Shown one piece after another: positions 1 to 64,000 of a stretch of 64,000 nucleotides of DNA. The DNA is from Gluconacetobacter liquefaciens (GTDB taxonomy: Bacteria > Pseudomonadota > Alphaproteobacteria > Acetobacterales > Acetobacteraceae): positions 1-64,000 of the forward strand of contig NZ_QQAW01000003.1 of the NCBI RefSeq assembly GCF_003350405.1, in the 5' to 3' direction. The stretch's first letter is position 1, and every line of letters begins with the position of its first letter. The notes beneath the pieces were generated by a model. That model was not told where the DNA came from and searched no databases. It was given only the letters and a program-made list of their open reading frames with translations. The position numbers and the translations under genes were made by a program.

Positions 1-146
1 GCCGAAGCGATACTGCCCGCACCCGCAACATACGCGCCCCCCGTCGGCAGCGCCTGCGCCGATGCCACCGACGTCATCCACGAGGTCAACGCCGTAAACC
101 CGAGCAGGAATGCGCGCTTATGCAGTCTGGTCGGGGGCATCTTCAT
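1..146 (-). CDS. N-terminus of a secreted TPS-domain (haemagglutinin-like) protein, partial
   Basis: Only the first 48 codons lie in the window; the gene continues beyond the left edge. The start reads MKMPPTRLHKRAFLLG, a basic n-region, followed by a hydrophobic stretch and a signal-peptidase-like site ending ASAQA. Next comes ALPTGGAYVAGAGSIAS. A mature N-terminus with LPTGG and a following AG-S-I pattern is typical of filamentous-haemagglutinin and other two-partner-secretion domains, where it begins the beta-helix exported by a TpsB transporter. The family call is inference from this short segment. A second in-frame ATG two codons later could also be the start. The upstream region is AT-rich and holds a perfect palindrome at 185-201. 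Confidence 0.55.
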   Translation of the reverse strand, partial: MKMPPTRLHKRAFLLGFTALTSWMTSVASAQALPTGGAYVAGAGSIAS

Positions 147-184
147 GACAGGGCAAGCTTTCTGGCGATGATTTCAAGGGTAAG

Positions 185-201
185 GAACACGGTGCGTGTT
201 C
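185..201. promoter_or_regulatory. 17-bp palindrome GAACACG-GTG-CGTGTTC
   Basis: A perfect 7-bp inverted repeat with a 3-bp centre lies 39 bp upstream of the minus-strand TPS-domain start. Its size and symmetry fit a dimeric repressor or activator site. No regulator can be assigned from sequence alone. Confidence 0.35.
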
Positions 202-650
202 AACGGACTTTCAGGTTCGGTCAATTGGTGTGACCTGATTCCTTGTATGATCCGGGAAGAACGGTTTTTGTCATCTCCCACTTAATGGGAGCTAATTTCT
301 GTTTTTTTTGAAAAATGTTCCAATTAATTTCATATTTTTATTTTCATGTTATTTATATTTAGTTTCAAAAGATTGCTTTTTTGTTTATTTTTATGGTTTC
401 TTTTAATTTTATTTTCGGCCTTATTCTGCATGCCTTTCTTCTGTTTGCAATGCGAAGTAACAACACCACCAAAAATGTTACAAATCCCGTGAGGGGGATG
501 GGTGGCTGCGCCTTCGCGTACGACACACCGTCCATCGTGGGGTGCTGTTTCGGATTGAATAAACGTTTCAAGTCGTATCAGGATGAATTTCGAAATTGCG
601 CCTTCGGATAGTCAGAATGGGCGGGATCGCGGTTCGGCCGGAGAGAATGG
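202..650. other. AT-rich intergenic region with no convincing gene
   Basis: This non-coding stretch separates the TPS-domain gene from the hydrolase gene. From about 290 to 420 it is strikingly AT-rich, unlike the GC-rich surroundings. A small hairpin CTCCCA-CTTAA-TGGGAG at 275-291 precedes a T-run at 302-309, but the spacing is poor for a terminator. Short open frames at 365-611 on both strands have no ribosome site and no recognisable protein character, so I do not call them genes. The AT content could mark a promoter, a site for nucleoid-protein silencing, or acquired DNA. Confidence 0.4.
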
Positions 651-1475
651 ATGAGCGACAAAATGCGATTTTTGCGGTTGGCGTGTTCGTTCTGTCTGGC
701 ATCGGCCCTGTGGCTTGCCGGACAGGACCCTGCCTTTGCACGGATGGTAACGCGGCCCGTTAGCTGGACGCAGGATGGCGTGCGGTTCGATAGCGTGCTG
801 GTCTATGACGATTCGGTTTCGGGCCATCGGCCGGGGCTGGTCATGGTGCCCAACTGGCATGGGGTGAATGCGATCGCCATCGACAAGGCGCGGATGATCG
901 CGGGGCATCGTTATGTCATTCTGCTGACGGACGTTTACGGTGCCTCGGTGCGCCCGGCGGATGATGCGCAGGCCCAGGCCGCGGTCAAGCCGCTGATGGC
1001 CGACCGGGCGTTGCTGCGGGGGCGGATGGCGCGGGCGCTGGCGGAATTGCGGGCGCAGGCGGCGTCGGCGCCGATCGATCTTTCCCGTCTGGCGGCAATC
1101 GGGTTCTGTTTCGGCGGAACGGCGGTGCTGGACCTGGCGCGCAGCGGGGCCGACCTGGGTGCGGTGGTGTCGTTCCATGGCGATCTGGCGACCGACGATC
1201 CTGCACTGGCGCGGGGTATTAGGGCTTCCGTGCTGGTGATGAATGGGGCGGATGATCAGTGGACGATGCCCGACGTACCGGCCTTTCTGCGCGAAATGGG
1301 CCAGACGCCCACGGCCTGGCAGTTCGTGGCGATCGGCCATGCGGTGCATTGTTTTACCGAGACCGAGGCCACCACACCGAACGGCCCATGCCGGTACGAT
1401 GCCGGTGCGGCCGAGCAGTCTTACGCGCTGATGCGTGGCTGGCTGGCGACGCATCTCGCGGGGGCGCCACGGTGA
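651..1475 (+). CDS. Dienelactone hydrolase family protein, exported
   Basis: This 274-residue alpha/beta hydrolase begins with a signal-peptide-like stretch (hydrophobic residues 8-24, ending AFA). The nucleophile elbow is GFCFGG with Cys153. An acidic residue in NGADDQW near 206 and a histidine in the GHAVHCF segment near 234 complete a Cys-Asp-His triad as in dienelactone hydrolases (DLH, PF01738). The family hydrolyses lactone or ester substrates; the substrate here is unknown. A GGAGAG ribosome site lies just before the ATG. Its stop overlaps the start of the next gene (GTGA), so the two are probably translated together. Confidence 0.85.
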   Translation: MSDKMRFLRLACSFCLASALWLAGQDPAFARMVTRPVSWTQDGVRFDSVLVYDDSVSGHRPGLVMVPNWHGVNAIAIDKARMIAGHRYVILLTDVYGASVRPADDAQAQAAVKPLMADRALLRGRMARALAELRAQAASAPIDLSRLAAIGFCFGGTAVLDLARSGADLGAVVSFHGDLATDDPALARGIRASVLVMNGADDQWTMPDVPAFLREMGQTPTAWQFVAIGHAVHCFTETEATTPNGPCRYDAGAAEQSYALMRGWLATHLAGAPR

Positions 1476-1945
1476 GGATGTCGTCCGCCGCCCGGCTTGC
1501 CGCCCTGATCGTGGGGCTGGCAGGGCTGCCGTGGGGAGCAGCGGCATGGTCGCAGGCCTATCCTGCGGGTGCGGGCTTTCCACCGGGCGTGTTCATGCCG
1601 GGGGAGGGCGTGGCGTCGGCGGCCGACCGGGCGCGGCGGCAGATTGCGGCGGAGACGGCGATCAGACAGCAGGATCTCGCTGCCCGCACCCGTCAGCAGC
1701 AGGCGATTGCGCGCGATCAGGAGGCGCTTGATGCCGCGCGCGGGCAGCGTGGCGCGTCGTCTCCGCCGACACCGGAACAATGGCAGCGCGAGCAGGCGTT
1801 GCATAATGACATCGATCGGCGGATCGCGGTGCAACGCCGGGGCGTGACCGTGACGCCGACCGGGCCGGGCGGATGGATCATCCGGGACGGGGAAGGAACG
1901 ACCCGGGGCGTGTGCCGCGAGATCGGCGGCGTTCTGACCTGCTAA
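1472..1945 (+). CDS. Hypothetical exported protein with coiled-coil character
   Basis: About 157 residues, starting at a GTG that overlaps the upstream stop and has a G-rich ribosome site about 7 bases before it. An ATG at 1478 is an alternative, but its GAGG would be directly adjacent and too close. The protein has a hydrophobic leader (LAALIVGLAGLPWGAAAWS) and then a Gln/Arg/Ala-rich helical segment around residues 50-110. The C-terminus contains two cysteines (GVCREIGGVLTC) that might form a disulfide. I do not recognise a family. Overlap with the dienelactone hydrolase suggests a shared envelope-related role, which is inference. Confidence 0.65.
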   Translation: MRMSSAARLAALIVGLAGLPWGAAAWSQAYPAGAGFPPGVFMPGEGVASAADRARRQIAAETAIRQQDLAARTRQQQAIARDQEALDAARGQRGASSPPTPEQWQREQALHNDIDRRIAVQRRGVTVTPTGPGGWIIRDGEGTTRGVCREIGGVLTC

Positions 1946-1963
1946 GAGGGGCGGCCCGTCGCT

Positions 1964-3487
1964 TTATGGCGGCCAGCCGTCATGGGCGGGTGGCGCGTCA
2001 TGGCGGTTCCACCAGCCGCCGCCGAGCGACTGGAACAGGCCGGCGGTGTCGGACAGGCGGGCCGCGCGGGCCTGTGCCAGGGTGAGGCGGGCCTGGAGCG
2101 TGGTCTGGGTGGCCAGCAGCATGTCCACCCGCGAGGCGTCGCCATAGGCGAGGCGTGCGCGGGCGATGTCGAGGCCGCGCGTGGCCGCGCGTTCGGCTTC
2201 GCTGTCGGCGACCACGGCGGTGGCGTCGGCGCTGACGGCGTTGAGGCTGTCCGTCACGTCCTGGACGGCGGTGACGACGGCGGCGCGGTATGCAGCGGCG
2301 GCCTGTTCGTACTGCGCGCGGGCTGCGCGTTCCTGATGCATCAGTTGTCCGCCCTGGAACAGGGGCTGGGAGACCATGCCGGCGATCATCCACTGACCGT
2401 AGCCGGGGACGAACATCTGGCCGATCGAGGCTGCCGCCACGCCGGGCTGGGCGCTGAGTTGCAGGTTGGGCAGGCGGTTGGCGATCGCGACGCCCACCTG
2501 CGCGCAGGCGGCGTGCCAGCCGGCTTCGGCCACCTTGACGTCCGGCCGCTGGTCGATCAGCCGGGCGGGCAGGCTGACGGGCAGGTCCTGGGGCAGGGTG
2601 AAGCCGTCCAACGTGAAATCGGGAGTGGGTGCGTCGGGCATGTCGCCGGCCAGGGCCGCGATCTGGTCATGCTGCTGCGACAATTGCTGGCGCAGGGGCA
2701 CCAGCGTGGCTTCGGCCTGGGCGAGCTGGGCGCGCTGCTGGGCCAGGTCGGCGTCGGACAACTGCCCCAGGGTGATCTGGCGTGTGGCGGATTCCAGAAT
2801 CTGGCGCTGGCTGGCAATCACCTCCTGCACCGTGTCGACCTGCGCGCGCAGCGCGGCGTAGGCGATGGCCGCCTGCACCAGTTCGCCGGTCAGGGACAGG
2901 TAGGCGGCCTCCAACTGAAAGCGTTCGGCGTCGCGCTGGGCGCCCGAGGCTTCGATCCCGCGTCGCAACCCGCCCCAGATATCGGCCTGATAGGAGATGT
3001 TCAACTGCGCCGTGTGGACGGTGTACAGCCAGCTATTGCTGTTGGGCACCGGCGAGTAGGTGCGCGAGGTCTTGAAGCGTGCCGGATTGAAGCTGGCCGA
3101 GATGTTGGGATACAGCACCCCCGCCTGGGCGGCGCGGTTTTCCTGTGCCACGCGCAACGCGTGGCGTGCGGCCTCCAGGTCCGGGCTGTTGGCCAGCGCG
3201 TGCCGGACCAGCCGGTCCAGCGCCGGGGAATGGAACAGTTCCCACCACCGGGCGGGGATGTCGGCGCCGGGGTGGAAGGTCTGGGCCTGCCCGTCCGCCA
3301 CCGCCGCACTGTCGGTGCGCGTGGGGCGGCCCGCCTGCGCGAACTGCGTCGCGGGGGCGGAGGGGTGGTGGAAGTTTGGTCCGACCGCGCAGCCGCCCAG
3401 GTCCGCCAGCAGCGCGAGCGCGCCGGCTCCGCACAGCAGGCGTCGCCAGTGGCCCGGAAACGGGGTGCGCGCAGGAAAGGCGGTCAT
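1964..3487 (-). CDS. RND efflux outer-membrane factor, NodT family lipoprotein
   Basis: This 507-residue TolC-like outer-membrane factor is the last gene of the efflux operon. It has a lipoprotein signal ending in LADLGGCAVGPNFHHP: Cys would be acylated, and C-x-VGP-x-[FY]-x-x-P is the hallmark of the NodT/OprM family. Two repeated OMF halves follow (alternating Ala/Gln/Leu-rich helices, for example RHALRVAQENRAAQAGVLYPNISA). The protein forms the outer-membrane exit duct for the RND pump encoded upstream. Its ATG overlaps the permease stop (ATGA at 3484-3487), so the genes are translationally coupled. Length is normal for the family. Confidence 0.93.
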   Translation of the reverse strand: MTAFPARTPFPGHWRRLLCGAGALALLADLGGCAVGPNFHHPSAPATQFAQAGRPTRTDSAAVADGQAQTFHPGADIPARWWELFHSPALDRLVRHALANSPDLEAARHALRVAQENRAAQAGVLYPNISASFNPARFKTSRTYSPVPNSNSWLYTVHTAQLNISYQADIWGGLRRGIEASGAQRDAERFQLEAAYLSLTGELVQAAIAYAALRAQVDTVQEVIASQRQILESATRQITLGQLSDADLAQQRAQLAQAEATLVPLRQQLSQQHDQIAALAGDMPDAPTPDFTLDGFTLPQDLPVSLPARLIDQRPDVKVAEAGWHAACAQVGVAIANRLPNLQLSAQPGVAAASIGQMFVPGYGQWMIAGMVSQPLFQGGQLMHQERAARAQYEQAAAAYRAAVVTAVQDVTDSLNAVSADATAVVADSEAERAATRGLDIARARLAYGDASRVDMLLATQTTLQARLTLAQARAARLSDTAGLFQSLGGGWWNRHDAPPAHDGWPP

Positions 3488-6400
3488 GCCCGGTCTCCCT
3501 TCCGGCGTGGGGCGCGGCGGGCATGCCAGGCTTCCAGCTCGCAATAATAGGTGGGCAGGATGAACAGCGTCAGCAGGGTGGCGATGCCCAGCCCGCCGAC
3601 GACGACCGTGGCGAGGCCACGCTGGACGTCGGTGCCGATGCCGGTGGCGATGGCCGCGGGCAGCATGCCCATGCTGGCGACGGTGGCCGTCATCAGCACC
3701 GGCCGGAACCGTTCGCCGGCCCCTTCCAGCACCGCGTCGCGCAGGGGCATGCCTTCGTCGCGCAGCCGGTTGATGGCCGAGATCATGATGATGCCGTTCT
3801 GGATCGCGACGCCGAACAGGGCGATGAAGCCGACGGCGGTGGCGATGTTCAGCGTCTCGCCCCGCAGGTTCAGCGCCACCAGGCCGCCCAGCGTGGCCAT
3901 GGGCACCACCGCCAGCACCAGCAGAGCCTGGCGCATGCAGCCGAACTGGCTGAACAGCAGGACCAGCATGACGCAGAACATGATGGCGAGGGCCACGCTC
4001 AGCCGGGCCTCCGCGCGTTCCTCCTGCTGGAAGGTGCCGGCCCATTCCAGCCGGTAGCGCGCGGAGTCGAAATGTACCTGCGCGGCGATGCGGCCCTGCG
4101 CATCGGCGAGATATTGCGACAGCGGGCGCTGGCCGTTATCGACGCGGATGGTGATCTGCCGGTGGTTCATCTCGTGCGCGATGTTCGCTTCCCCGGTCTG
4201 GAGCGAGACGCGAGCGACCAGTCCGAGCGGAATGCGCGCGCCGTTCAGGCCCGTAAGCGGAATCTGGCGGATGGCCGGCAGGTCGTTGTTCAGGCGCCGT
4301 TGCATGTGCGCGGTCATGGCGTAGATGCGGTCGCCCACATAGACCTGTCCCACGGCGGCATCGCCGACCATGTTCTGCACCACGTTCATGATATCCGTGC
4401 CGTTGACGCCGTAGCGGGCCGCCGCGGCCCGATCGACCGTGATATCCAGTTGCGGAATCTCCGGTTCCTGGAAGATCGAGGCGTCGGCGGTGCCGGGGAC
4501 CTGGTGCAGGATGGACACGATATGGGTGCCGATCCGGCGGAGTTCCTTCAGGTCGTCGCCATAGACGCGCAGTACCAGCGGGCTGTGCGCGCCGCCGACC
4601 AGATCGTTCATGTTGTCGGCGATCGGCTGGCTGATGCCGAAGCTGATGCCGGGGATCTGCGCCAGCCGGTCATGCAGGCGGCGGATGAATGCCACGCGGG
4701 TTTCGCCGTGCGGCCACGTTCTGTAGGGCGTGAGGCCGACCGGGGCTTCGATATGCGAGGGGCTCCACGGGTCGGTGCCTGAATCGTTGCGGCCGATCTG
4801 CGTGGCTACGAAGCTGGTCTCGGGGAAGGCACGGATCGCGCCGCGGATCTCGTCGGCCATCGCGCTGGCCTTTTCCAGCGACAGGCCGGAGGGAAGCTGG
4901 ATCTGCAGCCACAGCGAGCCTTCGTCGAGATCGGGCAGGAACTCGCGGCCCGTGCGCGCGCCCAGCCAGACCACCAGGCAGAAGGCGATCGCGCCGGCCA
5001 GATAGGCGGCCCACGGCCGGTCCACCATATGGCCCAGGCCCCGGTGGTAGGCATGGTGCAGCTTTTCCAGCGGCACGTTGTGATACAGGCGGTGCGGCTT
5101 GCGCATGGCCAGATAGGCCAGTGCGGGCGTAAGCGTCGTGGCACAGAGCAGGGCGCCCAGCAGGGCGAAGCTGACGGTGAAGGCCATCGGCCGGAACAGG
5201 CGGCCTGCGGCGCCTTCGAAGGCGAAGAGCGGGCCGTAGGCGATGATGATGATCAGGGTCGCGAAGACGATCGCCTTGCCCACATGCCGTGTCACGGCAA
5301 GGATGTCGCCCTCGTCCATCTTGTGGTCCGGCCGTTCCTCGCGGATGCGCAGGATGGCCTCGGTCACCACAATGGCGCCGTCGACGATCACGCCGAAATC
5401 GATGGCACCGAGCGAGAACAGGTTGGCCGGCATGTGCAGCAGGTGCATCAGCACGAAGACGGTGGCCAGCGCCAGCGGAATGGTGACGGCGGCGACGATC
5501 GCGCTGCGCGGGCTGCCCAGGAACAGGACCAGGATCAGGAAGACCAGGCCCACGCCCTCGATCACCGTATGCGTGACCTTGTCGGTGGTGGTTCGCACCA
5601 GGCTGTCGCGGTCGATGATCGGCACGATCTTCACGCCCGAGGACGCAAGCTGCGCCTGAAGCCGGGTGACCGTGGCGTGCAGGTTGTCCAGGACCAGCGA
5701 CGGGTTCTGTCCGCTGAGCATCGTGACGATGCCCTCGATCGTGTCCGGATTGCCATTCAGGCCCAGGATGCCCTCGCGCACCTGATGGCCAAGCTGCAGC
5801 TCGCCCAGGTCGCGGATCAGGACCGGTACGCCATTGTGCTGGGCCACGGCGATGGTGCCCATGTCGTCGAGCGTATGGACCATGCCGACGCCGCGCACGA
5901 TGTAAGACTGATCGCCACGCGTGATGCGGCCGCCGCCGGCGTTGGCGTTGTTGGCCTGCAGGGCGGTGATGACGTCATTGACGCCGACGCCGTAGCGGAA
6001 CAGGGCCTGCGGATCGAGCACGATCTGGTACTCGATGGTAAAGCCGCCGAAATTATTGACCGCCGCGACACCGGGCACCTGTTCCAGGGCCGGGATCACG
6101 ATCCATTTCTGGATATCGGACAGTTCCATCAGGTTCCGGCCGTCGGATTCCAGCGTGTAGCGATAGATCTCGCCCGAGGGGCCGGTGATCGGCCCCATCG
6201 TGGGGATGACGCCCGACGGCAGCATGGCCTGTGCAAGCTGTTCCGACACATGCTGGCGCGCGGCACTGACATCGGTGCCGTCGCTGAAGATCAGGGTGAT
6301 CAGCGAAAGGCCGAAGGTGGAGCTGGAGCGGCTGTCCACCAGCCCCGGCGTGCTGGCCAGCAGGCGCTCCAGCGGGATCGTGACTTCCTGCTCGATCTCC

Positions 6401-6576
6401 TCGGCCGCCAGGCCCGGAACCTGGCTCGTGATCTGGACGTTAACCGCGCCCAGATCGGGATAGGCCTCGACCGGGATCTGATGCCAGGCGATCGCGCCCA
6501 GGGTCATCAGGACCATCATGGCGGCGAAGACGACGCGCCTCTGCTGAAGGCAGGCGGCGATAAAGCGGTTAATCAT
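3484..6576 (-). CDS. Heavy-metal-type RND efflux permease (CzcA/CusA family)
   Basis: This 1030-residue inner-membrane proton-driven pump has the usual RND architecture: an N-terminal helix, a large periplasmic loop, helices around 335-540, a second loop and C-terminal helices. The motif DFGVIVDG at 393-400 matches the DFGxxVDGA signature of the heavy-metal efflux subclass in TM4, whose aspartates relay protons. The sequence is of the CzcA/CusA type rather than AcrB. The exported ion (Cu, Ag, Zn, Co, Ni or Cd) cannot be read from the motif. It overlaps the adaptor gene by 8 bp and the outer-membrane factor gene by 4 bp, giving a tripartite operon. Confidence 0.92.
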   Translation of the reverse strand: MINRFIAACLQQRRVVFAAMMVLMTLGAIAWHQIPVEAYPDLGAVNVQITSQVPGLAAEEIEQEVTIPLERLLASTPGLVDSRSSSTFGLSLITLIFSDGTDVSAARQHVSEQLAQAMLPSGVIPTMGPITGPSGEIYRYTLESDGRNLMELSDIQKWIVIPALEQVPGVAAVNNFGGFTIEYQIVLDPQALFRYGVGVNDVITALQANNANAGGGRITRGDQSYIVRGVGMVHTLDDMGTIAVAQHNGVPVLIRDLGELQLGHQVREGILGLNGNPDTIEGIVTMLSGQNPSLVLDNLHATVTRLQAQLASSGVKIVPIIDRDSLVRTTTDKVTHTVIEGVGLVFLILVLFLGSPRSAIVAAVTIPLALATVFVLMHLLHMPANLFSLGAIDFGVIVDGAIVVTEAILRIREERPDHKMDEGDILAVTRHVGKAIVFATLIIIIAYGPLFAFEGAAGRLFRPMAFTVSFALLGALLCATTLTPALAYLAMRKPHRLYHNVPLEKLHHAYHRGLGHMVDRPWAAYLAGAIAFCLVVWLGARTGREFLPDLDEGSLWLQIQLPSGLSLEKASAMADEIRGAIRAFPETSFVATQIGRNDSGTDPWSPSHIEAPVGLTPYRTWPHGETRVAFIRRLHDRLAQIPGISFGISQPIADNMNDLVGGAHSPLVLRVYGDDLKELRRIGTHIVSILHQVPGTADASIFQEPEIPQLDITVDRAAAARYGVNGTDIMNVVQNMVGDAAVGQVYVGDRIYAMTAHMQRRLNNDLPAIRQIPLTGLNGARIPLGLVARVSLQTGEANIAHEMNHRQITIRVDNGQRPLSQYLADAQGRIAAQVHFDSARYRLEWAGTFQQEERAEARLSVALAIMFCVMLVLLFSQFGCMRQALLVLAVVPMATLGGLVALNLRGETLNIATAVGFIALFGVAIQNGIIMISAINRLRDEGMPLRDAVLEGAGERFRPVLMTATVASMGMLPAAIATGIGTDVQRGLATVVVGGLGIATLLTLFILPTYYCELEAWHARRAPRRKGDRA

Positions 6577-7723
6577 CGTTCAGCAGCACCGCACCCTGGG
6601 TCACGACGCGGTCGCCGGCAGCCAGGCCGGATGTGACCTCGCACAGGTCGCCGTTGTCATAGATGATCTCGATATCGCGCCGTCTGTAGGCGTGGGGCGC
6701 GACTTCGACGAACACCGTCACGGTATCGTTGTTCATCAGCAGCGCCGATTGCGGCACCATGATGCGCGGCGGCTGCGGGGTCAGGATGGTCACGGTGGCG
6801 AACATGCCGGGCTTCAGCGTGTCATCGTCATTGGCCAGCACCACGCGCGCCTGGAGCGTGCGGGTATCGGAATGCAGCGCCGGTTCGATCGCCGCGATCG
6901 TGCCGTGCGTCGTCCGGCCCGGCAGGGCGGGAAAGGTGATATCGACCGTCTGCCCGACATGGACGGCATCGGTCAGGTTTTCCGGCACGGCGGCGACGGC
7001 CCAGACCTGCTGTGTGCCGGTGACCGTCATCAGTGGTGCCGTCGGGTCGGTGACGAAGGCGCCGGCGGCGGTGTTGACCGCCGAGACCATGCCGTCGATC
7101 GGCGTGGTCAGCCGGATCACGCCGCCCTGTCCGGGCTGAGCGCGCAGGGCGGCCAGTCGCGCGGTGGCGCGGTCATCTTCCGCCTGGGCCTGGAGCCACG
7201 CGCTGCGTGCGGCTTCCACATCGCGCGTGGCGGCGCCGCCGGCGCTGGCGACGCCTTGGGCGCGCAGCAGGGCCCGCCGCGCATAGTCCAGCCCGGCGCG
7301 GGCCTTCGCGGCATCGGTCGTGGCCTGGGCCATGTCGCCCGAGGCCAGTTCGGCGAGGATCTGGCCGCGCGTCACATGATCGCCGGCGGTTACCGGCAGG
7401 CTGATGATCGCGCCGGCAACCGGCGTCATGACCGAAAGCGACTGAGACGGCTCTGCACGGATTTCGCCGGGCACCGGAATCGTGCGGCTGGGCGAGGCGA
7501 GCGTGACGGGGGTGACAGACAGGCGGGCCGCCAGCGGCGAGTCTGGCGTGACCGTCAACAGGCCATGGTCATTGCGTACCATGGTGCTGGCCGAAGCCAT
7601 GGCGGACGTGGCGGCGCCGGACAGGATGGCGCAGATCACGAGACCGGCCCCCAGCAGACGCGCTGTGCGGCCGGATGATCGGGAGAAGGGCGGCGAATGT
7701 ATCACGGGCGCGATCTGGTGCAT
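6569..7723 (-). CDS. RND efflux periplasmic adaptor (membrane fusion protein, CusB/CzcB-like)
   Basis: This 384-residue adaptor is the first gene of the efflux operon. A membrane-spanning or signal segment at about 23-44 (ARLLGAGLVICAILSG) is followed by a biotinyl/lipoyl-like domain split around an alpha hairpin (residues about 125-185, Ala/Arg-rich). Beta-barrel segments follow, with the conserved pattern AGAFVTDPTAPLMTV and a final AAGDRVVTQGAVLLND. Adaptors of this type link the RND pump to the outer-membrane factor and, in CusB/CzcB relatives, help load metal. No N-terminal His/Met-rich metal-binding tail is seen. Its last codons overlap the permease start, showing coupling. No metal-sensing regulator gene lies next to the operon. 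Confidence 0.9.
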   Translation of the reverse strand: MHQIAPVIHSPPFSRSSGRTARLLGAGLVICAILSGAATSAMASASTMVRNDHGLLTVTPDSPLAARLSVTPVTLASPSRTIPVPGEIRAEPSQSLSVMTPVAGAIISLPVTAGDHVTRGQILAELASGDMAQATTDAAKARAGLDYARRALLRAQGVASAGGAATRDVEAARSAWLQAQAEDDRATARLAALRAQPGQGGVIRLTTPIDGMVSAVNTAAGAFVTDPTAPLMTVTGTQQVWAVAAVPENLTDAVHVGQTVDITFPALPGRTTHGTIAAIEPALHSDTRTLQARVVLANDDDTLKPGMFATVTILTPQPPRIMVPQSALLMNNDTVTVFVEVAPHAYRRRDIEIIYDNGDLCEVTSGLAAGDRVVTQGAVLLNDD

Positions 7724-8433
7724 GGGCCTGAGCCTGGGGTCCTGGAAGAAAAGGCGGCATCCAACCCTAACGAGAGCCAGGACGGGACCGATTCCGGACG
7801 AGAATATGATGTTACGGGAAGGCGGTTACGGGGAGGCTGGGGCCGACACCGCGCGCTGCCACTAGCGACGATCCCGATCCTTGTCCATGGGCGCGCCGGA
7901 GGTGCCGCCTTGCACGCCGCGGAGCCGACAGTCGGCACGAAACGGGGCTGTCGCCGGGGGAGGGAGACAGGTGCCGGAAGGACGGAACAGGCCGTGGCAA
8001 CCGGGCGGAAAAGGGAGCCGGCCACAGGGGGAAAAACGGGACCTGTGGAAAAGGAAATGAAAACATCTGTCTGTATCAGGTCTGGCACGGCTGTTTCTTT
8101 TGTATCGGGCCGATCCGGCCGATGCGCGGCCAGGAGGGACGGGCACGACAGGCACGTATGACGATCGATAAAATATTACAAACTTTTTCAAAACCATAAC
8201 GATAAGATGATCGTTATTTAATATTTTCTCATGAGAGAATGCGGAATTCGTATATGTCATGAAAATTTCACAGCCCTTTTCCGGGCTCTCCGGAGGGGAT
8301 CTGCCTGTGGGCAAGGGCGCACGCCGGCCTGCGGCGTGACGGGCCGTGCGTTTCATGTCATTGCGGAATGTGATCGCCGGGCCTGTGACCCGGCACTGCA
8401 TGCGATTTCCCGAAATTTTGAAAGGTTGCCCAT
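7724..8433. other. Intergenic region between efflux operon and M61 peptidase
   Basis: About 710 bases with divergent flanking genes. The first half (about 7940-8070) is strongly purine-rich on the plus strand with repeated GGGA/GGAAA tracts. The second half (8160-8280) is AT-rich and carries an 8-bp inverted repeat at 8196-8217 and the palindrome TCTCATGAGA at 8227-8236. An open frame across 7697-8161 has poor protein composition and no ribosome site, so it is not called. The region probably holds promoters for both flanking transcription units. Confidence 0.45.
8196..8217. promoter_or_regulatory. Inverted repeat ATAACGAT-N6-ATCGTTAT
   Basis: Perfect 8-bp arms flank a 6-base spacer in an AT-rich stretch about 220 bp upstream of the M61 peptidase start and about 480 bp upstream of the efflux operon start. 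A second palindrome, TCTCATGAGA, follows at 8227-8236. The arrangement resembles an operator for a dimeric regulator. Which gene it controls is not shown. Confidence 0.4.
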
Positions 8434-10416
8434 TTGCGTCCGCTTTCCAAACGCATTCTCGCCCTTTCCTTGTCCACAGCCCTGGCCACGGTCGGCCTGG
8501 TGGGGCTGTCGCAGAGCGCGGGGGCGGCTGACAGCCAGCCCCAGCCGGAGCCTCTGCCGCTGCCCGATTCCATCCCGGCGCCGCGGGACGTGCCGTTTGG
8601 TGGCACCATCCGGCTGTCGGTCGATGCCACCGACCTGGCGCGTCATATCATGACCGTGCATGAGACCGTGCCGGTGCCGGCCGCGCTCGCGGCGACGGGC
8701 GGCGACCTGCCGCTGTTCTACCCGATGTGGCTGCCGGGCGATCATTCGCCGACCGGTGCGCTCGATCAGTTCGGCGGCCTGGTGGTGAAGGCCGGCGGAA
8801 CGACGCTGCCTTGGCTGCGTGACACTGTCACGGTCAGTGCCTTCCATATTCCCGTGCCCAAGGGGGCGCATACGGTGGATGTGTCGTTCCAACTCCTGTC
8901 GCCGGTTTCGCGCGAAGAAGGGCGCGTGGTGATGACGCCCGCGATGCTGAACGTGCAGTGGAATGCGGTGGCGCTCTATCCGGCCGGGTATTTCACGCGC
9001 CAGATCCCGGTCGAGGCCAGCTTGCGCCTGCCCACGGGCTGGCAGTACGGCACGGCGCTGCGCGCGCAGAGCAAGGCCGGTGACGTCGTGACCTTCAAGC
9101 CGGTGCCGTTCAATACGCTGGTGGATTCCCCGCTGTTCGCCGGGCGGTATTTCCGCCGCATCGACCTGGCGCCGGGTGCCGCCGTGCCGGTGGCGCTGAA
9201 CCTCGTGGCGGACAAGCCGGGGGAACTGGAGGTGACCGATGCCCAGATCGCGGCGCATCGTGCGCTGGTGACGCAGGCGAACCTGCTCTACGGCTCGCAT
9301 CATTACGATCATTATGACTTCCTGCTCGCGCTGACCGAGGAACTCGGCGGGATCGGGCTGGAGCATCATCAGTCGAGCGAAAATAGCGGTCCGCGCGGCT
9401 ATTTTACCGAATGGGACAAGACGTTCGCGACCCGCGACCTGCTGGCGCATGAATACACCCACTCGTGGAACGGCAAATACCGCCGGCCGGCCGGCCTGTG
9501 GGCGCCGAACTTCAATACCCCCCAGCGTGGGACGGGCCTGTGGGTCTATGAAGGGCAGACCCAGTATCGGGGGTATGTCCTGGCGGCGCGTGCGGGCCTG
9601 ATGACGGCACCGCAGGTGATCGAGGCGCTGGCCGAGGTGGGGGCGGTGTATGACACGCGCCGCGGACGCACCTGGCGGCCGCTGATCGATACGACGAACG
9701 ACCCGGTGATCGCGCGACGTGCGCCGCTGTCGTGGCGGAGCTGGCAGCGGAGCGAGGATTACTACTCCGAAGGCCAGCTCATCTGGCTGGATGCCGACAC
9801 GCTGATCCGCCAGCTTTCCGGTGGCAAGCATTCGCTGGACGATGTGGCGCGTCATTTCTTCGGCACCAATGATGGCAGCTTCATCACCAGCACCTATGAG
9901 TTCGACGACGTGGTGAAGGCGCTGAACGACATCCAACCCTATGACTGGGCGACGTTCCTGCATCAGCGGCTGGACAAGACTTCGGAGCACGCACCGCTGG
10001 ACGGGTTCACGCGCGGTGGCTACCGGCTGGTCTATACGGATCAACCCAACAAATATGTCGCGTCGTTCGCCAACGTGCGGCATGTGGCGGATTTCGCTTT
10101 CTCGCTGGGCCTCACGATCGGCAAGAGCGGCACGCTGGGCAATGTGGAATGGGGCAGCCCCGCCTGGCAGGCCGGCATAACCCGCGATGCGAAGGTGATC
10201 GCGGTGAACGGCGAGGCGTATGACCCCGACGTGCTGCGTGAGGCGATCGTCGAAGCGAAGGATGCGCACGCCGCGCCGATCGCTCTGCTGCTGCAGGAAG
10301 GCGATCGCTATGTGACGGTCTCGGTCCCGTATCATGGCGGGCTGCGCTATCCGCATCTGGAGCGTGTGGACGGCAAGCCGGACATGCTGGCCGATATTCT
10401 GGCGCCGCGTCACTGA
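8434..10416 (+). CDS. M61 glycyl-aminopeptidase family metalloprotease with PDZ domain, exported
   Basis: This 660-residue protein starts at TTG: AAAGG lies 8 bases upstream and no ATG precedes the signal peptide (MRPLSKRILALSLSTALATV, cut near AGAA). An N-terminal beta domain leads to the catalytic motif HEYTHSWNGK with H339-E-x-x-H343, the M61 signature HExxHxWNxK. A PDZ-like domain around residues 550-610 (SLGLTIGKSG, WQAGITRDAKVIAVNG) is usual for the family. M61 enzymes are zinc aminopeptidases that favour N-terminal Gly or Ala; here it would act in the periplasm. It stands alone, 72 bp before the TRIC-like gene. Confidence 0.9.
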   Translation: MRPLSKRILALSLSTALATVGLVGLSQSAGAADSQPQPEPLPLPDSIPAPRDVPFGGTIRLSVDATDLARHIMTVHETVPVPAALAATGGDLPLFYPMWLPGDHSPTGALDQFGGLVVKAGGTTLPWLRDTVTVSAFHIPVPKGAHTVDVSFQLLSPVSREEGRVVMTPAMLNVQWNAVALYPAGYFTRQIPVEASLRLPTGWQYGTALRAQSKAGDVVTFKPVPFNTLVDSPLFAGRYFRRIDLAPGAAVPVALNLVADKPGELEVTDAQIAAHRALVTQANLLYGSHHYDHYDFLLALTEELGGIGLEHHQSSENSGPRGYFTEWDKTFATRDLLAHEYTHSWNGKYRRPAGLWAPNFNTPQRGTGLWVYEGQTQYRGYVLAARAGLMTAPQVIEALAEVGAVYDTRRGRTWRPLIDTTNDPVIARRAPLSWRSWQRSEDYYSEGQLIWLDADTLIRQLSGGKHSLDDVARHFFGTNDGSFITSTYEFDDVVKALNDIQPYDWATFLHQRLDKTSEHAPLDGFTRGGYRLVYTDQPNKYVASFANVRHVADFAFSLGLTIGKSGTLGNVEWGSPAWQAGITRDAKVIAVNGEAYDPDVLREAIVEAKDAHAAPIALLLQEGDRYVTVSVPYHGGLRYPHLERVDGKPDMLADILAPRH

Positions 10417-10488
10417 AGACTGGAGGAGGGGGGCTGATGCGCGGGCGTTTCGGCTTCCCTCCGCCGGGCGGGGCTGGCGGATTCTGAC

Positions 10489-11115
10489 ATGCGTCCGACC
10501 CTGGCCTCGGTCGTGTTGGTTGCCGATCTGACGGGGACCCTGGTGTTCGCGGCGGAAGGCGCGATGGTGGCATCCGCCCGCCATCTCGATCTGTTCGGTA
10601 TCATGGTGCTGGCCTGCGTGGTCGCCCTGGGTGGCGGCATGATCCGCGACGTGCTGATCGGCGCCGCGCCGCCCAGCGCGATCCGCGACTGGCGCTATCC
10701 GGCGCTCGCCTTCCTGACCGGACTGGTGGTGTTTCTTCTTCCGCCCGCCATGCGGCTGGCGCCGGGGGGGACGGTGCTGGCGGTGTTGGATGCAGCGGGC
10801 CTGGCGCTGTTTGCCGTCGCGGGGGCCGAGAAGGCCCTGTCACGTGGCGTCGGCCCGCTGGGATCGGCCCTGATGGGCATGGTAACCGGCGTGGGCGGCG
10901 GTGTGATGCGTGACCTGCTGCTGGCGCGCGTACCGCTGATCCTGGTTTCGGACATTTATGCCACCGCCGCGCTGGCCGGCGCGGCGGTGGTCGTCGCCAG
11001 CCGGAGGCTGGCGGTACCGGTGGCCTGGGGGGCCGTGGCGGGTGGGCTGGTCTGCTTCGGCCTGCGGCTGACGGCCCTGCGCTATGGCTGGAACCTGCCG
11101 GGGGCTGCGCATTGA
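10489..11115 (+). CDS. TRIC-family (UPF0126/YadS-like) membrane channel protein
   Basis: This 208-residue, almost entirely hydrophobic protein has seven predicted helices in two repeats. Each repeat contains the conserved glycine-rich turn: GGGMIRDVLIG in the first and GVGGGVMRDLLLARVP in the second. These are the signature of bacterial trimeric intracellular cation channel homologues (PF03458), which conduct monovalent cations in vitro. The physiological role in bacteria is uncertain. It lies in the plus direction after the M61 peptidase, but a 72-bp gap and no shared function give little context. Confidence 0.88.
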   Translation: MRPTLASVVLVADLTGTLVFAAEGAMVASARHLDLFGIMVLACVVALGGGMIRDVLIGAAPPSAIRDWRYPALAFLTGLVVFLLPPAMRLAPGGTVLAVLDAAGLALFAVAGAEKALSRGVGPLGSALMGMVTGVGGGVMRDLLLARVPLILVSDIYATAALAGAAVVVASRRLAVPVAWGAVAGGLVCFGLRLTALRYGWNLPGAAH

Positions 11116-11248
11116 GCCTTTCTGGACCTGCACGATGGCTGCGGTCCTGAAGGGCCGTTTCTGCGCATCCGCGCATATTGCCGGACAGGCTCTTATTAAT
11201 CCTGTGTCGGGTGTATGCTGTATTCCGCATGAACGGGCGGGAGAGACC

Positions 11249-12103
11249 ATGCGACGTCGGACGATGCTGCTGGGGGCGGCGATGCTTCCCGTTCCGGCAT
11301 GGGCGCGGGGCGGCCGGACCGTGGACGTCCTGTATGCCGGATCGCTGCTGAAACTGATGGAGCGGGGGATTGCTCCCGCCTTCGACGCGGCTGGCGATGA
11401 TATCTTTCGCGGCTACGCGGGCGGCTCGGGGGCCCTTGTCAACCAGATCCGGGGCGGGTTGCGGCGGGGTGATGTGTTTATCAGTGCCGATCCGGCCCTG
11501 AATGGCCGGCTGGGCGACCAGGCAGGCTGGTATATCGTCTTCGCACGCTCGCCGCTGGTGATCGGGTACAACCCGCAAAGCGCCATCGCCGACGCCTTGC
11601 GGACACGGCCCTGGTATGAAGCGCTGCAATTGCCCGGTGTCCGGATCGGCCGGACCGACCCGGCGCTGGACCCGAAAGGCGCGCTGACTGTCCGCATGCT
11701 TCAGCAGGCTGAGGCCTTCTATCATCAGCCAGGCCTTGCAGCACGGATCATGGGTACCGACCGGGGTGTCGATCGGTCCGGGCAGGTGCGGCCGGAGGAA
11801 AATCTGGTCGGGCGCCTGCAATCGGGGCAGATCGATGTCGGTTTCTTCTACGCGCTGGAAACAACCGACCTGAAAATTCCAAGCGTGGCATTGCCGCCTG
11901 AATTGTCTCTGGCAGCCCGGTATTCGGTCACGATCCTGAAGAATGCGCCGAACCCGGACGGCGCAGCACGGTTCGTCGCCTTCCTGCTGGGCAAGGAGGG
12001 CAGCGCCGTCATGCGGCAGCATGGGCTGGAGACAATGGTGCCCGTTCTTGCCGGGGATGACAGGACGCTGCCCGTTCTTCTGCGGCCGGTCCTTCGCCCC
12101 TGA
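11249..12103 (+). CDS. Molybdate/tungstate-type ABC transporter substrate-binding protein
   Basis: This 284-residue exported binding protein starts at ATG 11249 after a GGGAGAG ribosome site. A basic, short leader (MRRRTMLLGAAMLPVPAWARGG) precedes VDVLYAGSLLKLMERGIAPAF, which matches the N-terminal lobe of ModA/WtpA-type oxyanion receptors (VxxAGSL...). Family-typical segments follow: GGSGALVNQIRGG, DVFISADP and YNPQSAIADAL. It would capture an oxyanion, probably tungstate or molybdate, in the periplasm for the transporter encoded 3 bp downstream. Assignment between molybdate, tungstate and sulfate-like ligands is not possible by eye. Confidence 0.82.
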   Translation: MRRRTMLLGAAMLPVPAWARGGRTVDVLYAGSLLKLMERGIAPAFDAAGDDIFRGYAGGSGALVNQIRGGLRRGDVFISADPALNGRLGDQAGWYIVFARSPLVIGYNPQSAIADALRTRPWYEALQLPGVRIGRTDPALDPKGALTVRMLQQAEAFYHQPGLAARIMGTDRGVDRSGQVRPEENLVGRLQSGQIDVGFFYALETTDLKIPSVALPPELSLAARYSVTILKNAPNPDGAARFVAFLLGKEGSAVMRQHGLETMVPVLAGDDRTLPVLLRPVLRP

Positions 12104-12105
12104 CC

Positions 12106-13941
12106 ATGCGCGCCATGCGGCCGATGCCCCGTGCGGTAAAGGGGCTGGCCTGCCTTCTCGGCCTGTGGCTGCTGGCGCCCTTCGTGGCGGGCATGGTGCG
12201 GTTGGGCGATGCCGACTGGTCCGGCGTGGATCGGGCCGGATTGGTCCGGGCCGCCGGTGTGTCGATGGCCAGTGCCGGGGTGGCGACGCTGCTGATCGGG
12301 CTGTTCGGCATTCCGCTGGGCTATGTACTGGCGCGGGGGCGCGGCTGGTGGACGGTGTGGCTGGGCGGGGTGGTGCAGTTGCCGCTCGCCCTGCCGCCGC
12401 TGGCCGGCGGCGTGCTGCTGCTGTTTCTGCTGGGTTATGGCGGCCCGCTGGGCGGGCTGGGGCTGAGCGAGCATTTCGGCGGCATCGTCGCGGCCGAGAT
12501 GTTCGTCGCGGCACCGTTCCTGATCATTGCCGCACGCTCGGCCTTCGCGGCGGTCGATCCGGTGCTGGAGGACGTGGCAGCGACGTTGGGGCACCGGCCG
12601 GGCGCCATCTTCCGTCGCGTGAGCCTGCCGCTGGCGTGGCGGCCGATCCTGGCCGGACTGGTTCTGGCGTGGCTGCGGGCCTTCGGCGAATTCGGCGCAA
12701 CGGTCATGCTCGCCTATCATCCTTATTCCCTGCCGGTCTTTACCTATGTCGCGTTCGGCGAGGCGGGATTGCCGGCCATGTTGCCGGTGCTGGCACCGAC
12801 CCTGCTACTGGCCGGGCTGCTGATGGTGGCGGGGCACTGGCTGACGCGCCCCGTCGCCCGTGGTGCCGCGCCCCGCATGGCCCCGTTGCCTCTTCCGGCC
12901 ACGCGGGAGAGGGCCGAAGCATCGCCGCGCCACTTGGCCCTGGCGATCCACCGTGACCTGCCGGGCTTTACCCTCGACGTGACGCTGGAAAGCCGGACGC
13001 GGCGCATTGCCATACTCGGACCGTCCGGATCGGGCAAATCAATGACCTTGCGGGCGATCGCGGGGCTGGAGGATGTGGCCGGACAGGTGCGGCTGGATGG
13101 GGGCGACCTGTCGCCGCTGCCGCCGGAGCAGCGTGCGGTTGCCTATGTTCCGCAGGGCTATGCGTTGCCGGCGCATCTGACAGTGGCGCGGCAGGTGACG
13201 TTCGCGACCGATTGTGTGCCGGAGCGGGCTGCGGCCTGGATGGGCGCACTGGGGCTCGAGGCGTTGTCGGGGCGTTATCCTGCCGAACTCTCGCCCGGCC
13301 AGCGACAGAGGGTGGCGCTGGCGCGTGCCCTGTCGCGACGCCGTGTGGATCTGGTGTTGCTGGACGAGCCGTTCTCGGCGCTGGATGCGCCCCTGCGCGC
13401 GCGGCTGCGGCGGGAGGTTCTGGCCGTGCTGCGCGGCATGGAGGCGCTGACGGTATTGGTGACCCATGACCCGGCAGAGGCGCTGGCGATGGCGGAGGAA
13501 CTCGTGCTGCTCGATGGTGGCCGCGTGATCCGCGCTGGACCGACCGCAGATGTGTTCGCCCGGCCGGGCAGCGAACTGGCCGCCCGCCTGCTGGGGGCGG
13601 AGGCGATCGGCGATGGTGTGATGCTGCCGGACGGGCGGATCGATCTGGGGCAGGGCGTGGGCCTGCTGGTGCGGCACCCGGTAGGCGAGGGGGCGGATTT
13701 GCCGCCAACGGGGACGCGCGTACGCTGGTCGGCGCGGCCCTACCAGATCCGACTGGCGAAAGATGGCGCCTATCCGGCGCGCATCCTGTGGCGGGGGACG
13801 GTGCGCGACGGCCAGCGCCCGACGAGATTGCGTCTGGGTGATGCCGAACTGGAGATCCTGGCCGATCCGTCCTGCGAGGCGGATGGCGCGTGCCGGGTGA
13901 CTATCGACCCCGGTTGTCTACAGGTCTGGCCTGCCGCCTGA
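12106..13941 (+). CDS. Fused ABC transporter permease-ATPase for an oxyanion (ModB-ModC-like)
   Basis: One 611-residue polypeptide joins two usually separate subunits. Residues about 10-250 are a ModB-like permease with roughly six helices and the EAA loop (VLEDVAATLGHRPGAIFRRV, 153-172). A Pro/Arg-rich linker at 250-275 leads to a complete ATPase: Walker A GPSGSGKS 305-312, Q-loop Gln350, signature LSPGQ 395-399, Walker B LVLLDEP 416-422 and switch His454. Residues about 510-611 resemble the C-terminal regulatory (TOBE-like) region of ModC. The frame is continuous through the junction. The gene starts 3 bp after the binding-protein stop, so both form one operon. A sequencing error that removed a stop is unlikely because the linker is in frame and compositionally normal. 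Confidence 0.88.
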   Translation: MRAMRPMPRAVKGLACLLGLWLLAPFVAGMVRLGDADWSGVDRAGLVRAAGVSMASAGVATLLIGLFGIPLGYVLARGRGWWTVWLGGVVQLPLALPPLAGGVLLLFLLGYGGPLGGLGLSEHFGGIVAAEMFVAAPFLIIAARSAFAAVDPVLEDVAATLGHRPGAIFRRVSLPLAWRPILAGLVLAWLRAFGEFGATVMLAYHPYSLPVFTYVAFGEAGLPAMLPVLAPTLLLAGLLMVAGHWLTRPVARGAAPRMAPLPLPATRERAEASPRHLALAIHRDLPGFTLDVTLESRTRRIAILGPSGSGKSMTLRAIAGLEDVAGQVRLDGGDLSPLPPEQRAVAYVPQGYALPAHLTVARQVTFATDCVPERAAAWMGALGLEALSGRYPAELSPGQRQRVALARALSRRRVDLVLLDEPFSALDAPLRARLRREVLAVLRGMEALTVLVTHDPAEALAMAEELVLLDGGRVIRAGPTADVFARPGSELAARLLGAEAIGDGVMLPDGRIDLGQGVGLLVRHPVGEGADLPPTGTRVRWSARPYQIRLAKDGAYPARILWRGTVRDGQRPTRLRLGDAELEILADPSCEADGACRVTIDPGCLQVWPAA

Positions 13942-13964
13942 TGCCCGGGTTTGGGGGGAGTAGA

Positions 13965-15401
13965 TCAGACGATGCCGGTGGCCTCGCTGGTTACGGGTGC
14001 CTGAATGGCGTCGCGCACGATATGCAGTGCCCGCTCCAGAGTCGGGCGGTCGTCTGGAGCGCCGAGGCAGATGCGCAGACCGGATTCTGCGTCACGGGAC
14101 ACGCTGCAGGCTTCGGGCGGCGTCAGTTCAACGCCGGCGCGCAGGGCGTGGTTCAGGGTACGTTGGGCTGCGAGTGGAGAGAGTGGCACCCAGACATGGG
14201 GCGAGCGTGCCGCGCCCGGATTGTTCATGGCTGGTCCCAGGATCTGGCGCGCCATGGATACTCTCGTGGCGGTTTCGGCCTGCACCGCGTCCGCGACGGC
14301 GTCGGCAGTGCCGTCCGCCACCCAGCGCGCGAAGATCATGCCGCCGAGTGCCGGCGGGCAATAGCCCAGCGCGCGGATGCCCCGCATGATCTTCTCGCGC
14401 GCCACATTGGGCGGCAGTGTGACGAAGGCCAGGCGAAAGCCCGGACAGATTCCCTTGGAAATGCTGGCGAGATAGACGGTACGTTCAGGCGCGATGGCGG
14501 CGAGCGGCGGCGGACGGTCGGCGGGATCGGCATAAATATAATAAGCGTCGTCCTCGAAGATGGTCAGGTCGTGCTGCCGGGCGATCCGCGCGATGTCCTG
14601 CCGTCGGGAGGGGCTCATGGTCCGGGTGGTTGGGTTCTGCAGGGTCGGTACCGTAAACAATACGCGGGCGCGGGTCTCGATGGCGGCGCGTTCCAGCGCG
14701 GACGGGATCAACCCTTCCTCGTCCATCGCCACCCCGCGCAATGTCAGGCCCATATGTTCGGCGGCGGTGCAGGCACCGTAGAAGGTGGCGGACTCGCACA
14801 GCACAATGTCGCCCGGTCGGCAGAGCGAGGACAGCACCAGCGTGATCGCGTGCTGGCCGCCATTGCACTGGATCAGATCGGCCGGGTCGCACGCCAGGCC
14901 ATGGCGGCGCGCCAGCCACGTCGCGCCGGCTTCGCGTACCGAGCGCAGGCCGCTGGCCTGGATATACTGGACGGCGAAATCCAGTTCTCCGGTGGTGGCC
15001 AGATCCGCCACCGCGCGTTCAAGAGCCCGGGATAATCCGACACGCGGCGGGATGTTGCAGCGCAGGTCGATGCTGGCGCCCCGTGGATGGCCTGCCTCCG
15101 GGGTGGAGGTGGATGGAACCGGATCGAAGCTGGTAGCGATCGTGATGTCGGGGCTTGCCCCGCGAATGAAGGACCCACGGCCGACATGGGCCAGCAGCAG
15201 GCCCCGCCGCTCGGCTTCGGCATAGGCCTTGGTCACGGTGCCGACGCTGAGCCCGAGAGTATGCGCCAGATCGCGCTGGGCAGGCAGCCGGCTGCCTGCC
15301 GGCAGGATGCCGGTCGCGATATCCCGTTCCAGTGCGTCGGTCAAACGGGAATAGAGCGGGCCGGGTGGAGGCGGAATGTCAGGGCGCCAGATGGGGGGCA
15401 T
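13965..15401 (-). CDS. MocR-type (GntR HTH plus aminotransferase) transcriptional regulator
   Basis: This 478-residue regulator has an N-terminal GntR winged helix (residues about 15-80: YSRLTDALERDIATGILPAGSRLPAQRDLAHTLGLSVGTVTKAY, quoted here in two parts of one domain). It is joined to a fold-type-I aminotransferase domain with the pyridoxal-phosphate lysine K316 in SISKGICPGFR. Proteins of this group (PdxR, GabR, TauR) use the aminotransferase domain to sense PLP or amino-acid adducts. It is tail-to-tail with the ABC fusion gene and divergent from the small membrane protein and PhzF genes. The region between holds inverted repeats that could be its operators. Confidence 0.9.
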   Translation of the reverse strand: MPPIWRPDIPPPPGPLYSRLTDALERDIATGILPAGSRLPAQRDLAHTLGLSVGTVTKAYAEAERRGLLLAHVGRGSFIRGASPDITIATSFDPVPSTSTPEAGHPRGASIDLRCNIPPRVGLSRALERAVADLATTGELDFAVQYIQASGLRSVREAGATWLARRHGLACDPADLIQCNGGQHAITLVLSSLCRPGDIVLCESATFYGACTAAEHMGLTLRGVAMDEEGLIPSALERAAIETRARVLFTVPTLQNPTTRTMSPSRRQDIARIARQHDLTIFEDDAYYIYADPADRPPPLAAIAPERTVYLASISKGICPGFRLAFVTLPPNVAREKIMRGIRALGYCPPALGGMIFARWVADGTADAVADAVQAETATRVSMARQILGPAMNNPGAARSPHVWVPLSPLAAQRTLNHALRAGVELTPPEACSVSRDAESGLRICLGAPDDRPTLERALHIVRDAIQAPVTSEATGIV

Positions 15402-15436
15402 TTGTCCTGCCTTGAACGGTGCATTCAGATTGAACT

Positions 15437-15534
15437 ATGACAATATAACGATTGACCCTCGAAAATCCTAGGACAAAACTAATAATCAGAAGGGGAAATT
15501 AGCATTGTAATAGTACAATGATCGAAATTGTCAT
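15437..15534. promoter_or_regulatory. Candidate MocR operator cluster
   Basis: Three elements lie between the divergent mocR-type gene and the 15601 gene. ATGACAAT occurs at 15437-15444 and its exact reverse complement ATTGTCAT at 15527-15534, 90 bp apart. A perfect 7-bp inverted repeat CATTGTA-ATAG-TACAATG sits at 15503-15520. All share an ATTGT core, as expected of repeated half-sites for one regulator. MocR proteins usually bind paired half-sites at divergent promoters, so self-regulation together with phzF control is a reasonable inference. Confidence 0.5.
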
Positions 15535-15600
15535 GCTCGCCGGGAAATGAATCCCCTGTCGGCGCAGACGGCCTCTTCGTGCCGGTATCGAGGACGATTG

Positions 15601-15903
15601 ATGATGATCATCGCAGGAAAGGAAACGCGATCCACCCGGACGCCGGGCCAGCCACTCCGGCTGCCCGGAGCGGACAGGGTCTGGTCTCATGTCGAATGGG
15701 GCGGGATCGGGCTGGTCATCGCGCTGGGCCTGATTCTGTTGCTCGCGCTGCATGGGGCGTCAGGAGGACGGGGTGAGCCGGTGGAGAAAAATGCCGCGAT
15801 GCGGCTGGCGTACGCGGCGGCCTACCTGCGGGACGTGGCCCATGCGCGATGGCAGCCGGTCCGGCTGGACCACGCCGCGCGGCATGAGCGTGCGACGGTA
15901 TGA
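15601..15903 (+). CDS. Hypothetical small membrane protein
   Basis: A 100-residue protein starting at ATG 15601, with GAGGA 6 bases upstream. An upstream in-frame ATG at 15547 lacks a good ribosome site. It has one clear membrane segment (GGIGLVIALGLILLLALHGA) near residues 36-55 and a basic His/Arg-rich C-terminus. I recognise no family. It lies first in a plus-strand pair, 32 bp before the PhzF-like gene, and opposite the MocR regulator, so the three may form one regulatory unit. Confidence 0.55.
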   Translation: MMIIAGKETRSTRTPGQPLRLPGADRVWSHVEWGGIGLVIALGLILLLALHGASGGRGEPVEKNAAMRLAYAAAYLRDVAHARWQPVRLDHAARHERATV

Positions 15904-15935
15904 TGAATGATCGTGGTAATTCGGAGAAATGACAG

Positions 15936-16778
15936 ATGACGACTTACATCTTTCATCAGGTTGATGTCTTCGCGGCAGCCCCGCTGAAGGGTAATCCGCT
16001 GGCCGTCGTTGCCGGGGCGGACGGGCTGGACGATGCGCAGATGGCGGCCTTCGCGAACTGGATGAATCTGAGCGAGACGACATTCCTGCTGAAACCCACG
16101 CAGCCGGGTGCCGACTACCGGGTGCGGATCTTCACGCCGGAGGAGGAACTGCCGTTCGCCGGTCATCCGACTCTCGGATCGTGCCATGTCTGGCTGGCCA
16201 TGGGCGGCGTACCGCAGGGGCGCGACGTCGTGCAGGAATGCGGCGCCGGGCTGGTGACGGTGCGGCGTGATGCCGACGGGTTCGCCTTCGCCGCGCCACC
16301 CCTGCGCCGGGCTGGGCCTGTCGACGCGGCAGACCTGGCGGCAGTGGCCCGTGGGCTCGGTCTGTCGCCCGATCGGGTGGAGGCTGCGAACTGGGTGGAT
16401 AATGGACCCGGATGGATCGGCTTGATGTTGCGCGACCGTGCGGAACTACTGGCTCTCCGCCCCGATCTGCGGGCCTTGGGCGATTGGCGGGCTGGCCTGG
16501 TCGCACCGTGGGATTGCGCGCGCGACGGCGACGCGGCGCAGTTCGAAGTCCGTGCCTTTATCGGCGGCGAGACGGGATTCGAGGACCCGGTGACCGGCAG
16601 TCTGAATGCGGGACTGGCCAAGTGGCTGATCGGCGCAGGTCTGGCACCTGCATCTTATGTCGCCAGCCAGGGCACGGTAATTGGACGCATGGGGCGTGTA
16701 CGGGTGGCCCGGGACGAGGATGGGCTCTGGATCGGCGGCGAGACCGTGACCCGTATTCGCGGTCAGGTCACGCTTTGA
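15936..16778 (+). CDS. PhzF family isomerase/epimerase-like protein
   Basis: This 280-residue protein has the two-domain diaminopimelate-epimerase-like fold of the PhzF family (PF02567). The N-terminus IFHQVDVFAAAPLKGNPLAVV is characteristic, and the catalytic glutamate is E47 in NLSETTF. Other family segments are RIFTPEEELPFAGHPTLGS and, in the C-terminal half, ETGFEDPVTGSLNAGLA. PhzF isomerises trans-2,3-dihydro-3-hydroxyanthranilate in phenazine producers, but most homologues act elsewhere and no phenazine genes are present here. Control by the divergent MocR protein is suggested by position only. Confidence 0.9.
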   Translation: MTTYIFHQVDVFAAAPLKGNPLAVVAGADGLDDAQMAAFANWMNLSETTFLLKPTQPGADYRVRIFTPEEELPFAGHPTLGSCHVWLAMGGVPQGRDVVQECGAGLVTVRRDADGFAFAAPPLRRAGPVDAADLAAVARGLGLSPDRVEAANWVDNGPGWIGLMLRDRAELLALRPDLRALGDWRAGLVAPWDCARDGDAAQFEVRAFIGGETGFEDPVTGSLNAGLAKWLIGAGLAPASYVASQGTVIGRMGRVRVARDEDGLWIGGETVTRIRGQVTL

Positions 16779-16792
16779 TGGACGCTCCTGGG

Positions 16793-16824
16793 AGAAGATC
16801 AGGAAATTGCTTTTCTGGTCTTCT
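16793..16824. terminator. Bidirectional hairpin between converging genes
   Basis: Arms of 14 bases (AGAAGATCAGGAAA and TTTTCTGGTCTTCT) pair at 12 of 14 positions plus wobbles around a TTGC loop. The element sits between the phzF-like stop and the lysE-like stop. T-rich sequence on either side supports rho-independent termination in both directions. Confidence 0.6.
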
Positions 16825-16825
16825 C

Positions 16826-17452
16826 TTATTTCGGATCGTGCAGCAGAAGGACGCAGCCGAACAGAATAAACAGCGCGCCGCTGGTGCGCTGCATGCGCCG
16901 TCGCCATGCGGCGCGGGACAGCACTGCCGCCAGCCGGGCGCCGCTGCCGGCATAGACGAGGTACCATAGCACTTCCACCACCGCCGAGGTTGCGATCAGC
17001 AGCGTGTATTGCGGGGCCTGGGGTGCGGCGGGGTTGACGAATTGCGGCAGGAACGACGCCGCGAAGATGATCGCCTTGGGGTTGCTGGCGCCGACCAGGA
17101 ACGACGTGCGCAGCGAGGCATGCCAGGGCAAGGGCGGCAGGACGATGCCTTCCGCCTGCGCGGCGGGAGCGTTTGACAGCCAGCCGCGTACGCCGAGCTG
17201 GATCAGGTAGAAAGCACCAGCGAATTTCAGGATCGTGAACAGGATGGGCGAGGCCGCCAGTACGGCGCTGAGCCCCAGTGCCGAGGCCGCCATGAGCGCG
17301 ACCAGCGACAGCAGGCAGCCCGCCATGTCCGGAATCGTCCGCCGCACCCCGTAGCGGATGCTGGCGGTCATGATATGCGTCATGTTCGGCCCCGGAATGG
17401 CCGAGAGCAGAAACACGGCGTTCAGATAGAGCAGCCACGATTGCAGCGTCAT
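16826..17452 (-). CDS. LysE family amino-acid exporter
   Basis: This 208-residue membrane protein has about six helices. It opens with the family pattern WLLYLNAVFLLSAIPGPNMTHIMTASIRYG, where the PGPN/T motif and following Gly-rich turn identify the LysE/RhtB superfamily (PF01810), and a second conserved segment GASNPKAIIFAASFLPQF lies mid-protein. Members export amino acids such as lysine, threonine or homoserine. It lies 14 bp downstream of the threonine aldolase gene on the same strand, so the pair may handle excess threonine or a related amino acid. The substrate is not determined by sequence. Confidence 0.88.
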   Translation of the reverse strand: MTLQSWLLYLNAVFLLSAIPGPNMTHIMTASIRYGVRRTIPDMAGCLLSLVALMAASALGLSAVLAASPILFTILKFAGAFYLIQLGVRGWLSNAPAAQAEGIVLPPLPWHASLRTSFLVGASNPKAIIFAASFLPQFVNPAAPQAPQYTLLIATSAVVEVLWYLVYAGSGARLAAVLSRAAWRRRMQRTSGALFILFGCVLLLHDPK

Positions 17453-17466
17453 GACGGGGCGGGTTC

Positions 17467-18510
17467 CTATGCGGCGTCGGTGGTCGTGAGCGCGCGCAGG
17501 TCGGCCGCCAGCGCATCCACACGGGCAATTTGCGCATCCCATGCGAACATGAAGCGGGCGCTGCCGCCGATGAAGGTATAAAACCGCCAGCCCCGTGCGT
17601 GCAGCCCTTCGATCAGGGTCTCTGACAGTTTGAGAAAGACGCCGTTGGCCTCGACAGGAAACATGATTTCGACCCCTGGCAGCGCCTCGACCTGCTGGGC
17701 GAAATGGCGGGCGCAGGCGTTGGCGTGTGCGGCATGCGTGCGCCATGCGCCGGTTTCGAACATCACGGCCCAGGGCGCCGAGAGGAAGCGCATCTTGGAG
17801 GCCAGTTGCCCTGCCTGCTTGCAGCGGTAGTCGAAGCCTTCGGCCAGGGCGCGGTCGAAGAAGATCACGGCTTCGCCGATCGCCATGCCGTTTTTGGTGC
17901 CGCCGAAGCTCATGACGTCGACACCGGCCTGCCACGTCATCTCGGCCGGCGAGCAGCCCAGGCTTTCGATGGCGTTGGCGAAGCGCGCGCCGTCCATGTG
18001 CAGCCGCAGGCCCAGTTCGCGGCAGGTGGCGGAAATCGCGCGGATCTCGTCCAGCGTATAGACCTGCCCGGTTTCGGTCGGCTGGGTAATGGTGACGGCC
18101 CTGGGGCGCGGGAAATGGATGTCGGTGCGGCCCAGAACGAACGCGCGGATCGTCTCGGGGGTCAGCTTGCCGTTGGTGGTGCGGCCGACCAGAATCTTGG
18201 CGCCGTTGGAGAAGAATTCCGGCGCGCCGCATTCGTCGGTTTCGACATGGGCGATATCGGCGGCGATGATGCTTTCGTAGGACTGGCAGAGCGATGCCAG
18301 CGCCAGCGAATTGGCCGCCGTGCCGTTGAAGACGAAGAACAGTTCGCAATCGGTCTCGAATGTCCGGCGAAAGGCGTCGGCGGCGCGTAGCGTCCACGGA
18401 TCGTCGCCATAGGCGGTGGCGGAGCCGCGATTGGCCTCTTCCATCGCCCGCAGGGCTTCCGGACAGATACCGGCATAATTGTCGCTGGCGAATTGCTGGG
18501 TATGGGGCAT
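17467..18510 (-). CDS. ltaE: Low-specificity L-threonine aldolase
   Basis: A 347-residue PLP enzyme of the beta-eliminating lyase family. It begins FASDNYAGICPEALRAM, the usual opening with the conserved SDN. Asp and His substrate-handling segments (TDECGAPEFF, HMDGARFANA) follow, then the PLP lysine K206 in SFGGTKNGMAIGEA. The enzyme cleaves threonine or allo-threonine to glycine and acetaldehyde. I chose ATG 18510 because it starts directly on the conserved domain and has an AGGAAAGG stretch upstream; the frame stays open for 30 more codons upstream without family similarity. The downstream LysE gene is probably co-transcribed. Confidence 0.9.
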   Translation of the reverse strand: MPHTQQFASDNYAGICPEALRAMEEANRGSATAYGDDPWTLRAADAFRRTFETDCELFFVFNGTAANSLALASLCQSYESIIAADIAHVETDECGAPEFFSNGAKILVGRTTNGKLTPETIRAFVLGRTDIHFPRPRAVTITQPTETGQVYTLDEIRAISATCRELGLRLHMDGARFANAIESLGCSPAEMTWQAGVDVMSFGGTKNGMAIGEAVIFFDRALAEGFDYRCKQAGQLASKMRFLSAPWAVMFETGAWRTHAAHANACARHFAQQVEALPGVEIMFPVEANGVFLKLSETLIEGLHARGWRFYTFIGGSARFMFAWDAQIARVDALAADLRALTTTDAA

Positions 18511-18748
18511 CGCGATTGCGGCCTTTCCTCGCTTGCTACAGGCATCACGAGGATCGATGACAGTGAGGTAGCGGTCCGTTTTTTGCCGGATCGGCCACAT
18601 CTTCCCGGAACGGGAACGCCACCTTGCTCGGATGCAGGTTGGTGCCGGGAGGTCCCGGCTCTGGATGCGGCGCGCACCATATCGCAGCGTATTGGTGACG
18701 GCAAGCGAGGTCCCGGCGCATGGCGGGGGTGTGTTTCGACTGGATGGG

Positions 18749-18777
18749 AAAAGGCGCCCGGCGGTTGGGCCGGGCGC
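18749..18777 (-). terminator. Rho-independent terminator of the dadA transcription unit
   Basis: Read on the minus strand, a perfect 9-bp stem (GCGCCCGGC with GCCGGGCGC) and a 6-base loop are followed by CCTTTT. It lies 9 bp past the dadA stop. Confidence 0.75.
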
Positions 18778-18785
18778 TGCCCGGA

Positions 18786-20042
18786 TCAGGCTTTATAGCG
18801 GCCGAGCGCCAGATCCTCATGCGCTATGTCGGGCTTGCGGCCCGAGAGGATGTCGGCCAGCACCCGGCCCGAGCCGCACGCCATGGTCCATCCCAGCGTG
18901 CCGTGGCCGGTATTGAGATAGAGATTGTCGATTCCGGTCGGGCCGATGATCGGCGTGCCGTCCGGTGTCATGGGGCGCAGGCCGGTCCAGAAGGTGGCGG
19001 CCGGCACGTCGCCGCCACCCGCGAACAGGTCGGTCAGCGAATGTTCCAGCGTGGCCCGGCGCGGTGCGCGAAGCGTGGTGCTGAAGCCCGCCAGTTCGGC
19101 GGTGCCGCCGACGCGGATGCGGTCGCCCAGCCGGGTGATGCCGATCTTGTAGGTTTCGTCCATCACGGTGGAGACCGGCGCGCGCGCCGCGTCGATGATC
19201 GGGGCGGTGATCGAATAGCCCTTCACCGGATAGATCGGCAGGTCGAGCCCCAGGCTGCGTACCATGGCGGGCGAGAAGCTGCCCAGCGCCAGCACGTAGG
19301 AATCCGCCTCCATCCGGCCCCGACTGGTGTCGATGCCGGTGATGCGGCCCCCCTCGCGCTTCAGGCCGCGGATCGTGGTGTCGTAGAGGAAGGTCACGCC
19401 GCGTTCCGCCGCCATCGCCGCAAGGCGCTGGGTGAACATGTGGGCGTCACCGGTCTCGTCGCCCGGCAGGCGCAGGCCGCCTACGAGCTTGCCCTGGGCC
19501 GCCGCCAGGCCGGGTTCGGCCCGCACGCAGCCGGCTGCGTCCAGCAGTTCGTAGGGCACCTTGTACTGGTCGAGCACGCGCAGGTCCTCGCCGATATGGT
19601 CGAGCTGCTTCTGCTTGCGGAAGACCTGGAGCGTACCCTGCTGGCGGTCGTCGTAGGTGATGCCGGTGCTGGCGCGCAACTCGGTCATGACGTCGCGGCT
19701 ATATTCCGCCAGCCGGACCATGCGGCCCTTGTTACGGTCATAGGCGGCGGTGGTGCAGTTGGCCAGCATCTGCGTCAGCCAGCGCCACTGGTGCGGGTCG
19801 GCCATCGGGCGGAATACGAACGGGCGATAGGCCATCAGCAGCCAGCGCACGGCCTTTAGCGGCACGCCCGGCCCGGCCCAGGGGGAGGAATAGCCGGGCG
19901 AGACCTGGCCGGCATTGGCGAAGCTGGTTTCCAGCCCCGCAGCCGGCTGGCGGTCGATGACCGTGACCGTGTGGCCTGCCTGCGCGAGGTACCAGGCCGA
20001 GGTCACGCCGACCACGCCGCCGCCGAGAATGATGATCTTCAT
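18786..20042 (-). CDS. dadA: D-amino acid dehydrogenase small subunit
   Basis: A 418-residue FAD oxidoreductase of the DAO family. It opens with the dinucleotide-binding motif [20 protein letters not shown] (GxGxxG). The DadA-typical segments [18 protein letters not shown] and GYSITAPI follow, and a C-terminal FAD/substrate pattern [17 protein letters not shown] and [16 protein letters not shown]. DadA oxidises D-alanine and other D-amino acids to 2-oxo acids and ammonia at the inner membrane, passing electrons to the quinone pool. It follows the alanine racemase gene by 19 bp, the usual catabolic dad pair (order reversed relative to enterics), and a divergent Lrp regulator lies upstream. Confidence 0.95.
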
Positions 20043-20061
20043 GATATGTTGTCAGGTCCGC

Positions 20062-21225
20062 TCAGGAGAGGGAGGAGGCCGCGCCGTCCGCGACATAGGC
20101 ACGGTGGTAGCGGTGGCCGAGGGAGGTCAGGATTTCGTAGCCGATGGTGCCGGCACCACGGGCGACTTCGTCGACCCCGTGCTGCGGCCCCAGCAGGTCC
20201 AGCATGGCACCGGGGCCGGTGAGGGAATCAGGGGCCTCGGTGATGTCGACGGCCATCGAATCCATCGAGATGCGGCCGACGATCGGCAGGGGCTGGGTGC
20301 CCAGCCAGGCGCGGCCTTCCCGCGCCGCGTGGCGCATGAAGCCATCGGCATAGCCGGCCGCGATGGTCGCGATCCGGCGTCTGCTGGTCGGGCGGTAGGT
20401 CAGGCCGTAGCCGACGCCGTCTCGGGGGCCGACGGTTCGGGTCTGCAGAATGCGGGCCTGCAGCCGCACGACCGGGCGCATGGGGTTGGGTGCGGTGCCG
20501 TTGGGCGCCACGCCATAGAGGGCGGCGCCGGGACGCACCAGGTCGAAATGGAAATCCGGCCCCAGGAAGATACCCGAGGAGGCGGACAGGCTGAGGGGCG
20601 CGGCCGGCAGGCGGGCGCGCATGGCCAGCAGGCGGTCGCGCTGATGGGCGCTGGCCGGGTCGGACGGGTCGTCGGCACAGGCGAGGTGGCTCATGACCAG
20701 GCAGTGCCCGATGCCTCGCCAGCCGTCGGGTGCGGTGTCGATCCGGTCGAGATCCTCTTCCGACAGGCCGAAGCGCGACATGCCGGTATCGAGTTGCACC
20801 GCCGCAGGCAGGGTGCGGTCCAGCCGGTGGGCCAGGGCGCGCCAGGCGCCGATCTGCTCGACGCTGTTCAGGACCGGGATCAGGTCGTGGTGTACGCAAT
20901 CGGCCTCGGCCCCGGTCAGCGGACCGTGCAGGACGAAGACTCGGCTTGTGGGGGCAATATGAGGACGCAGGGCGATGCCCTCATCCACATGTGCGACGAA
21001 GAAGGTACGTGCACCAGCCTGTTCCAGCATGGGGGCGACCCGTGCCGCACCCAGCCCGTATGCATCGGCCTTGACCACCCCCGCGCATTCCGCGCCGGCC
21101 GCACGGGCCTGCACCGCGCGGTAATTGGCGCGGATGGCGTCGAGGTCGATCGTCAGGGTCGCACCTGCCCGGGCACGCGGCCAGCCGGCGTCGTAAGAAT
21201 GGGGAATCGGGGTGGAATGGGGCAT
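20062..21225 (-). CDS. dadX: Alanine racemase, catabolic type
   Basis: A 387-residue fold-type-III PLP enzyme. The PLP lysine K52 lies in VVKADAYGLG and the opposing catalytic tyrosine Y273 in VGYGLTYRP; RISMDSMAVDIT is the conserved C-terminal active-site segment. It interconverts L- and D-alanine, feeding D-alanine to DadA next door. Because it is paired with dadA and faces an Lrp-type gene, a catabolic (DadX) role is more likely than the housekeeping Alr, although it could serve both if no other racemase exists. The gene is the first of the minus-strand pair. Confidence 0.93.
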   Translation of the reverse strand: MPHSTPIPHSYDAGWPRARAGATLTIDLDAIRANYRAVQARAAGAECAGVVKADAYGLGAARVAPMLEQAGARTFFVAHVDEGIALRPHIAPTSRVFVLHGPLTGAEADCVHHDLIPVLNSVEQIGAWRALAHRLDRTLPAAVQLDTGMSRFGLSEEDLDRIDTAPDGWRGIGHCLVMSHLACADDPSDPASAHQRDRLLAMRARLPAAPLSLSASSGIFLGPDFHFDLVRPGAALYGVAPNGTAPNPMRPVVRLQARILQTRTVGPRDGVGYGLTYRPTSRRRIATIAAGYADGFMRHAAREGRAWLGTQPLPIVGRISMDSMAVDITEAPDSLTGPGAMLDLLGPQHGVDEVARGAGTIGYEILTSLGHRYHRAYVADGAASSLS

Positions 21226-21291
21226 GGGCGGCGCGGCCTCGACCGATCAGGGCATGGGGTGTGCGCCATCAGCTTAGGCCGCCTTGGACTG

Positions 21292-21371
21292 ATATTTCCT
21301 GCCGAATGATTGCATGATCTGTCGCTGGGGCGGGAAATATGCAATTCTCTGCGCCTAAATGGCATGATCTG
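21292..21371. promoter_or_regulatory. Divergent dad/lrp control region with paired repeats
   Basis: Between the racemase start and the Lrp start lie two sets of repeats. A direct repeat GCATGATCTG occurs at 21312-21321 and 21362-21371, exactly 50 bp apart (about five helical turns). Interleaved is an inverted pair, ATATTTCCTGCC at 21292-21303 and GGCGGGAAATAT at 21329-21340, matching at 11 of 12 positions. Lrp-type octamers commonly bind helically phased sites in such regions, so these are candidate DadR-like boxes. Confidence 0.5.
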
Positions 21372-21390
21372 CCGGGATGGTTGCCGAAGC

Positions 21391-21855
21391 ATGATAGATT
21401 CCGATTCAAAACAAAAAATGGACCGGGCGACCGGAGCGATTCTGCGTCATCTGAGCCAGGATGGGCGCATGACCAATGCCGATCTGGCGCAGCGGGTCGG
21501 GCTGTCTCCTTCGGCCTGTCTGCGCCGGGTGCGGCAACTGGAGCAGGCCGGAGTGATCCGCGGCTATCGCGCCATCATTGACGAGCGCGGGCGCGAGGCG
21601 ACGACGATCGTGATCGTGCGGATTACGCTGGACCGGCAGACGGAGGAATGTCTGCGGCGGTTCGAGGCGCGGGTGAAGACCTGCCCCGATGTGCGCCAAT
21701 GTTATCTGATGACGGGCGATGCCGATTACCTGCTGCATGTCGCGGTACGCGATGCGGCGGATTACGAGCGTATCCATAACGAGGAACTTTCGCGCCTGCC
21801 GGGCGTGGCCCAGATCCAGAGCAATTTCGCCATTCGTCCCGTGGTCTGGCGATAA
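21391..21855 (+). CDS. Lrp/AsnC family transcriptional regulator, DadR-like
   Basis: A 154-residue regulator. The N-terminal winged helix (MDRATGAILRHLSQDGRMTN, then LAQRVGLSPSACLRRVRQLE) and the C-terminal RAM ligand-binding domain (TTIVIVRITLD through the conserved TGDADYLLHVAVRDAADYE) are both complete. ATG 21391 is the most likely start; a further Met at 21418 lacks a ribosome site. It is divergent from the racemase-dadA operon, the standard position of the alanine-responsive activator DadR. It is followed after 10 bp by a CHAD gene with its own strong AAAGGAGG site, so the two may share a transcript. Confidence 0.9.
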   Translation: MIDSDSKQKMDRATGAILRHLSQDGRMTNADLAQRVGLSPSACLRRVRQLEQAGVIRGYRAIIDERGREATTIVIVRITLDRQTEECLRRFEARVKTCPDVRQCYLMTGDADYLLHVAVRDAADYERIHNEELSRLPGVAQIQSNFAIRPVVWR

Positions 21856-21865
21856 AGGAGGGCGC

Positions 21866-22816
21866 ATGCCGGACCAGAGCGAGACCGTCATTCCCGACAG
21901 CCATCGTGCCGAGCCGGTGGAACTGGAGAAGGATGATACCGTGCGTCGCGCCGTGGTGCGGATCGCCCGCGTCCTGCGCGAGCATCTGGAGGCCAACCTG
22001 CCGGTGGCGATGGATGGGCGGAATGTGGAGGGCGTACATCAGGTACGCGTGGCCCTGCGCCGCTTTCGCGCGCTCGCGGGGCTGCTGCGGCGCGATTATC
22101 CCAGCGCCACGCTGGACGAAGCGGCGGCGCGGGCGCGCATGCTGGCGCGTGCGGTCGGCGAGGCGCGGGATTGGGATGTCTTCATGCTGGAGACGCTGCC
22201 CGGCCTCAGCCCGCTGGGGCGGGCGGGAGTCAATGTCGTCGGGCGCCTGCTGCCGCTGGCCCGGCCTCTGCGCGATGGCGCCTACGCGCGGGTGCGGCAG
22301 GCGCTGGCCAGCGCGGATGCCGAGTGGCTGCTGAATTTCATGGGGAATCTTGCCGATGGCAGCCTGTGGGACGAGGCGCGGTCGCCGGCGGGGCTGAAGG
22401 CGCTGGAAGAACCGGCGGCCGATTTCGCCGCCCGTCATCTGGCACGGCTGCATCGCAAGGCGCGACGCCGTGGACGGGGGTTCGCGCGGCTGACACCGCC
22501 GGAGCGTCATCAGGTGCGGCTGGCCCTGAAAAAACTGCGCTATGCGTCTGAATTTTTCGTGACGCTTCATGCGCCAGGTCGGAAGAGCGGGCCCTACCTA
22601 CGGCGCCTGTCGGCGGCGCAGGCGGCCTTGGGGGCGGATAGCGATGTGTTGACCACGGGACGGCTGCTGACCCGATTTGGCGGCAGGCCGGACGACGAGA
22701 TGCGCCATGTGGTGGGCGCGGTGACCGGGTTTCTGTGCTGCCGGCAGGACGCGACCCACGATGCGGCGCACAGGCAGTGGCGCAGGTTTCGCCGCACCCC
22801 GGTCTTCTGGGCCTGA
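21866..22816 (+). CDS. CHAD domain protein
   Basis: A 316-residue, Arg- and His-rich, all-helical protein. The CHAD pattern is seen in VEGVHQVRVALRRFRALAGLLRRDYP (conserved His-x-x-Arg-Val-x-x-Arg-Arg-x-Arg, given in pieces), VGEARDWDVFMLE and RHQVRLALKKLRYASEFF. CHAD (PF05235) domains bind polyphosphate through conserved basic helices, and many occur with CYTH triphosphatase domains; no CYTH domain is present here. Function is therefore limited to probable polyphosphate binding. Start chosen at ATG 21866 with an ideal AAAGGAGG upstream. Confidence 0.85.
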   Translation: MPDQSETVIPDSHRAEPVELEKDDTVRRAVVRIARVLREHLEANLPVAMDGRNVEGVHQVRVALRRFRALAGLLRRDYPSATLDEAAARARMLARAVGEARDWDVFMLETLPGLSPLGRAGVNVVGRLLPLARPLRDGAYARVRQALASADAEWLLNFMGNLADGSLWDEARSPAGLKALEEPAADFAARHLARLHRKARRRGRGFARLTPPERHQVRLALKKLRYASEFFVTLHAPGRKSGPYLRRLSAAQAALGADSDVLTTGRLLTRFGGRPDDEMRHVVGAVTGFLCCRQDATHDAAHRQWRRFRRTPVFWA

Positions 22817-22941
22817 TGCCGGTAAAGGCCTTCATCAGAGTGTCACGAAGTCTTCATCCGGCCGTCGTTGCTTCCGGTCCGATATCGTGGTCTTGAGCCC
22901 CATTCTTACGGACATGCTGCCGCGAGAAGGAGAGCCATGTC

Positions 22942-23148
22942 ATGATCAAATCCGAGATCGTCGAGATTGACGGTGTATTCGTCGGGGTTGTCATTCAGTC
23001 CCGTCACGATGGAACGCGCGTCTTCCGTGCCATTCATGAATGGCTGAGTCCGCTCAACGGGCAGATCATGGCCTCGCTTCAGGATGCGCGGATGCTCGCG
23101 GCCGGCCTGTTCCGCCGGCAGAGAGTGGCGGCACTCGCCGCCGCCTGA
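22942..23148 (+). CDS. Small hypothetical protein
   Basis: A 68-residue protein of unknown function. A strong AAGGAGAG ribosome site at 22927-22934 is 7 bases upstream. An out-of-phase ATG at 22937 nearer that site opens ATG-TCA-TGA, a three-codon frame that overlaps this start. The N-terminal half is beta-like and acidic (IVEIDGVFVGVVIQS) and includes RVFRAIHEWLSPLNG; the C-terminus is Ala/Arg-rich. I recognise no domain. A real gene is supported by the ribosome site and normal codon use. Confidence 0.55.
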   Translation: MIKSEIVEIDGVFVGVVIQSRHDGTRVFRAIHEWLSPLNGQIMASLQDARMLAAGLFRRQRVAALAAA

Positions 23149-23158
23149 CGGCACGACG

Positions 23159-23195
23159 GGAAACGTACGCCGGATCGCCGATCGTGCGCGTTTCC
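23159..23195. repeat. Palindromic hairpin bounded by GGAAACG/CGTTTCC
   Basis: Outer arms GGAAACG (23159-23165) and CGTTTCC (23189-23195) enclose a GC-rich inner stem. The first 11 bases, GGAAACGTACG, are identical to the start of the hairpin at 38269. It lies between converging genes and could stop transcription of both. I regard it as a distant member of the dispersed repeat family noted at 29051, 34066 and 38264. Confidence 0.5.
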
Positions 23196-23206
23196 AGAGG
23201 GCTCTT

Positions 23207-23494
23207 TCAGGTGCCCTGAACGATGACGACGCGGTAGGACGAGCCTTTCCAGCGGTGCTTCACCACCTCCTGGTAGGCCGGGCTGTCGTACCAGGCGCGG
23301 GCGGCCTCCATAGTGGGGAATTCCAGAATCACCACGCCCTCGGGCGGCGTCCCTTCCAGCACTTCCTGGGCACCATAGGCTGCCAGTATCTTCAGGGGAT
23401 GGCCCGCGAAACTTGCCGCGACTGCCTGTCCGTAGGCGTCGAGTTCCGTCTGGTCGGTGGTGGCTTCGCGGGTAAAGACGATATAGGCGGTCAT
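23207..23494 (-). CDS. DUF1330 family protein
   Basis: A 95-residue alpha/beta dimeric-barrel protein. It opens MTAYIVFTREATTDQTELDAYG, the usual DUF1330 (PF07045) start, and carries the conserved segments PPEGVVILEFPTMEAARAWYDSPAYQ. Members are ferredoxin-like-fold proteins of unknown activity related to dimeric monooxygenases. AGGAG lies about 9 bases before the ATG. It is followed on the same strand, upstream, by a VOC gene 61 bp away, so co-transcription is possible. Confidence 0.88.
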   Translation of the reverse strand: MTAYIVFTREATTDQTELDAYGQAVAASFAGHPLKILAAYGAQEVLEGTPPEGVVILEFPTMEAARAWYDSPAYQEVVKHRWKGSSYRVVIVQGT

Positions 23495-23555
23495 GGCCTG
23501 TTTCTCCTGTGGAAGAACGATGCTGCCATGACGGCAGGTCGCCGGCCAGCCGCCG

Positions 23556-23969
23556 TCACGTCATTGTGGTCGGGTGCGTATCCATGGGCGCGCTTTCATA
23601 CAGTTCCAGCGGCAGATCGTCGGGATCGGCGAAGAAGGTGAAGCGTCGGCCGGTCAGCGCGTCGGTCCGGACCGGTTCCACGGCGACGCCGGCCCCGATC
23701 AGGGCGTCGATCGTGGTGTCGAGGTCCCGCACCGCGAAAGCCAGATGCCGCAACCCGCAGGCTTCCGGCCGCGATGGGCGCGGCGGCGGGGTGGGGAAGG
23801 AAAACAGCTCGATCTGCATTGCGCCGACCGCAAGGTCGCATTTCCACGATTGGCGCCCGGGCCGCCAGGTTTCGCGCACCACCGGCAGGCCGAGGATGCG
23901 CGTGTAGAAATCCTTCGAACGGGCGTAGTCCGAGCAGATGATCGCCACATGGTGAAACGCTTCGATCAT
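23556..23969 (-). CDS. VOC family protein, YaeR-like glyoxalase superfamily
   Basis: A 137-residue single vicinal-oxygen-chelate module pair. The order of motifs HHVAIICSDYARSKDFYTRI, ELFSFPTPPPRPSRPEACG, LRHLAFAVRDLD and FTFFADPDDLPLELYE follows E. coli YaeR closely. Putative metal ligands are the His in HHVAII, the Glu in IELFSF, the His in LRHLAF and the final Glu in LELYE. YaeR-type proteins are glyoxalase-I-like, but the substrate is unknown. I placed the start at ATG 23969, where similarity begins; the frame remains open upstream without similarity. Confidence 0.9.
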   Translation of the reverse strand: MIEAFHHVAIICSDYARSKDFYTRILGLPVVRETWRPGRQSWKCDLAVGAMQIELFSFPTPPPRPSRPEACGLRHLAFAVRDLDTTIDALIGAGVAVEPVRTDALTGRRFTFFADPDDLPLELYESAPMDTHPTTMT

Positions 23970-24149
23970 GGCGGCATCCTTTTGTGCTGCGGTTGGAGCG
24001 GGAACGCACCGGATCGGCTCCAGGCTCGGAAAACAGGCGGTGGGAAGAGCGCCGTGCGCATGAGACCTGCGCAATCCATGCCATTACGCGGTACGCGATT
24101 TTGACGCCATTCTCGCTGCAATCATTCATGCTGGGAAGGATTCGCGGCA

Positions 24150-25100
24150 ATGGGCGGGGCTTCGGGGCCGTCGGGACAGCGGGAGAGAACGGGGAAAAGA
24201 ATTCTGGCGGCTCATGTGCCGCAGGCCCTGTCCCGCCTGCGGGTTCATCGTGCGCTGGAAGGGCGGAGCGATGACAATATCGTGCGGGTGGGCCATGCCG
24301 ACAGGGCGTGGTCCGATTTCTATCATCATGCCCTGACGATCCGCTGGAGCAGTTTCTTCTGGTATGCCCTGGCCGGTTATGTCGTGGTCAACGCCGCGTT
24401 CGCGCTGCTTTACATGATGGTGCCCCGGCAGATCACCGGCACGCAGCCTGGCGTGTTCTGGGATTATTTCTTCTTCAGTATCCAGACCTTTTCGACCGTC
24501 GGCTATGGCGTGATGGCTCCGGTAGGGCGGGCGGCGCATGTCATCGCGTCATGCGAACTGTTGGGGGGCATGATCCTGAATGCGGTGGCGACCGGGCTGG
24601 TCTTTGCACGGTTCGCTCGCCCACGGGCCCGGCTGATGTTCAGCAACAGCGCCCTGATTCGCAAGGATGGCGATACGGCGCATCTGAGCCTGCGCATCGC
24701 CAACCGGCGATTGAGCCCGATCCTGTCCGTCGATGTGGAATTGTTTCTCTCGCGCCTGATCGTCCAGCCGAACGGGCGCCTCGCCCGGCAGTTCGATCCG
24801 CTGGTGCTGGTGCAGTCGCATATTCCAGTCCTGCGCTTCGCTTTTCCGCTGATGCATGTCATCGACGCGCACAGCCCGCTATCCGGCCTGACGATCGAGG
24901 CATTGCGCAAGGAGGAGGCGGAGATCGTCCTGACCGTGACCGGAACCGACGAGGTCTCGGGGCAGAGCGTCTTTGCCCGCACGGCCTACGGTTTCGACCG
25001 GGTGCTGTATAACCACCGTTTCGTCGATATCATCGACGCCTCGGCCGATGGGCGGATCACGGTCGATTATGCCCGCTTCCACGCGACCGAGGGAGAGTGA
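24150..25100 (+). CDS. Inward-rectifier potassium channel (KirBac family)
   Basis: This 316-residue protein has the KirBac plan. It comprises an amphipathic slide helix (about 50-65: RAWSDFYHHALTIRWSS), an outer helix, a pore loop with the selectivity filter T116-V-G-Y-G120, and an inner helix (HVIASCELLGGMILNAVATGLVFARFARP). A C-terminal immunoglobulin-like cytoplasmic domain (about 150-300) follows. KirBac channels form tetramers gated by the cytoplasmic domain and lipids. Start at ATG 24150 with GGAAGGA 10 bases upstream. It stands alone, divergent from the VOC gene, and its physiological role in bacteria is not known. Confidence 0.93.
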   Translation: MGGASGPSGQRERTGKRILAAHVPQALSRLRVHRALEGRSDDNIVRVGHADRAWSDFYHHALTIRWSSFFWYALAGYVVVNAAFALLYMMVPRQITGTQPGVFWDYFFFSIQTFSTVGYGVMAPVGRAAHVIASCELLGGMILNAVATGLVFARFARPRARLMFSNSALIRKDGDTAHLSLRIANRRLSPILSVDVELFLSRLIVQPNGRLARQFDPLVLVQSHIPVLRFAFPLMHVIDAHSPLSGLTIEALRKEEAEIVLTVTGTDEVSGQSVFARTAYGFDRVLYNHRFVDIIDASADGRITVDYARFHATEGE

Positions 25101-25182
25101 CGGTCAGAGAGGCTTTCGGTCCCATGTATCATGATGACGACCGGCACCCCACTTGCACCCCGTGCCGGCCCGGCACGAGAGA

Positions 25183-25497
25183 TCAGAGCGTGACGTTCTG
25201 CAGCACTTCGAACCCTTCGAAGACCGGCGGCCCGATCGTCAGTTTCTTGCCTTCGCCGGCGGTGGCGTGGGCCTGACGGAACTGTTCGGATTGCGTCCAG
25301 GCGATGAAGGCGTCGCAGGATTCCCAGACGGTATGGGAGGCGTAGAGCACGTAGTCATCGCGCCGCGGGCCCTTGAGGAACTGGAACGAGACGAAGCCGG
25401 GAACCGTCTTGAGCAATACGTCGCGGTCCAGCCAGCGGCGCTGGAAAGCCTCTTCGCATTCGGGGGTGACGCGGAACCGGTTCATGGCGATGTACAT
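25183..25497 (-). CDS. IsdG-like haem-degrading monooxygenase (ABM domain)
   Basis: A 104-residue dimeric ferredoxin-like-fold protein. Asn6, Trp67 and His77 occupy the same positions as the Asn-Trp-His catalytic set of staphylococcal IsdG (N7, W67, H77), which opens haem and releases iron. Supporting segments are MYIAMNRFRVTPECEEAFQ and FVSFQFLKGPRRDDYVLYAS. It overlaps the end of hmuV by 16 bp as the last gene of the haem-uptake operon, which strongly supports cytoplasmic haem breakdown after import. Product and electron donor are unknown. Confidence 0.85.
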   Translation of the reverse strand: MYIAMNRFRVTPECEEAFQRRWLDRDVLLKTVPGFVSFQFLKGPRRDDYVLYASHTVWESCDAFIAWTQSEQFRQAHATAGEGKKLTIGPPVFEGFEVLQNVTL

Positions 25498-26318
25498 GAT
25501 GCGCTCTTTCTTTCGGTTGTGGCCCGGAACCGGGCGAAATCATGCGGAATGACGAACGGACGTCCGGTTTCCACATGGATGCGAAGGCGGGGGGCGGCAA
25601 TGTCGAACGCCGTCTCCAGCATGTCCGGCGTCAGGACCTCGGCTGGCGCTCCTTCCGCGCAGGTGCGGCCATGGTTCAGCACGAGGATGCGGTCCGCGCG
25701 GCTGGCGGCCCAGTTGAGGTCGTGCAGTACCATCAGGCAACCGCCGCCTTGCCGGGCATGGTCGCGCGCAATGTCCATCACCAGGCGCTGCCTGGCGAGG
25801 TCCTGGGCCGAAATCGGTTCGTCGAGCAGCAGAAAGCCGGGCCGGCCCACGTGCATGGACGGGGCGAGCTGGGCGAGCACCCGTGCGAGGTGCGCCCGCT
25901 GGCGTTCGCCGCCCGACAGGCTCATGACATCGCGCCCGGCGAACGCCTCCAGCCCGACGCGCCGCAGGGCTTCGCTGGCGATGGCCTCGCGCTGCGCGGG
26001 CGCGCATGGCGGCCGGATGCCCAGCCGCACCAGTTCGCCGACCGAAAAGCGGGCGCGCAGCACCGAATCCTGGCCGAGCATCGCCCGCCTTGCCGCCAGT
26101 CGTTCCGGCGGCAGGTCGCCGATCGGTGTGCCGTCCAGGCTGACCGTGCCCGAGGTCGGGGCCGCCAGCCCGCTGGCCAGCCGCAGCAGCGTGCTTTTCC
26201 CCGCGCCGTTCGGCCCGATGACGGCGACGATCTCTCCCGGATGGAGCGTCAGCGATACGGTATCGAGCAGGGGACGCTCCCTGCCGTGAAGTGACACGGC
26301 GTCGAGGCGCAGCGTCAT
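25482..26318 (-). CDS. hmuV: Haem ABC importer ATPase
   Basis: A 278-residue ATPase. Walker A is GPNGAGKS (35-42), followed by the signature LSGGERQRAHLARVLAQL, Walker B FLLLDEPISAQD and the switch His in MVLHDLNWAAS. The C-terminal PADVP-like tail matches HmuV/FecE-type importers. ATG 26318 has AGGGGG 5 bases upstream and lies just past the hmuU stop. It powers the HmuU permease for haem (hemin) import. An insertion after the signature (APSMHVGRPGF) is common in HmuV proteins, where the order of hits differs slightly from siderophore ATPases. Confidence 0.92.
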   Translation of the reverse strand: MTLRLDAVSLHGRERPLLDTVSLTLHPGEIVAVIGPNGAGKSTLLRLASGLAAPTSGTVSLDGTPIGDLPPERLAARRAMLGQDSVLRARFSVGELVRLGIRPPCAPAQREAIASEALRRVGLEAFAGRDVMSLSGGERQRAHLARVLAQLAPSMHVGRPGFLLLDEPISAQDLARQRLVMDIARDHARQGGGCLMVLHDLNWAASRADRILVLNHGRTCAEGAPAEVLTPDMLETAFDIAAPRLRIHVETGRPFVIPHDFARFRATTERKSASCTSP

Positions 26319-26328
26319 GGCTGCCCCC

Positions 26329-27357
26329 TCATGACGGGACATCGACATCATGGAGGCGGATCAGCAGCCAGACGAAGAGGGGGGCGCCGATGGCGGCCGT
26401 GACGACGCCCACCGGTACGTCGGCCGGAATGGCGATGATCCGCGCGATCGTATCGGCCGTCAGCAGCAGAATGGCACCCAGCAATGCGCTGCCGGGCAGG
26501 ACCAGCCGGTGGTCCGGCCCGGTGACCATCCGCACCAGATGCGGCACCACCACGCCGATAAAGCCGATGACGCCGACGAAGGCCACGACAGGGCCGGTGG
26601 CAACCGAAACACCGAGCATGGCCAGCCGCTTGGCCCGTTCGACGCGGTAGCCCATCAGCGCCGCGTCGGTCTCGCCAAGCAGCAGAGCGTTCAGGGGGGA
26701 GGCGAGGCCGGCCATGAGGATCGTGGCCGCCAGCAGGAAGGGCAGCAGCAGGCCGATGCGTGTCCATGTCGCGCCGGCAAGGCTGCCCATGGTCCAGAAT
26801 GTCAGGTCGCGCAGGGCCGTGTCGTTGGCGCGGAAGATCAGGATGCCGGTCAGCGCGGCGGCGAAGGCGCCGAGCGCAACCCCGGTGAGGATTACCAGAT
26901 TGGTGGAGGTCACGCCCTCGCGGGTCGTGATCAGATAGAGCAGCGCCGTACTGGCAAGGCTGCCCGCCATGCCGCCCACCGGCACGGCCCAGCGCCCCAT
27001 GGCGCCGCTGCCCAGCCACGCGCCACCGGCCACGATGACGATCGCGGCCCCCAGCGCCGCGCCGGACGAGACGCCAATCAACCCCGGATCGGCCAGCGGA
27101 TTGCGAAACAGCCCCTGCATGACGGCGCCGGAGGTGGCAAGGGCCGCGCCGGTCAGGGCCGCCAGCACCACCCGGGGGGCGCGGATCTGGCTGAGGACCA
27201 GCCACGCCACGTCGTCGCGGCCTGCCGAGCCCGGATGCAGCAGCCCGCCGAGGCCGAAGCCGGTCGCGCCGATGGCCAGAGCGGCGATGCCGGTTGCCAG
27301 CAGCAGCACCGACAGGCCGGCCATCGTGGAGCCGAAGCCGGGGCGGCGGATGATCAT
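26329..27357 (-). CDS. hmuU: Haem ABC importer permease (FecCD family)
   Basis: A 342-residue permease with about ten helices. Family motifs include RAPRVVLAALTGAALATSGAVMQGLFRNPLADPGLIGVSSGA (seen in sections), LTFWTMGSLAGATW and GFIGVVVPHLVRMVTGPDHR, all typical of BtuC/FecCD transporters. The ATG overlaps the hmuT stop (ATGA, 27354-27357) and the stop is 10 bp before hmuV, so the three are tightly coupled. As the membrane channel it passes haem from HmuT to the cytoplasm. Confidence 0.93.
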   Translation of the reverse strand: MIIRRPGFGSTMAGLSVLLLATGIAALAIGATGFGLGGLLHPGSAGRDDVAWLVLSQIRAPRVVLAALTGAALATSGAVMQGLFRNPLADPGLIGVSSGAALGAAIVIVAGGAWLGSGAMGRWAVPVGGMAGSLASTALLYLITTREGVTSTNLVILTGVALGAFAAALTGILIFRANDTALRDLTFWTMGSLAGATWTRIGLLLPFLLAATILMAGLASPLNALLLGETDAALMGYRVERAKRLAMLGVSVATGPVVAFVGVIGFIGVVVPHLVRMVTGPDHRLVLPGSALLGAILLLTADTIARIIAIPADVPVGVVTAAIGAPLFVWLLIRLHDVDVPS

Positions 27358-28286
27358 GCCGGCATCGCGGCGTCGATCATCCGGGCCAGGTCGAGCGCCG
27401 CATCGGGCGTACGTGGGCCGAAGCCCAGCAGGCGCTCGCCCTCCATGGCGATGATGGCGCCCTTCTGGCCGGCCGGCGTGAGGCGGAAGCCGGGATCGGC
27501 GAGCAGGGCGGCGCGCAGGCTGGCGGCATCCTGCGCCATCGTCAGTACGATATCCGGCCGCAGGGTCAGCAGGGCTTCATCCTCGACGATCTTGTAGCCC
27601 TGCATGCCTGCCCCGGCGTTGGTGGCACCGGCCAGCCGGATCACCGCGTCCGCCGCCGTTCCGCTGCCGGCGGCCAGCGGGTGGCCGTTGGTCATCCGCA
27701 TCACGAAAAGGATGCGGGGCGTGCGGGGATGGGCGGCCCGCCATGTCGCAAGGGCACTGAAGCGGGCATCGATCGCGGCGCTCAGCGCTTCGCCAGCCGC
27801 CTGGGCACCGACCACGCGGGCCAGGAAGCGGGTCCGGTCCCGGATTGCATCCGTGGAGGGCGTGGACTCCACGAACACCACGGGAACCGGGGAAGCGACG
27901 AGTTGGTCCATTGCCGTTGGCGGGCCTGCGTCGTTCATCGCAAGGATCAGGTCCGGGCGCAGGGACAGCACGCCCTCGGCGGAGATCGCGCGCATGTAGC
28001 CGAGGGATTTCTTCTCGCGCAGGGCCTGTGCCGGCCATGTGGACGTGATGTCCACCGCGACGATCCGATCCGCAGCACCCAGCGCGTAGAGGGTTTCGGT
28101 AATGGTGCCGCCGATGCTGGCAATCCGCCGGGCCGGGCCGATTGTGACGGATCGGCCCCGGCAGTCGGTGATTCTGCCTGCGTCGCCGATGCCTGCTGCC
28201 ATGGCGGAGAGGGGACAGGTGCCTGCGATCGCCATGATCGCCGCGCGGTGGAACTGTCTGCGGTCGAGAAGGCGGGGTTGTCGCAC
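27354..28286 (-). CDS. hmuT: Haem-binding periplasmic protein
   Basis: A class-III binding protein of about 310 residues. I chose GTG 28286 because GGAG lies 8 bases upstream; another in-frame GTG at 28325 has no ribosome site. The leader DRRQFHRAAIMAIAG looks like a twin-arginine or Sec signal. Binding-protein segments ARRIASIGGTITETLYALGA and KSLGYMRAISAEGVLSLRPDLIL follow; the Tyr in LGYMR is at the position of the haem-ligating Tyr in ShuT/HmuT-type proteins. It hands haem to HmuUV. The gene is first in the operon and its upstream region carries two Fur-like sites shared with bfr. Confidence 0.9.
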   Translation of the reverse strand: MRQPRLLDRRQFHRAAIMAIAGTCPLSAMAAGIGDAGRITDCRGRSVTIGPARRIASIGGTITETLYALGAADRIVAVDITSTWPAQALREKKSLGYMRAISAEGVLSLRPDLILAMNDAGPPTAMDQLVASPVPVVFVESTPSTDAIRDRTRFLARVVGAQAAGEALSAAIDARFSALATWRAAHPRTPRILFVMRMTNGHPLAAGSGTAADAVIRLAGATNAGAGMQGYKIVEDEALLTLRPDIVLTMAQDAASLRAALLADPGFRLTPAGQKGAIIAMEGERLLGFGPRTPDAALDLARMIDAAMPA

Positions 28287-28353
28287 TGTGTCGTCTCCAG
28301 AACGGCGAACCGGTTGTACCGGCACGCAGAATGTCGATTCGTCGACGTTATAT

Positions 28354-28371
28354 GCGAATGATTATTATTAC
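28354..28371. promoter_or_regulatory. Fur-like box near hmuT
   Basis: On the minus strand this reads GTAATAATAATCATTCGC, close to the classical Fur site GATAATGATAATCATTATC. It lies about 70 bp upstream of hmuT. Iron-responsive repression of haem uptake by Fur would be expected. Confidence 0.6.
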
Positions 28372-28441
28372 AAGTATCGGACGATCGGGCGATCTTCCGG
28401 ACCTCTGACGCCATCAAATGCGGGGGCTGATCGCCTGCGAG

Positions 28442-28462
28442 TGATAATCATATCTATTATCA
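28442..28462. promoter_or_regulatory. Palindromic Fur-like box near bfr
   Basis: TGATAAT-CATATCT-ATTATCA is a perfect 7-bp inverted repeat with a 7-bp spacer, made of the TGATAAT half-site recognised by Fur family proteins. It lies about 95 bp upstream of bfr and 155 bp upstream of hmuT. The wider spacing than the 7-1-7 core could reflect two dimers or an Irr/Mur-like factor. Confidence 0.6.
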
Positions 28463-28554
28463 TACTGATATATATGCGTTTTATGTTTGCAATCGGGGTG
28501 CGGCAGGGTGTAGGTCGAGGGTCGAAGCGTTGCCCCATTCATCGGAGACGGCAC

Positions 28555-29043
28555 ATGGCCATCAAAGACCCCAAGGTTATCGAGCACCTGAACACGCAGC
28601 TCACCAACGAGCTGACGGCGATCAACCAGTATTTCCTGCATGCCCGTACGCTGCGCCACTGGGGCGTTACCCTGCTGGGGAAGAAGGAATACGAGGAATC
28701 AATCGAGGAGATGCGTCATGCCGACTGGCTGATCGAGCGCATTCTCTATCTCGGCGGCCTGCCGAACGTGCAGCGGCTGAACACCATCCTGATCGGCCAG
28801 AACGTCCAGGAGATCCTGGAATGCGATCTGAAGCTCGAGGAAAAGGCGCTCGACGACCTGCGTGAGGGCATCGCCTATTGCGAGAGCGTGCGCGATTACG
28901 TGTCGCGCGACCTTCTTCTGAAGATCCTCGATAACGAGGAAGAGCATGAAGATTTCCTCGACCGTCAGTTCGACCTGATCAAGCTGGTCGGGATCGAGCG
29001 CTACATTCAGCTGAACTCGGCCCCCGCTCCCGACCAGGCCTGA
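28555..29043 (+). CDS. bfr: Bacterioferritin
   Basis: A 162-residue ferritin-like four-helix protein. Ferroxidase-centre ligands are in place, shifted one residue from E. coli: E19, E52, H55, E95, E128 and H131. The haem-ligating methionine is M53. It stores iron as a 24-mer with haem between subunit pairs. ATG 28555 follows CGGAGA. It is divergent from the haem-uptake operon, with Fur-like boxes between, so iron import and storage are probably controlled from one region. Confidence 0.95.
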   Translation: MAIKDPKVIEHLNTQLTNELTAINQYFLHARTLRHWGVTLLGKKEYEESIEEMRHADWLIERILYLGGLPNVQRLNTILIGQNVQEILECDLKLEEKALDDLREGIAYCESVRDYVSRDLLLKILDNEEEHEDFLDRQFDLIKLVGIERYIQLNSAPAPDQA

Positions 29044-29050
29044 GACCCCG

Positions 29051-29197
29051 CCTGTAAATGCGCGCTGGTGACGATCCGGCGCGCATTTCCTGCGCTCCGA
29101 TGCTCACGGCCCTTGAGGCCGCTACGCTCCGGTGCTCGGAAACATCGACGGGCGCGCCGCTTCGCGGCGTTCCCGCTCACCAGCCCACATTTCCAGG
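29051..29197. repeat. Dispersed palindromic repeat, copy A
   Basis: A 147-bp element after bfr with related ends (CCTGTAAATG... and ...CATTTCCAGG) that form an imperfect terminal inverted repeat including CTGGTGA. Inside are AAATGCGC/GCGCATTT, a GGCC-CTTGA-GGCC hairpin, and a GCGCCGC-TTC-GCGGCG hairpin. A nearly equal-length copy lies at 34066-34212, and its last 65 bp resemble 38264-38332. It carries no convincing gene. It looks like a REP/MITE-type composite intergenic element. Confidence 0.7.
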
Positions 29198-29216
29198 CAG
29201 GGCCTGCGTGGCTGCC

Positions 29217-29254
29217 TGAAAATGGGGCGGTCCCGCTTGTCCGCCCATATTTCC
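29217..29254. repeat. Short hairpin related to the dispersed repeat
   Basis: TGAAAATGGGGCGG at 29217-29230 pairs imperfectly with CCGCCCATATTTCC at 29241-29254. It directly follows copy A and shares the GGAAAT...ATTTCC end. It probably terminates the minus-strand gene at 29272. Confidence 0.5.
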
Positions 29255-29271
29255 ATTCCGGCTGTGAAGGC

Positions 29272-29835
29272 TCAGGGCGCGACGTGTTCCGGCGCTGTGC
29301 GGGGCCACAGGACGCGGGTGGTCTTGATATCCAGCCCGTGCCAGCGGGACATGGTCCGCAGGCAGGCACCGCCAAGCAGTAGCCTTTCCTCTGCCGGGAG
29401 ACGCGGCTTGGCATAAGGCAGCCAGTAGCCGGCAGCCATGAGATACTCCCCCAGCATCTTTACCGCCGCCACGAACCGGGCATGGACCGAGGGGCGGGAA
29501 AAGACGCGATACAGGGCCGCGCCGACTTCCGGCGTGTGGCCCTGCTGGGCGGCTGCCGTAGCGTGCAGGAAGCTCTGCTCCGTCGCCGTAAGTCGGGTTG
29601 CACCCGACGCGCCAACTGCCAGGCCGGGCAGGCATAAATGCGCCATGCGGCCAAAAGCATCATGAAAGGCGTGTGTCACGGTGGCATGCGCGGCCCGTGA
29701 GCGCGATGGGGGCGGCAGGGCGGTTTGTCTGTTCGCCTGCCGGGTTGTCCATTGGGCGGACAGGCGCCGGATGATCCGGACCGTCAGCCTTTCGCCGGGG
29801 GACAGGTCGTGAAGGCGGGGCATTGCGTCAGTCAT
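29272..29835 (-). CDS. Hypothetical protein, possible Fur-regulated gene
   Basis: A 187-residue soluble protein of unknown function. The start at ATG 29835 has GGGAG 7 bases upstream. The sequence is helical and basic, opening MPRLHDLSPGERLTVRIIRRLS. It includes the segments THAFHDAFGRMAHLCLPGLA and FLHATAAAQQGHTPEVGAALYRVFSRP, the latter a conserved-looking helix pair. I recognise no domain. A TGAGAAC-G-CCTCTCA element 50 bp upstream (29886-29900) suggests iron-dependent control and a link to the neighbouring iron genes; that is inference. Confidence 0.65.
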   Translation of the reverse strand: MTDAMPRLHDLSPGERLTVRIIRRLSAQWTTRQANRQTALPPPSRSRAAHATVTHAFHDAFGRMAHLCLPGLAVGASGATRLTATEQSFLHATAAAQQGHTPEVGAALYRVFSRPSVHARFVAAVKMLGEYLMAAGYWLPYAKPRLPAEERLLLGGACLRTMSRWHGLDIKTTRVLWPRTAPEHVAP

Positions 29836-29885
29836 GGGACACTCCCGATCGGCCGTTGCGCATCATGCGTGAACATGGCCTTAAC

Positions 29886-29900
29886 TGAGAACGCCTCTCA
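29886..29900. promoter_or_regulatory. Fur-box-like palindrome TGAGAAC-G-CCTCTCA
   Basis: The outer five bases of each side (TGAGA/TCTCA) are perfectly symmetrical in a 15-bp, 7-1-7-like layout as in Fur sites of the TGAGAATnATTCTCA type. It lies 50 bp upstream of the minus-strand gene starting at 29835. The central bases deviate, so the match is moderate. Confidence 0.4.
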
Positions 29901-30069
29901 ATTGCAATACAAAACCCACTGTTCATCATGCCGTCATGACGCGCGGAGGTGGGGCAGGTTTCCTAAAAGCCGTGATTTTTTGAAGAGAAATCAATTCCAT
30001 CGGAAAATGTGCGTGGCGTTGCCTTTTCCCGGGCGGTATGGGGCACGCCTATCACGCTTGCGTGAACGA

Positions 30070-30106
30070 GCACGCCCCGATTCCGTCATCCGGAATCGGG
30101 GCGTGC
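30070..30106. terminator. Long perfect hairpin downstream of the 30135 gene
   Basis: GCACGCCCCGATTCCG pairs perfectly over 16 bases with CGGAATCGGGGCGTGC around a TCATC loop, just past the minus-strand stop at 30135. No T-run follows on the minus strand. It may still stabilise or end the mRNA of the aminopeptidase operon. Confidence 0.6.
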
Positions 30107-30134
30107 CATTCGGTCCAGCCCAGCCTTGGAGTGT

Positions 30135-30626
30135 TTAATTCATCGCCTGGACCAGGGCATCGACATCCTGCTGGTGGGCACGCAGAAGGGCGACATTGGC
30201 CGGGTTGGGGGTAGGCGCCTGTGCGCCGGCCGGCGGCGGCTGGCGGATCAGGGACTCGGTCAGCCCGAATGAGCTGAGCCCGAGCACGAAGTCGCGAGCC
30301 GTGAAGCCGTGCGCCGACAGGATCGGCGCCAGGCCCGGTATGGCGGCGGTCTGGTCGATCGTCTGCGCCAGCGACAGGTTCTGGGCATTCGGGGGGCTGA
30401 TGTTGGCGGCCCTGATGGCGTTCAGGGTCGCCGTCATGCGCGGCAGGAAGTCGGCCGGCAGCGGATATTGCGCGGCCGTCTGCATGTCGCGCTTGAAGGC
30501 CGCGATTTCAGCGGCCGAAGGCTGGCGTGCCTGCTGGACGGGCTGCTGCTGGGGCTGCTGGGCCAGCGCCGCCACGGGCAGGGCGGCGGTCAGGGCGGCC
30601 GCCAGGATCGTCAGTCGTTTTGTCAT
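30135..30626 (-). CDS. Hypothetical exported protein, Gln/Pro-rich
   Basis: A 163-residue protein with a clear signal peptide (MTKRLTILAAALTAALPVAALAQQ). A Gln/Pro-rich stretch follows, then a helical domain with ADFLPRMTATLNAIRAANISPPNAQ and HGFTARDFVLGLSSFGLTESLI. The C-terminal RAHQQDVDALVQAMN is also helical. I recognise no family. Its ATG overlaps the aminopeptidase stop (ATGA, 30623-30626), so it is co-translated with that enzyme. A strong hairpin follows the stop. A periplasmic role is likely. Confidence 0.7.
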   Translation of the reverse strand: MTKRLTILAAALTAALPVAALAQQPQQQPVQQARQPSAAEIAAFKRDMQTAAQYPLPADFLPRMTATLNAIRAANISPPNAQNLSLAQTIDQTAAIPGLAPILSAHGFTARDFVLGLSSFGLTESLIRQPPPAGAQAPTPNPANVALLRAHQQDVDALVQAMN

Positions 30627-31885
30627 ACCGTCTTGACCCATTCACCATGTTTCATCAGGGGTTCGCGAACGCCATCCTGGGTGATGGCGGTCACGTCGAT
30701 TTCGGCCGAGCCGATCATCCAGTCGATATGGATGAAGCTGGTATTCGCACCTCGGGCCTCAAGCTGCTCCGGCGTCTGGCCTTCGGTTTCCACCATGCAT
30801 TTCGTGTAGGCCTGTCCCAGCGCGATATGGCTGGAGGCATTTTCGTCGAACAGCGTGTTGCGGAACAGCACGCCGCTCTGCGAAATCGGAGAGGAATGCG
30901 GCACCAGAGCGACCTCGCCCAGGCGCCTGGCACCGTCGTCGGTAGCCAGGATGCGTTCCAGCACCGCCTGGCCCTGCGTCGCATGGGCCTCGGTGATGCG
31001 CCCACCCTCGAAGCGTACCGCGATGCCGTCGATCAGCGTTCCCTGATGGAACAGCGGCTTGGTGGCGCGGACGAAGCCTTCGACCCGCCGCGCGTGCGGA
31101 GTGGTGAAGACTTCCTCGGTCGGGATGTTGGGGTTGCACACGATGCCGTTGCGTGCGGGCTCCGAGCCGCCGGCCCAGGCATGGCCGTCCGCCAGGCCGA
31201 CCGTGAGGTCGGTGCCGGGGCCGGTGAAGTGCAGCGCCGCGAAACGCCGGTCGTTCAGCCAGTCGGCGCGCCGGTGCAGGGTTTCGTTGTGGGCGGCCCA
31301 GGCCGCCACCGGGTCGTCTACCGTAACGCGCGAGGCCTGGAAGATCGCATCCCACAGCAGCGCCAGCGCCCGCTCGGGGGATTCGTCGGGGAAGACCTGC
31401 TCCGCCCAGGCGGGTGTGGCGCAGGCAACGATGTTCCAGTTCACGGCGAAGCTGGTGATCAGTTCCATCGCCGGGCGGCCGGCCAGCGACGCGGCCTTGC
31501 CGGCGCGGGCTACGCGGTCGGGGTCTTCCTGGCTCAGAAGCACGGGGTTGCCGCCGGTGATGGCCATGCGGGCCGCGCCCGCGCGGTAGGCATTCGCCAT
31601 GCCGTCATGCAGCCAGTTCGGCGCGATGTCGAACGCATCGTCGGGTGCGTAATGGAAGCGTGCCAGGGTCACCGCGTCGTCGGCATAAAAGGGGGTCACC
31701 AGCGACGCACCGGCCCGATAGGCATGTTCGGCAATTTTCCGCACCAGCGGCACGGCGTCCAGCGGTGCCGTGATCAGCACCTGCTGGCCCGGCGCGACGT
31801 TCAGTCCGGTCCGGACCGCGACTTCGCCCAGGCGGTCCAGAAGCCTGTCATGGGACAACCCGTCAGGGGACGATGAGGATGTCAT
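30623..31885 (-). CDS. M29 family aminopeptidase
   Basis: A 420-residue enzyme of the AmpS/AmpT/aminopeptidase T family (PF02073). Conserved segments are NIPTEEVFTTPHARRVEGFV, LFDENASSHIALGQAYTKC and NTSFIHIDWMIGSAEIDV. These carry the Glu, Glu, His and His/Asp ligands of the two-metal site. The enzyme removes N-terminal residues of broad specificity in the cytoplasm. It is first in a two-gene unit with a small exported protein and is divergent from the Rieske gene. Confidence 0.92.
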   Translation of the reverse strand: MTSSSSPDGLSHDRLLDRLGEVAVRTGLNVAPGQQVLITAPLDAVPLVRKIAEHAYRAGASLVTPFYADDAVTLARFHYAPDDAFDIAPNWLHDGMANAYRAGAARMAITGGNPVLLSQEDPDRVARAGKAASLAGRPAMELITSFAVNWNIVACATPAWAEQVFPDESPERALALLWDAIFQASRVTVDDPVAAWAAHNETLHRRADWLNDRRFAALHFTGPGTDLTVGLADGHAWAGGSEPARNGIVCNPNIPTEEVFTTPHARRVEGFVRATKPLFHQGTLIDGIAVRFEGGRITEAHATQGQAVLERILATDDGARRLGEVALVPHSSPISQSGVLFRNTLFDENASSHIALGQAYTKCMVETEGQTPEQLEARGANTSFIHIDWMIGSAEIDVTAITQDGVREPLMKHGEWVKTV

Positions 31886-31983
31886 TGAAAGCGGATATCC
31901 TGCTCACGTTGATGCGCTGACCCTAGCCTGATCGCTCCGGACCGGATAGGCAACCGCCCCGGAAGGATCGGAGCGGGACACAG

Positions 31984-32349
31984 ATGGACGAGCATTGCGG
32001 CCGAAGCATGGATGACTGGGTAAGGCTGTGTGACACCGAGGCTGCGCGGGCGGCGCCGCATCGCGTGGTGCTGGACGGGACGGGGCTGGTCGCGTGGCTT
32101 GCGACGGACGGCACGCCGCACGTATTCGCCGACCGCTGTCCGCATCGTGATGCCCGGCTCTCGGCGGGATATATCGAGGATGGGCGCCTGATCTGCCCGT
32201 TCCACCTCTGGTCCTTCGACGAATCGGGCCATTATGTCGGCCCCGATGGCGTGGCCGACCCGCAATGCGCGGTGGCGCGCTTTTCTGCTCGCGCGCAGGA
32301 CGGCGCGATCTGGGTCAGGGACGTTCCCGCTCCAGCCACGTCCGGATGA
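31984..32349 (+). CDS. Rieske [2Fe-2S] ferredoxin-like protein
   Basis: A 121-residue single Rieske domain. Cluster ligands are C52-x-H54 in DRCPHRDARLS and C71-x-x-H74 in ICPFHLWSFD. Flanking segments resemble the ferredoxin components of dioxygenases or NirD-like proteins. No oxygenase gene is adjacent, so its partner is unknown. GAGCGGG lies 6 bases before ATG 31984. Its 3' end overlaps the converging DUF4186 gene by 35 bp. Confidence 0.88.
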   Translation: MDEHCGRSMDDWVRLCDTEAARAAPHRVVLDGTGLVAWLATDGTPHVFADRCPHRDARLSAGYIEDGRLICPFHLWSFDESGHYVGPDGVADPQCAVARFSARAQDGAIWVRDVPAPATSG

Positions 32350-32713
32350 CCGTCAGGACGTAGGCGCGGCCGGTCGGATCCAGCGGCTGCCCCTTGGCGA
32401 ACCCGTGCCATTTCTCCAGGCAGCCACGACAGCAGGTGGCGGTGGCATGCTGGGCGACGAACACCGGGTGGCCGCGCCACGGCGTCTGCCGGCCGTCACG
32501 CGCCGGTCTGGCGGGGGCAAGGCGGCGGGCGATAAAATCCGCTGCGTGCTCCATAATCGTCGGCAGGCCCCTGTCTTCCAGATAGGCACGGTCTTTCGCG
32601 TCCAGATGAAAGCGCGCGCGGAAGGCCGAGCGGGCCAGGGCCTGCCACAGCGCGTCAGGGATCGGCGGGGGCGGGGTGCCGTCGTCGGGTCCCCCGTCCC
32701 CCGGCCGGGTCAT
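32315..32713 (-). CDS. DUF4186 family protein
   Basis: A 132-residue protein with the DUF4186 segments FHLDAKDRAYLEDRGL, IMEHAADFIARRLAPA and the cysteine/histidine motif HPVFVAQHATATCCRGCLEK, which could bind a metal. Function is unknown. Its ATG shares one base with the tyrS stop (TGATG), so the pair is translated together. The 3' end overlaps the converging Rieske gene. Confidence 0.85.
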   Translation of the reverse strand: MTRPGDGGPDDGTPPPPIPDALWQALARSAFRARFHLDAKDRAYLEDRGLPTIMEHAADFIARRLAPARPARDGRQTPWRGHPVFVAQHATATCCRGCLEKWHGFAKGQPLDPTGRAYVLTVIRTWLERERP

Positions 32714-33954
32714 CAGGCCGGCCGCACCAGCAGGTGGTGCTTGCGTCCGGAGGACAGCTTGATCGCGCCGTCCACCAGGTCTGCCGGGGTGACCGTGAGG
32801 GATTCGTCCTTCACCGCCACGTCGTTGATCCGGGCGCCGCCGCCACGGATCAGGCGCCGTGCCTCGCCATTGCTGGCGGCCATGCCGCTTTCGGCGAACA
32901 GGCGGAAGGCGGGGATGCCCGCGTTCAGCAGGTCGGCCGGAATCGTCGTCGCGGGCAGGGCAGCGGGGGATTCTCCGGCCTCGAAGGTGCGGCGCGCGGT
33001 CTCGGCGGCTTCCTCGGCCGCGGCGCGGCCGTGGCAGAGGGCAGTCACCTCGGTGGCAAGGATCTTCTTGGCCTCGTTGATCTCCGCACCGTCCAGCGCG
33101 GCCAGGCGGTCGCACTCGTCCAGCGGCAGGTCGGTGAACAGGCGCAGGAAGCGGCCGACATCGGCATCCTCCACATTGCGCCAGAACTGCCAGTATTCGA
33201 ACACCGGCAGCCGCTCTGCCGACAGCCACACCGCGCCGCGCGCCGATTTGCCCATCTTGGCGCCAGAAGCGGTGGTGAGCAGCGGCGTCGTCAGGCCGAA
33301 GACCTGCTTCTGGTCGGTGCGGCGTACCAGGTCGATGCCCGAGACGATGTTCCCCCACTGGTCCGACCCGCCCATTTGCAGGGTCACGCCCATCGTGCGG
33401 TTCAGTTCGCGGAAATCGTAGGACTGGAGAATGGAATAGTTGAACTCCAGGAAGGTCAGCCCCTGTTCGCGCTCCAGGCGCGAACGCACCGAATCGAAGG
33501 CCAGCATGCGGTTGACCGAGAAATGCACGCCGACATCGCGCAGCAGGTCGATGTAGGACAGCCGGTCCAGCCAGTCGGCATTGTTCGCCAGCCGGGCGCC
33601 GGTCTCCCCCTCGAATGTCAGGAACTGGCGCAGACAGCCTTCGATCCCGCGCAGATTGGCGGCGATCGTCTCGTCGGTCATCAACTGGCGGGCTTCCTCG
33701 CGGAACGAGGGGTCGCCGATCCGCGCCGTGCCGCCACCCATCAGCGCGACCGGCCGGTGGCCGTGCTTCTGCATCAGGCGCAGCATCATGATCTGGATCA
33801 GGCTGCCGACATGCAGGCTGTCGGCCGTGGGGTCGAAGCCGATATAGCCGGCCACCGGGCCGGCCGTCAGGGCGGCGTCCAGGGCCTCCATGTCGGTGCA
33901 CTGGAAGATGAAGCCGCGGGCCTCGGCTTCCTGGAGGAATTCGCTTTTCGGCAT
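32713..33954 (-). CDS. tyrS: Tyrosyl-tRNA synthetase
   Basis: A 413-residue class-I synthetase. The HIGH-type motif appears as H48-V-G-S in [12 protein letters not shown], and the KMSKS-type motif as KMGKS in [15 protein letters not shown]. Tyrosine-binding segments [24 protein letters not shown] and [12 protein letters not shown] are present. A C-terminal S4 RNA-binding domain ([20 protein letters not shown]) closes the protein. It charges tRNA-Tyr in the cytoplasm. A KMGKS variant is common in this enzyme. It leads a two-gene unit with the DUF4186 gene. Confidence 0.96.
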
Positions 33955-34065
33955 GGTCGGCTCACTCTGGTCTCATGTGCGGCCCGGCCGGATGAAAGAC
34001 GCCGGACAGGGGCGGCGATCCTCTAGCATGCCGGCCCCGAGACATGAACCCAGAGACGAACCTGT

Positions 34066-34212
34066 CTGGAAATGCGCGCTGCGGCGATCCGACGCGCATT
34101 TCGTGCACTCCGATGCCCACGGCCATCAAGGCCGCTCCGCTTCGGTGCCTGGGAGCACACGACGAGCGCGGCCCTGCCGGGCCGCAGCCGCCCACCGGCC
34201 AACATTTCCAGG
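34066..34212. repeat. Dispersed palindromic repeat, copy B
   Basis: About 145 bp, the same length and order of blocks as copy A at 29051: CTGGAAATGCGCGCTG, a CGCGCATTTC block, CTCCGATGC, CACGGCC, AAGGCCGCT, CGGTGC, then a GC-rich hairpin and a closing ACATTTCCAGG. It lies between tyrS and the alpha/beta hydrolase gene. No gene is apparent within it. Confidence 0.7.
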
Positions 34213-34296
34213 TAGCGTCTGAGGCCGGGGCGGGGATGGAGCGCCGTCGATTGCCGTGTCGCCGGAAGGAGGCCCGGCGGGCACGGCAACAGGGGG

Positions 34297-34962
34297 TCAG
34301 TCGGCGGCCAGGGCCAGCGCGCCGCGCGCCATGATGGTGCTGACGTGGTCTTCCAGGGCTTCGGCCACCTGGTCTGCATGGTTGGCGAAGACGTGGTCGG
34401 CACCGGCAAAGATGCGATAATCCACCGAGACGCCCTTCTGGGTGTTCAGCTTGTCGACCAGCTTGCGGATCGCGGGTTCGGGAACCAGTTCGTCCGCCTC
34501 GCCGGCAATCATCAGCCCGCCGCAGGGGCAGGGAGCCAGAAAGCCGAAATCGTAGTGATTGGCCGGCGGCGCGACGCTGATCCATCCGGTGATTTCCGGC
34601 CGGCGCATCAGAAGCTGCATGCCGACGAAGGCACCGAACGAATAGCCGGCGATCCACAGCCCGCCGGCATTCGGGTTGACCATCTGCATCCAGTCCAGCG
34701 CCGCCGCGGCGTCGGAGATTTCACCGATGCCGCCATCGTAGCGGCCCTGCGAACGGCCGACCCCACGCGAATTATATCGCATGACCGAGAAACCCATCTT
34801 CTCGAACGAGCGATACATCGCATAGGTGATGCGATTGTTCATGGTGCCGCCATGAAGCGGGTGAGGATGAAGGACCAGAGCGAGCGGCGCATTGGGCTCG
34901 CTTGAATGGTGATAACGTCCCTCAAGGCGGCCGTCGGGGCCGGCGAACATGACCTCAGGCAT
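34297..34962 (-). CDS. Alpha/beta hydrolase, DUF-type (CbbY-unrelated) with PHPLHGGTMNN motif
   Basis: A 221-residue serine hydrolase-fold protein. The oxyanion-region motif LVLHPHPLHGGTMNN and the nucleophile elbow AGYSFGA are conserved in a bacterial family close to dienelactone hydrolase/xylanase-like proteins. An Asp in AGEADELVPEP and the final His in GADHVFANH complete the triad. The substrate is unknown. The ATG reads MPEVMFAGPDGRLEGRYH. It stands alone between two non-coding stretches. Confidence 0.85.
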   Translation of the reverse strand: MPEVMFAGPDGRLEGRYHHSSEPNAPLALVLHPHPLHGGTMNNRITYAMYRSFEKMGFSVMRYNSRGVGRSQGRYDGGIGEISDAAAALDWMQMVNPNAGGLWIAGYSFGAFVGMQLLMRRPEITGWISVAPPANHYDFGFLAPCPCGGLMIAGEADELVPEPAIRKLVDKLNTQKGVSVDYRIFAGADHVFANHADQVAEALEDHVSTIMARGALALAAD

Positions 34963-35572
34963 TCGTATCCCGCAATATGCTTCCCGCGCCCCCTGGCATG
35001 GCGTCGGGATCGTTACTGTGGCGGCCGGTCGACGACGATGCCCCGTCGCCTGCCGGCGGATATGAAAAGGCGGCTTACAATCCGCCCTCGACAGATGGGC
35101 ATGTAGCCCTTGCGATCACGCTTGACGTCTGGTCATACCGACAGCGCCGATCCGAATGGGATGGGGGCAGGCCGACATTGCATCCTCGTTAAAGTGGCGC
35201 AACGCGAAGGCGGCGCGAAATGCCGGTTCGTCAGGCGTGGATTGCATTTCAGGCAGTCATGGAACCCCTGGGAAGGCCGCTTGCGGCAGGCCGGTTGACT
35301 TCCTGCGGGGTGTGGCCATAGTCCAGTATCCCTTCATTGCATCAGGGCGGTAGCCACCGTCCATGAACATCCGTGCGGACGACGCTGTTCCGCCCGGCAT
35401 TGACAATACTCATCGCGCTTTCGGCGGTTCATGGACCGACCGCCTTGCTATGGGGATGTATATAGCGATCCGGAATCGCCAATTGCCAGATAATTCGTAT
35501 TTACACTGGCCGGCACGGCCCGCAGCGTGCCGTCACGCTGAACAGGCTGGCACTGGGACAGGGGAGAATGGC
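34963..35572. other. Intergenic region upstream of the cysteine desulfurase cluster
   Basis: About 610 bases between divergent genes. Short frames (for example 34977-35192 and 35363 to the desulfurase start) lack ribosome sites and protein-like composition. A moderately AT-rich patch at 35455-35510 just before the desulfurase gene could be its promoter; I see no clear palindrome or IscR-type site. Confidence 0.4.
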
Positions 35573-36718
35573 ATGGAGCAGGACTGGATTTATTTCGATG
35601 CCAACGCCTCGGAACCGGCGCGGCCGGCGGCGCTGGAAGCCCTGGCCCGGGCGGGGGCCGTGACTGGCAATCCATCGTCGGTGCACCGGGCGGGGCGACA
35701 GGCGCGCGCCGTGCTCGAATCGGCGCGGGAGCGGCTGGCTGCCCTGTTCGGCGCACGGGCGGAGAATTGCGTCATGACCTCCGGCGGCACCGAGGCCAAC
35801 CTGCTGGCGGTGGCAGCTCTCGGGGGCGGGCGTCGGGTGCTGGCCTCGGCCGTGGAACATGATGCGGTGCGCGCGGCGGCGGTCGCGGAAAGCATTCCTG
35901 TGGACGGTAACGGCGTGGTCCTCCTGGATGTGCTGGGGCGGATGCTGGCCGAGCCGGATGCCCGCCCGGCGCTGGTGTGCCTGATGCTGGCCAATAACGA
36001 GGTCGGCACCATCCAGCCGGTCGCCGAGGCGGCGCGCCTCTGCCGCAGTCACGGCGCGCTACTGCATGTCGATGCGGTGCAGGCAGCGGGGCGGATTGCG
36101 GTGGATCTGCGCGCGTTGGGTGCCGACAGCCTGGCGATATCGGGGCACAAATTCGGCGGGGTGAAGGGGGCCGGGGCGCTGCTGCTGGCCGGCGAGGCAA
36201 CGCGCACGCTGACGCCGGTGATGGCAGGCGGCGGGCAGGAGATGGGGCGGCGCGGCGGCACTCCCGCCCTGCCGGCGATCGCCGCGATGGCCGAGGCGGC
36301 AGCGGAAGCCGTCGGGGCTCTGGCGGCTGGAAACGCTGCCTCCGAAATGGCGGGCTGGCGCGATGCCATCGAGGCGGCGGCGGTGGCCGTGGGGGCCGTG
36401 GCCTGCGGGGCGGCGGCACCGCGCCTGCCCAACACCCTCTCTCTGGCGTTGCCGGGGCGTGCCGCGCAGACGCAACTGATTGCGCTGGATCTCGCCGGGT
36501 TCGGAGTATCGGCCGGGTCGGCCTGTTCTTCGGGTAAGGTCGCGCGCTCGCATGTGCTGGAGGCAATGGGGCTGGGCCCGCTGGCAGGCGAGGCGATCCG
36601 GGTTTCGCTGCCCTGGACGACGCGGGAGGAAGATGTGACGCGCTTTATCGACGCCTATCGCGCGATGGCGGCCCGACTACCCGCACGCCGTGTGACGCTG
36701 GAGGAGACGGGAGCATGA
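35573..36718 (+). CDS. Cysteine desulfurase family protein (first of a tandem pair)
   Basis: A 381-residue class-V aminotransferase. It opens WIYFDANASEPARPAA, an altered form of the NifS/IscS start (D-x-N-A-T). PLP lysine K193 is in ISGHKFGGVKG and the persulfide cysteine C318 in GVSAGSACSS. I place the start at ATG 35573 with GGGGAG 6 bases upstream; the frame extends upstream without similarity. The enzyme would release sulfur from cysteine. It overlaps the second desulfurase gene by 4 bp (ATGA) and belongs to a cluster with ferredoxin and mnmA. Confidence 0.88.
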   Translation: MEQDWIYFDANASEPARPAALEALARAGAVTGNPSSVHRAGRQARAVLESARERLAALFGARAENCVMTSGGTEANLLAVAALGGGRRVLASAVEHDAVRAAAVAESIPVDGNGVVLLDVLGRMLAEPDARPALVCLMLANNEVGTIQPVAEAARLCRSHGALLHVDAVQAAGRIAVDLRALGADSLAISGHKFGGVKGAGALLLAGEATRTLTPVMAGGGQEMGRRGGTPALPAIAAMAEAAAEAVGALAAGNAASEMAGWRDAIEAAAVAVGAVACGAAAPRLPNTLSLALPGRAAQTQLIALDLAGFGVSAGSACSSGKVARSHVLEAMGLGPLAGEAIRVSLPWTTREEDVTRFIDAYRAMAARLPARRVTLEETGA

Positions 36719-37956
36719 TACCGGACATTTCCGACGCGGACAGAAGTCCGCTCTATCTGGACTATCAGGCCACCACGCCCTGCGATCCGGAGGTCGTGGC
36801 GGCGATGATGCCCTGGTTTGCCGAGGCGTTTGGCAACCCGCACAGCGTGGATCACGCGATGGGCCGGCAGGCGCGCGACGCGGTGGAAGCTGCGCGGGGC
36901 GAGGTTGCGGCGCTGCTGGGGGCGGATGAGCGCGAGATCGTGTTCACTTCCGGCGCCACTGAGGCCAACAACATCGCCATCAAGGGCGCGGTGCGCCATC
37001 TGGCGGCGCGGGGCGATGCGCGGCGGCGCGTCATCACCGTGGCGACCGAGCATAAATGCGTGCTGGAATCGGTGCGCGACCTGGCGGCGGAAGGGTTCGA
37101 GCCGGTGATCCTGCCGGTAGGGGCGGATGGACGGCTGGACCCGGCGGTGCTGCGCGCGGCGCTGGCGATGCCGACACTGCTGGTCAGCATCATGGCGGCG
37201 AATAACGAGACCGGCGTGCTGCACGACATGGCCGCACTGGCACCGGAGGTGCGCGCGGCGGGCGCATTGCTGCATAGCGACGTGGCGCAGGCAGCGGGCA
37301 AGGTGCCGCTGGATGTACGGGCGATGGACCTCGATCTCGCATCGGTTTCCGCCCATAAACTTTATGGGCCCAAGGGCGTGGGGGCGCTGTATGTCCGCCG
37401 GCGGCCGCGCGTGCGGCTGGCGCCGCTGTTCTCCGGCGGCGGGCAGGAGCGGGGGCTGCGCTCGGGCACGCTGGCCACACCGCTTCTGGTCGGGTTCGGC
37501 GTGGCCAGTCGCATCGCGCGTGCGGTGCGGGTGGAAGAGGCACGACGGATGGCAGGGCTGCGCGACGGTTTGCTAGACCGTTTGCAGGCGGCCATTCCAG
37601 GGGTGGTGGTCAATGGCTCCATGGCTCATCGGCTGCCGGCCAACCTCAACCTGCGGTTCCCCGACGTGCGGGCGCTGGATGTGATCGCGCGGGCGCCAGA
37701 CCTGTGCGTCTCTACCGGATCGGCCTGTTCTTCGGCCGAACTCGTGCCGTCCTATGTGCTGACGGCGATGGGGCTGGATGCCGACGCGGCCGCGCGAAGC
37801 TTGCGTCTGGCGGTGGGACGCTATACCTCAGCCGCCGATATGGATCGCGCGGCGGCGATCCTGTGCCGGGCGGTGGCAGATGCGCGCGCGGCAGGGGGCG
37901 CCGCCCTTCACCCCACTGATGACGACACGGCCAGGATAGCAGAATGCCGCATATGA
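36715..37956 (+). CDS. Cysteine desulfurase, IscS-like (second of the pair)
   Basis: A 413-residue class-V aminotransferase. It has [15 protein letters not shown] at the N-terminus, PLP lysine K215 in [13 protein letters not shown], and the persulfide cysteine C338 in [18 protein letters not shown]. The long active-site loop and the SSACSS-like motif place it with group-I IscS/NifS enzymes. It supplies persulfide sulfur; here the likely acceptor is MnmA downstream. No iscU scaffold gene is present in the window. It overlaps its tandem partner by 4 bp and the ferredoxin gene by 13 bp. Confidence 0.93.
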
Positions 37957-38258
37957 TTTTCATCGAGCATGACGGAACCCGTCGCGAGGTCGACGCACCG
38001 GTCGGCTTGTCGGTTCTGGAGATCGCCCACAAGCACGGGGTCGATCTGGAAGGCGCGTGCGAGGGTTCGCTGGCCTGCGCCACCTGCCACGTGGTGGTGG
38101 ACCCGGAATGGGCCCCGAAACTGTCCGAGCCGACCGAGGATGAGGAAGACATGCTGGACCTGGCCTTCGGGCTGGAAAAGACGTCCCGCCTGGGCTGCCA
38201 GATCGTGATGACCGATGCCCTGGACGGGCTGGTCGTGCGCTTGCCTCGTACGGCCTGA
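37944..38258 (+). CDS. [2Fe-2S] ferredoxin, Isc/adrenodoxin type
   Basis: A 104-residue ferredoxin. Cluster ligands are C39, C45, C48 and C85 ([11 protein letters not shown] ... LGCQI), the C-x5-C-x2-C-C pattern of Isc/adrenodoxin ferredoxins, with the usual acidic stretch [20 protein letters not shown]. These supply electrons for Fe-S assembly or hydroxylation. The start overlaps the IscS-like gene by 13 bp, so it is co-translated. A hairpin repeat at 38264-38332 follows the stop. Confidence 0.93.
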
Positions 38259-38263
38259 GTGCC

Positions 38264-38332
38264 GGCCCGGAAACGTACGACGGCCGTGCCGCTTGCGCGG
38301 CACTCTCGCTCACCAGCCCATGTTTCCGGGCC
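38264..38332. repeat. Palindromic hairpin repeat, copy C
   Basis: A 69-bp element with perfect 11-bp outer arms GGCCCGGAAAC (38264-38274) and GTTTCCGGGCC (38322-38332), and an inner GTGCCGC-TTGC-GCGGCAC stem. The block ACGGCCGTGCCGCTTGCGCG and CTCGCTCACCAGCCCA closely follows the end of copy A. It sits between the ferredoxin gene and mnmA and could attenuate transcription into mnmA. Confidence 0.7.
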
Positions 38333-38360
38333 GACATTTGATACCAAGGGGGTATGATTG

Positions 38361-39473
38361 ATGCGGATCATGGTCGCTATGTCGGGCGGCGTGGACAGCA
38401 GCGTGGTTGCCGCGCGCCTGGTGGCCGAGGGCCACGAGGTCGTAGGCGCCACGTTGCAGCTCTATGATTCGCGGGCCAGCGCACGCAAGGGTGCGTGCTG
38501 CGCGGGGCGCGATATCCATGACGCGCGTCGTGTGGCCGACCGGCTGGGCATTCCTCACTATGTCATCGATGCCGAAAGCAGGTTCCGCGAGAGCGTGATC
38601 GAGACGTTTGCCAGCGCCTATGCCGGTGGCGAGACACCGGTGCCCTGCGTGGCCTGCAATCAGGGCGTGAAGTTTACCGACCTGCTGGGCATGGCGCGCG
38701 ATCTGGGCGTGGATGCGATGGCGACCGGCCATTATGTCCGCCGCATCGAAGGCGCGGCAGGGCCGGAACTGCATCGCCCGGTCGATACGTCCCGCGACCA
38801 GTCGTGGTTTCTGTTCGCGACCACGCGCGAGCAACTCGATTTCCTGCGTTTCCCGTTGGGCGACATGCCGGACAAGGCCGCCGTGCGGGCCGAGGCCGAA
38901 CGCTTCGGGCTGGAGGTCGCCGCCAAACCCGACAGCCAGGATCTGTGTTTCGTCTCCGATGGTTCGTATGCGGAAGTGGTCGAAAAGCTGCGTCCCGAGA
39001 TGGCGGGCAGCGGCGAGATCGTGGACGAAACCGGTCGGGTGGTGGGCCAGCATGATGGCGTGACCCGCTTTACGGTCGGGCAGAGCCGCCGGTTGGGCAA
39101 TGCCGCGATGCGCGACGGCGAGCGGCAGATGGTGGTCGGGATCGAGCCGGCGGCGCGCCGGGTGGTGATCGGCCCGCGTGCGCGCGGCGCGGTGCATGAG
39201 GTCTCGCTACGGAACATGAACTGGCTGATCCCGCCGCCTGAAGAGGACCTGCGCTGCATGGTGCAGATCCGTGCGCGCGAAGAGGTACGGGCGGCGACCG
39301 TGCGACGGACGGCGGATGGTGCCCTCGTGACGCTGGACGAGCCGGCGATGCCCGCACCGGGGCAGGCCTGCGTGCTGTATGATGGCAGCCGGGTGCTGGG
39401 TGGCGGGTTCATCCGGCGGCGGGAGCCGACAGTAGCTTCTTTTTCTGAAGAAAAAGAAGCAAAAAGACTTTGA
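38361..39473 (+). CDS. mnmA: tRNA 2-thiouridylase MnmA
   Basis: A 370-residue ATP pyrophosphatase-type enzyme. The P-loop is [11 protein letters not shown] (7-17). The catalytic cysteine pair is C99 in CNQGVKF and C196 in [11 protein letters not shown]. The C-terminal beta domain ends near [10 protein letters not shown]. It thiolates U34 of tRNA-Lys, -Glu and -Gln using persulfide sulfur, probably from the desulfurases just upstream. ATG 38361 has AAGGGGG 8 bases upstream. The last 14 or so residues ([13 protein letters not shown]) are encoded by an AT-rich palindromic repeat and are unlikely to be part of the native fold. Confidence 0.95.
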
Positions 39474-39557
39474 TCCGTTAAAGAGCCTCGGGCGTCTCCA
39501 GCAAAAGGCACCCTGAACGGATCAGAAGTTTTTTGGTTCTTTTTTTCAAAAAAGAAC
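39433..39557. repeat. AT-rich palindrome cluster between mnmA and the GST gene
   Basis: Three perfect inverted repeats lie in 125 bp. GCTTCTTTTTC-TGAA-GAAAAAGAAGC occurs at 39435-39460. TGATCCGTT at 39471-39479 pairs with AACGGATCA at 39516-39524. GTTCTTTTTT-TC-AAAAAAGAAC occurs at 39536-39557. The first overlaps the 3' end of mnmA and provides its final codons. The A/T composition contrasts with the GC-rich neighbours. Elements of this kind are frequent in acetic acid bacterial genomes (from memory), and here it also could act as a terminator. Confidence 0.65.
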
Positions 39558-39583
39558 AAGAACTCTCGCGAAGGGCACCCACC

Positions 39584-40252
39584 ATGGCGGACGGCAAACT
39601 CTATATCGGCACCAGGCGCTATTCTTCCTGGTCGCTCCGTGGCTGGCTGGTCGTGCATCTGGCGGGGCTGGATGTCGAGGACGTGGTGATTCCGCTTGCC
39701 GGCGGTGGCGGGACGACCGCGATCAAGGCGGTCTCGCCCAACGGCATGGTGCCCTATCTGGAGCATCGCGGTGCCCGTGTGTGGGAAAGCCTGGCGATCG
39801 GCGAATATTGCGCCGAGATCACGCCTGCCCTGTGGCCGTCGGACCGGCTGGCGCGGGCGCATGCGCGCAGCATCGCCGCCGAAATGCATGCCGGCTTCCG
39901 GCCGCTGCGCATGGCCCTGCCGATGAATCTGGGCCGCCATGGCCGACCGCTGGCGGGTGGGCTGGCTGATGATGTGCAAGCCGATATCGCGCGGATCGAC
40001 GCCCTGCTGTCGGGTACCCGCGCCGCGTTCGGGCAGGGCGGCCCGTATCTGTTCGGAGCCGACCTGACGGTGGCTGATGCGATGTTCGCGCCGGTGATCG
40101 CCCGCTTCCTGGGCTATGGTGTGCAACTGTCGACGGTGGCGGCCGATTACGCGGCCCTGCTGCGGGCGCACCCGCTGATGGCGCGCTGGTATGACGATGC
40201 GGCCCGCGAGCCGGAAGCGTGGCATCTCGAACGGTTCGAGACCCTGGCCTGA
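39584..40252 (+). CDS. Glutathione S-transferase family protein
   Basis: A 222-residue protein with an N-terminal thioredoxin-like domain beginning KLYIGTRRYSSWSLRGWLVVHLAGLDVEDVVI. A Ser in SSWS may be the active-site residue and a cis-Pro is in NGMVPYLEH. An all-helical C-terminal domain ends YGVQLSTVAADYAALLRAHPLMARWYDDA. The family conjugates glutathione to electrophiles or acts as a chaperone; the substrate is unknown. Start at ATG 39584 after CGAAGGG. It is separated from mnmA by the palindrome cluster and followed after 10 bp by a glycosyltransferase gene. Confidence 0.88.
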   Translation: MADGKLYIGTRRYSSWSLRGWLVVHLAGLDVEDVVIPLAGGGGTTAIKAVSPNGMVPYLEHRGARVWESLAIGEYCAEITPALWPSDRLARAHARSIAAEMHAGFRPLRMALPMNLGRHGRPLAGGLADDVQADIARIDALLSGTRAAFGQGGPYLFGADLTVADAMFAPVIARFLGYGVQLSTVAADYAALLRAHPLMARWYDDAAREPEAWHLERFETLA

Positions 40253-40262
40253 ACGGTCGGTG

Positions 40263-41369
40263 ATGCAGAGCGCACCAGTCCTGACCGTCCTGCCGCCGCG
40301 CGAGCGGTTCGCGCCTGGGCACGCAGGCGCGATCAGCCTGCTGGTGCATAGGCTCGCCGCGCCCGGCGATATCGTGGTCGGATCGCCTGTCGAACAGCCT
40401 TTTGCCGACGTAGTGTTTCTGGCGGTACATCGCGTGCCATGGATCGTCTGGCCCCGCAGCACGGTAGGGCGTTATTCGGCCGGCGTGGCACGGATCGTGC
40501 GTCAGGTCAGGCCGGCGCTGGTCGAAATCCACAATCGGCCCGATATCGCCCTGTCATTGGCAGGCTGCTTCCCCGACCTGCCCATGACGTTGACCCTTCA
40601 TAACGATCCGCGCGGGATGCGGGGGGCGATGTCTCCCGCACAGCGGGCCACGCTGGCACGGCGCATGCGGGTCATCGTGGTGTCGGACTGGGTGCGCCAA
40701 TGCTTTGCCGAGGGGCTGTCCGATGTCGCGGTGACGGTGATGCCGAACTGCATAGACATGGCTTCCCTGCCGCCGCCACTGCCGGCGGCAGCGCGCGAGC
40801 CGACGATTCTATTTGCCGGACGGATGGTGGCGGACAAGGGGGCGGATGCGTTCGTCGCCGCCTGTGGGGAGGTGCTGCCGCATCTGCCGGGGTGGCGGGC
40901 ACGCATGATCGGGGCCGATCGGTTCGGCGAAGATTCGCCCGAGACATCGTTTCTGCGGACGCTGCGCCCTGCCGCACAAGCGGCCGGAGTCGAGATGACA
41001 GGGTATCTGCCGCATGGGCAGGTGCTGGAAGAGATGGTGCGGGCCGCGATCGTCGTGGTGCCCAGCCGCTGGGCCGAGCCATTCGGCCTGACGGCCCTGG
41101 AGGCGATGGCCTGTGGAGCCGCGCTGGTCGCCTCGCCGGTCGGCGGGTTGCCGGATCTGGTGGGCGATGCGGCGATTCTGGCACCGCCGGACCCCGTGGC
41201 CGGGTTGGCGGCGGCGATCGACGATCTGGCAGCCTCACCCGAGCGGCGGGCCGCGCTCTCGGTGCGTGGGCGGGCGCGGGCGGCGCTGTTCGACTGCGTG
41301 GCGGCGCGTGAGAGGCTGGGCGCTCTGCGTCGGGCTGCTGTCGCAGGGCGACTGCCGGATGGTTTGTGA
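40263..41369 (+). CDS. Family 4 glycosyltransferase
   Basis: A 368-residue GT-B fold protein. The C-terminal domain shows ILFAGRMVADKGADAFVAAC, EMTGYLPHGQVLEEM, the E-x7-E-like EPFGLTALEAMACGAALVAS motif and GGLPDLVGDAA, all classic for GT4 enzymes. The N-terminal half has VVSDWVRQCFAEG, the usual linker before the sugar-nucleotide domain. It transfers a sugar from an activated donor, probably onto a lipid-linked or polysaccharide acceptor; neither is known. It lies alone in a plus-strand run and its 3' end abuts a converging gene. Confidence 0.9.
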   Translation: MQSAPVLTVLPPRERFAPGHAGAISLLVHRLAAPGDIVVGSPVEQPFADVVFLAVHRVPWIVWPRSTVGRYSAGVARIVRQVRPALVEIHNRPDIALSLAGCFPDLPMTLTLHNDPRGMRGAMSPAQRATLARRMRVIVVSDWVRQCFAEGLSDVAVTVMPNCIDMASLPPPLPAAAREPTILFAGRMVADKGADAFVAACGEVLPHLPGWRARMIGADRFGEDSPETSFLRTLRPAAQAAGVEMTGYLPHGQVLEEMVRAAIVVVPSRWAEPFGLTALEAMACGAALVASPVGGLPDLVGDAAILAPPDPVAGLAAAIDDLAASPERRAALSVRGRARAALFDCVAARERLGALRRAAVAGRLPDGL

Positions 41370-41373
41370 CCGT

Positions 41374-42118
41374 CTATAACTGCGGCAGGGTCTGTTCGAC
41401 CTCGTTCAGGGCACGTTGGGCGGCCTGGATGTCGCTATCCGGTTGTTTCTTCAGATGGTGCCTTGCTGCATGGAGCAGGGATTCCATCTGCTTTGCCAGC
41501 GTCCGCACGCTCTGCCGGAAAGCCTGATTGTCGTTTGTTGCCGTGGCACCTTGTCCGGTCTGCGAAGTGCTTCCGGATGCGGGATCGGGGGAAGCGGTCT
41601 GGTCTGGAACATCCGGAGTGCTCTGATCGTCCTGCGCGGGGGGCTGCGCCGTGGCCTGCGGCGCGGTCGTGACCATGGCGCCGATGTTGGCAAGGCTGGG
41701 GGCCGATCCCTGATTCTGCGCATATTGTTGCACGGCGACCGCAAGCTGATGGGCGAGTTGCGCCAGTTCGCCGGCCAGGGCCTTCGGCGACGTGAAGGCC
41801 TCCATGAGCATCAATTGCCGGATCTGCGCGGTGAGGCGATCGACCCATTGTTCGGCCATGGCCCGGATGGTTTGCCTGCTGGACTGGATATCCTGATCCA
41901 GCCGCGCGAGCGCCGTCTGTGACGAGGACTGGCTGCTTTCCCCATGGGTAGACGAGCCGGTTAGAAAAGCCAGGCCTGCCTGCGACAGCGTGACGATGTC
42001 CGATGATGCCTCGGCCCGATCCGGCTGGCCGGAGATGGTGACGAAGACGATTTCGCCTTCCGCGATGTCGGCCGAAGAATTAGGTGCCGGTCTGGGTGGT
42101 GACGGAGGAAACGGGCAT
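41374..42118 (-). pseudogene. Hypothetical protein gene with an apparent frameshift near 42080
   Basis: The best start is ATG 42118, with AAGGGA 6 bases upstream, reading MPVSSVTTQTGT and then TAA at 42082-42080. The next frame continues with protein-like sequence (NSSADIAEGEIVFVTISGQPDRAEAS...) to 41374 but has no ATG, GTG or TTG start near its beginning. A +1 shift at ACC-TAA-T joins the two into about 247 residues. The body is helical with Gln-rich C-terminal parts (TIRAMAEQWVDRLTAQIRQL). The GTG at 42228 gives only low-complexity sequence. I recognise no family. It may be an assembly error, a true frameshift, or less likely a programmed shift. Confidence 0.6.
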
Positions 42119-42300
42119 CGTTCTATCCCTTGAAGATCCCCGAGTGTTCGGAAGAATCGTTGACAGGTGGTTAATGGCGCTCGGTGCGGAGTGGGGGCGT
42201 CGGCAGGGTGCGCGCCGTTTCCCTTCACACGGGGGATGGGATGGACGCGCGGGGACGCCTATATGCTGAAGCGAATATGGACGCATGGACAGGAGACGAC

Positions 42301-43287
42301 ATGTCTGAGACCCAAGCGGCGACCGGCGACGGGCTGGTGCCGGTCACGGTGCTGACCGGCTTTCTCGGTGCCGGAAAGACGACGCTGCTCAATCATATCC
42401 TGACGGCCGAACACGGGCGGAAATACGCCGTCGTGATCAACGAGTTCGGCGAACTGGGTGTGGATAACGACCTCGTGGTGGATGCCGACGAGGAAGTGTT
42501 CGAAATGAACAATGGCTGCATCTGCTGCACCGTGCGGGGTGACCTGATCCGCATCCTGGGCAGCCTGATGAAGCGGCGCACGAAGTTCGACGGCATCATC
42601 GTCGAGACCACGGGGCTGGCCGATCCGGCACCCGTCGCGCAGACTTTCTTCGTCGACGAGGATGTGCGCGGCAAGACGCGGCTGGATGCGGTCGTGACCG
42701 TGGTCGATGCGCTGAACATGGTGCAGACGCTGGAGGAAAGCCCCGAGGCGGTGAACCAGATCGCCTTCGCTGATGTGATCATCGTGAACAAGACCGATCT
42801 GGCGGACGAGGCGACGCTGGCTGCCATCGAGGCGCGCATCCGCACCATCAACCCGGTCGCCCGCCTGCATCGTGCCCAGCGCGGCAATGTGGCGCTGGCC
42901 GAGGTGCTGGACCAGGGCGGGTTCGACCTGGCGCGGGCGCTGGAACATGCGCCGCACTTCCTGGAGGACACCAGCCATTCGCATGAGGAGAACGTGACCT
43001 CGGTCTCCTATGTGGTGGAAGAACCCCTGGATGCCGCCAAATTCCAGGCATGGATCGGCGCGGTGCTTCAGGAGCAGGGGGCGGACATCCTGCGGGCCAA
43101 GGGCATCATGAACTATGAGGGCGAGGACCGGCGTTTCGCCTTCCAGGCCGTGCACATGATGGCCGATGGCGGGTTCATCGGGCCGTGGAAAGAGGGCGAG
43201 AAGAAGGAATCCCGCCTGGTGATGATCGGCCGCAACCTCAACCGCCCGCGCCTGCGTCGCGGTTTCGAAAGCTGCCGCGCACGATGA
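42301..43287 (+). CDS. COG0523 family GTPase (CobW/YciC/ZigA-like)
   Basis: A 328-residue G3E-class GTPase. Walker A is GFLGAGKTTLLNH (20-32), the metal-binding motif is C73-I-C75-C76 in NNGCICCTVRGDL, Walker B/G3 is IIVETTGLADP, and G4 is NKTD in VIIVNKTDLAD. A His/Glu run (TSHSHEENVTS) near 220 and the C-terminal CobW domain follow. Members insert or deliver metals, often zinc, to client proteins. ATG 42301 has AGGAG 6 bases upstream. It overlaps the WD40 gene by 4 bp (ATGA), implying a shared function. Confidence 0.9.
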   Translation: MSETQAATGDGLVPVTVLTGFLGAGKTTLLNHILTAEHGRKYAVVINEFGELGVDNDLVVDADEEVFEMNNGCICCTVRGDLIRILGSLMKRRTKFDGIIVETTGLADPAPVAQTFFVDEDVRGKTRLDAVVTVVDALNMVQTLEESPEAVNQIAFADVIIVNKTDLADEATLAAIEARIRTINPVARLHRAQRGNVALAEVLDQGGFDLARALEHAPHFLEDTSHSHEENVTSVSYVVEEPLDAAKFQAWIGAVLQEQGADILRAKGIMNYEGEDRRFAFQAVHMMADGGFIGPWKEGEKKESRLVMIGRNLNRPRLRRGFESCRAR

Positions 43288-44360
43288 CGGGTATGCAGAC
43301 CGAGAGCGGGGCCCCGGCCGGACTGCTCGAACGGCGGGGCGCCACGCGCACGCTCGATGGCCATGTCATCGGCTGCGTGGCGTCGCGCGACAGCAACCAG
43401 TTCGCCTTCGCCACCGCCGAGGGGGATGTGGTGCTGGCGGCGCGCGAGGATTTCGCCAACGCCGCCGCGTGGCAGGTGCAGACGGTGCATGACGGCGCGA
43501 TCCTCTGCCTGGCGCCGGACGCCGCGCCGAGCGGCTTTCTGACCGGCGGCGACGATTCCACGCTGCGCCGGATCGGCGCGGACGGCGCGGTGACCGACCT
43601 GGTGCGCGGCCGGCGCTGGATCGAGCATGTCACCACCTGGATCGACGCCAAGGGCACGCCGAAATCGGGCGTGATCGCCTTTGCCTCCGGCAAGCAGGTC
43701 GAACTGCGCGATGCTGCCGGCACGACGACGCTGAAGGTGCTGGAACATCCCTCCACCGTCAGCGGCCTGACCTTCGATGCCAAGGGCAAGCGGGTGGCGA
43801 CGTCGCACTATAACGGGGCGTCGATGTGGTTCGTACAGGCCAAGATCGACAATCCGAGGCGGCTGGACTGGAAGGGCAGCCATACCGGCATCATCATCCA
43901 TCCGGGCGGCGATGCGCTGGTGACCAGCATGCAGGAAAACGAACTGCATGGCTGGCGGCTGGCCGACGGGCACAACATGCGCATGAGCGGCTATCCGGCC
44001 AAGGTGCAGTCGATGGCGTTTTCGCGCACCGGCAAATGGCTGGTGACCAGCGGGGCGGACAGCGTGGTGATGTGGCCGTTCTTCGGCGGTGGCCCGATGG
44101 GCAAGGCACCGGTCGAACTGGCCGGAATGCCCGGCGTGATCTGCCGGCGCGTGGCGTGCCATCCGGTGCATGAGATCGTGGCCGCAGGCTTTGTCGACGG
44201 CACGATCCTGCTGGAGGATGCTGCGGCGCAGAAGGTCCTGCCGGTGCGCGATGCCGGCGGCGGGGCGATCTCGGCGCTGGCCTTCAGCCCCGACGGCACC
44301 GGCCTGGCATTCGGGACCGAGGATGGCGCGATCGGGATCGTGGATCTGGCAGCCCGCTAG
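43284..44360 (+). CDS. WD40 repeat protein coupled to the COG0523 GTPase
   Basis: A 358-residue predicted beta-propeller. Repeats are visible as GHVIGCVASRDSNQFAFATAEGDV, STVSGLTFDAKGKRVATSHYNGASMW, AKVQSMAFSRTGKWLVTSGADSVVMW and ISALAFSPDGTGLAFGTEDGAIGIVD. Such propellers act as protein-binding scaffolds. The ATG overlaps the GTPase stop by 4 bp, so co-translation is likely. It may present client proteins or regulate the GTPase; this is inference from adjacency only. A terminator follows at 44371. Confidence 0.85.
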   Translation: MTGMQTESGAPAGLLERRGATRTLDGHVIGCVASRDSNQFAFATAEGDVVLAAREDFANAAAWQVQTVHDGAILCLAPDAAPSGFLTGGDDSTLRRIGADGAVTDLVRGRRWIEHVTTWIDAKGTPKSGVIAFASGKQVELRDAAGTTTLKVLEHPSTVSGLTFDAKGKRVATSHYNGASMWFVQAKIDNPRRLDWKGSHTGIIIHPGGDALVTSMQENELHGWRLADGHNMRMSGYPAKVQSMAFSRTGKWLVTSGADSVVMWPFFGGGPMGKAPVELAGMPGVICRRVACHPVHEIVAAGFVDGTILLEDAAAQKVLPVRDAGGGAISALAFSPDGTGLAFGTEDGAIGIVDLAAR

Positions 44361-44370
44361 AGGCTGTTGG

Positions 44371-44404
44371 GCGTGCCCGCTGGCAAGCGGGCGCGCCTCT
44401 TTTC
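44371..44404 (+). terminator. Hairpin terminator between converging genes
   Basis: GCGTGCCCGC pairs with GCGGGCGCGC (one wobble) around a TGGCAA loop and is followed by CTCTTTTC. It ends the GTPase-WD40 unit and lies 20 bp beyond the converging CLC gene's stop. Confidence 0.7.
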
Positions 44405-44416
44405 AGCGTCCCTCGT

Positions 44417-45823
44417 TCACGAAGCGCGTTCGCCGCTGGTCGGGGCGGGCAAGGCGGTGCCCCCCTCGGGTTTCGGCGCTTCGGCCGGCGGCGCCTGTTC
44501 CACCACCGAGAGGAATTTCTCGGCCAGTGCGCTATAGAGCGAGCGGGAGCAGATCATGCGGGAGACGGCATAGGCGAGGAACGACGTGGCGAGCAGCGCC
44601 AGCGTCACCTGCTGGTTGTCCGACATCTCCATCACGATCACGCTCGCCGTCAGCGGCGCCTGCACCACGGCCGAGAAATAGGCCACGGTGCCCAGAAGGA
44701 CCACCGCGCCGGGCGTGGTGTGCGGCAGGAACTGCGCGACCCAGCCGCCGATGCCCGCCCCGATGGCCAGAGACGGCGCGAACAGCCCGCCCGGAATGCC
44801 CGAACAGTATGATACGATGGTGGCAATGTATTTCAGGATGAAGAACGAGGCCGGATAGCTTGTCTGCCCGGCGATGATCTCGCGCGCCTGAAGATAGCCC
44901 GTGCCGTAGGTGATCCCGCCCGAAGCGATCCCGAGAATGGCCAGCACCAGGCCGCAGCTCGCGGCGAAGGCGATCGGCCGGCGGACCACGAACCGGCCAA
45001 GGATGCCCGGCAGGCCATGCTGCGAGGTCCGGATCAGGATGGCCGAAAACACACCGCCGCTGATGCCGCCCAGAATGCCGCAGGTCAGCACCGCCATCCA
45101 GCTTATGCCGATCGGGACGACGACGTCGGTATGGCCGAAATAGGTGTAATTGCCGACCAGCGCGATGGCGGTGACACCCGACAGGATCACGCCGGTCAGC
45201 ATCGTGCCGCTGGTGCGCTGTTCGAAGGAATGGCTCAGTTCCTCGATCGCGAACACGATGCCGCCCAGCGGCGTATTGAAGGCCGCCGATACGCCGGACG
45301 CCCCGCCGGCCAGGATCAGTCCGCGCCGGACGCTGACCGTGGACAGGTTAAGCCACCGCCCGAAATTATGCATGATGGCCGCACCGACCTGTACCGTCGG
45401 CCCTTCGCGCCCGATCGAGGCACCGGCCAGCAGGCCCAGCGTGGTCAGCAGGATCTTACCGAAGGCGATACGCAGCGACAGCAGCCGGTCGACGATGGTG
45501 AAATTTTCCAGATGCAGGGCGGCGATCGTCTGCGGAATGCCCGAACCCTGGGCACCGCGGAACCACGTCCGCGTCAGCCAGGTCGACAGGGCCAGCCCGG
45601 CGGGTGTCAGCGCCAGCATGATCCACGGGTCCCACGCGATCAGCCGGGTCCGGAGCGCGGCCGCGCTATCCGCCGCCGTCGCGAAGCCGACCGCCACCAC
45701 GCCGACCAGCACCGCGGCCGCCCAGTAGACGATCTTGCGGCGCCATTGCGCGGTCGTGACCCGGGCGGAACGGCGCAGATGTCGCATATGACGGATGCGC
45801 AGCTCGGTCAGGTCGGTTTTCAT
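44417..45823 (-). CDS. CLC-family chloride channel/H+ antiporter
   Basis: A 468-residue membrane protein with about 16-18 helices. Selectivity motifs are G93-S-G-I-P97, GREGP (138-142, gating glutamate E140) and GGLFAPS near 370. The pair GIVFAIEELSHSF carries the internal proton-glutamate position, so the protein is more like a Cl-/H+ exchanger (ClcA type) than a pure channel. The C-terminus is short, without CBS domains. It functions in acid resistance or anion balance in relatives. It lies on the minus strand beside two metal-cation exporters. Confidence 0.92.
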   Translation of the reverse strand: MKTDLTELRIRHMRHLRRSARVTTAQWRRKIVYWAAAVLVGVVAVGFATAADSAAALRTRLIAWDPWIMLALTPAGLALSTWLTRTWFRGAQGSGIPQTIAALHLENFTIVDRLLSLRIAFGKILLTTLGLLAGASIGREGPTVQVGAAIMHNFGRWLNLSTVSVRRGLILAGGASGVSAAFNTPLGGIVFAIEELSHSFEQRTSGTMLTGVILSGVTAIALVGNYTYFGHTDVVVPIGISWMAVLTCGILGGISGGVFSAILIRTSQHGLPGILGRFVVRRPIAFAASCGLVLAILGIASGGITYGTGYLQAREIIAGQTSYPASFFILKYIATIVSYCSGIPGGLFAPSLAIGAGIGGWVAQFLPHTTPGAVVLLGTVAYFSAVVQAPLTASVIVMEMSDNQQVTLALLATSFLAYAVSRMICSRSLYSALAEKFLSVVEQAPPAEAPKPEGGTALPAPTSGERAS

Positions 45824-45981
45824 CGTCGGGCGTCCAGGACAGTAGCTTCCCCGAACCTTATCGGAGAGGCGATGGCGATTACGTACCGCCCTTTACTCCG
45901 TATATGTCGGCCGTTTCCATAGGAACCGTGTCCTTATCCGCGACCGGAGAGGGAGGCTGTGTTGTCATCGACACAAGGGAA

Positions 45982-46893
45982 CTAGCGCGGGATCGCGATC
46001 CCGCAATGCTTGGCCTTGCGTTCCGGTTCGACATGGATGTGGATCAGGGCCTCGCCGACGCGCGCGCGCAGCGCGGCCTCGATCCGGTCGCAGATATCGT
46101 GCGCGGCATCCACGCTCATGCCACCGGGCACGACGAGGTGAAATTCCACGAAGGCCATGGCGCCGACGATCCGGGCGCGCAGATCGTGCGCCTCGATCGC
46201 GCCGTGTCCGCTGGCGGCGATGACCTGGCGGATCGTCTCCAGCGTCTCGGCGGCGGGGGCTTCGTCCATCAGGCCGGCGATGGATTCGCGCATCATGCCC
46301 CAGCCCACCCGCAGCACATTCAGCGCGATCAGCCCCGCCAGCAGCGGGTCGATCCACGGCCAGCCTGTCAGCGGAATCAGGATGAAGCCGCCCACCAGCC
46401 CGACAGTGGTCCAGACATCGGACATGACATGCTGGCCGGCCGCGATCAGGGTAGGCGAGCGTTTCGCGCGCCCCGCCCGCAGCAACACCAGCGCCCACGC
46501 CAGGTTCAGCACACCGGCCGAACCGTTCAGCGCGATGCCCAGCAGCGGCGCGTCGGGCAGGCTGGGATGCTGCCAGTCGATCCAGGCCTCGCGGCCGATG
46601 ACGAAGGCCGTGACCAGCACCAGCACGCCCTCGGCCACGGCCGAGAGATATTCGGCCTTGTAATGGCCGTAGGTATGGTTCTCGTCCGCCGGCAGGCTGG
46701 CGATATGCAGCGCCCACAGGCCCGTTAGGGCGGCCACGACATTGATGATCGTCTCGACCGCATCGGAATAGAGTGCGATCGAACCGGTGACGCGCCACGC
46801 CGCGTATTTCAGGCCCAGTGCCGCGATGCTGACGCCAAGACTGGTCCAGGCCAGCGCGGTCTTGCTGATGTCGGGTGTCCTGATCTCGGGCAT
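45982..46893 (-). CDS. Cation diffusion facilitator family transporter
   Basis: A 303-residue CDF protein with six helices. Helix 2 carries SIALYSDAVETIINVVAALTGL and helix 5 QHVMSDVWTTVGLVGGF with an H-x-x-x-D metal site. A cytoplasmic domain (EAHDLRARIVGAMAFVEFHLVVPG and the closing HIHVEPE) is present. It uses proton exchange to export Zn, Fe or related divalent ions. The specific metal cannot be told. Its start is 4 bp from the stop of the upstream CDF gene, so the pair forms an operon of two exporters. Confidence 0.92.
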   Translation of the reverse strand: MPEIRTPDISKTALAWTSLGVSIAALGLKYAAWRVTGSIALYSDAVETIINVVAALTGLWALHIASLPADENHTYGHYKAEYLSAVAEGVLVLVTAFVIGREAWIDWQHPSLPDAPLLGIALNGSAGVLNLAWALVLLRAGRAKRSPTLIAAGQHVMSDVWTTVGLVGGFILIPLTGWPWIDPLLAGLIALNVLRVGWGMMRESIAGLMDEAPAAETLETIRQVIAASGHGAIEAHDLRARIVGAMAFVEFHLVVPGGMSVDAAHDICDRIEAALRARVGEALIHIHVEPERKAKHCGIAIPR

Positions 46894-46897
46894 GGGG

Positions 46898-47935
46898 TCA
46901 GGGTACGTTCGCGTCGGCCAGCACGCAGCGGGTGGCGTAGGACAGGGTCTCGATCTGGAAGGTCGGGTGGCCGATGCTGAAGCGGGTGCGCAACGTGTCG
47001 GTCGCGTCGCTCAACAGCGTATCGTCGGCCGGGGTGGCGCAGACCAGATGGACGGTCAATGCGGTCTCGGTGGTGCTGATCGGCCAGATATGCAGGTCGT
47101 GCAGGTCCTCCACGCCCGGCAGGGCACGCAGATAGGCTTCCACGCCCGTGCGGTCGATGCTGCGGGGCACGCGGTCCAGCGCCATGTCCAGCGAATCGCG
47201 CAGCAGCGACCACGTGCCGGCGACGATGGCGCAGGACAGCGCCAGGCCCACGATCGGGTCCAGCCGGACCCAGCCGGTATAGTAGATGACCGCCCCCGCG
47301 ACGACGACGCCGGCCGACATCACCGTATCGGCCAGCATGTGCAGGAAGGCGCCGCGAATGTTCAGGTCGTCGCCGCCATGGGCGAACAGCAGAGTCGTCG
47401 CACCATTGACCACGATGCCCCCCGCCGCCACGGCCATGACCGTGCCACCCGGAACGGCCGTGGGTTCGATCAGGCGCAGGATCGATTCCCAGACGATGCC
47501 GCCGGTCACCAGCAGCAGCGCCACGGCATTGCCCAGCGCCGCGAGGATCGAGGACCGCCGCAGCCCGTAGGTAAATTCGGCACTGGGCGCGCGCTTCGAC
47601 AGCGTATGCGCCAGCCACGCCGCCGCCAGTGCCAGCACGTCGGACAGGTTGTGCCCCGCATCGGCCAGCAGGGCCAGCGCGTGGGAGGTAACGCCCCAGG
47701 CGGCCTCGGCGATCACATAGACAAGGTTGAGCCCGATCCCCCAGGCGAAGGCGGCGCCGAACGACGCGGGCGCATGGACATGCCCATGCCCGTGATGTCC
47801 ATGATGGTCATGGTCATGGTCATGGTCATGGTCATGGTCATGGTCATGGTCATGGTCATGGTCATGGTTGCAGGCGTGCGCCCCGTTCGGCCCGGCATGC
47901 CCGTGCGCGGATGAGGAATCGTGCGAATGGGCCAT
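46898..47935 (-). CDS. CDF family transporter with an N-terminal His-Asp repeat (CzcD/DmeF-like)
   Basis: A 345-residue cation exporter. The first 60 residues are metal-binding low-complexity sequence: MAHSHDSSSAHGHAGPNG, then about ten tandem His-Asp pairs, then HHGHHGHGHVH. Six helices follow, with helix 2 ALLADAGHNLSDVLALAAAWLA (H-x-x-x-D) and helix 5 AFLHMLADTVMSAGVV, both typical of CzcD-like proteins. The C-terminal domain contains LHDLHIWPISTTETALTVHL. The acid and imidazole run suggests binding of Zn, Co or Ni. I chose ATG 47935 with GAGGAG upstream. The downstream CDF gene is adjacent. Confidence 0.92.
   Translation of the reverse strand: MAHSHDSSSAHGHAGPNGAHACNHDHDHDHDHDHDHDHDHDHDHHGHHGHGHVHAPASFGAAFAWGIGLNLVYVIAEAAWGVTSHALALLADAGHNLSDVLALAAAWLAHTLSKRAPSAEFTYGLRRSSILAALGNAVALLLVTGGIVWESILRLIEPTAVPGGTVMAVAAGGIVVNGATTLLFAHGGDDLNIRGAFLHMLADTVMSAGVVVAGAVIYYTGWVRLDPIVGLALSCAIVAGTWSLLRDSLDMALDRVPRSIDRTGVEAYLRALPGVEDLHDLHIWPISTTETALTVHLVCATPADDTLLSDATDTLRTRFSIGHPTFQIETLSYATRCVLADANVP
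47804..47866. repeat. Hexanucleotide tandem repeat (ATGGTC) about ten units
   Basis: Ten ATGGTC units in a row encode the alternating His-Asp run of the CDF protein on the minus strand. Because each unit is six bases, gains or losses by slippage add or remove His-Asp pairs without shifting the frame. Confidence 0.9.
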
Positions 47936-48110
47936 GGATGCAGGTTCTCCTCGAACGGCGGCTCTCTCTATCAGAAGCATTGCGCCGGGGGCCAGTCCCG
48001 CGTTCTTTCGTCATGGCAACCGGTCGTGATAAGGCACGGCGCATGGTTGCCGGTCGCTCCGGCCGCCTTTGTACACTCCCGTAATCCCGCAAACGGATGC
48101 TCCGCCCCGC

Positions 48111-49796
48111 ATGATCCGATTGACCGAAATCAGGCTTCCTCTCGACCATCAGCCCGACGCGCTGATGGCGGAAATCGTGCGCCGGCTGGGCATCGCGGGC
48201 GAAGACCTGCTGAACCATACGATCTTCCGTCGCGGTTACGACGCGCGGCGACGAGCGGCGATCACGCTGGTCTATACGGTCGATTGCGCGGTACGGAACG
48301 AGCACGCCGTCCTGGCGCGGCTGGCCGGCACGCCGCATGTCGGCGTCGCGCCCGACACCGAATATCATTTCGTCCTGCGCGACGGCGCGGATTTTGCCGA
48401 CCGGCTGGGTTATCGCCGCCCGGTGGTGATCGGGGCAGGGCCGTGCGGCCTGCTGGCCGGGCTGCTGCTGGCACAGATGGGCCTGCGCCCGCTGATCCTG
48501 GAACGGGGCAAGGTGGTGCGCGAGCGCACCGTCGATACCTTCGCGCTGTGGCGTAAATCGGTGCTGACGCCCGAGAGCAACGTGCAGTTCGGCGAAGGCG
48601 GTGCCGGCACGTTCTCCGACGGCAAATTATACAGCCAGGTCAGCGATCCGCGCCATTACGGGCGCAAGGTGCTGCATGAATTCGTCAAGGCGGGCGCGCC
48701 GGAAGAGATCCTGTATCTCTCCAAACCGCATATCGGCACCTTTCGCCTTGTGTCGATGGTCGAGCATATCCGCGCCGAGATCGAGGCGCTGGGCGGCACC
48801 TACCGGTTCGATACCCGCGTCGAGGATATCCTGCTGGCCACCGATGAAACGGGCGCGCGACGGGTCGCGGGGCTGCGCCTGGCCGATGGCGAGGAGATCG
48901 CGGCCGATCATGTCGTGCTCGCGGTCGGCCACAGCGCGCGCGATACGTTCACGATGCTGCATGGCCATGGCGTGGCGATGGAGGCCAAGCCCTTTTCAAT
49001 CGGCGTGCGGATCGAACATCCGCAGTCGGTGATCGACGCAGCACGGTTCGGCGCGCAGGCGGGCAATCCGCTGCTGGGGGCGGCAGATTATCGGCTGGTG
49101 CATCATGCATCCAATGGGCGCGCGGTCTATTCCTTCTGCATGTGCCCCGGCGGCACGGTGGTGGCCGCGACCTCGGAGGAAGGGCGCGTGGTCACCAACG
49201 GCATGAGCCAATATTCCCGTGCCGAGCGCAACGCCAATGCCGGGATCGTGGTCGGCGTGACGCCCGAGGCCGACTACCCCGGCGGCCCGCTGGCCGGCAT
49301 CGCCTTCCAGCGGCATTGGGAGCGTCAGGCGTTTCTCGCGGGCGGGGGCAACTACCGCGCACCCGCGCAGCGTGTCGGCGACTTCCTCGCCGGCCGGCCC
49401 TCCACCCATCTCGGCACGGTCGAGCCCAGTTATCGCCCCGGCGTCACGCCGACCGACCTCGCCACCTGCCTGCCGGATTTCGTGGTGTTGGCGATGCGTG
49501 AGGCACTGGCCGCATTCGGCGGACAGCTTGACGGGTTCGACATGGCGGACGCGGTGCTGACGGGGGTGGAAACCCGCACATCCTCGCCACTGCGCATCCC
49601 GCGCGGCCCCGACGGGCAATGCACCAACGTCGCCGGCCTGTATCCGGCGGGCGAGGGGGCGGGCTATGCCGGTGGCATCCTGTCGGCGGCCATCGACGGC
49701 ATCCGCGTGGCCGAAGCCGTAGCCCTGACCATGGCGGGCCGGCCAGTGGACGGGCTAATCCGCCAGACCATGACCCGCGCTGCCCAGGCCCAGTAG
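48111..49796 (+). CDS. FAD-dependent oxidoreductase, COG2509 type
   Basis: A 561-residue flavoprotein. The first 100 residues form an unrecognised alpha/beta domain seen in this family (MIRLTEIRLPLDHQPDALMA...). Then RRPVVIGAGPCGLLAGLLLAQMG supplies the FAD Rossmann motif. Further family segments are SNVQFGEGGAGTFSDGKLYS, GGTVVAATSEEGRVVTNGMS and GLYPAGEGAGYAGGILSAAIDGIRVAEA. Members are uncharacterised NAD(P)/FAD dehydrogenases. I chose ATG 48111; an upstream TTG at 48069 adds 14 residues without support. It stands alone on the plus strand. Confidence 0.88.
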   Translation: MIRLTEIRLPLDHQPDALMAEIVRRLGIAGEDLLNHTIFRRGYDARRRAAITLVYTVDCAVRNEHAVLARLAGTPHVGVAPDTEYHFVLRDGADFADRLGYRRPVVIGAGPCGLLAGLLLAQMGLRPLILERGKVVRERTVDTFALWRKSVLTPESNVQFGEGGAGTFSDGKLYSQVSDPRHYGRKVLHEFVKAGAPEEILYLSKPHIGTFRLVSMVEHIRAEIEALGGTYRFDTRVEDILLATDETGARRVAGLRLADGEEIAADHVVLAVGHSARDTFTMLHGHGVAMEAKPFSIGVRIEHPQSVIDAARFGAQAGNPLLGAADYRLVHHASNGRAVYSFCMCPGGTVVAATSEEGRVVTNGMSQYSRAERNANAGIVVGVTPEADYPGGPLAGIAFQRHWERQAFLAGGGNYRAPAQRVGDFLAGRPSTHLGTVEPSYRPGVTPTDLATCLPDFVVLAMREALAAFGGQLDGFDMADAVLTGVETRTSSPLRIPRGPDGQCTNVAGLYPAGEGAGYAGGILSAAIDGIRVAEAVALTMAGRPVDGLIRQTMTRAAQAQ

Positions 49797-49832
49797 TCTT
49801 CCCGCCTGACCGACGAAGGGTGCGTAGATCGG

Positions 49833-51125
49833 CTATTTCCCGAACCGGCGTTGTAACAGGAAGAGATGCACCGCCGGCCAGAAACTGAGAATGGCGGCCA
49901 CCAGCAGCGACATGCGCAGGGCATCGGCACCGAAATGCGGTGTCAGCATATCGCTGATCCATCCGAAGAGCGGTGGGCCAAGCCCGATGCCGATCGCATT
50001 GGCCAGTAGCGCGTACATCCCCACCGCGGCTGCCCGGCGATGCGCCGGAACCACGCTGGGGATCGCCCCGTAAATCGGCCCGGTGCACAGGGCCGAAAGC
50101 GTCGATGTCAGCACCAGCATCGTCAGCGACAGATCAAGTGAATGCGTCAGCACCTGGATGACCTGAAACGGTTGGGCAATGAGATAGGCCCAGAAGGCAA
50201 ACCGCATCGCTCCACGAAAACCGAAGCGTGATGCCACGCGGTCGGCAATCGGGCCGCCGAGAAACGTCCCGACCACGCTTGCGATCCCGATACCGATGCC
50301 GAACCATGCGCCAGCCTGGCCAGATGACAGGCCAAATGACCGCATATAGAAGGAAACGCCCCACAAGGTGACGCCGTAGGTCACGACCTGACTGGTGACA
50401 CCATACAGCAGCAGGTCGCGCAACGGCCGGTTGGCGAGCAATGCGCGCCACGATTCCGCATTTCGCGCGACATGCGGCAGGCGCGGTTCGCGGACGAAAA
50501 GAACCATCAGGATCGCAACCGGAATCCCTGCCAGCCCGACTGCCGTAAATGTCATGCGCCAGCCGACATGCTCCACCAGCCAGCCGCCCCCTGCCAGCCC
50601 GATGATGTATCCAAGATAGGATATCCCATAGGCAATCGAAAACGACGTGCTGCGCTTCTCGGCAGTCGAATAAGCCGCATTCAACGCGGCGGATGAGGGC
50701 GAGAACGCAGCCTGCCCCAACCCCACGCACACACGGGCGGCCGCCATGCTGGCGATGCCATGCGTGCGCCCCATCAGGGCGGTTGCGACACTCCACAGCG
50801 CAATGCCGAACGACGCCATGCGCGCCGCAAACCCTCGATCGGAAATCAGCGCGAACGGCAGGATCATCACGCCGTAGAGCAATGCGAAGGCGGTCCCTCC
50901 CAGCAGCCCCACCGTGGCATCCGATAGATGCAGATCGTGCTTGATCGCATCATTTGCCGTTGAGAACACGAACCGATCGATGAAATCGAGCATACCCGCG
51001 ACACCGAGCAGCAGGATGACAACAGGTGACCAGCCACGCTTGCCCAGATTGCCCTCTGGCCTCGTTCCGCTCATGCCCGACGCCTGAACGCCCAGAATGT
51101 GTAGTGTGTCATCAAATGCTTCCAT
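49833..51125 (-). CDS. Major facilitator superfamily transporter
   Basis: A 430-residue protein with twelve predicted helices. The loop-2 motif is LISDRGFAARMASFGIALWS (D-R-G variant) and helix 4 has VGLGQAAFSPSSAALNAAYST. The fold and GWRMTFTAVGLAGIPVAI segment resemble spinster-like or sugar-acid exporters often seen in alphaproteobacteria. The substrate is unknown. The first Met (51125) has no good ribosome site; ATG 51074 (MSGTRPEGN) is a plausible alternative start. It is tail-to-tail with the FAD protein gene. Confidence 0.88.
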   Translation of the reverse strand: MEAFDDTLHILGVQASGMSGTRPEGNLGKRGWSPVVILLLGVAGMLDFIDRFVFSTANDAIKHDLHLSDATVGLLGGTAFALLYGVMILPFALISDRGFAARMASFGIALWSVATALMGRTHGIASMAAARVCVGLGQAAFSPSSAALNAAYSTAEKRSTSFSIAYGISYLGYIIGLAGGGWLVEHVGWRMTFTAVGLAGIPVAILMVLFVREPRLPHVARNAESWRALLANRPLRDLLLYGVTSQVVTYGVTLWGVSFYMRSFGLSSGQAGAWFGIGIGIASVVGTFLGGPIADRVASRFGFRGAMRFAFWAYLIAQPFQVIQVLTHSLDLSLTMLVLTSTLSALCTGPIYGAIPSVVPAHRRAAAVGMYALLANAIGIGLGPPLFGWISDMLTPHFGADALRMSLLVAAILSFWPAVHLFLLQRRFGK

Positions 51126-51532
51126 TTTTGTGCACGGTCTCAACCCGTAGCACAGCCGGGAAAGCTACGGACAATCTGCCATGGACCGTGTTCCATGCTC
51201 GACATCGCTACGTTGCGTGTCGTCGGACAGAGGTGGACGATATCAACATCCTCTGCATAGACTTCTGGCGGTTTTCTCCCACTTACTGTCGATAAAGCTC
51301 ACGGAAGGAGAGGCGTCCCGTCCTCCCTGTCCTCGCGATAGGATTATGAGAATTATGGTGCATGGCCTTTCATCGCCCCTCGCGTATCCACCGATGGAAA
51401 TAGCCTTGCATGGTTGTGAAGGCGGGAAATTGCCACGGTCGCCAACGGCGACATGTGGGGAGCAGTCTGTTAGATGTTGGGGTAGGATCGCCCCCAAATG
51501 ACGGTGCCGGGGACGATAGAGGAGCATACCGA
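51126..51532. other. Intergenic region before oligoendopeptidase F
   Basis: About 400 bases between divergent genes. Small open frames at 51181-51501 have no ribosome site and atypical composition, so I call none. An AT-rich patch around 51240-51300 may contain promoters for either neighbour. Confidence 0.4.
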
Positions 51533-53371
51533 ATGCCACATCAGACTCTCGTCTTTGGCCCGATGGGTCTCCCTGCGAGACAGGGGGCCGATGGCGGAGT
51601 GCCAGTGGGGGGGGGCGGAGACCTGCCGCGCTGGGATCTGCGAGACCTGTATGAGAGCCCAGAATCGGATGCGCTGCGCACCGATCTGGTACAGGCTGAA
51701 TCGGATGCCGCCGGTTTTTCGGCTGCCTGGAAAGGGCGGCTGGTCTCGGCCACGCCGGCCGGGCTGGCCGAGGCGATTGGGGAATATCAGCGGATCGACG
51801 AGGTGCTGGGGCGGGCAGCATCCTACGCGCAATTGCTGTTTGCCGGCGATTCGTCCGATGCCGGGATCGGGCGATTCTCGCAGTCGATCAATGAGCGGCT
51901 GACGGATATTTCCAGCCATCTGCTGTTCTTCACCCTGGAGTTGAACCGGATCGGGGATGAGGAATTGTCCGCGCGTCTGGCAGATCCGGCGCTGGCGGTG
52001 TGGGCGCCGTTCCTGCGGGATCTGCGGGTTTTCCGGCCGCATCAATTGTCCGACGAGATCGAACAGGTCCTGCACGAGAAATCGGTGACGGGGGCTGCGG
52101 CGTGGAGCCGGTTGTTCGATGAGACGATGGCCGGGTTGCGCATTCCGCTGGACGGGCGGGAGTTAACGGTGGGCGAGGCGCTGAATCGGCTGTCGGATCA
52201 GGACCGGGCGGTGCGCGAGCGGGCGGCGAAGGCGATCGGCAGCGTGTTCGGTGGCAATATCAAGCTGTTCTCGCTGATCACCAACACGCTGGCCAAGGAC
52301 AAGTCGATTACCGACTCGCTGCGGCATTATGCGCGCCCTGGTTCCTATCGCAATCGCAGCAACATGGTGGAAGACGAGGTCGTCGACGCGCTGGTGCAGG
52401 CGGTGACGGAGGATTATCCGCGCCTGTCGCATCGCTATTACGCGATGAAGGCGCGCTGGCTGGGGCTGGAGAAGCTGGAACATTGGGACCGTAACGCTCC
52501 GTTGCCGGCAGCCGACGAGCGGACCATTCCCTGGGATGAGGCCACGCGGCAGGTGCTTGCGGCCTATGAAGGGTTCGACCCGCGGATGGGGGCGGTGGCC
52601 CGGCGGTTTTTCGACAATCCGTGGATCGATGCGCCGCCGGTGCCCGGCAAGGCTTCGGGTGCGTTTGCCCACCCGACCGTGCCGTCGGTCCATCCGTATC
52701 TGCTACTGAATTATCATGGCCGCACACGGGACGTGATGACGCTGGCGCATGAGTTGGGCCACGGGGTGCATCAGGTGCTGGCGGCGCCGCATGGGTACCT
52801 GATGTCCGGGACGCCGTTGACGTTGGCCGAGACGGCCAGTGTATTCGGCGAGATGCTGACCTTCCGCGCGCTGCTGGATGCCGAGACCGATCCGGTGCGG
52901 CGGCGGCTGATGCTGGCGGGCAAGGTCGAGGATATGCTCAATACGGTCGTGCGGCAGATTGCATTCTACCGTTTCGAGACCCTGGTGCATGACGAGCGGA
53001 AATCGGGCGAATTGCTGCCTGAGCGGATCGGCGCCATCTGGCGGCAGGTGCAGACCGAGAGCCTGGGGCCTGCCTTCAATTTTACGCCGGATTATGACGT
53101 GTACTGGACCTATGTCCCGCACTTCATCCATTCTCCGTTCTATGTCTATGCATACGCATTCGGGGATTGCCTGGTGAATGCGTTGTATGGCGTGTTCACC
53201 TCCGGCCATGCGGGGTTCCAGGACAAATATCTGGACATGCTGCGGGCGGGGGGCACGATGCGACATCGCGAATTGCTGGCGCCGTTCGGGCTGGACGCGG
53301 CGGACCCCGGGTTCTGGCGCAAGGGACTGGACGTGATCGCCGGATTTATTGACGAACTGGAGCGTGCCTGA
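51533..53371 (+). CDS. pepF: M3 family oligoendopeptidase F
   Basis: A 612-residue thimet-type metallopeptidase (M3B). The zinc motif is H406-E-L-G-H410 in TLAHELGHGVHQVL, with the third-ligand region ETASVFGEMLTFRALLD about 25 residues later. The substrate-binding C-terminal segment YVPHFIHSPFYVYAYAFG is present. It cleaves short peptides in the cytoplasm. ATG 51533 has GAGGAG 8 bases upstream. An ABC1 kinase gene begins one base after its stop, a common neighbour arrangement in alphaproteobacteria. Confidence 0.94.
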   Translation: MPHQTLVFGPMGLPARQGADGGVPVGGGGDLPRWDLRDLYESPESDALRTDLVQAESDAAGFSAAWKGRLVSATPAGLAEAIGEYQRIDEVLGRAASYAQLLFAGDSSDAGIGRFSQSINERLTDISSHLLFFTLELNRIGDEELSARLADPALAVWAPFLRDLRVFRPHQLSDEIEQVLHEKSVTGAAAWSRLFDETMAGLRIPLDGRELTVGEALNRLSDQDRAVRERAAKAIGSVFGGNIKLFSLITNTLAKDKSITDSLRHYARPGSYRNRSNMVEDEVVDALVQAVTEDYPRLSHRYYAMKARWLGLEKLEHWDRNAPLPAADERTIPWDEATRQVLAAYEGFDPRMGAVARRFFDNPWIDAPPVPGKASGAFAHPTVPSVHPYLLLNYHGRTRDVMTLAHELGHGVHQVLAAPHGYLMSGTPLTLAETASVFGEMLTFRALLDAETDPVRRRLMLAGKVEDMLNTVVRQIAFYRFETLVHDERKSGELLPERIGAIWRQVQTESLGPAFNFTPDYDVYWTYVPHFIHSPFYVYAYAFGDCLVNALYGVFTSGHAGFQDKYLDMLRAGGTMRHRELLAPFGLDAADPGFWRKGLDVIAGFIDELERA

Positions 53372-53372
53372 C

Positions 53373-54731
53373 GTGGCGGAGGAACGGGATCTCGACAATA
53401 CTGGCATGTTCGGCGAACTGCGCCGGATGGTGCGGACGTCGGGCGCGGTCGGCGGCATCGCCGCGCGCATCGCGGGCCACAAGATGGGGCTGCGCACCAA
53501 CCACGCCACCCATGCCGGTGATCTGAAATCGGTTCTCGGCGGCCTGAAGGGGCCGCTGATGAAGGGCGCGCAGCTTCTCTCCACCATTCCCGGTGCATTG
53601 CCGGACGAATATGCGGCGGAACTGGCGCAGCTTCAGGCCAACGCGCCGCCGATGGGGTGGAGCTTCGTGCGCCGCCGCATGGCCGCGGAACTGGGGCGCG
53701 ACTGGGAGCGGCGTTTCCGCTCGTTCGAGCATGAGGCCGCTGCGGCCGCCAGTCTGGGGCAGGTGCATCGGGCCGTGCTGCCGGACGGGCGCCGGGTGGC
53801 GTGCAAGCTGCAATATCCGGACATGCAGGCGACCGTGGATTCCGACCTGCGGCAGTTCCGCATGGCGGTGGGCCTCTATTATCGCATCGACAGCACGATC
53901 AAGCAGGATGATGTGCTGGTGGAGCTGACGGCCCGGTTGCAGGAGGAACTCGACTATCTGCGCGAGGCGGCGAACCTGCGGCTTTACAACCTGATGCTGG
54001 CCGAATGCCCCGACGTCAGCGTGCCGATGCCGGTCGAGGACCTGACGACGCGGCGGCTGCTGGTGATGGACTGGCTGGATGGCAGGGGCGTGCAGTCGGT
54101 ACTGGATACCGACCCCGCGCAGGAGCAGCGCGACGCCATGGCGCGGGCGCTGTTCCATGCCTGGTATGTGCCGCTCTATCGCAACGGCGTGATCCATGGC
54201 GACCCGCATATGGGCAATTTCACGGTGCGGCCCGATTATGGGCTGAACCTGCTGGATATGGGCGCGATCCGGATCTTTCCGGCGAGGTTCGTTCAGGGGA
54301 TCATCGACCTGTATCGCGCGCTGGAGACCAATGACGAGGATCTGGCCTATCATGCCTATCAGGCATGGGGCTTTACCAACATGTCGCGCGAGACGATGCG
54401 CGTGCTGAACGAGTGGGCGCGCTTTATCTACGAGCCGCTGATGCAGGATCGGGTGCGTGCGATCCAGGAGAATGACGACCCGCAATATGGCCGCGTGGTG
54501 GCCGAGCGGGTTTATGCCGGCCTGAAACAGACCGGGGGCGTGCGGCCGCCGCGCGAATTCGTGCTGGTGGATCGTTCGGCGATCGGTCTCGGTAGCGTCT
54601 TCCTGCGGTTGGGAGCGAAGCTGAACTGGTATCGGCTTTTCCAGGAACTGATTGCCGATTTCGACTCTGCCAAGCTGGCGGCGCGGCAGGCGGAGGTCCT
54701 GCGGCAGGCAGGCGTGCCGCCCACCGCCTGA
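53373..54731 (+). CDS. ABC1/UbiB-like atypical kinase family protein
   Basis: A 452-residue protein with the ABC1 kinase-like domain. The N-terminal KxGQ region reads PLMKGAQLLSTIPGALPDEY, in which the usual glycine-glutamine is A-Q, a variant I recall in alphaproteobacterial members. Ala-rich EAAAAASLGQVHRAVLPDGR corresponds to the A-rich loop, VACKLQYP carries the ATP-lysine, and HGDPHMGNFTV plus LLDMGAI give catalytic and metal-binding residues. Relatives act in ubiquinone or lipid metabolism. GTG 53373 is chosen because GGAG sits 10 bases upstream. The gene follows pepF directly. Confidence 0.85.
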   Translation: MAEERDLDNTGMFGELRRMVRTSGAVGGIAARIAGHKMGLRTNHATHAGDLKSVLGGLKGPLMKGAQLLSTIPGALPDEYAAELAQLQANAPPMGWSFVRRRMAAELGRDWERRFRSFEHEAAAAASLGQVHRAVLPDGRRVACKLQYPDMQATVDSDLRQFRMAVGLYYRIDSTIKQDDVLVELTARLQEELDYLREAANLRLYNLMLAECPDVSVPMPVEDLTTRRLLVMDWLDGRGVQSVLDTDPAQEQRDAMARALFHAWYVPLYRNGVIHGDPHMGNFTVRPDYGLNLLDMGAIRIFPARFVQGIIDLYRALETNDEDLAYHAYQAWGFTNMSRETMRVLNEWARFIYEPLMQDRVRAIQENDDPQYGRVVAERVYAGLKQTGGVRPPREFVLVDRSAIGLGSVFLRLGAKLNWYRLFQELIADFDSAKLAARQAEVLRQAGVPPTA

Positions 54732-54949
54732 AGGGCTCTTTGCGAAGAGCTTCGATTCTGCCTGCTCGGATCTGGCCATGTCTTCCTCCGCAGGGGGTAT
54801 GGCCGGATGATATGCGTTCGGGCGTCCTGAACGATGGGCCCTGACCTGATCCCGCCTGGAGCGGTTTGTCTCTCAAACGCGATGATATCATGTTATCGTG
54901 AAGAGGAAGACGGGCAGCGGCCCCCCTGTCCTGTTGGTTCGAGGTTTGA

Positions 54950-57079
54950 ATGCGGCTCATAGTGATTGTCGACGACCGTTCGACCAATCGGACCATCTTT
55001 GCCAGGCTGGCGGCATCGCTCGGGGCCGACATTCGGGTTGAGACCTTCGCGACGCCACAGGAGGCGCTGGACTGGTTCGCCACCGAGCAGGTGCCCGATC
55101 TGGTCATTACCGACTACAAGATGCCCCGGATGGACGGGGCAGCCTTTACCGCCCGTATCCGCGCGCTCGACTGGGGATATGATGTGCCGGTCGTCGTCGT
55201 GACGGCTTATGAGGATCGTAATTATCGGCTGAGTGCCCTCGAAGCGGGGGCGACCGATTTTCTGCTGAGCCCGGTCGACCATACCGAGTTTCTGACGCGT
55301 GCCCGCAACCTGTTGCGGTTGAGCTGGTACCAGAAGCGGGTGCGTTCTCGCGCCATGCAACTGGAAGAGGAACTGATCAGCAGCCGCCGGGCGCATGACG
55401 ACCTGCTGCGCGGTAGCCGCGACCGGCTGCTGCAGGTGATTGATACCGTGCCGGCCATGATCAGCGCCACGGATCGCGATGGAAACTATATTTTCGTGAA
55501 CCAGTTTCACGAGAATATTCTCGGACGACAGAGCTGCTGCGACGATGCGGCCGCATTGGTACTGGACAGGCAGGTTCTGGCGTGCGGAGAGCCTACAGCC
55601 CGTTACGAGGAAAATTTCGTCGATCGTCATGGGGTGAGATGGAGCCTCCTGACATCGAAGATTCCGTTTTATGACGATACGAGCGGCGAGCGTTATGTCT
55701 TGACGACCTCGCTTGATATAACGGATCGCAAGAAATCGGAGCGGGAGTTACATAATCTTGCCTACTTCGATCAACTGACGGGCCTGCCCAATCGATCGCA
55801 TCTGGAAAAACATGCTCAGATGCTTCTGACGGGGGAGAGCGAGCGGCCTTTCGCTTTTTTCCTGCTGGATCTGGATCGTTTCAAGAGTGTCAACGATACG
55901 CAGGGCCATACGATCGGGGACCAGCTTCTACGGCAGGTAGCGGCCAGGCTGCAGTCGCTTCTGCCGCATGCGGGCCTGATTGCCCGTCTGGGTGGCGATG
56001 AGTTCGCCATTCTTCATGATGTCGACGACATGAACGATGCCGGCGAACTGGCCGAGCAGATTACCGGGGTTTTTGTTGCGCCCTTCATTCTGGGCGACCT
56101 GGTAATGAATGTCGGCGCCAGTGTCGGTATTGCCTTGTCCCCCGATCCGGCCCTGACGTTCGAGACGATGCTGAAGCGTGCGGATCTGGCGATGTATCGC
56201 GCCAAGAACGAAGGCCTGCAGCATTATGCCTTTTTCGAAACCGCAATGGAGCATGCGGTTTCCGTCGCGGCCGACCTGGAGCAGGCATTGCGTCAGGCGA
56301 CCGAGAACGGCGCGTTCACGTTGCATTATCAGCCCGAGATCGACCTGGCATCGGGCATGGTGACGGGGGTCGAGGCGCTGATCCGATGGGTGCGGCCTGA
56401 TGGAGAACTGGTTTATCCCGGTCATTTTCTGCCGCTGGCCGAAGAAACGGGGCTGATTGTGCCGATGACGGTCTGGTCGTTGCGTGAAGCCTGCCGTCAG
56501 GGGACCGTCTGGGCGCGGGAGGGCATCAATATCCGCATTGCGGTCAATCTGTCCGGCATGTTGTTCCGTCATCACGATGTTCAGAAACTGGTGCTGGACG
56601 CAATTACCGAAACAGGCCTGGACCCCGCCTTCCTTGAACTGGAACTGACCGAGACGGCATTGATCGAAAATCCCGAAGTGGCGGGACGGCAACTGGCGGC
56701 GTTGCAGGACATGGGCGTCTCCGTGGCGATCGATGATTTCGGGACGGGCTATGCGTCAATGATTTATCTGACGACGATGCCGATCCGTAGGTTGAAGATC
56801 GATGCGCTCTTTGTTCGGGAAATCGATTCTTCGTCGAGTAGCCGGGCGATCATCAAAGCGATCATCGCGCTGGGCAATAATCTGGATATTCGCGTGATCG
56901 CGGAGGGCATAGAACGCGAAGACCAGTTGCTGTGGCTGAAGGAGCAGGGATGCGATCAGGCACAGGGATTCCTGTTCAGCCGTCCGGTTCCGGCCGAGAA
57001 GTTCCAACAAATGGTGCGCGCCGGCGTTCTGACCGTGTCGGACGGTCAGGGGGCGACCGAACGACCTGATGGGCGTTGA
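54950..57079 (+). CDS. REC-PAS-GGDEF-EAL composite response regulator of c-di-GMP turnover
   Basis: A 709-residue protein in four modules. REC (1-120) has acidic pocket D8/D9 and phosphoacceptor D55 in LVITDYKMP, but the conserved lysine of the KP motif is Ser107 (FLLSPVD). A PAS domain spans about 160-260 (VPAMISATDRDGNYIFVNQ). GGDEF is intact (RLGGDEF, 346-352) with no RxxD inhibitory site at the usual place. EAL is intact (E475-A-L; NLSG; ELTET; DDFGTG 595-600; Lys616; EGIER). It could both synthesise and degrade c-di-GMP. Its gene lies 93 bp before an RpfC-like kinase and appears to stand in for RpfG. Confidence 0.92.
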   Translation: MRLIVIVDDRSTNRTIFARLAASLGADIRVETFATPQEALDWFATEQVPDLVITDYKMPRMDGAAFTARIRALDWGYDVPVVVVTAYEDRNYRLSALEAGATDFLLSPVDHTEFLTRARNLLRLSWYQKRVRSRAMQLEEELISSRRAHDDLLRGSRDRLLQVIDTVPAMISATDRDGNYIFVNQFHENILGRQSCCDDAAALVLDRQVLACGEPTARYEENFVDRHGVRWSLLTSKIPFYDDTSGERYVLTTSLDITDRKKSERELHNLAYFDQLTGLPNRSHLEKHAQMLLTGESERPFAFFLLDLDRFKSVNDTQGHTIGDQLLRQVAARLQSLLPHAGLIARLGGDEFAILHDVDDMNDAGELAEQITGVFVAPFILGDLVMNVGASVGIALSPDPALTFETMLKRADLAMYRAKNEGLQHYAFFETAMEHAVSVAADLEQALRQATENGAFTLHYQPEIDLASGMVTGVEALIRWVRPDGELVYPGHFLPLAEETGLIVPMTVWSLREACRQGTVWAREGINIRIAVNLSGMLFRHHDVQKLVLDAITETGLDPAFLELELTETALIENPEVAGRQLAALQDMGVSVAIDDFGTGYASMIYLTTMPIRRLKIDALFVREIDSSSSSRAIIKAIIALGNNLDIRVIAEGIEREDQLLWLKEQGCDQAQGFLFSRPVPAEKFQQMVRAGVLTVSDGQGATERPDGR

Positions 57080-57172
57080 GGCATCGTGGATCGCGCGTAT
57101 GCACCAGGGTCGTGCGGTGCCTCCGGGCGGCGTGCGTGCTGTCCGGGTTGCGCAACCTGAGGGGCGGAGCAG

Positions 57173-59677
57173 ATGGGCGGACGTGACCTGCTGGCGCGTA
57201 TGCGGCGCGGGGGCGATGGGGAGCACCAGATTGTTCTGAACAGGTTGGTGATTGGCGTCATCCTGCTGGTCTATGTCGTCGGGCTCTTTCTTTATGGTGG
57301 ATTCGCGACACGGGCGCTGTTCGTCTGGTCGATCGTCTGTGCGACCCTGTATCTTGCAGGCGGTCTGGCAATCGCTGCGACCCTTGTCGCGTGGCCGCGT
57401 CCCTCGCCGGCGCGGCGGATTATCCAGATGACAGGAGATATCGGTTTCCTCTCGTTTGGCATGTATCTGGACGGGGTGGCCGTCATTCCTTTTTATCCTC
57501 TCTATCTTTGGGCGATTCTGGGATACGGCTTCCGGTTCGGCCTGCCTTACCTGACGGCCGCTGCCGTCATGTCGGCAGGCGGGTTTACGCTGGCCGTGCA
57601 TGCGTTGCCCGTGTGGCGGGATGCCGGGCATCTGCTGATGGGGCTGACGCTGGGCCTGCTGGTCGTCCCGCTTTATTCGGCGTCGCTGATCCGATTTCTG
57701 TCCAATCTCAGGCGACGTGCGGAGGAGGCCAGCCAGGCGAAGACGATGTTCCTGGCCAGTGTCAGTCACGAACTGCGCACGCCGTTGAATGCGATGATCG
57801 GCATGACGCGCCTGCTGAACGACACGAAGCTGGATTCCGACCAGCACGAGATGGTGCAGACGGTACGGATCGCGGGAACGTCTCTTCTGGGAATGGTCGA
57901 GGGGTTGCTGGATTTCGTTCGGATCGAGAATGGGCGCATGCCTGTGCAGATGCAGCCCTTTGGAGTGCTGGGAGTGCTGGAGGCGGTCCGGCGCATCGTG
58001 GGGGTGGCAGCACATGAAAAGGGGCTGCTGCTGACCTGCCATGTTACTGCCCGCACACCGCTCTGGCTGGTCGGTGATGAAAAGCACTTGCGGGACGTGC
58101 TGCTGAACCTGGCTGGCAATGCGGTCAAGTTCACGCAAAGCGGGCATGTGCTCATTGCGGTCGATGGCCAGCCTGTCGAAAATGATGGACGGACCCGTCT
58201 GGCGATCACCGTGATGGATACCGGTATCGGCATTCCCCAGGCTGCCCTGGAACGGATTTTCGAGCCGTTTACCCAGGCGGATGCGACCATGATCGACCGC
58301 TTCGGCGGGGCTGGGCTGGGGTTGTCGATCTGCCGCCAACTGGTCACGCTGATGGGAGGGGAGATCGGTGTGCGCAGTCGGGAAGGGCAGGGCAGCACGT
58401 TTCGTGTTATCGTGCCGTTCGGGATTGCGCAGGGGGAGCGCGACGAAACCGGAAGGGATCTGCCACCTCTGCTGTTATGGACGCACCAGTACGATCGTTA
58501 TCATGCGCTGCATGCCCGTCTGGTGGCTCTTGGGGCAAGGATTACCGTCATGTCTCCCGATGAGGGGAGTGCTGAGGCTTTGGAACGGCTCGTGCGCCCG
58601 CATATCGTGCTTACCGACCTTGCGGAGGAGCGGGTGGATCTGCCGGCCGTCGTTCCGGTGGTGTTGCTGCGGCCGGCCGGTGCCGGGGAGTTGGCGTCCG
58701 AAGCCGCGCAGCGCGAGTACGTTTCGACGTTGACGGCCGATGCCGATGACCGGTCGATCGTGACGGCGTTGGCCGTTGCTTCGGCTTTCATGCCCATGCC
58801 CGTAGGGGGCGTGTCCGAACCGGATGCTGCTATACCCGATCGTGCCGCAGGCCCTTCGCTCTCGATCCTTGTGGTCGAGGATAATATCGTGAACCGGAAG
58901 ATCCTGTGCAGGTTGCTGACGCGTGTCGGGCACCGATGGGAGGCTGTGGCGAATGGGGAAGAAGCGCTCGATATCCTGCAGGAACGGTCGTTCGATCTGG
59001 TTCTGATGGACCTGAACATGCCGGTCATGAACGGGATCGAAGCCACGAAGCTTCATCGCTTTTCCGAGGTCGGAGGAGTGGAGGCACTTCCGATCGTGGC
59101 TTTGACGGCCGATGGTACGCCGGAAACCCAGCAACGATGTCGCGAGGCCGGGATGAATGCTTTCCTGCTGAAGCCCGTGATGCTTGAGGATCTGGTATCG
59201 ACGATCGCGGCGCTGGTGCCTTCCGAGGCCGGACGATCGCATGCTGTCGGCAGATTGCCGGCCGGTGGCCAGCCGTCTGAGGACGGAGGCGCTGCCGTGG
59301 TGGTGCCGTTTCCGGTTCCGACCATCAATCGCAGGTTGGTGCAGGATCTGCTCGATCTGGGGGGCGCGCATTTCAGGGCCGAAGTCATTGGCGATTTTCT
59401 GCGGGATGCCGAGGAGATTGTCGGGCGAATGGCGCAGGCACTGCAGGAGGCCGATCGGGAGCGCCTGCTGGATGAGGCGCATGCGTTGCGCAGCGCCGCC
59501 GCCAATGTCGGAGCGGAACGACTGGCGGCATTGTGTCATGAATGGCGGATCGTTCCCCATCAGAACGGGCCGGAAAGGCCGCAGGCGCATCTGAAGACGA
59601 TCCGGCTGGAGATGAACGCGGTGCAGGATGCGCTGCGGCCTTATGCGACCGTGCCGGCGGCGGGCGGCTTGCCCTGA
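57173..59677 (+). CDS. rpfC: RpfC-like hybrid sensor histidine kinase (DSF receptor candidate)
   Basis: An 834-residue hybrid kinase. The N-terminus has GGDGEHQIVLNR, resembling the short sensor stretch of Xanthomonas RpfC with its Asp-x-Glu-His pattern (from memory), then about five helices (25-175) including IPFYPLYLWAILGYGFRFGLPYL. HisKA His199 is in FLASVSHELRTPLN, the ATPase has N312/N316, DTGIGIP and GGAGLGLS, a REC domain has D613 (LVLMDLNMP) and K667, and a C-terminal HPT has His770 (DEAHALRSAAANVG). This is the RpfC order. The rpfF-like gene converges on it. It probably relays phosphate to the preceding REC-GGDEF-EAL protein. Confidence 0.88.
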   Translation: MGGRDLLARMRRGGDGEHQIVLNRLVIGVILLVYVVGLFLYGGFATRALFVWSIVCATLYLAGGLAIAATLVAWPRPSPARRIIQMTGDIGFLSFGMYLDGVAVIPFYPLYLWAILGYGFRFGLPYLTAAAVMSAGGFTLAVHALPVWRDAGHLLMGLTLGLLVVPLYSASLIRFLSNLRRRAEEASQAKTMFLASVSHELRTPLNAMIGMTRLLNDTKLDSDQHEMVQTVRIAGTSLLGMVEGLLDFVRIENGRMPVQMQPFGVLGVLEAVRRIVGVAAHEKGLLLTCHVTARTPLWLVGDEKHLRDVLLNLAGNAVKFTQSGHVLIAVDGQPVENDGRTRLAITVMDTGIGIPQAALERIFEPFTQADATMIDRFGGAGLGLSICRQLVTLMGGEIGVRSREGQGSTFRVIVPFGIAQGERDETGRDLPPLLLWTHQYDRYHALHARLVALGARITVMSPDEGSAEALERLVRPHIVLTDLAEERVDLPAVVPVVLLRPAGAGELASEAAQREYVSTLTADADDRSIVTALAVASAFMPMPVGGVSEPDAAIPDRAAGPSLSILVVEDNIVNRKILCRLLTRVGHRWEAVANGEEALDILQERSFDLVLMDLNMPVMNGIEATKLHRFSEVGGVEALPIVALTADGTPETQQRCREAGMNAFLLKPVMLEDLVSTIAALVPSEAGRSHAVGRLPAGGQPSEDGGAAVVVPFPVPTINRRLVQDLLDLGGAHFRAEVIGDFLRDAEEIVGRMAQALQEADRERLLDEAHALRSAAANVGAERLAALCHEWRIVPHQNGPERPQAHLKTIRLEMNAVQDALRPYATVPAAGGLP

Positions 59678-59695
59678 AAAACGGACAGAGAAGTC

Positions 59696-59733
59696 GAGCG
59701 TTCTCAACAGGATGAAGCCTGATGAGAACGCTC
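59696..59733. terminator. Hairpin after rpfC-like gene
   Basis: GAGCGTTCTC and GAGAACGCTC form a perfect 10-bp stem with a further CAGG/CCTG pairing inside, followed by TTTCC on the plus strand. It lies 18 bp past the kinase stop and suits a terminator. Confidence 0.65.
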
Positions 59734-59748
59734 TTTCCTGCCGTCCTG

Positions 59749-59842
59749 GAGCATTTCCACCGAAAACCGGTTCGGTGGAAGTGCTCTAGTATATTGTTTT
59801 TGTAAGCATCTTCACCTGTTTGAATGCACGCATTCAAACAGG
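59749..59842. repeat. Two adjoining palindromes in the rpfC-rpfF gap
   Basis: GAGCATTTCCACCGAA (59749-59764) pairs with TTCGGTGGAAGTGCTC (59771-59786) with one mismatch. Then CCTGTTTGAATGC and GCATTCAAACAGG (59815-59842) form a perfect 13-bp stem with a 2-base loop. A TGCTCTAG string follows each. Similar GAGCA...TGCTC repeats occur in alphaproteobacterial intergenic regions (from memory). They can terminate the minus-strand rpfF transcript. Confidence 0.65.
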
Positions 59843-59849
59843 ATCTGCT

Positions 59850-60803
59850 CTAGCTGGCGACGCTCTTGGGTTCCGGCGTGGCGATGCGACGGTTCTGGGC
59901 GTTGACCAGGCGCAGCATCTTGCGGAGGTCGGCCTCTGTCAGCTTCAGCGCGGCATCGACCCAGATATCGGTAATGTCGCGTAGTTCCTGATGGCTGATC
60001 GGATTGACCATGCGCTTGACGTGCTGGATCGCATCATGTGCATTCTGGCGCTTGCCGATGCGGGCCAGATAGTCGCTGACAGCGGCTTCGCCTTCTCCCG
60101 TTTCGGCGACGACGTCGACGATGCCCATCTCATGCAATTCCATGGCCGTATACATCTGGCCGCTGAGGATGATTTTCTCGGCCATGCGGGGATTGAGGCG
60201 CCGCGACAGCAATGTGAATGCGCCCATGCCGGGGAACAGGTTGAACAGGATCTCCGGCAGGCCGAACTTGGCATGTTTTTCGGCAACGATGACGTCGCAT
60301 GACAGAGCCGCCTCGAACCCGCCGCCGAGTGCGTCGCCCTGCACCAGTGCGATGGTGGTCAGGCCATGGCCGTAGCCGTCGGCGTTGGCGAAGACCACAT
60401 CGACACAATGATGGGCGTAGTGACGCAGGCCTTTACGGTCACCCTGCATGATTTTCTCGGCGAACAGGGACAGGTCGCCGCCAAGATTGAAGATGCCGGC
60501 GACCCGTGATCCCACGACGATATTGCGAAACGGCAGGGCACCATCCGTTTCAACGGCCAGATGGTGGATATCCTGTTGCACGGCATGCAGGTCGCGCAGC
60601 AGGGACGGCGAAAAGCTGGGGCGACCGCTGGGCCGCATGAAGGTCCATAAGGTCTTTGCGGCATGATCGAGTCGGATCTCTACGTGGGGCAGGCTCTCCA
60701 GGGTGGGGGCGGCCTGATCGGGCAAGGCGCCGCCGGGCGCCAGGTGGGCCGGGTTGCTGGAGGAAGCGGGCGTGACGGCTCGAAGGCTGGATTGCAGTGA
60801 CAT
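59850..60803 (-). CDS. rpfF: RpfF-like DSF synthase (crotonase superfamily)
   Basis: A 317-residue crotonase. The two catalytic glutamates specific to DSF synthases are E164 in GGGFEAALSCDVIVAE and E184 in GLPEILFNLFPGMGA, 20 residues apart as E141 and E161 of Xanthomonas RpfF. Other RpfF segments are GIFNLGGDLSLFAEKIMQGDRKGLRHYA and DITDIWVDAALKLTEADLRKM. It would convert a 3-hydroxyacyl-ACP to a cis-2-unsaturated fatty-acid signal by dehydration and thioester cleavage. ATG 60803 has AGGAG 6 bases upstream. It converges on the RpfC-like kinase, so synthase and receptor genes are neighbours. Confidence 0.9.
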   Translation of the reverse strand: MSLQSSLRAVTPASSSNPAHLAPGGALPDQAAPTLESLPHVEIRLDHAAKTLWTFMRPSGRPSFSPSLLRDLHAVQQDIHHLAVETDGALPFRNIVVGSRVAGIFNLGGDLSLFAEKIMQGDRKGLRHYAHHCVDVVFANADGYGHGLTTIALVQGDALGGGFEAALSCDVIVAEKHAKFGLPEILFNLFPGMGAFTLLSRRLNPRMAEKIILSGQMYTAMELHEMGIVDVVAETGEGEAAVSDYLARIGKRQNAHDAIQHVKRMVNPISHQELRDITDIWVDAALKLTEADLRKMLRLVNAQNRRIATPEPKSVAS

Positions 60804-60997
60804 GGCATTCTCCTGTGCGGAACCGGATAGACGCCGCCCTGTGGGATGGATGGGCGCGTTTCGGTTCGTCGTGGAGCCTAGCGGCCAGTCGAGCGCCGTG
60901 GCGATCACCAAGTGAATCGATCCCGTTTCTTGTACCGGCAGAGTGAATATTGTTGATGGATTATTCTGCTCTGACGGTGCTTGTGGACTGTTTCCGG

Positions 60998-61825
60998 CTA
61001 CGGCGGGTCGGAGTCTTTCAGGCCCGAGGCCTTGGTAAACGGCAGGGATAATTGTCCCGAAGGGGGAGGTGTATCTTCGTCCATGCTCCGTCGGGCGCGT
61101 TCGGAGCGCAGGGTAAACGCCATGTCGGGCCCGATGGGGCGGGGGCTCGCCAGCAGTCTGTCCAGGTCTTCCGTGGCCAGGGTCCGGATGCGGCGCCCGC
61201 GTAGCGGGCCATGCGGGACCCGCACCAGAAGGGCCGGTTGGCGTGACCAGAGTAGCAAGTGCTCGATCGGAGCCATCGTCAGCATGTCGCGCAGATGGTG
61301 GGCCGTGACGTAGGCATCGGGAGCGGCGCGGTGGGCGGGATTGCCCAGATGTTTTTCCAGCCCGGCCGGGCGACGGGAATAGCGCAGACCCTGGTTGGAG
61401 TGGCCGGGCTCGTCGGGCCATAGGCGCAGCGCGCATTTGTAGGTACAGATCCACCCCGTGCCGGCCATCAGTCGGGGCGACAGGAGCGCACGCAGCCAGT
61501 TCTGCTCGAAGCTGGCGCGGTGGGCGGCGAAGGCAAGCGGACGGGCCGGTGGACGCAGGATGTCCGGTGCGACGGCGGTGATGGGTGGTGCGTCGTGTAC
61601 GTCGTGATCGGTGATGTGGTGAATGGCCGTGGTCCATGGAGCAATGGGACCGCCCGGATTGGTCAGGTATGCGTGGGGCCCCTCCGTCACCTGCCAGCCT
61701 TCGGATGTGCGCACCACGTCCTGCCAGCCGATTTCGACGATCCCGCCCTGCGTGGCGTCGCGGCCGCTGGTTTCCAGATCGATGACCCGGACATAAGGCC
61801 GGGCATTGGGCTCGTCACCATGCAT
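60998..61825 (-). CDS. DEDDh 3'-5' exonuclease family protein
   Basis: A 275-residue protein with an N-terminal exonuclease domain. ExoI is VRVIDLETSGRD (D16, E18), ExoII corresponds to AAHRASFEQNWL, and ExoIII to HRAAPDAYVTAHHL, giving the DEDDh pattern of the DNA polymerase III epsilon family. The C-terminal 90 residues, with LLLWSRQPALLVRVPHGPLRGR, are typical of stand-alone alphaproteobacterial exonucleases. It probably trims DNA ends in repair. It is divergent from uvrB, with 122 bp between. Confidence 0.85.
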   Translation of the reverse strand: MHGDEPNARPYVRVIDLETSGRDATQGGIVEIGWQDVVRTSEGWQVTEGPHAYLTNPGGPIAPWTTAIHHITDHDVHDAPPITAVAPDILRPPARPLAFAAHRASFEQNWLRALLSPRLMAGTGWICTYKCALRLWPDEPGHSNQGLRYSRRPAGLEKHLGNPAHRAAPDAYVTAHHLRDMLTMAPIEHLLLWSRQPALLVRVPHGPLRGRRIRTLATEDLDRLLASPRPIGPDMAFTLRSERARRSMDEDTPPPSGQLSLPFTKASGLKDSDPP

Positions 61826-61947
61826 CAGGGCAGTCTAGGGGACTGGCCGGGCAGTTGCCAAAAGTGAATTGGCTTGTCCGGCGTTTGGGCTGATGCGCGC
61901 ACGATGGCTCTTGCGCTGGCGCCGGGTGATCCCCACAGTCCTGAACC

Positions 61948-64000
<2,053 letters not shown>

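Follow-up and report, generated by a model that had tools for sequence, protein, structure and literature searches.

A three-gene locus in Gluconacetobacter probably forms an Rpf-type signalling system, in which a signal made by RpfF would pass through an RpfC phosphorelay to c-di-GMP control by a REC-PAS-GGDEF-EAL regulator. Judged by its sequence, the locus represents a form of the Rpf system that is new but widespread. All coordinates are positions in the window, a 64,000-nt stretch of a Gluconacetobacter genome, and the three proteins are termed P0001, P0002, and P0003. As the first-pass annotation had claimed, three adjacent genes carry Rpf-type features, and their ORFs are all intact with Pfam domains in the expected order. 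The features are as follows.

54950..57079, plus strand: REC-PAS-GGDEF-EAL response regulator P0001, in the rpfG position, 709 aa (ORF, Pfam)
54959..55300, plus strand: receiver domain of P0001; D8/D9, D55, and T85 kept, Lys replaced by S107
55382..55735, plus strand: PAS domain (Pfam; boundary chosen for the domain query)
55760..56215, plus strand: GGDEF domain, motif intact, without an RxxD inhibitory site
56282..56986, plus strand: EAL domain, catalytic motifs intact
57173..59677, plus strand: RpfC-like hybrid sensor kinase P0002, 834 aa (ORF, Pfam, alignment)
57173..57697, plus strand: membrane sensor region with the N-terminal DSF-hook motif GGDGEHQIVLNR
57737..57934, plus strand: HisKA domain, H199 (Pfam, motif start)
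58073..58420, plus strand: HATPase_c domain (Pfam)
58865..59206, plus strand: RpfC receiver domain, D613 and K667 (Pfam, motif start)
59381..59629, plus strand: Hpt domain, H770 (Pfam, motif start)
59696..59842, no strand assigned: three stem-loops between the convergent genes
59850..60803, minus strand: predicted RpfF-like DSF synthase P0003, 317 aa, E164 and E184

The regulator gene adjoins rpfC and is codirectional with it across a gap of 93 bp, and rpfF is convergent. The start of P0003 is taken as the ATG at 60803, and the mechanical ORF extends farther upstream. One of the intergenic stem-loops (59746-59789) is terminator-like, with a stem of 19 bp. In Xanthomonas, the regulator likewise lies upstream of rpfC on the same strand with rpfF convergent (PMC4504480, in part), although the Gluconacetobacter locus is without rpfH between regulator and rpfC. 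In the Leptospirillum rpfFCG cluster, also from beyond the xanthomonads, rpfF and rpfC are likewise grouped with a regulator, but the cluster is reported to encode an HD-GYP RpfG and to be a putative one-directional operon (PMC8357829, in part).

We propose that the product of RpfF (59850-60803) is a diffusible signal, either a cis-2-unsaturated fatty acid or something closely related, and that RpfC (57173-59677) would sense it through the membrane sensor and the short hook at the N-terminus. Phosphate would then move from H199 through D613 to H770, and from this Hpt domain to D55 of the regulator (54950-57079). The regulator would in turn set the level of c-di-GMP and thereby act on c-di-GMP targets, cellulose synthase among them. 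By analogy with RpfG and RpfR, a net phosphodiesterase response to the signal would be favoured.

The regulator and its receiver

The slot of RpfG is indeed filled by a REC-PAS-GGDEF-EAL protein, as indicated by the Pfam matches of P0001 (Response_reg, PAS_8, GGDEF, and EAL) and by its position beside rpfC. Whereas RpfG of Xanthomonas joins REC to HD-GYP, P0001 does not, and the HD-GYP model PF13487 has no match anywhere in the genome. The GGDEF and EAL motifs start at residues 348 and 475, respectively, and the cyclase is without an RxxD inhibitory site, the corresponding residues reading PHAG. Both enzymatic motifs had been described as apparently intact, and a motif comparison among 60 sequences suggests the same: GGDEF is exact in 56 of them, and the checked EAL residues are kept in 59.

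The first-pass annotation had also placed the regulator close to the PAS-GGDEF-EAL receptors of BDSF. This stands for the output domains, which are the same, and in the RpfF-RpfR systems of Burkholderia and Cronobacter a PAS-GGDEF-EAL output likewise lies near rpfF. However, RpfR has no receiver and acts without RpfC (PMC4504480, in part), unlike P0001 with its N-terminal REC, and the GGDEF-EAL region of P0001 is apparently not RpfR-derived. In a quick tree of 40 rows (28 RpfC-partner-type, 9 RpfR-type, and 3 own paralogues), the 28 RpfC-partner-type rows form one group, with a support of only 86, and the RpfR-type sequences and the paralogues fall outside it. RpfR ancestry was rejected on this basis.

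Loss of the conserved lysine in other receivers weakens the phospho-switch. Because this lysine is replaced in P0001, which differs in this respect from the Xanthomonas regulator, it is less certain that D55 works as a standard phospho-switch. The lysine is replaced in all 84 alphaproteobacterial receivers of the P0001 set, compared to its retention in eight of nine HD-GYP RpfG-like proteins. This pattern would suit a regulator that is not phospho-switched in the usual manner, but whose receiver mainly docks RpfC or RpfF while intracellular signal is sensed by the PAS domain, much like the PAS domain of RpfR or PAS_4 of RpfS. Such sensing has precedents, as RpfS binds DSF via PAS_4 and RpfR binds BDSF via PAS (PMC4504480, in part), and PAS_4 is matched in close relatives of P0001. 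However, in P0001 only PAS_8 reached threshold, and did so narrowly (22.0 bits versus a cut-off of 21.8). Moreover, the phosphoacceptor Asp, the acidic pair, and the Thr are kept in 84 of 84 receivers, a degree of conservation beyond what docking alone would require, and RpfC retains a full Hpt domain. We consider docking with intracellular sensing rather unlikely, and phosphotransfer to D55 is retained in our proposal.

The sensor kinase and its ligand

P0002 had been described as an RpfC-like receptor kinase with HisKA-ATPase-REC-Hpt architecture. This description is borne out by its Pfam matches (HisKA, HATPase_c, Response_reg, and Hpt, in that order) and by an alignment to Xanthomonadaceae-type RpfC that runs from the N-terminal sensor through REC and Hpt. 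P0002 and the RpfC of genome G391 are 38% identical across the 420 aa that span the sensor to the ATPase, and 34% identical across 238 aa in the REC-Hpt portion. We infer the topology of P0002 from the alignment to Xanthomonadaceae-type RpfC, as the number of transmembrane segments was not clear from the hydropathy peaks. The RpfF-RpfC-RpfG system for DSF in Xanthomonas likewise comprises RpfF and RpfC homologues, with a membrane sensor followed by HisKA-ATPase-REC-Hpt (PMC4504480, in part).

The hook departs from its Xanthomonas counterpart. Among the five residues needed for DSF sensing in Xcc (R15, D17, S18, E19, and Q22), P0002 keeps only D17 and E19, and the other three are replaced by G, G, and I, respectively (Xcc numbering). 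Ser18 of Xcc RpfC is replaceable by Thr only (PMC5391125, in part). With three of these five residues differing, DSF is less certain as the signal, and the ligand of P0002 may differ. Specifically, the anatomy could be unchanged while the Gluconacetobacter RpfC senses a ligand that is not of the DSF type, such as another fatty acid or lipid rather than a cis-2-unsaturated fatty acid, or the RpfF product could be unusual. Two further observations favour this reading. First, GGDGEHQIVLNR is identical in all four Gluconacetobacter RpfC proteins read. Second, position 22 is Gln in 22 of 23 RpfCs partnered with HD-GYP proteins or kinases, but in only 2 of 50 partnered with GGDEF-EAL proteins. However, rpfF still adjoins rpfC and its catalytic residues are intact, and therefore simple co-evolution of the receptor with its synthase may account for the change. 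The residue change also follows RpfC lineage, and one GGDEF-EAL-partnered RpfC from outside the Acetobacteraceae (L324) keeps all five residues, Gln22 included. We consider a non-DSF-type ligand or an unusual RpfF product rather unlikely, and we retain a cis-2-unsaturated fatty acid or close relative as the proposed signal.

A causal tie between Gln22 loss and GGDEF-EAL output was considered and dropped because the change tracks lineage; the pattern is broken both by L324 and by a kinase-partnered RpfC with Met at this position (L308).

The synthase and the spread of the locus

P0003 matches the Pfam families ECH_1 and ECH_2, and it groups with RpfF rather than with ordinary enoyl-CoA hydratases. 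In comparisons with solved structures, four RpfF-type chains scored from 1e-62 to 3e-53, whereas the next best hydratase reached 1.5e-17. P0003 and the G391 RpfF (L233) share 47% identity across 251 aa; the G391 protein is almost the same as 7zq7, and its next closest match is 3m6m, an "RpfF protein." A quick tree sets 41 RpfFs apart from nine of ten ordinary hydratases with a support of 99, and the tenth, on a very long branch, is placed on the RpfF side. Both catalytic Glu residues that had been reported are present, as E164 and E184 were located from motif starts, and they occur in 41 and 40 of the 41 RpfF rows, respectively. The equivalent residues of Xcc RpfF are numbered E141/E161 (PMC9040811, in part).

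Co-occurrence of the three genes in the Acetobacteraceae was also examined. Both rpfC and a REC-PAS-GGDEF-EAL regulator are present at 35 of the 72 rpfF loci read from this family, spanning 17 genus codes, and 27 of these 35 have the Xanthomonas-like convergent order. Neither partner is nearby at 21 of the 72 loci, some of which lie at contig ends. Among 299 Acetobacteraceae genomes, 68 carry rpfF and the REC-PAS module, 5 rpfF only (of 73 with rpfF), 11 the module only, and 215 neither (Fisher p 4.6e-49, uncorrected for kinship); these counts include genomes in which rpfF is separate from the rpfC-regulator pair. The conserved neighbourhood and co-occurrence support a functional tie among rpfF, rpfC, and the regulator. 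That P0003 is an ordinary crotonase beside a two-component pair unrelated to fatty-acid signalling is very improbable, because its generic best NCBIfam equivalog ("crotonase/enoyl-CoA hydratase family protein") and its score of 247 bits against the RpfF model NF053515 (curated cut-off 550, perhaps set for a narrower group) are contradicted by the structure E-values, the tree, the co-occurrence, and the conserved loci.

Exchangeable outputs and a possible route to cellulose

At other loci, the same slot holds a REC-HD-GYP protein, a histidine kinase with REC-PAS, or REC-PAS without an output domain, a pattern of exchangeable outputs. The replacement of RpfG is real but not peculiar to this genome, and is one of several output types in alphaproteobacterial Rpf loci. 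Within the alphaproteobacterial set that includes P0001, a single type of receiver, in most cases accompanied by PAS, is coupled to GGDEF-EAL, a histidine kinase, or nothing. The rpfF-rpfC loci with REC-PAS-histidine kinases have the same gene order and a related Lys-less receiver (53-62% identity to that of P0001), and PAS is matched in most, but their output is a histidine kinase rather than GGDEF-EAL.

A literature search that covered sources other than subscription papers, in the text available from them, returned no account of an acetic acid bacterium with rpfF, and none of a REC-PAS-GGDEF-EAL regulator linked to RpfC. Two core routes of DSF perception are described, RpfC-RpfG and RpfR (PMC4504480, in part), and these would become two cases within a broader spectrum of outputs downstream of RpfC. 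The Lys-less receivers also offer natural material for learning how a receiver without lysine transmits a signal. More speculatively, it is possible, though doubtful, that alphaproteobacterial Rpf is a plug-in architecture. An ancestral Lys-less receiver with PAS would dock RpfC while outputs are swapped (a histidine kinase, a c-di-GMP enzyme with both activities, or no enzymatic domain). The Gluconacetobacter hook would have been adapted to recognize something different from classical DSF, so that a lipid signal private to the group would be connected to c-di-GMP and cellulose.

The locus might link crowding to slime (cellulose) production. A widespread fatty-acid-type locus with a c-di-GMP enzyme as output would connect cell density directly, and in a testable way, to matrix production in an industrial group. 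It was in an acetic acid bacterium that c-di-GMP was originally described as regulating the synthesis of cellulose (PMC3749722, in part). The proposed link to cellulose is made more plausible because the single PilZ match of the genome sits in the cellulose synthase frame, which also gives BcsB.

A variant Rpf locus

The locus in the window is a real, conserved signaling locus that represents a variant of the Rpf system. Our ORF and domain analysis, with positions rechecked, bore out the three genes and the domain content that the first-pass annotation had proposed:

54950-57079, forward strand: REC-PAS-GGDEF-EAL regulator in the rpfG position (P0001, 709 aa)
57173-59677, forward strand: RpfC-like hybrid kinase, HisKA-HATPase_c-REC-Hpt (P0002, 834 aa)
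59850-60803, reverse strand: RpfF-like synthase with E164 and E184 (P0003, 317 aa)

The regulator and rpfC are spaced by 93 bp, and the convergent rpfC and rpfF genes are separated by a 172-bp gap containing three stem-loops, one of them terminator-like. Promoter-like sites are not above chance (2 found, 2.0 expected). The closest named relatives found for the regulator are from Gluconacetobacter asukensis, tumulicola, and aggeris (83-84% identity), and on this basis we assign the window to Gluconacetobacter.

Among solved chains, P0003 best matches 7zq7, 3m6m, 6dgn, and 5fus (1e-62 to 3e-53), followed by a gap to the next match at 1.5e-17. The deposited titles of 3m6m and 6dgn name RpfF, and those of 7zq7 and 5fus a crotonase family protein and a putative enoyl CoA hydratase, respectively. 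We take the latter two to be RpfFs as well, consistent with their closeness to 3m6m and 6dgn. The earlier assignment of P0003 as an RpfF-like synthase held up when 51 sequences were compared in a quick tree, for which the program flagged long branches: 41 RpfFs stand apart from 9 of 10 hydratases (support 99), the tenth, on a very long branch, being placed on the RpfF side. The catalytic pair is likewise conserved, with glutamate at E164 in 41/41 RpfF rows and at E184 in 40/41. The NCBIfam RpfF model scored P0003 under its cut-off.

The portions of the literature covered by our search contain no account of this Rpf variant. The novelty is that of a variant and of how widely it occurs; the kind of system is already known.

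Distribution and partner genes

Matches to P0003 at 1e-40 or better occur in 73 of 299 Acetobacteraceae genomes and 33 of 102 genera. Of the 74 places with a match, we read the neighborhoods of 72, the window being one of them; the partial matches in G219 and G088 were left out. At 35 of these 72 loci, rpfC is accompanied by a REC-PAS-GGDEF-EAL gene, which appears at two more without a recognized rpfC. Eight carry rpfC with a short REC protein (253-291 aa), one has rpfC with another REC protein, five have rpfC alone, and 21, part of them at contig ends, have neither rpfC nor regulator. The 35 full loci are mostly convergent with rpfC central (27); five, all from genus g53, have the regulator central and rpfF divergent, and three have every gene on one strand. 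The short regulators (L072 5832-6692, L077 12560-13375, and six more loci) replace the GGDEF-EAL protein; in the two run through Pfam, REC and PAS_4 were matched and no catalytic domain was present.

The association of synthase and regulator noted at the window also holds across the family. When the same 299 genomes were searched with the REC and PAS domains of P0001 (1e-25, any output domain), the module matched in 79: 68 carry both it and rpfF, 5 rpfF only, 11 the module only, and 215 neither (Fisher p 4.6e-49, a value inflated by kinship). In eight genomes read (genera g83, g62, g35, and g65) the rpfC-regulator pair is distant from rpfF, and the rpfF-regulator tie thus outlasts physical separation of the genes. 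The remaining sampled genomes of Gluconacetobacter include three with both rpfF and the regulator and one, G042, with neither. Two more, G215 (L325) and G247 (L326), keep the regulator (receiver 73-74% identical), with no rpfF match and no adjoining rpfC.

Beyond the family, 62 of 398 genomes in a phylum sample and 24 of 385 in a class sample matched, and 40 and 20 neighborhoods were read, respectively. REC-HD-GYP partners are present in 5/5 loci of a Xanthomonadaceae-like family (f46) and in four further phylum loci, as assigned by motif in these nine, with Pfam run on two. Family f38, which has small genomes, yielded 15 loci, one with REC-HD-GYP and 12 with rpfC lacking a recognized partner; in the latter (L213, L215, L218-L221, L223, L224, L229, and L248-L250) rpfF is convergent with rpfC, and L221 lies near a contig end. 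Seven loci (L239-L243, L245, and L246) have a GGDEF-EAL gene adjoining or near rpfF and no recognized rpfC; the single RpfF checked among them, from L242, is closest to 6dgn and 5fus.

The alphaproteobacterial loci outside Acetobacteraceae number 28 (8 from the phylum sample, 20 from the class sample). In 15, rpfC is joined by a REC-histidine kinase, a class resting on BLAST to the P0002 kinase with Pfam run on 3/15; four have rpfC with REC-PAS-GGDEF-EAL, L313 encodes a REC-PAS-HisKA_2 protein without a recognized rpfC, and eight have none of these. The 15 kinase loci are L306-L312, L314-L317, and L319-L322 of the class sample, where the kinase is the third gene, mostly with PAS. This arrangement suggests that a two-kinase cascade may lead from the signal at the 15 loci.

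Plasmids also carry such genes. An RpfF relative with 37% identity to P0003 lies at 22319-23044 of Escherichia coli plasmids NZ_CP060058.1 and NZ_CP060062.1. Methylobacterium and Sphingomonas plasmids have rpfF convergent with an annotated EAL-domain gene (L345 6880-9210; L346 6826-8784) and no rpfC annotated next to it; the Methylobacterium protein is PAS-GGDEF-EAL by Pfam.

Sensor and receiver residues

As an RpfC control we used locus L233 of G391, a genome that we term Xanthomonadaceae-like. Its RpfF is nearly identical to 7zq7, with 3m6m next closest, and is adjoined by RpfC and a REC-HD-GYP protein. P0002 shares 38% identity with this RpfC over 420 aa (sensor and kinase) and 34% over 238 aa (REC-Hpt), and by these alignments the window receptor is an RpfC by descent. 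The mechanical RpfC ORF at L233 6588-9320 has a tandem duplicate membrane sensor (aa 5-177 and 196 on), resembling an RpfH-RpfC fusion.

According to Cai and others (PMC5391125), R15, D17, S18, E19, and Q22 are essential in the RpfC of Xcc, with Ser18 replaceable by Thr only. We scored these five residues, accepting Ser or Thr at 18, in an alignment of 100 RpfC sensors. All five are present in 14/15 kinase-partnered and 6/8 HD-GYP-partnered receptors, in 1/50 GGDEF-EAL-partnered and 0/9 short-partnered ones, and in 6/17 for which no partner was found. Because the window RpfC keeps only D17 and E19, DSF cannot be assumed to be its ligand. Mapping partner type (four states) onto a quick tree built from 99 RpfC rows requires 6 changes, the minimum possible being 3.

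The receivers are also unusual. In an alignment of 97, the acidic pair and phospho-acceptor Asp are present in every row. The conserved receiver lysine, that of the LxKP motif, is replaced in 84/84 alphaproteobacterial receivers of this set (60 GGDEF-EAL, a few without adjoining rpfC, 9 short, and 15 kinase; near-copies included), with Ser in 71. HD-GYP proteins have Lys in 8/9 and Arg in one; of the four other receivers, L067 and L313 have Ser, and the distant homologues L107 and L109 have Lys. The simplest reading of these sequences is that the lysine was lost before the outputs diverged.

Cyclic di-GMP output

Either diguanylate cyclase or phosphodiesterase activity could dominate in the regulator. 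Among the 60 GGDEF-EAL regulators, the GGDEF motif is exact in 56 and the EAL catalytic residues checked are intact in 59, L078 being the exception; the RxxD inhibitory site is present in 32 and absent from the window regulator. By analogy alone, we favor phosphodiesterase activity upon signal.

The window's genome assembly (31 contigs, 4.17 Mb) has nine EAL matches and no match to HD_5/HD-GYP (PF13487). Its one BcsB match and one PilZ match both fall within a single 1568-aa frame, which we read as a putative fused cellulose synthase. The PilZ domain is seen in a translated 500-residue stretch of this frame, where the residues fit the PilZ motifs RxxxR and DxSxxG.
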